21,653 bases of DNA, taken from IMG/VR virus record IMGVR_UViG_3300032268_000119, positions 1 through 21,653 of that record; one strand, written 5' to 3'. The translations under genes were made by a program, and so were the position numbers. Positions 1 through 21,653 of this stretch are shown here, piece after piece. The notes under the pieces were generated by a model, which was not told the origin of the DNA, ran no database searches, and saw nothing but the letters and a program-made list of their open reading frames with translations. How positions within the stretch are numbered: position 1 is the first letter of the stretch; the number at the start of each line of letters is the position of its first letter. Source of the stretch: a virus.

Positions 1-1
1 A

Positions 2-439
2 CGTACATTTACTGAGGCTCTGCTGAAAGAAGTAGTTGCTGAGGTATTTGCTTCTGGCGGTACTCCTAAGATTCTGATGGTTGGTGCTACTGGTAAACAG
101 AAAGTATCTAGCTTCACAGGTCTTTCGGCTTATCGTTATAACGTCAATGCTGGTGGTGGTGGTGCTGGCGTTGGTGCTGCAACTATCGTGGGCGCGGCTG
201 ATGTCTATTTGTCAGATTTTGGCTCGATTTCGGTCATTCCCAACATTTTTATGCGTACACGCGATGCTCTGGTGCTTGATCCTGAGTACGCTGCAATCGC
301 TTATCTGCGTCCTTTCCAGACTAACGAGCTTGCAAAAGCTGGTGATGCTGACAAGACTCAGATTTTGGTTGAGTGCACATTGGAAGTTAAGAACGAAGCC
401 GCTCACGGTATCGTTGCTGACTTGAACATGGCTCTTTAA
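2..439 (+). CDS. Major capsid protein, SU10/DUF5309 type (C-terminal part)
   Basis: This is the C-terminal 145 residues of a gene that enters the window from the left; the reading frame is open from base 2. The protein is the shell-forming capsid subunit. The recognisable family signature is the run RTFTEALLKEV near the edge, then KILMVGATGKQKVSSFTG, then ADVYLSDFGSISVIPN, and the tail RDALVLDPEYAAIAYLRPFQ followed by the ending EVKNEAAHGIVADL. This matches the DUF5309 / SU10 major head protein family from memory. The gene ends in a double stop (TAATAA) and is followed by a strong hairpin. A glycine-rich loop (NAGGGGAGVG) lies in the middle of the visible part. I am confident of the family. 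The start and full length lie outside the window. Confidence 0.93.
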   Translation, partial: RTFTEALLKEVVAEVFASGGTPKILMVGATGKQKVSSFTGLSAYRYNVNAGGGGAGVGAATIVGAADVYLSDFGSISVIPNIFMRTRDALVLDPEYAAIAYLRPFQTNELAKAGDADKTQILVECTLEVKNEAAHGIVADLNMAL

Positions 440-445
440 TAAGAC

Positions 446-474
446 TGCCCCTGATCTTCGGATTGGGGGCATTT
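446..474 (+). terminator. C(UUCG)G hairpin after the capsid gene
   Basis: An 11-bp stem (446-456 with 461-471, including two G-T wobbles) closes on the exceptionally stable C(TTCG)G tetraloop. It starts seven bases after the capsid stop and is followed by only TTT. It could be a partial intrinsic terminator that lowers transcription into the downstream genes, or a 3' cap that stabilises the capsid mRNA. The short U tract favours partial termination or stabilisation. The downstream gene's ribosome site (GAGG, about 477-480) lies just beyond the stem. Confidence 0.75.
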
Positions 475-484
475 ACGAGGACTT

Positions 485-781
485 ATGGACTATAGACAAC
501 AGGTTGTACATGCGGACGGTGATGGCGGCATTATCATCGAGACTAAACAGGATGTTACTCAGATACTTGATAGTAACAACTACATCAGAGAGATAGACAA
601 GGGAAGACAAGGAAATCTTAAAGAATTACATCACGTAGCTCGAATACCTTTTACGGTAATAGATACCTTAAATAAAATGGGTATTATGAGGGGTTTTGTA
701 ATTATTGACGATACTGCGTTTGCTAAGTGGCTCAATGATTCCGATAATGCACAATGGAAAGTCTATAGGGGTAACATCTAA
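485..781 (+). CDS. Small conserved phage protein of unknown function
   Basis: A 98-residue protein directly downstream of the capsid gene, with a GAGG ribosome site about five bases before the ATG. The N-terminal half is polar (the segment DGDGGIIIETKQDVTQILDSN). The C-terminal half has a compact hydrophobic pattern, including VARIPFTVIDTLNKMG and GFVIIDDTAFAKWLND. No membrane segment, signal peptide or catalytic motif is visible. Small proteins of this kind commonly lie between capsid and adaptor genes in podovirus-like phages, so a head-completion or assembly role is possible, but this rests on position only. Its stop overlaps the next start (TAATG), which points to translational coupling with the glycosyltransferase gene. 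Confidence 0.8.
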   Translation: MDYRQQVVHADGDGGIIIETKQDVTQILDSNNYIREIDKGRQGNLKELHHVARIPFTVIDTLNKMGIMRGFVIIDDTAFAKWLNDSDNAQWKVYRGNI

Positions 782-1467
782 TGGGTATAACAGTTGGCGT
801 ATGCGTTCCAGCTAGAGACGAGGTTCATACTGGCTTTGCGTTTGACTTTGCGAAGATGGTAGGACGAGATAGTAAGTTTCGGTGTGGTACAGGTGAACAC
901 GGCTTAAAGTTATACACAATGGCTGGTACGTTGATATTTGATCAGCGTGAAAAGCTGGTTGAGGCTGCTTTAGCTGATGGCTGTGACTATATTCTGTTCA
1001 TTGATTCAGATATGCGGTTTCCTAGCGATACGATAGAGATATTGTTAAGCCGGAATGTACCTATATGTGGAGTTAATGCAGTAACTAGACGCAAGCCTAC
1101 GTTACCAACAGCATTGAATTTAGAGCTAGATAAAGACGAAAATGGCAAGATTATTAGCCACGCTTGGCATAAAATAGACTCTAAAGGTAAAGAAGGTATT
1201 GAGGCTTGTACGGCTGTAGGTGGTGGCGTAGTAATGATTCACAAAGATGTATTCGAGGCTACTAAAAAGCCGTGGTATGACGTAGGTTGGGGTTCTAAGG
1301 GCATTATTGGCGAAGATGTGCATTTCTGCATCAAGGCTTTAGATAGTGGATTCCAGACGTATGTAGATCACAGTCTGTCTATGCACATTGGTCACATTGG
1401 TACGTATGAGTATCGATGGGATGATGTAGAAGATGGTGCTGTGGAGAGACACAACTCAGGGAAATAG
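781..1467 (+). CDS. GT-A fold glycosyltransferase-like protein
   Basis: A 228-residue protein that probably transfers a sugar from a nucleotide-sugar donor. The start MGITVGVCVPARDEVH resembles the nucleotide-binding beginning of family-2-like transferases. The sequence YILFIDSDM carries a DSD (DxD) motif at residues 75-77, expected to bind the metal and donor phosphate. A GEDVHFC motif at 177-183 fits the acidic catalytic-base region, and histidines at 197, 202 and 205 follow. No membrane segment is visible. The gene sits inside the head/tail operon between a small protein and the adaptor, so a virion protein is one possible acceptor; cell-surface glycan or DNA are others. The acceptor cannot be read from the sequence. 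The fold assignment is firm, the substrate unknown. Confidence 0.82.
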   Translation: MGITVGVCVPARDEVHTGFAFDFAKMVGRDSKFRCGTGEHGLKLYTMAGTLIFDQREKLVEAALADGCDYILFIDSDMRFPSDTIEILLSRNVPICGVNAVTRRKPTLPTALNLELDKDENGKIISHAWHKIDSKGKEGIEACTAVGGGVVMIHKDVFEATKKPWYDVGWGSKGIIGEDVHFCIKALDSGFQTYVDHSLSMHIGHIGTYEYRWDDVEDGAVERHNSGK

Positions 1468-1469
1468 TT

Positions 1470-2078
1470 ATGACGGATTACAGTTCGTTAAAATCTACGA
1501 TAGCGAGTTACTTAGGTCGTAGTGATCTGACATCACAGATACCGGACTTTATCCAACTGGCTGAGGAACGGCTCCGTAGAGACATTAGAACGCGCCAGAT
1601 GCTCATCGTTGCTCGTGCTGATACCACAGGAGGCGAGGAGACTATCGGCTTGCCTACGGACTTCCTAGAGATGCGTGACGTACATCTACGTACTACTCCA
1701 GCTTCTTCAGTTACCTACCTTTCACCTAATTCATTTTATGCAATAGCTAGGACTACTGATTCAGGTAAGCCATTGAACTATACGATTCTGGCTTCAGAGA
1801 TTCAGTTTGCTCCTATACCTGATACTGCCTACAGTATTCAGATGCTGTATTACGGTAAGCCACAGTATCTATCTGATACTAATATTGTTAACGTATTCCT
1901 AACTAATTATCCTGATGCTCTGCTGTATGCGGCATTGGGAGAAGCTGAACCATATTTGATGAATGATGCACGACTTCAAACATGGGCTGCTTTGTATGAT
2001 CGTAGCATTACAGCAATTTCTACTGCCGACCAGAATGGTGAATACGGTGGTCAACCTATGTCAATGTCTGTGAGGTAA
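1470..2078 (+). CDS. Head-tail adaptor protein, SU10-adaptor-like
   Basis: A 202-residue protein. Adaptors form the ring between the portal and the tail nozzle in short-tailed phages. The N-terminal pattern TDYSSLKSTIASYLGRSDLTSQIPDF, followed by IQLAEERLRRDIRTRQM, is the typical start of this family: a short helical domain in which the LAEERLRRDI helix is characteristic. It continues with a beta-rich middle (LPTDFLEMRDVHL) and ends in a helical segment (TNYPDALLYAALGEAEPYLMND). Its place after the capsid and before the tail proteins supports the role. The ribosome site AGGGAA lies about six bases upstream. I am confident of the family, slightly less of the exact ring position. Confidence 0.85.
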   Translation: MTDYSSLKSTIASYLGRSDLTSQIPDFIQLAEERLRRDIRTRQMLIVARADTTGGEETIGLPTDFLEMRDVHLRTTPASSVTYLSPNSFYAIARTTDSGKPLNYTILASEIQFAPIPDTAYSIQMLYYGKPQYLSDTNIVNVFLTNYPDALLYAALGEAEPYLMNDARLQTWAALYDRSITAISTADQNGEYGGQPMSMSVR

Positions 2079-2081
2079 ATC

Positions 2082-2468
2082 ATGGCTGAAATTTCGAATT
2101 ATTTGGAAAACGCATTAATTAACGGTACGTTACGTGCTACTAGCTACACAGCACCGACTACTACATTCTTAGCTTTATATACTAATGATCCTACAGATGC
2201 CGATACTGGTACTGAAGTCACAGGTGGATCGTATGTTCGTCAGTCTATTACGTTTAGTGCTCCGTCTGGTGGTGCTACGTCTAATAGCTCTGCGATTGAG
2301 TTTCCTCAATGTACGGCTGATTGGGGAGTTGTTACTCACGTTGGTATTCGTGACGCTGTAACGGCTGGCAATCTCTTGTATCACTCAGCATTAGATACGA
2401 GCAAGACTATTGCTAACGGTGATATCTTTAAGATTACTGCTACGAATCTTTCAGTAACTTTGGCATAA
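2082..2468 (+). CDS. Small phage tail/fibre-associated structural protein
   Basis: A 128-residue beta-rich protein. It begins with a helix (AEISNYLENALINGTLRA) followed by segments such as TTTFLALYTNDPTDADTGTE and GGSYVRQSITFS. The motif WGVVTHVGIRDAVTAGNLLY is typical of a family of short phage proteins usually annotated as tail fibre or minor tail proteins. The ending, IFKITATNLSVTLA, is a final pair of strands. It lies three bases after the adaptor stop with GAGGT as ribosome site, and is followed by a fibre-like gene, so it probably belongs to the tail. Whether it is a fibre, a fibre-attachment part or a decoration protein cannot be decided from the sequence. Confidence 0.7.
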   Translation: MAEISNYLENALINGTLRATSYTAPTTTFLALYTNDPTDADTGTEVTGGSYVRQSITFSAPSGGATSNSSAIEFPQCTADWGVVTHVGIRDAVTAGNLLYHSALDTSKTIANGDIFKITATNLSVTLA

Positions 2469-2478
2469 GGGGTAAATT

Positions 2479-3180
2479 ATGTCTACTATCGTTACTCGTG
2501 CTGGCAAAGGCTCGGCACTTAGTTATGTTGAAGTTGATGCTAACTTCACGAACCTTAATACTGACAAACTGCAAGCTGGTGGTGCGTTAGGTACTCCTTC
2601 TTCAGCTACATTAACTAATGCTACTGGTCTGCCATTATCTACTGGCGTAACTGGTACATTGCCTACTGCTAACGGTGGTACTGGTATCGCTAATAATGCA
2701 GCTAGTACGCTTACTATTTCAGGTTCGTTTGCTTCTACTTTTGTAGTAAGTGGTGCGTATTCTTATACGTTTCCTGCGGCTACTGATACGTTAGTAAACT
2801 TAGGTTCATCACAGACACTTACTAGCAAGACCTTAACTAATCCGACAGTTACGAACTACGTTGAAAGCGTAGTAGCTATTGGTACAGTTACGACTACAAA
2901 CACTATTTCGTTGACTAACGGTACAGTCCAGACAGCTACGTTAACGGCTTCTACGGCTTGTACATTCACGATGCCTACTGCGACTGCTGGCAAGTCATTC
3001 ATTCTATTGTTAAAGCAAGCTGCATCGACTGGTAACGGTACTGCTACGTTTACTGGCGTGAAGTTTGGTACTGCTGGTGCTCCTACGATTAGTGCGACTG
3101 CTGGCAAGATGGATATTTTAAGTTTTGTGAGCGATGGTACTAACTGGTACGGCTCTATCGCTCAAGGTTACACACCATAA
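2479..3180 (+). CDS. Tail fibre-like protein
   Basis: A 233-residue threonine-, serine- and alanine-rich protein of low-complexity beta type. The N-terminus (TIVTRAGKGSALSYVEVDAN, then FTNLNTDK) is a common start of phage fibre proteins. The middle carries GTLPTANGGTGIA and SQTLTSKTLTNPTVTNYV, both frequent shaft motifs in trimeric fibres. The C-terminus (ILSFVSDGTNWYGSIAQG) is a typical end-domain strand pattern in short fibre genes. No enzymatic residues are visible. AAGGGG precedes the start. It stands directly before the glycine-rich adhesin gene, so the two may form shaft and tip of one fibre; that pairing is inferred from order alone. Confidence 0.75.
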   Translation: MSTIVTRAGKGSALSYVEVDANFTNLNTDKLQAGGALGTPSSATLTNATGLPLSTGVTGTLPTANGGTGIANNAASTLTISGSFASTFVVSGAYSYTFPAATDTLVNLGSSQTLTSKTLTNPTVTNYVESVVAIGTVTTTNTISLTNGTVQTATLTASTACTFTMPTATAGKSFILLLKQAASTGNGTATFTGVKFGTAGAPTISATAGKMDILSFVSDGTNWYGSIAQGYTP

Positions 3181-3190
3181 GGGTTTAATA

Positions 3191-4846
3191 ATGTTTGCTT
3201 ATTCAAAGATTATGCAAGCGTTGGCTGTTGGTGGTGGCTCTGTTACCGTCATTCAGCGTTTCCTTGCGTCTGGTACGTGGACTTGTCCTACTGGTGTTAC
3301 TACCGTTGATTACCTTGTCGTTGCTGGTGGTGGCGGTGGTGGTAATGGCGCTGGTGGTGGCGGTGGTGCTGGTGGTTTCCGTACTGGTACTGGTTTTTCT
3401 GTCACGGCTGGTACTGATTACACAATTACAGTAGGCGGTGGTGGGAATGGAAATTCAGGGACAAACCAAGACGCTTCAAACCCCGGAACAGCAGGTTCTA
3501 ATTCTGTATTTTCATCAATTACGTCCGCTGGCGGTGGTTATGGTTCTGGTGGCTTTGTTTCTCCAAACGTAGGTCAAGTTGGTGGTGCTGGAGGTTCGGG
3601 CGGTGGCGCAAGCGGAAGAAATGCACAATCAGGTGGAGCAGGAAATACACCAAGCACCACGCCATCGCAAGGTAGTTCTGGAGGCGCATCATTATCAGGA
3701 AATACTGATAATACTGGTGCTGGTGGTGGCGGTGGTGGCGCAAGTGCAGTAGGAACAACTGGTGTAAGTGGTGGTGCTGCTGGTGGTGCAGGAACAGCCT
3801 CATCTATTAGTGGTAGCTCAGTAACCTACGCTGGAGGTGGTGGAGGCGCAGTTTGGGGTGCAACTCCGGGAGGTAGCGCGTCTGGCGGTTCAGGTGGTGG
3901 TGGAGCTGGCGGGGTATATTCACCAGCTAGTAGTGGAGTTGCTGGCACTGCAAATAGAGGTGGCGGTGGTGGTGGTGGACCCGGAGGAACAACAGGAGGT
4001 AATTCTGCTGCTGGCGGCTCTGGCATAGTCATTCTTTCTTATTCCGTAGCATCACAAACAGTCTTTACATTTAAATCATCTACTACATGGGTATGCCCTA
4101 CAGGTGTGACTAGTGTTGATTATTTAGTCGTGGCTGGTGGTGGCGGTGGTGGCGGTGATGCAAATACTACCGGCGGTGGTGCTGGTGGTGCAGGAGGTTT
4201 TAGGACTGGAACATCATTTTCAGTTACGGCGGGAACTGAATACACTATTACAGTAGGAGCTGGTGGTACTGCGGTTACTGCCGGTACTGCTGCAAATGGT
4301 GGCTCTGGTGGAAATTCTACTTTTTCTACTATTACATCAAACGGCGGCGGTGGTGGCGGTGGTGCAGGACCAACGACTGCTGGACTGAACGGTGGTTCCG
4401 GTGGTGGTGGAAAACAAGACGGTGCTGGCGGTTCTGGCAACACTCCTTCTACTACGCCAAGTCAGGGTAGTAATGGTGGTGGAAGTAATGGTGGTGCTCC
4501 CGGTGCTGGAGGTGGTGGAGGCGGTGGAGCGTCTGCTACTGGTGGGGCAGGAACTTCAACGAATGGCGGTAATGGTGGTGATGGAACAGCATCCTCAATT
4601 ACCGGTTCTTCAGTAACGTATGCTGGTGGTGGTGGTGGTGGTGCTTCTTCTGGTGCTACTGCGGCTGGCTCTGGTGGTTCAGGCGGTGGTGGTGCAGGTT
4701 CAAAAGTTCTTGCTACTGCTGGTGGCAATGGAACCGCAAATACAGGCGGCGGTGGCGGTGGTGCTGGAGGTGGAGCGTATGCTTCATCAGCGGGTGGTGC
4801 TAGTGGTGCTGGCGGCTCAGGCGTAGTAATTATCAAAATCAACTAA
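3191..4846 (+). CDS. Glycine-rich adhesin with two tandem Gly-rich domains
   Basis: A 551-residue protein; the ATG at 3191 is chosen because it follows AAGGG, while an upstream in-frame start at 3134 would overlap the previous gene. The protein consists of two tandem copies of about 260 residues. Each opens with a W-x-CPTGVT-x-VDYLVVAGGGGGG motif, followed by AGGFRTGT-x-FSVTAGT-x-YTITVG. Long polyglycine runs come next, and each copy closes with GGSG(I/V)VI and a final strand. This fits the phage glycine-rich domain family (Pfam Gly_rich_2). Polyglycine runs can pack as polyglycine-II helices, as known for the gp38 tip adhesin of phage S16. A receptor-binding role at the fibre tip is therefore likely. 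Proline-rich reading frames on the opposite strand are by-products of the GGT/GGC codons. Confidence 0.82.
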   Translation: MFAYSKIMQALAVGGGSVTVIQRFLASGTWTCPTGVTTVDYLVVAGGGGGGNGAGGGGGAGGFRTGTGFSVTAGTDYTITVGGGGNGNSGTNQDASNPGTAGSNSVFSSITSAGGGYGSGGFVSPNVGQVGGAGGSGGGASGRNAQSGGAGNTPSTTPSQGSSGGASLSGNTDNTGAGGGGGGASAVGTTGVSGGAAGGAGTASSISGSSVTYAGGGGGAVWGATPGGSASGGSGGGGAGGVYSPASSGVAGTANRGGGGGGGPGGTTGGNSAAGGSGIVILSYSVASQTVFTFKSSTTWVCPTGVTSVDYLVVAGGGGGGGDANTTGGGAGGAGGFRTGTSFSVTAGTEYTITVGAGGTAVTAGTAANGGSGGNSTFSTITSNGGGGGGGAGPTTAGLNGGSGGGGKQDGAGGSGNTPSTTPSQGSNGGGSNGGAPGAGGGGGGGASATGGAGTSTNGGNGGDGTASSITGSSVTYAGGGGGGASSGATAAGSGGSGGGGAGSKVLATAGGNGTANTGGGGGGAGGGAYASSAGGASGAGGSGVVIIKIN

Positions 4847-4851
4847 GGTCT

Positions 4852-5106
4852 ATGGAAACTAAACTCTACAGAATGTACGGTATCGATGTAGCTATGTCAT
4901 TGCTGCGTCCTAATGCTAAGTGGGAAATCTCTAACACTACATTTACACGTTGGGATGATCCTAGACCATGCCCTAGTTGGGAAGAAGTGCAATGGGTAAT
5001 GGATAAGATACGTGAGTTTGAGGATAGTATTCCTACAATATGGCTTGATGAAGATTTAAAGAAGATGAAAGTTGATGCTGAAGAATTTGAGAAGGCTGTA
5101 GCGTGA
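4852..5106 (+). CDS. Small phage protein, XkdW-like in flavour
   Basis: An 84-residue acidic protein of unknown function. The middle part RPNAKWEISNTTFTRWDD, followed by PRPCPSWEEVQWVMDKI, resembles short phage proteins in which a tail-region residue pattern (RPNA-x-W ... PT/CPSWEE) precedes a helix. The C-terminal half is helical and charged. ATG follows TAAGG, in which the stop codon of the adhesin gene supplies the first bases of the ribosome site. The last four bases (GTGA) overlap the GTG start of the oxygenase gene, so the two are probably translated together. No membrane segment or catalytic motif is visible. Confidence 0.72.
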   Translation: METKLYRMYGIDVAMSLLRPNAKWEISNTTFTRWDDPRPCPSWEEVQWVMDKIREFEDSIPTIWLDEDLKKMKVDAEEFEKAVA

Positions 5107-5711
5107 ATATAAATAACTTATTCCCTACTCCGGTTGCTTTCTTTAAGTTTGGTCGTGATCTGACTGAAGCTGAACTAGAGTTTATTAAAGGTCAGGAGCA
5201 TTACGCTAACGAAGGTAATACGACTAGCAAAGATCGAAAGATTCTAAAGAATAAAGAACTAACTGAGATGCGTGAGTTTATTGAAGATTCGATGATGGAA
5301 TACTTCAAAGCTATTCATGCTCCGAAGTTCGATGTGAGTCTGTATTTAACTCAGAGTTGGGCTAACTATACGGAAGCTGGGCAGTATCACCATAAACACG
5401 CACATCCTAATAGCGTGGTGTCTGGTGTGTTTTATCCACAAGCTGATAGAACAGTAGATAAGATTTACTTTTACAAGGATGGTTACGAGCGGATTAAAGT
5501 TCCTGCTGCTGAATACAATCCTTATAACTCTGAATCGTGGTGGTTTGAGGTTGGTGCTGGTGATTTGATTCTATTCCCATCACACTTGACACACATGGTT
5601 GAGACTAAAGTAGGTGATGAAACTAGGATTAGCATAGCGTTTAATACGTTTCTAAAAGGTTACATAGGCTCAGATGAAAGTCTGACAGGTTTGCATTTAG
5701 GGGAAGAATAA
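5103..5711 (+). CDS. Putative 2OG-Fe(II) oxygenase
   Basis: A 202-residue protein with a GTG start overlapping the previous stop (GTGA). It belongs to the putative 2-oxoglutarate/Fe(II)-dependent oxygenase group that phages carry near tail genes (the TIGR02466 / 2OG-FeII_Oxy_5 type, from memory). Key stretches are NLFPTPVAFFKF at the start and QSWANYTEAGQYHHKHAHPN with SVVSGVFY around residues 85-111. Histidines at 96, 97, 99 and 101 supply the first iron ligands. DLILFPSHLTHMVE at 154-167 provides the distal histidine (H161 or H164), and R175 in ETRISIAFN fits the 2-oxoglutarate anchor. Such enzymes hydroxylate proteins, nucleic acids or small molecules; the substrate here is unknown. A virion tail or fibre protein is a reasonable guess from context. 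Confidence 0.82.
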   Translation: MNINNLFPTPVAFFKFGRDLTEAELEFIKGQEHYANEGNTTSKDRKILKNKELTEMREFIEDSMMEYFKAIHAPKFDVSLYLTQSWANYTEAGQYHHKHAHPNSVVSGVFYPQADRTVDKIYFYKDGYERIKVPAAEYNPYNSESWWFEVGAGDLILFPSHLTHMVETKVGDETRISIAFNTFLKGYIGSDESLTGLHLGEE

Positions 5712-6070
5712 TGGCTCATTTTGTTGAACTTGATAGCAATAATGTTGTGTTGCGTGGCGTTGTTATTGACAACAAAGACACGGCAGACGCTAACGGTGTA
5801 GAGAAAGAATATATCGGTGCTGCGTTCTGTGAGCGTCTATTCGGTGGTACGTGGAAACAGACTAGTTATAACGGCAACATTCGTAAAAACTACGCTGGCA
5901 TTGGTTATACATACCAATCAGATATAGATGCGTTTGTAGCTCCTAAGCCTTATGCAAGTTGGACGTTAGACGCTAATGCACAATGGCAAGCCCCCACAGC
6001 TATGCCTACTGATGGCAAAATGTACTCATGGAACGAGGAAACTCAGACTTGGGTAGAGGTAAATGGCTAA
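5711..6070 (+). CDS. Conserved small phage structural-region protein
   Basis: A 119-residue protein of a kind often seen near tail genes of aquatic phages, function unknown. Typical stretches are HFVELDSNNVVLRGVVIDN at the start and GGTWKQTSYNGNIRKNYAGI in the middle. The second half is marked by tryptophan and proline: KPYASWTLDANAQWQAPTAM, then PTDGKMYSWNEETQTW. The repeated SW/QW pattern suggests a small beta domain. No catalytic residues or membrane segment are visible. It has a GGGGAAG ribosome site, starts inside the oxygenase stop (TAATG), and overlaps the following gene by eight bases. Confidence 0.8.
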   Translation: MAHFVELDSNNVVLRGVVIDNKDTADANGVEKEYIGAAFCERLFGGTWKQTSYNGNIRKNYAGIGYTYQSDIDAFVAPKPYASWTLDANAQWQAPTAMPTDGKMYSWNEETQTWVEVNG

Positions 6071-6533
6071 CAATTATGTCGATTTTGATTATTGGATTCA
6101 GGGCTACGGTGAAGATGACCTAAGTTCTCCTGACCTATACGTTGTCGCTGGCTATTGGGATTCTGGCTATTGTGAGAACGAAGGTATCGGTGCGTCTATT
6201 ATCGGTAATGTTACGGTACTAGCGGCTGGACAAGCTATAAAACAAGGTGTTGCTAGTATTACAGGCAATGCCACAGTAGTAGCTAATGCAACTGAAATTG
6301 AAGGCGTAATAGCAAGTATTACTGGATTGGCTACGGTAACGGCTAATGGTACGTTTGTAGCTGTTGGTGCTGCTAGTGTTAATGGTCTAGCTACAGTTAC
6401 TGCAATAGGCAACTCTATATTTACTAGTCGTGCAGTTATAACTAGCAATGCAACTGTGGGTGCTATTGGTGATGTTATTGGTTACGAGTGGACTGTAGTT
6501 ACTCCAGAATCTACTAATTGGGCTAAACAGTAA
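6063..6533 (+). CDS. Repeat-containing phage protein, unknown function
   Basis: A 156-residue protein. The first 40 residues are acidic and aromatic (NYVDFDYWIQGYGEDDLSSP). The rest is about five imperfect copies of a 20-residue repeat with consensus ASITG-x-ATV-x-A-x(6-8)-G(V/I), from about residue 42 to 140. The strict period and alternating small hydrophobic residues suggest a stacked beta structure, such as a beta solenoid or fibre shaft. The C-terminus returns to an aromatic segment (GYEWTVVTPESTNWAKQ). The start lies within the previous gene with GAGG upstream, and the end overlaps the nozzle-like gene (TAATG). Its position suggests a virion part; the molecular role is not known. Confidence 0.7.
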   Translation: MANNYVDFDYWIQGYGEDDLSSPDLYVVAGYWDSGYCENEGIGASIIGNVTVLAAGQAIKQGVASITGNATVVANATEIEGVIASITGLATVTANGTFVAVGAASVNGLATVTAIGNSIFTSRAVITSNATVGAIGDVIGYEWTVVTPESTNWAKQ

Positions 6534-8191
6534 TGGCAAAACAGAAAATTATATTTGGTGAGTGGTTGCCAGATCAGCCGGGTGTTAGTGGGGCTGTAAT
6601 GGATGCCTATAACTGTTATCCAGTTACTAATGGCTATGCTCCGTTACGTGAAGCAGTAGATTACTCAACTAATGCAGGTCAGAACCTACTTGTAGCATTT
6701 GCGGGTAAGTTTTCTGGTGCATCTACGCTATTTGCTGCTGGTGCTACACAGATTTACAAGTTTAATCCTAGTAATACTGGCTTAGATGCATTAACGACTA
6801 CTGGCTATTCTACTGTTGAGTCATGGGATATTACTCAGTTTGGCTCTAAGATGATTCTAGCCAACGGTGCAGACCAGCTACAGGCTTATGATCTAGGTTC
6901 ATCGACTTACTTTGCTGATTTGGCTGCTGCTGCTCCTGCTGCCCACTTTGTAACGGTAGTACGAGACTTTGTAGTGGCTGCTAATGTAGGTGGTGAGGAG
7001 AACAAGGTCTATTGGTCAGATATTAATGACGAGACTGATTGGACTCCGGGTGCTGCTTCTCAATCTGACTCACAAGTAATGGCTGATGGCGGTGATATTA
7101 CAGGTCTAGCAGGTGGTGAATACGGTCTAATTTTCTTAGAACGTGCTATCTATCGTATGACGTATGCAGGTAGTCCGTTCTTCTTCCAATTTGACGCTAT
7201 CTCTAGGACGTTAGGCTGTATGTCTAATGGCTCTATTGCTCAGTTTGGTAACTTAACTTACTTCCTGTCTGACGATGGCTTTTACATGTGTGATGGTAAG
7301 TCAGTTAAGAATATAGGCGTAGAGAAGGTTAATCGTTGGTTCTTTGATAATGTCAGTTTGAGCGAAATTCAGACAGGCATGAGCGCAACTATTGATCCGG
7401 TTAAAAAGTTAGTCATCTGGAACTTTAAGAATAACTTTGGTCGCAGATTCTTGCTGTACTACTCGATTGATCTGAATAAGTGGAGCTATGGTTTAACGGA
7501 CGTTAATTTCTTAGCGTATGGACTGACACCGAGTGCCACACTTGAGCAGTTAGATATTTACTATTTTGATAGTACAAACCAGAAAACTGGTACGTATACA
7601 CAAAGTAGCACTACTGTTACGGTTACTGTTACAGATCATGGGTTAGAGACTGGTGCTTATGTATCTTTTGATGCGACTTCTGGTGCTGGAGTAGATGGAG
7701 CATTTACAGTAACAAGAACTAGCGCAAATATATTTACATTTACAGCCGCAACTGGTGCGACTATTACTACGTCAAATTGCACAATTACCTTGCCTAGTCT
7801 TGATAACGCAGCAGAGCAGATACCGTTAGATTCACGTACTTGGGCTGGTGGTCAGCTTATATTTGTTGGTGTGCGAGATCAGAAGATTGTAGTTTTCTCT
7901 GGTGCATTGCAAGCGGCATACATTACTTCTGGAGATATTGACATTGGACGTTCTATTATCACATTGGCAAAACCTATTATCGATAATGGAATCGCGTCAG
8001 TTTCAGTTGCCAGTAGAAAACTATTGTCAGATAGCGTCGAATTCGGAACAACAGCTACACCAGACTCAGACAACCGAGTGCCATTGAGAGCTAACGGTAA
8101 TTACCATCGTATTAAGGTAACTCCTACTAATGCCAATTGGGAAACTATTGTAGGATGTGAGATTGAAATTACTCAACAGGGCAATCGATGA
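6533..8191 (+). CDS. Tail nozzle/tube-like protein with inserted beta domain
   Basis: A 552-residue protein resembling the nozzle or gp10-like DNA-stabilisation tail proteins of short-tailed phages, which close the tail and form its channel. Recognisable parts are the start IIFGEWLPDQPGVSGAVMDA and NKVYWSDINDETDWTPG at about 158-173. GLIFLERAIYRMTYAGSPFF at about 198-217, ISRTLGCMSNGSIAQFG, and the late PLDSRTWAGGQL at about 431-442 also fit. Between about residues 352 and 420 lies a threonine-rich stretch with THGL-type sequence (DHGLETGAYVSF, then GAFTVTRTSANIFTFTAAT). It resembles small beta-barrel FCCH-like modules found in phage tail proteins and looks inserted into a loop of the host fold. 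The stop overlaps the next start (ATGA). Confidence 0.78.
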   Translation: MAKQKIIFGEWLPDQPGVSGAVMDAYNCYPVTNGYAPLREAVDYSTNAGQNLLVAFAGKFSGASTLFAAGATQIYKFNPSNTGLDALTTTGYSTVESWDITQFGSKMILANGADQLQAYDLGSSTYFADLAAAAPAAHFVTVVRDFVVAANVGGEENKVYWSDINDETDWTPGAASQSDSQVMADGGDITGLAGGEYGLIFLERAIYRMTYAGSPFFFQFDAISRTLGCMSNGSIAQFGNLTYFLSDDGFYMCDGKSVKNIGVEKVNRWFFDNVSLSEIQTGMSATIDPVKKLVIWNFKNNFGRRFLLYYSIDLNKWSYGLTDVNFLAYGLTPSATLEQLDIYYFDSTNQKTGTYTQSSTTVTVTVTDHGLETGAYVSFDATSGAGVDGAFTVTRTSANIFTFTAATGATITTSNCTITLPSLDNAAEQIPLDSRTWAGGQLIFVGVRDQKIVVFSGALQAAYITSGDIDIGRSIITLAKPIIDNGIASVSVASRKLLSDSVEFGTTATPDSDNRVPLRANGNYHRIKVTPTNANWETIVGCEIEITQQGNR

Positions 8192-8985
8192 CTAGATCAG
8201 TACAGTTTCGTACTCTACCTGTATTCGGTGCTGATGAACGCTCTGTTAGTGAGGTTGTCCGTGGGATCATGGACGGTAAGACGAACAATACTGGTACGGT
8301 TACTTTAGCGACAGGTAATACTACTACTACTACGCTATTTGATGATCGTATAGGCAAGGAGAGCCTTTTATTCTTTACTCCTGTATCTGCGGCTGCGTTT
8401 ACTGATGCGATGCCCTACGGAGCGTTTCAGGACTCTACGAACCAGACTGCTGCTAATACTACGACTGCATATGCTATTACATTAAATACAACTGACTACT
8501 CTAATGGGGTATATCTATCGAATAGCTCTAGGATGAACGTCAGGAATGCAGGTGTTTACAACTTGCAATTTTCTATCCAATTTAAGAATACGACAAATAG
8601 CAGCCAAGATATAGATGTATGGTTTAGAAAGAATGGAACAAATATAACGGCTTCTAATAGTCGATTTGGTATTCCGGCACGACATAGTTCGGGCAATCCT
8701 AGTCATATTATCGCTGCATTAAATTACTTTATTGAATTAGCTGTAGGCGACTACATTGAGATAATGTGGAGAGTTACAGATACTGGCGTAACGATTGAAA
8801 CATTTGCGGCAGGAACTAGCCCGACTAGACCGTCAGTACCTAGCGTTATTACTACGGTAAATTATGTTTCTCCTAATGCTTCAACAAATATTTATGTTAG
8901 CAGTCAAGTGCGAGGAAGTGCTACTCTGACACATTGGTCTAATAACACGGCAGATAAAACGTATGGTTATATTGTGGTGGGCTAA
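8188..8985 (+). CDS. Phage structural protein with jelly-roll-like C-terminal domain
   Basis: A 265-residue protein. The N-terminal 30 residues are polar and include the helix-like SVSEVVRGIMDGKTNNTG; a TGTVTLATGNTTTTTLFDD segment follows. The central and C-terminal part reads as a beta sandwich: GVYNLQFSIQFKNTTNSSQ, then DIDVWFRKNGTNI. It continues with FIELAVGDYIEIMWRVTDTG, the strand order seen in C1q/TNF-like jelly rolls used by many phage fibres and decoration proteins. The visible pattern suggests a trimeric surface or tail protein; this is inference from sequence style. The start overlaps the nozzle-like gene by four bases (ATGA) with AGGGC upstream, and the stop overlaps the GNAT-like gene (TAATG). 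Confidence 0.72.
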   Translation: MTRSVQFRTLPVFGADERSVSEVVRGIMDGKTNNTGTVTLATGNTTTTTLFDDRIGKESLLFFTPVSAAAFTDAMPYGAFQDSTNQTAANTTTAYAITLNTTDYSNGVYLSNSSRMNVRNAGVYNLQFSIQFKNTTNSSQDIDVWFRKNGTNITASNSRFGIPARHSSGNPSHIIAALNYFIELAVGDYIEIMWRVTDTGVTIETFAAGTSPTRPSVPSVITTVNYVSPNASTNIYVSSQVRGSATLTHWSNNTADKTYGYIVVG

Positions 8986-9383
8986 TGGAGTATAGATATA
9001 TTGCTCCACAGGAACTAAGACAATGGTGGGCTAGTGTAAGAACTGGCTTAGAGAAAATTAAAAGTAGGAGTCCAGAAAACTGGATTATTGAAGATGTATA
9101 TACAGACTGTTTCAACCAAAAGAGTCTGTTGTTTGTACTGATAGAGAATAACCACTATGCTGGCTTCTTCGTCATACAGCCACAAGGTGAGACTATGCAT
9201 CTATGGGCTGCTTATTCGTTAGAAAATAGTTATGATGTTGTCGAAAATGCCTTAAAATACATAAAAGGCATGGCGGCAGAGGCTAAAGTTAAGTTCATAA
9301 CATTTTCTAGTCATAGGCGCGGTTGGACTAAAAGGGCGGCTGATTACGGATTCCGCCCAAAAACATGGATTTGTGAGGTTTAA
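8985..9383 (+). CDS. GNAT-like protein beside the ejection-protein genes
   Basis: A 132-residue protein. YAGFFVIQPQGETMHLWAAY followed by a helix (NALKYIKGMAAEAKVKFITF), and the ending GWTKRAADYGFRPKTWICEV, follow the strand-helix-strand plan of the GNAT acetyltransferase fold. In that fold the last motif (R-x-GW...GF) closes the domain. The classic acetyl-CoA loop (Q/R-x-x-G-x-G/A) is not visible, so activity is uncertain. Podoviruses of the T7 group place a GNAT-like virion-assembly protein (gp13) next to their internal core genes; the same neighbourhood here suggests a comparable assembly role. That parallel is inference. The start overlaps the previous stop (TAATG) and the stop runs into the next gene's ribosome site. 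Confidence 0.68.
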   Translation: MEYRYIAPQELRQWWASVRTGLEKIKSRSPENWIIEDVYTDCFNQKSLLFVLIENNHYAGFFVIQPQGETMHLWAAYSLENSYDVVENALKYIKGMAAEAKVKFITFSSHRRGWTKRAADYGFRPKTWICEV

Positions 9384-9384
9384 T

Positions 9385-10119
9385 ATGGGTGGTGGCGGCG
9401 GTAGTCAAAAGAGCACTACAACAACGAGCATTGATCCAGCGATCAAGCCGTATGTTACCTATGGACTTGAGGAGGCTAAACGTCTCTATGAAACAGGTTC
9501 ACCACAATTCTTTCCCGGTCAGACGTATGTAAGCCCATCGGAGCAGACTCAGCAAGCCCTACAAATGGCTCAACAACGAGCTATGGCAGGTTCTCCGCTA
9601 ACAGGTGCTGCACAGGCTGAGACATTAGCTACAATTCAAGGGAGAGGCGTTAATCCATTCCTAGCGGGTGCTTTAGAGCAGACGAATCGTCTAGCTGGTG
9701 AAGATTACTTGCGTAATATGCAGAAATTGCAATCAGGAGCATCGTCAATGGGTCGTTATGGCTCTGGTGCTCAGAATCAATTAACAGGTCAGGCTCAGGA
9801 TGTTTATGCTCGTGCATTAACGGAGCAAGGTGGTCAGTTAGCGTATCAGAGTGCTGAGGCTGAACGTGCTCGTCAGATGGCGGCTGTTGGTGCTGCTCCT
9901 CAGATGGCACAAGCTGACTATGCTGACATACAGCGATTACTTAGCGTTGGCGGTGCTAGAGAGGCTCAGAGTGCTGCTCAGTTACAAGATGCAATGAATC
10001 GCTTTAACTTCCAGCAAAACTTGCCACAAGCAAAACTAAGCCAATACGCTAATCTGTACTCTAGTGCTCCTCAAGGAAGCCAGACGGTGCAGACTGCTAC
10101 TCCTACAGGAGGCAAGTAA
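9385..10119 (+). CDS. Probable internal virion / ejection protein
   Basis: A 244-residue protein. The ATG at 9385 follows GAGGT by five bases and gives MGGGGGSQKSTTTTSIDPAI. A GTG at 9373 in the same frame would overlap the previous gene and lacks such a site. The opening, continuing with KPYVTYGLEEAKRLYETGSP and QFFPGQTYVSPSEQTQQALQ, is typical of a phage family located between tail and internal core genes. The rest is alanine- and glutamine-rich helix (for example QAQDVYARALTEQGGQLAYQ, and SAEAERARQMAAVGAAPQMA). Such proteins are thought to be packaged and expelled with the DNA. The stop overlaps the next start (TAATG) behind an AGGAGG site, the strongest ribosome site in this region. Confidence 0.72.
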   Translation: MGGGGGSQKSTTTTSIDPAIKPYVTYGLEEAKRLYETGSPQFFPGQTYVSPSEQTQQALQMAQQRAMAGSPLTGAAQAETLATIQGRGVNPFLAGALEQTNRLAGEDYLRNMQKLQSGASSMGRYGSGAQNQLTGQAQDVYARALTEQGGQLAYQSAEAERARQMAAVGAAPQMAQADYADIQRLLSVGGAREAQSAAQLQDAMNRFNFQQNLPQAKLSQYANLYSSAPQGSQTVQTATPTGGK

Positions 10120-10457
10120 TGGCTGATCCTATTTCAGCAGGTGTAGTTGGTTCTGTAGTTATGCCTACTGCTGGAGTTGCTTTAGCTGCGCCTACTATAA
10201 GTACAGCGTTAGTTAATGGTTTAAATGTTGGTGGGTCATTTTTTGGTCAGGGCGGTATGCTGTCTCAGGCTGGTCAAGGGTTGAGTGTATTTAATCAGGC
10301 TAATCAAGCATTCGGTGGTGGCGATCAATCTATGCAAATGGCTCCACAAGGACAAATAAGTCGTGGTCAGGTTCAACCAATGGATTATATGAGTTTATTA
10401 AATCCACAGAATCAGCAGACTGTTATTAGTCCTCCACAAATTTCGTTATTGGGGTAA
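10119..10457 (+). CDS. Small internal-protein paralogue A
   Basis: A 112-residue glycine-, alanine- and glutamine-rich protein. The N-terminal 40 residues are mildly hydrophobic (GVVGSVVMPTAGVALAAPTI) and could associate with membrane. From about residue 40 the protein matches its downstream neighbour closely: SFFGQGGMLSQAGQGLSVFN, then QANQAFGG, then ISRGQVQPMDYMSLLNP, and the identical ending PPQISLLG. The pair is therefore a tandem duplication with different N-termini. The position among probable ejection proteins suggests a minor internal virion component; no known family is recognised. AGGAGG precedes the start, which overlaps the previous stop. Confidence 0.72.
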   Translation: MADPISAGVVGSVVMPTAGVALAAPTISTALVNGLNVGGSFFGQGGMLSQAGQGLSVFNQANQAFGGGDQSMQMAPQGQISRGQVQPMDYMSLLNPQNQQTVISPPQISLLG

Positions 10458-10459
10458 TT

Positions 10460-10933
10460 ATGGGTGGCTCATCAAGTCCTTTAAGTGTTGGTTCATTCCT
10501 TAATGGAATTGGAACTAATTTAGTCGCTGGCGGCGATATAGCTAAAGGCGCGTTACTGAACGCTTCTATGTTGGCTAGCTCTGGTGGTGCTACTAATCCT
10601 ACAGTTGGTTCTTTTTCTCCAGACTTTATGAATACAGGAAAAGTAATTCAATCTGCTCCTGCTGCAAACAATGCTTTAAATGAAACATTTTTACAGAGAA
10701 TTGGTGGGACTGGTAATATATTTGGTCAGGGCGGAACATTGTCTCAAGTTGGTCAGGGTTTAAACGTATATAACCAAGCTAACCAAGCATTTGGCGGTAA
10801 CGATGCGCCTATGCAATACGCTCCCGCTGGACAAATAAATAGAGGGCAGATTCAGCCGATGGACTACATGAGCTTGCTAAATCCGCAGCAACAGTCGGTT
10901 ATCCGTCCACCACAAATTTCATTATTGGGGTAA
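10460..10933 (+). CDS. Small internal-protein paralogue B
   Basis: A 157-residue protein, paralogue of the gene just upstream. The unique N-terminal 85 residues (starting MGGSSSPLSVGSFLNGIG) are rich in glycine, serine and alanine. The shared C-terminal part runs IFGQGGTLSQVGQGLNVYNQ, then ANQAFGG, then INRGQIQPMDYMSLLNP, and ends PPQISLLG. Amino acids are well conserved between the copies while many third codon positions differ, so the duplication is not recent and the C-terminal module is under selection. The strictly kept C-terminal peptide suggests a binding tag. It starts two bases after the previous stop with GGGG as ribosome site. Function unknown. Confidence 0.72.
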   Translation: MGGSSSPLSVGSFLNGIGTNLVAGGDIAKGALLNASMLASSGGATNPTVGSFSPDFMNTGKVIQSAPAANNALNETFLQRIGGTGNIFGQGGTLSQVGQGLNVYNQANQAFGGNDAPMQYAPAGQINRGQIQPMDYMSLLNPQQQSVIRPPQISLLG

Positions 10934-10936
10934 TGT

Positions 10937-12874
10937 ATGGCACTAACTCCTGAAGAAAGAAATCAGTTTTATTATGGTAATCCTCCTGCTCAAAGGAGTT
11001 TGACTGATTTTATTCCTAGCATGAACAGCTTGAGTGGTCTCATTCCTACAGAGATTCCTAACGTATTCGGTCAAAGAAATCCAATGTACGAAGGTTTGTT
11101 AGGAGCACCTCAATCTCAAGCATTGTCTAGGCAATCTAATATAGCTGGTCTATTGGGCGCTGCTGCTGCTTTGGCTGCTGGTATGAGTAGGCAAGGTCCT
11201 AGAAGGTCTGGATTGCAAAACGTATTAGGTGCTTTAGGCGCTGGATACGGGGCATCAGGACAGGCATATAACCAAGGATTGCAGAACTTTTCTGCCGCTC
11301 AACAATTACAAGTTAATGCTGAGAAACAAAAAGCATTTGCTGATATGGCTATAAAGTATCCTGATTTAGCCCCATTAGCTCGTATTGATCCAGCTAAGTT
11401 TGTTGAAATGGTTAGTCAATTAGAGCAACAACGTCCTATTGCTGAGGCTTATAAACAAGCATATGGTCAACAACCTGTTCAACAAGCTGTTCCTGTTGCG
11501 ACTCAAGCAGACATAGATTATCAAAATAAATTAGCCACAGCTCAACAAGATAGAAATTTAATTCAACAACAAAACGTAGCTAGAGAAGAAGAATTTAATA
11601 AAACTTTAGGTGGCTCAAATTTAGATATTTATGGTCAACCTGTTCGTGTGTCGGCTAGTGCTGTTCCAAGAAGCGCAGATGGTACTCAACCACCTATAAC
11701 TGGTGCTGAACTTTCCCCTGTTCCTTTTGAGGGTCGTCAAACTGATATTGCAAAGCTAGAACAAGTTGCTATGCCAACTATTCCAGCTCCTCAGGCTGTA
11801 CAACCTGCACCACAAATTAATTTACAAGAACAAGCGTTAAGAGATCAAAAGGATACATTACTTAGAGTAAATTCTAATCTTTCTAGGCTTGGAACTAAAG
11901 CTGCTAATGATGAAGTAAAAAATAATCTTGAGCAAATTAAGAGTCTTGATACTCAAATTCAGCAAGTTGCTGTAGGTGGATTTGATTTCAAAAAAGTTAG
12001 AAGTTCTTTACCTAAAGAATTTCAAGATAGAGTTGATGTTGTCGAGGAACTTGCCAAAAAAGGCTCATTAAATGGTGAGCAAATTAGTCTTAGATTGCAA
12101 TCCATTCAAGAAAAAGCAACAGAACAACAGCAAAAACTTACTGATTATACAAATGACGTTCGCAGAACAGCTAAAGAACTTTATCCTGTAACCCCATTAA
12201 CTGATCTTAATGAAGATCAAATGAGACGGTTAAATCTTGTAATAGAGCAACGAGCTAAGGCAAGAGGCGCTGCTGGAGCAACAAAAATAGACATGGGTCA
12301 AAAGACTGTTGCTATAGAACGTGCAAAGGCGCAAGTAGCTAGTGAAACTGCTGCTGAAGGTGCTTTGGCTGTTGCTGGTGATGTTAGGGCTATTGTTGAT
12401 GTATTAAAGCCATATCAAGGTGGAAAATTAGATCAACTTAAAGCTGAATTAGGACCATATTTCCCCGGTACTAACTTTGCAAAAATATCAACCGCTGCTG
12501 GTATTGCTGAGGCTCTAAGAGCTAAAATTGCTCCTACATTGCGTGTACAGGGTTCCGGTGCTACTTCAGACTTTGAGATAAAGCAATTTATGTCTGCAAT
12601 TCCTTCTTTAGCTCAGTATCCTGAAGGTCGTGAATTGTTGGCTACATACACACAACGATTTGCAGATAGAGCAGCAGCAGCGGCAGACATTAAAGCTAAG
12701 ATGATTGAAGATGGTACATATTCATTAAAAGCATTTCAGAATCAATTAAAAACTGCTGGCTATGAAACTGTATTAACTCCAGAAGATTTGCAAAGGTTAA
12801 ATACATTTAATAAACCTCCAGCTGCAGGAAGTTCGTTACCTCCTGATGTTAGACGCAGATATGGTCTTCAATAA
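10937..12874 (+). CDS. Large helical internal virion protein, probable ejection protein
   Basis: A 645-residue protein. The start (MALTPEERNQFYYGNPPAQR) is followed by an alanine/glycine-rich hydrophobic stretch around residues 68-105 (IAGLLGAAAALAAGM), which may insert into membrane. Next comes a glutamine-rich low-complexity segment at about 160-225. Long charged helical stretches with coiled-coil character follow (for example LRDQKDTLLRVNSNLSRLG, and DEVKNNLEQIKSLDTQIQQV). The C-terminal 190 residues read as a separate helical domain ending in DVRRRYGLQ. No catalytic motif is visible. Long helical proteins in this position of podovirus-like genomes are packaged in the head and ejected with DNA to form a channel across the envelope. 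The role is inferred from composition and position. The start lies three bases after the previous stop. Confidence 0.72.
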   Translation: MALTPEERNQFYYGNPPAQRSLTDFIPSMNSLSGLIPTEIPNVFGQRNPMYEGLLGAPQSQALSRQSNIAGLLGAAAALAAGMSRQGPRRSGLQNVLGALGAGYGASGQAYNQGLQNFSAAQQLQVNAEKQKAFADMAIKYPDLAPLARIDPAKFVEMVSQLEQQRPIAEAYKQAYGQQPVQQAVPVATQADIDYQNKLATAQQDRNLIQQQNVAREEEFNKTLGGSNLDIYGQPVRVSASAVPRSADGTQPPITGAELSPVPFEGRQTDIAKLEQVAMPTIPAPQAVQPAPQINLQEQALRDQKDTLLRVNSNLSRLGTKAANDEVKNNLEQIKSLDTQIQQVAVGGFDFKKVRSSLPKEFQDRVDVVEELAKKGSLNGEQISLRLQSIQEKATEQQQKLTDYTNDVRRTAKELYPVTPLTDLNEDQMRRLNLVIEQRAKARGAAGATKIDMGQKTVAIERAKAQVASETAAEGALAVAGDVRAIVDVLKPYQGGKLDQLKAELGPYFPGTNFAKISTAAGIAEALRAKIAPTLRVQGSGATSDFEIKQFMSAIPSLAQYPEGRELLATYTQRFADRAAAAADIKAKMIEDGTYSLKAFQNQLKTAGYETVLTPEDLQRLNTFNKPPAAGSSLPPDVRRRYGLQ

Positions 12875-12882
12875 GGTTAATT

Positions 12883-14589
12883 ATGGCTATAACACTACAA
12901 GACTTAGAAAGAGCATTACTTGAAGCTGACAAGGCTGGAGATACTACGTCTGCTAATTTGTTTGCTAATGAAATAAAAAAAATACAACAGTCGCAACAGC
13001 CACAAGAAGGTGGTGTAATTTCAGGTGCTCAGAAACGCATATCACAGGCTGGTGAAGGTATAACTGGCATGGGTATGCGTATTGGAGAAATGTTAGGTTT
13101 TACTTTTCCAGAGCAAATGAAGCAGTATGAATCTAGAGTACAGCAAGAACGCTCTGTAATGTCTCCTACGTATCAGTCAATGAGTCCTACTGGTGGTCGT
13201 GAAATTACAGGCTCTACTATTGTTGATGTTCTTGGTAGTGCGCTTGGTGGTGCTGGACTTAAAGCAGCTAAGAATGTTCCTTTTGTTGGTGGAACTGCTG
13301 AGGCTTTAGGTGGCGCATTAGCTCCTACAACTGTCCCACAAGCTATTGGTGGCGGTGCATTGTATTCCTTAACTACTCCGTCAGAAAGTACGTCTGAGGC
13401 TGCATCTAAAGCAGTATTAGGTGGTGGTGCTGGCGGTATAACTCAATTTGGATTACGTCAACTTGGTTTAGCACCAAAATTAGAACCTAATCTAACTCCA
13501 CAGCAACAAGAAGTAGCTCGTAGAGCATTAGAGCAAGGGTTCCAACTTGATCCTACGCAAATTACTGGCTATGGTGGTGGATTAAGAGAAGGCATTAAGT
13601 CTCGTTTCCCTATTGCTAGAGAAGCATTTACTCGTCTTGAAGAAAACAATCAAAACCAGACGAATAACATTGCAAAAAATTTAATTAAAATACCACAATC
13701 AGCAGATTTAACTAATGAGTCAATGGAAACTGCATTTAAGTCTGCTCTTAATAATTATCAAGTTTTAAAAAAGGTTCCTTCTATACAAGGTGACCAGCAA
13801 TTTGTACAAACAATAAATACTGAATTAGCTAGATTGAATAAAATACCAAAATCGCAACTTAGTGCTGATGATAAAAAAGCTATTCGTGTATTAAATGAAT
13901 ATAAGAGTTTTGGCACTCAATCAATATCTGGTGATGAAGCATTTATCCGTTCTAAAGCTATTGGTAACAATTTATTCCAAGCGCAGAAATCTGGCTCTGG
14001 AGAAGCTGCAAACGCATTTAAAACGCTGCGTAGTGCATTTGAACAGTCAATTGAAGATTACTTATCAAGTCCGGCTAATTTAATGCGTACTAATGGTAAA
14101 GCAACATTAGACCAGTTTAAAGATGGTCGTAAAACGCTATCTAATTGGTATTTAATTGATAATGCATTTAATCGTGATACTGGCAATGTAAGTGCAGCTA
14201 AGTTGTCGCGTGAGTTAGCTAAGAAACCTACATATGGCACTACTAAAGAGCCTATTGAAACTGCTGCTCAATTGAGTGGTGCGTTCCCTAGAGCATTCCC
14301 TAGTAGCGGAACATCAGAAAGAATGTCTTACGGTGATCCATTATCATTATTGTTTCAGTCACCAGTAGCAATTCCTGCTTATTTGGCTACTTCTCAGCCA
14401 GTACGTAATATTCTTGGTCAGAGATATTTAGGTGCAAAGCCGGAAGGATTGTTGGGTAATATTTATGGTGGCATTTCTACTGCTGGTGGTTATTTGCCTC
14501 AACCTGCTAGAAATGAATTTGGTCGGGCTTTAATGTCTGCTGAACAACAGCAATTAATGCAAACGCTACAGCCTACTTATGGTCAATAA
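12883..14589 (+). CDS. Internal virion / ejection protein with N-terminal ADKAGD helix motif
   Basis: A 568-residue protein. The N-terminal helix LERALLEADKAGDTTSANLF, followed by ANEIKKIQ, is a motif seen at the start of many phage internal virion proteins (pattern L-x-x-AD-x-AGD-x-x-A-x-x-LA). A glycine/alanine-rich, partly hydrophobic region follows at about 100-185 (IVDVLGSALGGAGLKAAKN). A helical domain (about 195-460) and a C-terminal proline/glycine-containing region (LGNIYGGISTAGGYLPQPA) complete the protein. No catalytic motif is visible. With the preceding 645-residue protein it probably forms the ejected core. TAAGGTTAATT precedes the ATG, so the upstream stop is fused with the ribosome site. 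The assignment rests on the N-terminal motif, composition and neighbours. Confidence 0.72.
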   Translation: MAITLQDLERALLEADKAGDTTSANLFANEIKKIQQSQQPQEGGVISGAQKRISQAGEGITGMGMRIGEMLGFTFPEQMKQYESRVQQERSVMSPTYQSMSPTGGREITGSTIVDVLGSALGGAGLKAAKNVPFVGGTAEALGGALAPTTVPQAIGGGALYSLTTPSESTSEAASKAVLGGGAGGITQFGLRQLGLAPKLEPNLTPQQQEVARRALEQGFQLDPTQITGYGGGLREGIKSRFPIAREAFTRLEENNQNQTNNIAKNLIKIPQSADLTNESMETAFKSALNNYQVLKKVPSIQGDQQFVQTINTELARLNKIPKSQLSADDKKAIRVLNEYKSFGTQSISGDEAFIRSKAIGNNLFQAQKSGSGEAANAFKTLRSAFEQSIEDYLSSPANLMRTNGKATLDQFKDGRKTLSNWYLIDNAFNRDTGNVSAAKLSRELAKKPTYGTTKEPIETAAQLSGAFPRAFPSSGTSERMSYGDPLSLLFQSPVAIPAYLATSQPVRNILGQRYLGAKPEGLLGNIYGGISTAGGYLPQPARNEFGRALMSAEQQQLMQTLQPTYGQ

Positions 14590-14599
14590 AGGTTAAATC

Positions 14600-15319
14600 A
14601 TGGCAAAGAACAAGATTAGTGAATATAGTGCTACCGCATCCAATAACACAGATATTGGCGGTATTAACATAGCTGAGGGCTGTGCTCCATCAGGTATTAA
14701 TAACGCTATACGCGAATTAATGGCACAGCTTAAAGATCAGCAAACAGGCGCAGATGCTGATAACTTTGTCGTTGGTGGTGCATTTACCTGCTCTGGTGCT
14801 GCTGTATTTAGCTCGACTGTGGCGTTAGGCGCATCAGCTACGGCTACTACGCAATCGGCTGGAGATAACTCTACTAAGGTAGCTACGACTGCTTATGTTG
14901 GTAACTCTGTAGCTCTTGCTTATCCAGTAGGCTCAATATATATCAATGCCTCCGTTAGCACTAATCCTGCTACATTGTTTGGCTTTGGTACATGGACTGC
15001 GTTTGGTGCTGGTCGTGTAATGGTAGGCTTAAACGGAGGTGATTCTTCATTTGATACTCTTGAAGAAACTGGTGGCTCTAAAGATGCTATCGTCGTAAGC
15101 CATACTCACTCAATTAGCGACCCCGGTCACAACCATACAGTTGGAATTCAGACTAAAACACTCGATCAAAATGCTGGTGGTTCAAGTCTTGCTGGTGCTG
15201 GTACTACAACTACAAGTACGGCAAGTACAGGAATCTCAATTAATTCAACTGGTGACTCTGCTACTAACGCTAACTTGCAACCATACATTGTTGTTTATAT
15301 GTGGAAACGGACAGCCTAA
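14600..15319 (+). CDS. Collar/tail fibre protein with gp10-C-like tip
   Basis: A 239-residue protein. The N-terminus (KISEYSATASNNTDIGGINI, then AEGCAPSGINNAIREL) is an attachment segment common to many phage fibre genes. A short shaft (residues about 55-105) ends in STKVATTAYVGNSV. The C-terminal half starts with YPVGSIYINASVSTNPATLF, then GFGTWTAFGAGRVMVG, the hallmark of the baseplate gp10 C-terminal / tail-collar type domain. It continues with SHTHSISDPGHNHTVG, giving HxH pairs at 168/170 and 177/179 that may bind a metal along the trimer axis, and ends in LQPYIVVYMWKRTA. This makes a second probable host-contact fibre, separate from the glycine-rich adhesin at 3.2-4.8 kb. Confidence 0.85.
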   Translation: MAKNKISEYSATASNNTDIGGINIAEGCAPSGINNAIRELMAQLKDQQTGADADNFVVGGAFTCSGAAVFSSTVALGASATATTQSAGDNSTKVATTAYVGNSVALAYPVGSIYINASVSTNPATLFGFGTWTAFGAGRVMVGLNGGDSSFDTLEETGGSKDAIVVSHTHSISDPGHNHTVGIQTKTLDQNAGGSSLAGAGTTTTSTASTGISINSTGDSATNANLQPYIVVYMWKRTA

Positions 15320-15321
15320 TC

Positions 15322-15507
15322 ATGGACAAAATACAACTTACTGATGAGCAGATTGACCATATTGCGGAACGTGCTGCTGAGGTAGCGTTCAAGCGTATCT
15401 ATGAAGAAGTAGGTCGGTCAGTTGTTAAAAAGATATTCTGGATTGTTGGTGCGGGTGCTCTAGGTCTAATGATCTGGATGGCTGGTAACGGTCAGCTTCC
15501 TAAGTGA
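15322..15507 (+). CDS. Small single-membrane-span protein of the lysis region
   Basis: A 61-residue protein. The ATG at 15322 follows the fibre stop by two bases; an upstream in-frame GTG at 15301 would lie inside the fibre gene. The N-terminal 30 residues form a charged amphipathic helix (TDEQIDHIAERAAEVAFKRI). One membrane span follows at about 37-54 (KIFWIVGAGALGLMIWMAG), with a short polar tail. The arrangement suggests an inner-membrane protein with a cytoplasmic N-terminal helix. It is the first of four membrane-protein genes ahead of the lysozyme, so a role in lysis control (holin, antiholin or pinholin-like) is possible but not shown. Ribosome site weak. Confidence 0.72.
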   Translation: MDKIQLTDEQIDHIAERAAEVAFKRIYEEVGRSVVKKIFWIVGAGALGLMIWMAGNGQLPK

Positions 15508-15508
15508 T

Positions 15509-16123
15509 GTGGACCCACTTACAATTCTTGCTGCTGCAAAACTGGCTGCAAGTGCAATCAAACAAGGCTGTGAACTGTATCAACAGGCTAAGGCTGATGG
15601 TATGGAGTTGGTTGACGCATACGGTAAAGCCAAAGATGTGGTTGCTGACATTAGTAGTCATCTGGGTGGATTTTTCAAAGCGCATGAGCAACTTGAGAAA
15701 CACGTACACGAGGAAGAATTAAAGACTAAGAAGGTTCGTGATCCTGAGCTATCGGTAAATCAAGAAGCGTTTAATCGTATATTGGCTCAGAAGGAAATGA
15801 TCCGTTTAGAGACAGAGTTGCGTGAAATGATGGTGTATCAGGCTCCGAAAGAACTAGGTGCTATCTGGTCAGAGTTTGAGGTAATGCGGGATAGAGTTAA
15901 GGCAGAACGAGCAGAGGTTCAACGTCAGGAATTACTAAAGCAACAGGCGGCGGTATGGCGACGGGCAAATATAAAAAGAAAAATCGCGGAGCAGATGACA
16001 TCAATAATCGCGGTAGTGTTCATAATATTGTGGTTCCTATGGCTAATGATACTCCTGAGAACGAGCCACACATACCGTTCACTCTACTTCTCACCATATT
16101 GGTACTGTGTATTGTGCTCGTAA
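15509..16123 (+). CDS. Helical protein with C-terminal membrane anchor
   Basis: A 204-residue protein with a GTG start two bases after the previous stop (the nearby ATG at 15507 belongs to another frame). The N-terminus DPLTILAAAKLAASAIKQGC, then ELYQQAKADGMELVD, is a helical opening seen in conserved proteins of aquatic phages. A long charged coiled-coil region follows (about 60-165: EEELKTKKVRDPELSVNQEA, then QEAFNRILAQKEMIRLETEL). One membrane span closes the family-like part (about 166-183, IIAVVFIILWFLWLMILL). The last 20 residues overlap another gene in a different frame. The likely topology is a cytoplasmic coiled coil tethered to the inner membrane at its C-terminus. Function unknown; it lies in the lysis region. 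Confidence 0.75.
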   Translation: MDPLTILAAAKLAASAIKQGCELYQQAKADGMELVDAYGKAKDVVADISSHLGGFFKAHEQLEKHVHEEELKTKKVRDPELSVNQEAFNRILAQKEMIRLETELREMMVYQAPKELGAIWSEFEVMRDRVKAERAEVQRQELLKQQAAVWRRANIKRKIAEQMTSIIAVVFIILWFLWLMILLRTSHTYRSLYFSPYWYCVLCS

Positions 16124-16248
16124 TTGCACTCCCTGTAATGGGCGTAATGTATATGGACATGAATAACGCGACTATTGTAGCCAATGAAGAAATACGCAAG
16201 ATGAAAGAATTACGCTTAAAACTGTTAACTGAAATGCAAGGACAATAA
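15955..16248 (+). CDS. Small membrane protein overlapping the previous gene out of frame
   Basis: A 97-residue protein whose first 169 bases overlap the end of the preceding gene in another frame. A shorter form could start at 16039 (MANDTPENEP). The N-terminus is basic (TGKYKKKNRG), and one strong membrane span runs from about 42 to 65 (FTLLLTILVLCIVLVIALPV). A charged helix follows (NEEIRKMKELRLKLLTEMQG). The positive N-terminus suggests N-in, C-out topology, so the terminal helix would lie in the periplasm. The start at 15955 is preceded by AGGCGGCGGT. The stop overlaps the holin-like gene (TAATG). Function unknown; the N-in/C-out layout is loosely like an inner spanin, but the helix is short and no partner lipoprotein is seen nearby. 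Confidence 0.7.
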   Translation: MATGKYKKKNRGADDINNRGSVHNIVVPMANDTPENEPHIPFTLLLTILVLCIVLVIALPVMGVMYMDMNNATIVANEEIRKMKELRLKLLTEMQGQ

Positions 16249-16730
16249 TGCTTACCTTACTCTCTACATTTATGTCGTTCTTATCGGGTGGACTTCCTAG
16301 TTTGCTTAATTTCTTTCAGGATAAGTCTGATAAGAAGCATGAACTAGCGATGGCTCAGGTTCAGATGCAGATGCAGCTAGAGATGCAGAAAGCTGGCTTT
16401 CAGGCTCAGGAACGCGTTGAGGAAATCCACACAGAGCAGATACAGATACAAACAGCATCAGACGAGCGTAAAGCACTCTACAACCACGATATAGAGATCG
16501 GCAAAGGTGCAAGCCAATGGGTAATCAATGCTCGCGCTATGGTGCGTCCTACGGTCACCTACGGTCTATTCTTCCTGCTAGTGGCTATCGATATAGCTGG
16601 TGTCTGGTATGCATGGACTCAGAACGTGCCATTTAAGTTAATGATTGACGAGGTATGGGATTCTGATACTCAGTTGATATGGGCATCTGTTATAGCGTTT
16701 CATTTCGGTACAAGGGCATTTGCAAAATGA
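16248..16730 (+). CDS. Holin-like membrane protein
   Basis: A 160-residue protein. A hydrophobic N-terminal helix (about 2-22, TLLSTFMSFLSGGLPSLLNF) is followed by a methionine- and glutamine-rich charged coiled coil at about 28-72 (AQVQMQMQLEMQKAGFQAQE). Membrane-like segments follow at about 102-122 (TYGLFFLLVAIDIAGVWYAW) and 140-156 (TQLIWASVIAFHFGT). The order of one short and two longer hydrophobic segments, directly upstream of the endonuclease and lysozyme genes, fits a holin that permeabilises the inner membrane, as in the three-span GTA-type holins. Sequence likeness is modest, so the function rests largely on topology and position. AAGGA precedes the start. The stop overlaps the endonuclease start (ATGA). 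Confidence 0.65.
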   Translation: MLTLLSTFMSFLSGGLPSLLNFFQDKSDKKHELAMAQVQMQMQLEMQKAGFQAQERVEEIHTEQIQIQTASDERKALYNHDIEIGKGASQWVINARAMVRPTVTYGLFFLLVAIDIAGVWYAWTQNVPFKLMIDEVWDSDTQLIWASVIAFHFGTRAFAK

Positions 16731-17209
16731 GCATAGGTGTCTACGCTGTAATTAATAAGGCTGAAAACAAAATGTACATTGGTAGCAGTTCCAATGTAGA
16801 GAGGCGGCTTGTTTATCAAAAGTCGCACTTAAAGTGTGGTCATCAAACAATGATTGCTGGTCTTAAAGGTAAAAGCATAAACATTGATGACTTTGATTTT
16901 CAAATAATTGCTAAAACAGAATTAATTGAAGATGCAAGGAATTTTGAAACGCTGCTTCTTAAAACTTTATGGAATGATGGAGTTTTATACAACTTAGCTC
17001 CTCACGCTGACGGTGCTAGTGGAGTTAAACGAGATAAAGCTAAATATAAGCTAGGTGCTGCAAAGAGAAACAGCGATCCAGATTATTCAAATAAATTAAG
17101 TGCTGCATGTAAAGGTAAGAGAAAAATAGTTGTTTGCCCACATTGTCAGAAATCTGGCGGCGGTGGAAATATGATGCGGTATCATTTTGATAATTGCAAA
17201 ACAAAATGA
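16727..17209 (+). CDS. Free-standing GIY-YIG homing endonuclease
   Basis: A 160-residue protein; the ATG at 16727 overlaps the holin-like stop (ATGA) and has AAGGGC upstream. The GIY-YIG nuclease domain is seen as GVY at residues 4-6 and YIG at 17-19. These are followed by S-x-x-x-V-x-RR and a later glutamate (E74 in NFETLLLKTLW) and N89, the expected catalytic positions. The C-terminus ends in a zinc-finger-like segment, C137-x2-C140 ... H153 ... C157 with GGGGNMMRYHFDNC, common in phage homing endonucleases. It should cut a target in related phage genomes lacking the gene and so spread itself. It sits between the lysis genes as a separate gene, not in an intron, and both neighbours appear intact. 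Its frame ends in ATGA with the lysozyme start. Confidence 0.88.
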   Translation: MSIGVYAVINKAENKMYIGSSSNVERRLVYQKSHLKCGHQTMIAGLKGKSINIDDFDFQIIAKTELIEDARNFETLLLKTLWNDGVLYNLAPHADGASGVKRDKAKYKLGAAKRNSDPDYSNKLSAACKGKRKIVVCPHCQKSGGGGNMMRYHFDNCKTK

Positions 17210-17682
17210 AGGTAAGCGATAATGCACTTAAAGCCATAATGCACCACGAGGGGGTAAGGCTTAAACCTTACCGATGCCCTGCTCGACTCTGGACGATCGG
17301 CGTTGGACATGTAATCGAAGCGAGCCATGCAAAGGTTCCATTTGAGGAGCGCAGTTATCTGGAAATACCGGATGGCTGGAACCGTAAATTATCAATGGAT
17401 GAGGTTAATGCAATTCTTGCGGCTGATTTGCAGCGTTTTGAACGAGGTGTATTACGTTATTGCCCTCGTGGGATTACTCAAGGGCGGTTTGACGCTCTGG
17501 TCTCTTTTGCATTTAACGTAGGACTAGGAACACTACAAAGGTCAACTCTACGTCAGAAACATAATCGTGGTGACTATGATGGTGCTGCTGATGAGTTCTT
17601 AAAATATTGTTTAGCAGGCGGTAAGGTTCTTAAAGGACTCCTTAATAGGCGAAAAGATGAACGTGCTATATATTTAATGTAA
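17206..17682 (+). CDS. Endolysin, GH24 (T4-type) lysozyme
   Basis: A 158-residue muramidase, expected to cut the glycan chain of peptidoglycan at the end of infection. The catalytic region is HHEGVRLKPYRCPARLWTIG, then VGHV. It gives E15, C24 and T30 in the E-8-(D/C)-5-T spacing of GH24 lysozymes, with cysteine in the position of the T4 aspartate, a common phage variant. The motifs ITQGRFDALVSFAFNVGLGT and the ending GLLNRRKDERAIYLM are also typical. The protein has the usual length and no signal peptide or anchor, so it would need the holin to leave the cytoplasm. The start overlaps the endonuclease stop (ATGA) and lacks an upstream ribosome site of its own, suggesting coupling to the endonuclease. 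Confidence 0.93.
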   Translation: MKVSDNALKAIMHHEGVRLKPYRCPARLWTIGVGHVIEASHAKVPFEERSYLEIPDGWNRKLSMDEVNAILAADLQRFERGVLRYCPRGITQGRFDALVSFAFNVGLGTLQRSTLRQKHNRGDYDGAADEFLKYCLAGGKVLKGLLNRRKDERAIYLM

Positions 17683-17683
17683 T

Positions 17684-17700
17684 TTGTAATATTATTGCAA
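17684..17700. repeat. AT-rich palindrome after the lysozyme gene
   Basis: TTGTAATA-T-TATTGCAA is an eight-plus-eight inverted repeat around a central T, with one T-G mismatch as DNA and fully paired as RNA. It lies directly after the lysozyme stop in one of the few non-coding gaps (41 bases) of the late unit. It may be a protein-binding site or a weak hairpin; no U tract follows, so it is not a standard terminator. No good promoter is visible before the next gene. Confidence 0.4.
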
Positions 17701-17723
17701 TAACTACATGATATATAGATTAA

Positions 17724-17924
17724 ATGCCTAAAATCAAAATACCTGATGACTGCATGCCAGCTTGTATTAGCTGCGCTTTCTATACTTGCGAGCCTAAAGA
17801 AGATGTAGGCTTCTGCTACCGATACCCACCTACGATTATTGAAGTGGAAGGCGATTATGATAGTTGCTATCCGGTTACTGGTCGAACGGATTGGTGCGGT
17901 GAATTTGTCCGTAGGGTGAACTAA
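17724..17924 (+). CDS. Cysteine-rich microprotein, probable metal-binding
   Basis: A 66-residue protein with seven cysteines (10, 14, 17, 22, 31, 48, 58). The pattern C-x2-C-x-FY ... GFCYRYPP ... CYPVTGRTDWCGEF belongs to a small cysteine-rich type seen in phages and bacteria. In that type a C-x2-C, a CR/CY-x-PP and a WCGEF cysteine could hold one zinc or iron. It lacks a clear ribosome site and follows the only sizeable gap in this part. The stop overlaps the start of the metallophosphoesterase gene (TAATG), which has AGGGTGA upstream. No function is known; a role as adaptor or inhibitor is conceivable only by size. Confidence 0.75.
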   Translation: MPKIKIPDDCMPACISCAFYTCEPKEDVGFCYRYPPTIIEVEGDYDSCYPVTGRTDWCGEFVRRVN

Positions 17925-18877
17925 TGAAAATCACAGACGAAGAATTTATCGCAGTGTGGAATCAGTACAATTCAGCGTCTCAAGTATCTAAAGCATTAGG
18001 ATTAACTATTCGGCATACTCACTCTAGGCGTAGAGATATAGAGAGTAAACACTCTATTGTGCTAGCTGCTAACGATGCTCGAAGCCCTACATTCAATATA
18101 ACCATTCCTCAAAATGGAGTTAGGGTTAATGTAGAGATGGATGACGGTGTGATTATGGTTGGTTCAGACTGCCATTATTATCCGGGAATTATATCAACGG
18201 CTCATAGGGCTTTTGTTCATTTAGCAAAAGAACTTTCCCCTAAGATGATAATAATGAACGGAGACGTATTCGATGGTAGTTCGGCAAGTTCTCATAGCCC
18301 GATAGGATGGCAACAAACGCCAACAGTTAAGCAGGAATTAGATGCTTGCCAAGAACGCTTAGGTGAAATTGAAGATGTTGCTAAAAATGCAAAATTACAT
18401 TGGACGTGGGGGAATCATGACTTACGTTTTAATACCCGTTTAGCGTCACAAGTTGGAAGTGCATTTGAGGGTGTTAAAGGAATGAATTTAACGGATCATT
18501 TTCCTCGATGGCAGTTCAGCACGAGTATTATGGTTAATGAGCATACGATGATTAAACATAGATGGCATAACGGAATCCATGCTGTTTATAACAACACATT
18601 AAAATCAGGTGTCTCGTTTGTGACTGGGCATTTGCACTCATTAAAGGTTACGCCGTGGACAGATATGGGTGCTCAGAAAACTAGATACGGTGTAGATACA
18701 GGCACGATGGCTAATATAGATGACCCTGCGTTTTTTTATACAGAAGATTCCCCGGTCAACTGGAGAAGCGGACTAGCTGTTCTAACATTCTGGGAAGGTA
18801 AGTTAATGCCTCCAGAGCTATGTGAAGTAATCTCCGAAGGTATTGTGTACTTTAGAGGTAAAATTATTGAAGTGTAG
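17924..18877 (+). CDS. HTH-metallophosphoesterase (calcineurin-like)
   Basis: A 317-residue protein in two parts. Residues 1-45 form a helix-turn-helix segment (FIAVWNQYNSASQVSKALGL, then TIRHTHSRRRDIESKHSI). From about residue 75 follows a calcineurin-like phosphoesterase with its full metal-site set. This consists of D82-x-H84 (VGSDCHYY), GD114-x-x-D117 (NGDVFDG), GNH165D (WTWGNHD), H212 in KHRWH, and GH236LH238. It should hydrolyse a phosphoester with two metal ions; the substrate may be a nucleic acid or nucleotide. Phage proteins with this two-part plan are found repeatedly near lysis or DNA genes. It starts in the stop of the cysteine-rich gene (TAATG). Fold confidence is high; the role is open. 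Confidence 0.88.
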   Translation: MKITDEEFIAVWNQYNSASQVSKALGLTIRHTHSRRRDIESKHSIVLAANDARSPTFNITIPQNGVRVNVEMDDGVIMVGSDCHYYPGIISTAHRAFVHLAKELSPKMIIMNGDVFDGSSASSHSPIGWQQTPTVKQELDACQERLGEIEDVAKNAKLHWTWGNHDLRFNTRLASQVGSAFEGVKGMNLTDHFPRWQFSTSIMVNEHTMIKHRWHNGIHAVYNNTLKSGVSFVTGHLHSLKVTPWTDMGAQKTRYGVDTGTMANIDDPAFFYTEDSPVNWRSGLAVLTFWEGKLMPPELCEVISEGIVYFRGKIIEV

Positions 18878-18886
18878 GAGAGCTAT

Positions 18887-19090
18887 ATGTCCGACTTTAT
18901 TCAAAAACAAATTGATGCGTCTGAGCGTTTATTCAATGTAATGCTTGAGGATCATCGGCAGAGGTTTGAGAAAATTGCAGCAGTTTACGCATTAAGTGAA
19001 AGTCTGCAGAAAAAATTAAACGAGCGTGATGCAGAAATTGCAAGGCTGCGTCAACAACTACGAATCTATGAATCAATAGATTTTATGTAA
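18887..19090 (+). CDS. Small coiled-coil protein, last gene of the rightward unit
   Basis: A 67-residue, almost wholly helical protein with heptad-like leucine and isoleucine spacing in the second half (LSESLQKKLNERDAEIARLR, then QQLRIYESIDFM). It has a good ribosome site (AGGAGAG, about six bases before ATG). No membrane span or known family is visible. Its last 25 bases overlap the 3' end of the first leftward gene on the other strand, so the two transcripts collide here with no terminator between them. The function is unknown. Confidence 0.75.
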   Translation: MSDFIQKQIDASERLFNVMLEDHRQRFEKIAAVYALSESLQKKLNERDAEIARLRQQLRIYESIDFM

Positions 19091-19314
19091 TTCATCATTT
19101 CAGCATTCATTTTAGCTCTTGCCCATTTATCTGGTCCTGACAACTGCATCAAGGCTAATGAGAATTGCACGAAGTTATTGAGCTTCTCTAGTTCTAGCTC
19201 GTCTACTTCGCCATTACGTATTCCTCTAATGACGTTAGTTATTCCAATTCTATTGCCATCAATTATGGCTTGCCAGTCATAATCTTCCTTACGATTGCGC
19301 GGATTCTTAGTCAT
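19066..19314 (-). CDS. Small helical phage protein, unknown function
   Basis: An 82-residue protein, the last gene of the leftward unit. The N-terminus is basic and polar (TKNPRNRKEDYDWQ), then DGNRIGITNVIRGIRNGEVD, then two helices (ELEKLNNFVQFSLALMQLSG and WARAKMNAEMMNYIKS). No signal peptide or membrane span is visible. The start overlaps the upstream zinc-ribbon-like gene by eight bases. Its 3' end overlaps that of the rightward coiled-coil gene by 25 bases. No family is recognised. Confidence 0.72.
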   Translation of the reverse strand: MTKNPRNRKEDYDWQAIIDGNRIGITNVIRGIRNGEVDELELEKLNNFVQFSLALMQLSGPDKWARAKMNAEMMNYIKSIDS

Positions 19315-19504
19315 TACTGTCCGATATTTGTATAATCTTCTCGGACGTGAGGTTTTCTATAGGTGTACACGTATGCACATCTGCTGGATTAACTTTACCG
19401 CATCGTAGACAAGGTTGAGTATAGTTTGGCTTACCACCTGAGTAAGTCTTTACCCACGGACATTGGCAATCGTGTAACTCTTTTTCACATCTACCGCATC
19501 TCAT
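19307..19504 (-). CDS. Zinc-ribbon-like microprotein
   Basis: A 65-residue protein with two cysteine clusters: C3-x2-C6 with C13-x-C15 at the N-terminus (MRCGRCEKELHDCQCPW), and C32-x2-C35 with H44 and C46 (CLRCGKVNPADVHTC). The layout suggests one or two bound zinc ions. The start overlaps the stop of the upstream 52-residue gene (ATGA), and the end overlaps the next gene by eight bases. No family is recognised beyond the general zinc-ribbon type. Confidence 0.75.
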   Translation of the reverse strand: MRCGRCEKELHDCQCPWVKTYSGGKPNYTQPCLRCGKVNPADVHTCTPIENLTSEKIIQISDSND

Positions 19505-19659
19505 AATGGCTCACCATTCTTTTGAGCTTCTTTATTCATTTCGCGTAATGCAGCTTGCCAGCCTTCCCATGCCCACCATATAGGACTATCTTTAGGGAAA
19601 TCATTGTCTGGAGTTAAATCGTCTCCATTCCACCAACCGAAGAATTGATCGTTATTCAT
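19501..19659 (-). CDS. 52-residue tryptophan-rich phage protein
   Basis: A short gene encoding 52 residues. The start is MNNDQFFGWWNGDDL, the middle TPDNDFPKDSPIWWAWEGWQ, and the end AALREMNKEAQKNGEPL. The WWAWEGWQAA pattern resembles small conserved phage proteins. Six tryptophans in 52 residues are striking. It fills the gap between the signal-anchored 65-residue gene and the zinc-ribbon-like gene and overlaps the latter by four bases (ATGA), which supports that it is real. The function is unknown. Confidence 0.68.
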   Translation of the reverse strand: MNNDQFFGWWNGDDLTPDNDFPKDSPIWWAWEGWQAALREMNKEAQKNGEPL

Positions 19660-19678
19660 CGTTTAATGCCACTTTCTG

Positions 19679-19876
19679 TCATTTTCCGCAGATTCTTTGT
19701 TTGGCTTCTTTAAGATCAGAGTTCATTAGCCAAGCAGAACATTGAGAATCGATTGTAAAGGCATTTTTACCGTCTCTGAAGCCAGCGTTATAGGCTGACT
19801 GTACTCTGGTAGTAAGCACAACAGAACAGCCCCATAGAGCCGCTAATAAAGCCGCAAACACTAATAGCACTTTCAT
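19679..19876 (-). CDS. Small exported or membrane-anchored protein
   Basis: A 65-residue protein. The N-terminus MKVLLVFAALLAALWGCSVV is a signal-peptide or signal-anchor type sequence. The LWGC at residues 14-17 is close to a lipobox (L-x-G-C), but tryptophan at the -2 position is unusual, so lipoprotein processing is uncertain. The remaining segment (TTRVQSAYNAGFRDGKNAFT) is polar, with further cysteines at 46 and 63 that could form a disulfide outside the cytoplasm. It begins inside the stop of the Cro-like gene (ATGA), with AGGGC upstream. Its place in the early-type unit argues against a spanin. The function is unknown. Confidence 0.68.
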   Translation of the reverse strand: MKVLLVFAALLAALWGCSVVLTTRVQSAYNAGFRDGKNAFTIDSQCSAWLMNSDLKEAKQRICGK

Positions 19877-20064
19877 AACAAAGCCCTAATGTCTGCTACT
19901 GGCATACCTAGACACTCATGAATCTTGAGGATTATGTCTGCGGATACATTAATCTTGCCTGAGCGAATCTTGCTTATCGTAGGAGGTGGTACGTCTAAGG
20001 TACGGCTAAGTTGAGCGTCATTCTTAATGCTGTAGCGTTGTTTAACTTCATCAAGCAATTTCAT
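19873..20064 (-). CDS. Cro/CI-like helix-turn-helix DNA-binding protein
   Basis: A 63-residue protein. The ATG at 20064 has GGAG about seven bases upstream; a longer reading frame running back to 20298 would cross the terminator and the SSB-like gene and is rejected. The sequence KNDAQLSRTLDVPPPTISKI, then RSGKINVSADIILKIHECLG, is a five-helix XRE-type fold. The recognition helix lies around PPPTISKIRSG. It is probably a transcription regulator of phage genes, comparable in size to Cro. It lies behind a minus-strand terminator, so it should be made only by read-through or from a promoter not visible in the short gap. The stop overlaps the next gene (ATGA). Confidence 0.82.
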   Translation of the reverse strand: MKLLDEVKQRYSIKNDAQLSRTLDVPPPTISKIRSGKINVSADIILKIHECLGMPVADIRALL

Positions 20065-20078
20065 GGTTACTCCAGAAT

Positions 20079-20104
20079 AAAAAAACAGGAGCCGAAACTC
20101 CTGT
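20079..20104 (-). terminator. Intrinsic terminator before the Cro-like gene
   Basis: On the minus strand the RNA forms ACAGGAG-UUUCGG-CUCCUGU, a perfect seven-base-pair stem (20085-20091 with 20098-20104) with a six-base loop, followed by six U. This is a textbook intrinsic terminator for leftward transcription. It lies after the SSB-like gene and 15 bases before the Cro-like start. Confidence 0.85.
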
Positions 20105-20107
20105 GAA

Positions 20108-20131
20108 AGCCCTAGAAGGAGGATTAGGGCT
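20108..20131 (-). promoter_or_regulatory. Second hairpin with anti-Shine-Dalgarno-like loop
   Basis: A perfect seven-base-pair stem (20108-20114 with 20125-20131; AGCCCTA/TAGGGCT) encloses a ten-base loop. On the minus-strand RNA the loop is AUCCUCCUUC, complementary to GGAG-type ribosome sites. It lies between the SSB-like stop (20138) and the terminator hairpin. It has no U tract itself. It could stabilise the upstream mRNA or take part in alternative pairing with GGAG in the terminator stem or in the Cro-like ribosome site. Confidence 0.55.
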
Positions 20132-20137
20132 GCGAGA

Positions 20138-20395
20138 TCAGAACGGAATTTCTTGGTCAAAATCATCTGGTTCAACAGACTTAACAGGATTATTAACTGG
20201 CTTGGTATCGTTCTTAGGTTTAACTGATAAGCTAAAGAACTTTTTACCGTCTTTTTTGCTTTCTTTAAGCCATCCTGAGAGCCAGAAGTCAGTACCATCT
20301 ACATTAACGCTGCCTGAGTAGTCTGGATGATTGTCAGAGGTTTTATTTCCGTTGCGGTAAAGTACGCCACGATTTTCATTGTTATATTCAGTCAT
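20138..20395 (-). CDS. Small SSB-like protein with acidic C-terminal tip
   Basis: An 85-residue protein. The body MTEYNNENRGVLYRNGNKTS, then YSGSVNVDGTDFWLSGWLKE, then KKDGKKFFSLSVKPK, resembles short phage proteins with a single small beta-barrel, usually found beside recombination genes. The tail EPDDFDQEIPF (75-85) is close to the acidic C-terminal tip of bacterial SSB (ending DIPF), which docks DNA-repair and replication enzymes. It likely binds single-stranded DNA or SSB partners alongside the annealing protein encoded upstream, with which it overlaps by eight bases. AGGAAAG precedes the start. A terminator follows. DNA binding itself is inferred, not seen. Confidence 0.75.
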   Translation of the reverse strand: MTEYNNENRGVLYRNGNKTSDNHPDYSGSVNVDGTDFWLSGWLKESKKDGKKFFSLSVKPKNDTKPVNNPVKSVEPDDFDQEIPF

Positions 20396-21065
20396 TTTGC
20401 TTTCCTGTTGAGAATTTCTTAATTGCGCTGCGCTCTTTACTATCTAACCTACTCCAAAATGCTGTTTTTGTATCTGCATCAAACTCTTGCAGATTAATGT
20501 AATCAATGACTCCTTGCATATCGTTACGTTCCATAAGCATACGTACATCCATAGCTATGTTTTCTATGAGTTCTTTAGTCTCATCATCCATGCTATCGTA
20601 AACGTCAACGGTAATAGGCTTGGCTGATCGTGGCTCATCTTTTCCTATAGTGGCATCCACTACATCGTTCTCTATAAGCTCAAGCGCATTTAGGTACAGG
20701 TAACGGCGCAAATAAGAATGCATTGAACCAAGCGACTGGATTGGCGGTGCTTTACTTTTTTCGTTAGCTGCGTCTGCTGTAGGGCTGCGGAAATAAATTA
20801 CCCCACCAAACTCTGAGTCATAAATACGTAAAGTAGCCATTCCTTCACTAATGCTAAAGACTGGACATAGACCTAAATTATCAAAAATAACATTAGTCTG
20901 TTTCAAAAAATCGCCAAGCTCAAAATATTTGAATCCTGCGAATGAGTTAAAGCCTGACTTCTTTAATGGCTGTTCTTGTAATATAACTCTGGCTTTCTGT
21001 AGCTTGCTATATACGCGCCATTGTTGTTGTTCGTGCTGCTCTTGCAATTGATAGTCGTTATTCAT
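20388..21065 (-). CDS. ERF-family single-strand annealing protein
   Basis: A 225-residue recombinase that anneals complementary single strands, in the ERF superfamily typified by P22 Erf. The helix WRVYSKLQKARVILQE is followed by SGFNSFAGFKYFELGDFLKQ (37-56), the conserved N-terminal ERF motif. MHSYLRRYLYLNALELIEND (115-134) is the conserved SY-x-RRY-x(2)-NAL-x-L segment; VVDA follows. The C-terminal third is acidic and variable (about 140-225). It is encoded directly upstream of the SSB-like gene, the usual partner arrangement. AGGAAT lies about six bases before the start. The family call is firm from these motifs. Confidence 0.88.
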   Translation of the reverse strand: MNNDYQLQEQHEQQQWRVYSKLQKARVILQEQPLKKSGFNSFAGFKYFELGDFLKQTNVIFDNLGLCPVFSISEGMATLRIYDSEFGGVIYFRSPTADAANEKSKAPPIQSLGSMHSYLRRYLYLNALELIENDVVDATIGKDEPRSAKPITVDVYDSMDDETKELIENIAMDVRMLMERNDMQGVIDYINLQEFDADTKTAFWSRLDSKERSAIKKFSTGKQND

Positions 21066-21078
21066 AGTAGATTCCTAT

Positions 21079-21249
21079 TTATCTGAATTTTTTATACTGA
21101 ACAATATTGATAGGTTGTGTTTTCTCAGAAGTAGATATTTTCTCAGCCTGTTTTTGATCCTTTCTAATTTTTGCAAAAGTTTTTCTAATGTCCGTTTTAG
21201 CAGACGTAACGTAATCTTTCTTGTATAAAATGTTCTTTTCATCGGTCAT
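21079..21249 (-). CDS. Small basic protein, unknown function
   Basis: A 56-residue lysine-rich protein (MTDEKNILYKKDYVTSAKTD, then RKTFAKIRKDQKQAEK, ending NIVQYKKFR). The ATG at 21249 is chosen because it overlaps the stop of the upstream 32-residue gene (ATGA). A longer frame from 21294 would run through that gene and has no ribosome site. No family is recognised. It precedes the annealing-protein gene by 13 bases. Confidence 0.65.
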   Translation of the reverse strand: MTDEKNILYKKDYVTSAKTDIRKTFAKIRKDQKQAEKISTSEKTQPINIVQYKKFR

Positions 21250-21344
21250 ATTGAACACGCAATAATGTATAAAAGAACTATTATTACACCACATAATAGT
21301 GGCTTACGTGCAAAGAAATCGTTAGTGTTGAGTAATTTATTCAT
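21246..21344 (-). CDS. 32-residue single-span membrane peptide
   Basis: A very short gene: MNKLLNTNDFFARKPLLCGV, then IIVLLYIIACSI. Residues about 15-32 form one hydrophobic span, with two cysteines. It overlaps the upstream gene by eight bases (ATGAATAA) and the downstream gene by four (ATGA), so the three frames are chained as elsewhere in this unit. The chain of overlaps is the main evidence that it is real. No ribosome site is obvious. The function is unknown. Confidence 0.55.
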   Translation of the reverse strand: MNKLLNTNDFFARKPLLCGVIIVLLYIIACSI

Positions 21345-21534
21345 AGTTATCATTCGATTCTAAAATATTAACAAGCTCATGTATTTCGCGTGGTGCTACT
21401 AGCAATGCCTCGTAAGCTATGTCTAGTATTTCCTGCTCCTGAGTAGTCCGTGGCTTTTTGTCTAAGTTATCTGCCAGCAATCGCAAGGCATAGACAATCT
21501 CGGCTACTTCCCAATTGTGCATATTAGTTTTCAT
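21337..21534 (-). CDS. Small acidic helical protein, unknown function
   Basis: A 65-residue protein (NWEVAEIVYALRLLADNLDK, then TTQEQEILDIAYEALLVAPR, ending ESNDNYE). It is two amphipathic helices with acidic charge and no membrane span. The first ATG (21534) overlaps the upstream stop (ATGA); a second start at 21522 is possible. No family is recognised. The stop overlaps the tiny membrane peptide gene. Confidence 0.7.
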   Translation of the reverse strand: MKTNMHNWEVAEIVYALRLLADNLDKKPRTTQEQEILDIAYEALLVAPREIHELVNILESNDNYE

Positions 21535-21653
21535 AGTTCAGCCTTTGCACGAGCTTCTGCTGCACGAGCTTCTGTGTATGCGTAATCGTTACTGAGAGTA
21601 TTGAATCCTTGATAGTATGTCCATTCACCGTCTTTTAAGACTTCAACGATAAG
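21531..21653 (-). CDS. C-terminal end of a gene entering from the right (unknown)
   Basis: The last 40 codons of a leftward gene cut by the window edge. The sequence is LIVEVLKDGEWTYYQGFNTL, then SNDYAYTEARAAEARAKAEL. The TEARAAEARAKAEL end is an alanine/arginine-rich helix with a near repeat (EARA). The stop is TGA and overlaps the next start (ATGA). The body of the gene is outside the window, so no function can be given. Confidence 0.6.
   Translation of the reverse strand, partial: LIVEVLKDGEWTYYQGFNTLSNDYAYTEARAAEARAKAEL

Follow-up and report, generated by a model that had tools for sequence, protein, structure and literature searches.

The window, a 21,653-base IMG/VR virus record, carries at 16248-17682 a putative holin gene, a GIY-YIG gene and a lysozyme gene, which were recognized as open reading frames in the sequence, lie in a co-directional neighbourhood and adjoin one another through 4-nt ATGA overlaps. 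The putative holin gene (16248..16730, + strand, an ORF of 160 aa matching phrog_6637) provides with its 3' end the left flank of the insertion. It is followed by a free-standing GIY-YIG homing-type endonuclease gene (16727..17209, + strand, 160 aa) and by a phage lysozyme gene of the GH24 type (17206..17682, + strand, 158 aa). In the left overlap (16727..16730, + strand) the endonuclease ATG at 16727 lies over the holin TGA at 16728-16730, and in the right overlap (17206..17209, + strand) the lysozyme ATG at 17206 lies over the endonuclease TGA at 17207-17209. The first-pass annotation had described a GIY-YIG gene overlapping both neighbours, and its coordinates and junction sequences proved to be correct. 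A start codon further upstream, ATG 16679, was considered and rejected, because homologues begin at the overlap. The window contains no Rfam match and no tRNA, which rules against an intron or a structured RNA, and the overlap of the endonuclease ORF with both of its neighbours leaves no room for an intron. With its neighbours intact, the gene is thus encoded neither in an intron nor in an intein. RNA folds predicted at the two junctions are no stronger than those of shuffled sequences (z -0.93 and 0.11).

The endonuclease matches PF01541 (GIY-YIG) with an E value of 2.5e-8, exceeding the gathering score, and the same domain was found in 35 of 35 relatives scanned. It also matches phrog_314 (homing endonuclease; E 3.6e-12), and the best PDB match to its AlphaFold model is the I-TevI catalytic domain, 1mk0 (Foldseek E = 5.7e-4, probability 1.00). 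Residues Y6, Y17, R27, E74 and N89 are invariant in the alignment of 35 relatives and, judged by alignment and residue pattern, probably correspond to the catalytic residues of I-TevI. Profile, predicted fold and catalytic residues all place the protein in the GIY-YIG superfamily; the earlier assignment as a homing-type endonuclease is supported by the PF01541 match, by the I-TevI fold and by the existence of gene-free relatives. The C-terminal module (residues 137-158, encoded at 17135..17200 on the + strand) follows the pattern CPHCxxxGGGGNMxRYHFDxCK, in which C137, C140 and H153 are invariant and C157 is near-invariant across the same 35 relatives. We infer that this zinc-finger-like module is the DNA-binding part of the protein. 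As judged from dN/dS values of 0.05-0.28 for close pairs, selection on the endonuclease family is purifying.

The downstream gene is identified by its lysozyme domain (PF00959, E = 5.4e-37). The upstream gene is a holin only putatively. Its position, its conservation and its hydrophobic stretches near residues 1-22 and 95-125 favour the previous description as holin-like, but the only profile matched is phrog_6637 (E 8e-21), to which no function is assigned, and no Pfam holin match was obtained for any of 16 diverse members of the family. This phrog_6637 family adjoins lysozyme in well over 100 loci, yet it is matched by no curated holin model. Pairing of the lysozyme start region with the anti-Shine-Dalgarno sequence amounts to 0 kcal/mol, a value seen in only 2 of the 28 scored genes of the window (gene median -4.65 kcal/mol; random positions -1.5), bearing out the suggestion that lysozyme has no ribosome site of its own. 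The endonuclease start is preceded by a weak Shine-Dalgarno-like AAGGG (-4.2 kcal/mol). The endonuclease-lysozyme pair therefore combines the two features by which translational coupling is recognized, a stop/start overlap and a second gene without its own ribosome site. With overlaps at both ends of the endonuclease gene and no ribosome site for lysozyme, the most likely route to lysozyme is now termination-reinitiation through the endonuclease, and no longer directly from the holin gene.

A profile search carried out with the endonuclease alone returned 70 near-full-length homologues, 64 of which are located between a holin-like gene and a lysozyme gene, five of which have a neighbour cut by the contig end and one of which (L230) lies elsewhere; since this search was seeded from holin-lysozyme junction sequences, the constancy of site covers only the nearest relatives. 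More remote carriers of the zinc finger are located at other loci. An extra copy at the holin-lysozyme junction was found in a metagenome-assembled proteobacterial bin (L241). Identity to the window endonuclease ranges from 27 to 70% among 35 aligned relatives. The start/stop overlap with the upstream holin-like gene is kept in nearly all family members, and of the 68 related loci that were scored, 67 have a lysozyme start overlapped by the endonuclease, by 4-26 nt (4 nt in 49 loci and 11-26 nt in 18, with one exception), so the overlaps are not a matter of chance. This family-wide double overlap agrees with the proposed coupling-type placement at both ends and is what would be expected if coupling must be kept.

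The same retention of both overlaps could be seen as a sign of domestication within the lysis cassette, whereby the length of the gene and a double reinitiation would set the level of lysozyme and hence the time of lysis. Lysozyme starts behind family endonucleases are nearly devoid of Shine-Dalgarno sites (median -0.1 kcal/mol), which is in line with such a role, as are purifying selection on the endonuclease and the fact that whole holin clades found so far consist of carriers. We nevertheless regard domestication as unlikely. The fully endonuclease-bearing clades are a biased sample, because they were found through the endonuclease; in a protein search with the holin-like query, which is free of this bias and returned 80 loci, about 8 of the 80 carry the gene. 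Identical holin proteins are seen with and without the endonuclease, unrelated inserts occupy the holin-lysozyme junction as well, and a role as spacer requires no conservation of the active site.

Close relatives of the window phage that lack the gene comprise 27 loci with holin protein identity of 93-98%. Their junctions read ...TTTGGCAAAAAATGAAGGTAAG, ...TTTAGCAAAAAATGAAGGTAAG or close variants, meaning that the holin stop overlaps the lysozyme start directly; the direct ATGA junction predicted for gene-free relatives was thus found, by locus alignment, in 27 of them. When holin genes were aligned from the start codon and compared with these 27 relatives, the window gene displayed 8 private bases, 7 of which fall within 16701-16724, at positions where 27 of 27 gene-free relatives agree; the window also lacks one Lys codon. 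The probability of such clustering by chance is about 6e-9, assuming independent sites. At the protein level, the holin C-terminus FWFGTQAF[GS]KK (FWFGTQAFGKK) of gene-free relatives is changed to FHFGTRAFAK in the window.

These private bases mark a tract (16701..16726, + strand) over which the 3' end of the holin gene was replaced in a co-conversion-like manner. The tract is donor-like: four of the five loci with the best likeness to the tract over 27 nt are endonuclease-bearing (L214-L217, 81%), and the remainder of the holin gene in these four is just 65-67% identical to that of the window. The fifth is the gene-free L043, which has the protein sequence of the tract. Replacement also turned ACTCAGG into ACAAGGG, a slightly better Shine-Dalgarno sequence for the endonuclease. 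At the right joint, identity of the window to the gene-free loci L002 and L021 extends over 44 nt to the right, starting with the lysozyme ATG, but over only 3 nt to the left. The left flank, then, carries a short donor tract and none is detectable on the right. The earlier description of a clean insertion is incorrect for the left side: there, replacement extends over the final ~27 nt of the holin gene. Together, the pattern of the left tract and the exact match on the right indicate import of a block about 505 bp long. The actual donor is not in hand, as the nearest endonuclease is only 70% identical. Two marks of homing were found here, namely presence or absence of the gene at one site in close relatives and co-conversion of flanking sequence, on the left only. 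By these sequence comparisons, entry of the endonuclease into the window phage appears to be recent and to have brought along a short piece of donor DNA.

Similarity between the two ends of the gene had been taken as a trace of an ancestral junction duplicated on insertion, an idea that the relatives do not support. GCAAAA on the left belongs to the holin end that was imported, whereas TGCAAA on the right consists of the conserved Cys-Lys codons with which the zinc finger closes in almost all members of the family. The sequence of gene-free alleles is GGCAAAAAATGA or AGCAAAAAATGA, which speaks against duplicated ends. The right end does without ATGA in L070 and L135, where lysozyme starts with ATGC, which shows that ATGA is no fixed duplication of a target. 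We rejected a target-site duplication because the similar ends arose separately.

On a tree of 138 holin entries, there are at least 16 switches between carrying and lacking the endonuclease, 8 of which are forced by well-supported branches. Endonuclease and holin distances are correlated (Mantel r 0.51, 0/999 permutations), indicating that much history is shared or that transfer is local. This correlation is what could be cited in favour of an ancestral gene at the junction that was lost many times without any recent invasion. We disfavour this scenario as highly improbable, because the window is the only carrier in a clade otherwise made up of close relatives without the gene, because its joint contains a foreign tract, and because there are clear discordances, for example L188 and L203, whose endonucleases are 65% and holins 38% identical. 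In four other pairs (L210/L227, L172/L233, L190/L221 and L058/L226) 88-93% of the C-terminal module is common, in contrast to 29-34% of the nuclease domain; judged by these sequences, different catalytic heads seem to have been joined to the constant zinc-finger tail on several occasions. One locus (L234:3280-5556) has two tandem GIY-YIG genes (3280-4035 and 4413-5132) in a single holin-lysozyme junction, and its lysozyme gene, at 5068, overlaps the second of them.

The lysozyme 5' end (17206-17340) is mosaic even among gene-free phages with near-identical holin genes, which makes the junction a recombination boundary. Apparent right-side tracts in L053 and L070, compared with their gene-free sisters, were discarded for this reason. 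Nuclease genes at exchange boundaries have also been described (PMC10448857). Mosaic lysozyme ends would suit an explanation in which the junction gains genes by ordinary recombination and the endonuclease is a passenger that is no longer homing, and so would the inserts without a nuclease (73 to 723 nt) that this junction also accommodates and the presence of the tract's protein sequence in a gene-free phage. We find this improbable: the endonuclease-only search places the family almost exclusively at the holin-lysozyme junction, and the active site is kept under purifying selection, as expected if cutting of the junction maintains the gene.

The sequence evidence is probably best explained by the recent entry of a free-standing GIY-YIG homing endonuclease dedicated to this junction, with coupling preserved. 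During a mixed infection, the donor enzyme, held by its C-terminal zinc-finger module, would bind at or near the stop/start junction, and its nuclease head would cleave the allele lacking the gene, close to the 3' end of holin; cleavage, its position and homing itself are what we infer from the pattern at the joints. Repair would then copy the gene together with about 26 bp of donor holin sequence, placing the right joint at the lysozyme ATG. Copies extending from the holin stop to over the lysozyme start would disturb lysis least, because the operon appears to be coupled and offers no ribosome site for lysozyme. The preferred reading of the overlaps is that they let a parasite sit in a coupled operon without breaking it. 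Counter-points to this explanation are the tract protein in gene-free L043, the identity of only 70% to the nearest endonuclease, the seeding of the endonuclease search from the junction and the putative status of the holin.

Several known systems resemble parts of this arrangement. The window endonuclease shares with I-TevI the GIY-YIG nuclease fold, the pattern of catalytic residues and a beads-on-a-string layout with a zinc finger; unlike I-TevI, its gene lies outside an intron, its zinc finger is C-terminal and no helix-turn-helix was seen in it. I-TevI is reported to have its cleavage positions 23 and 25 nt upstream from the insertion and to cause one-sided co-conversion (PMC2988022), and the one-sided tract in the window extends about as far from the insertion. 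By analogy, the geometry of the left tract may fit a close cut of the I-TevI kind. The free-standing enzymes known from T4 cleave at distances of hundreds or thousands of bp (PMC2988022), so the cut may have fallen elsewhere than at the short left tract. As a free-standing GIY-YIG gene between conserved phage genes, the window gene is similar to the T4 seg endonucleases and to SegD of Vibrio phage nt-1. The latter aligns with the window endonuclease over its whole length at 29% identity and is the only full-length family member found in an isolated phage. These genes occupy different loci, and the cuts reported for seg-type enzymes are distant (PMC2988022), whereas the tract in the window is within 27 bp.

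The placement of the gene had been called unusual, a view that holds in part. Among T4 free-standing endonucleases, mobE, segC and segF overlap neighbouring genes, and the start of mobE overlaps the nrdA stop, for which translational coupling was proposed (PMC2988022). The start of the window endonuclease overlaps an upstream stop in the same way; mobE, in contrast, is an HNH gene at the nrdA/nrdB locus, and its overlap is described upstream only. In Hafnia phage Ca, an HNH gene overlaps both lysin and terminase, and gene-free genomes coexist with it (PMC8861465). Here, too, both neighbours are overlapped and one of them is a lysin gene, but the nuclease is of the HNH type, it is located between lysin and the terminase large subunit, and it represents a single phage and not a family-wide site. 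In a literature survey that covered few subscription journals, no description turned up of a GIY-YIG family restricted to the holin-lysozyme junction in divergent uncultured phages. Thus, overlapping homing endonucleases are known, while a dedicated lysis-junction family appears undescribed. The zinc-finger module has a DNA-level counterpart in VR7ORF236w, a MobE-like HNH protein of Escherichia phage VR7 with the pattern CPHCxKxGxxxNMxRYHFDNCK and about 80% DNA identity over 72 nt; it has an HNH head and another locus, and the module alone is common to both. Adjacency of the T4-like DNA match to pseT was dismissed as irrelevant: pseT lies on the opposite strand, and the match comprises only the zinc-finger module.

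More tentatively, and with a low probability in our estimate, the family might be a junction-specialised lineage that cuts close to its insertion, whose translation gates lysozyme so that gain or loss of the gene shifts lysis time, and whose heads swap over a fixed tail. Gene-free, single and double endonuclease alleles form a natural series at one coupled junction. This series allows tests of how a selfish gene survives in a timing-critical operon, of whether lysis changes and of how heads are exchanged with the target kept.

Non-nuclease inserts of 628-723 nt occur at the same junction in L108, L121, L130, L145-L147 and L149 and in L134 and L138-L140; in several of them the encoded protein contains VRPELLFVGQVHGKKVSLPPQIKAATEKYG or a close variant. 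A 73-nt insert, present in L062, L064, L065, L068, L075-L077, L079 and L080, holds a very short ORF that overlaps both neighbours. In L034 (5483-5650), the junction contains an ORF of about 160 nt that begins MIRLLLLVSVLGCADKRADC; at a guess from its sequence, the product may be a lipoprotein, for instance an outer spanin.
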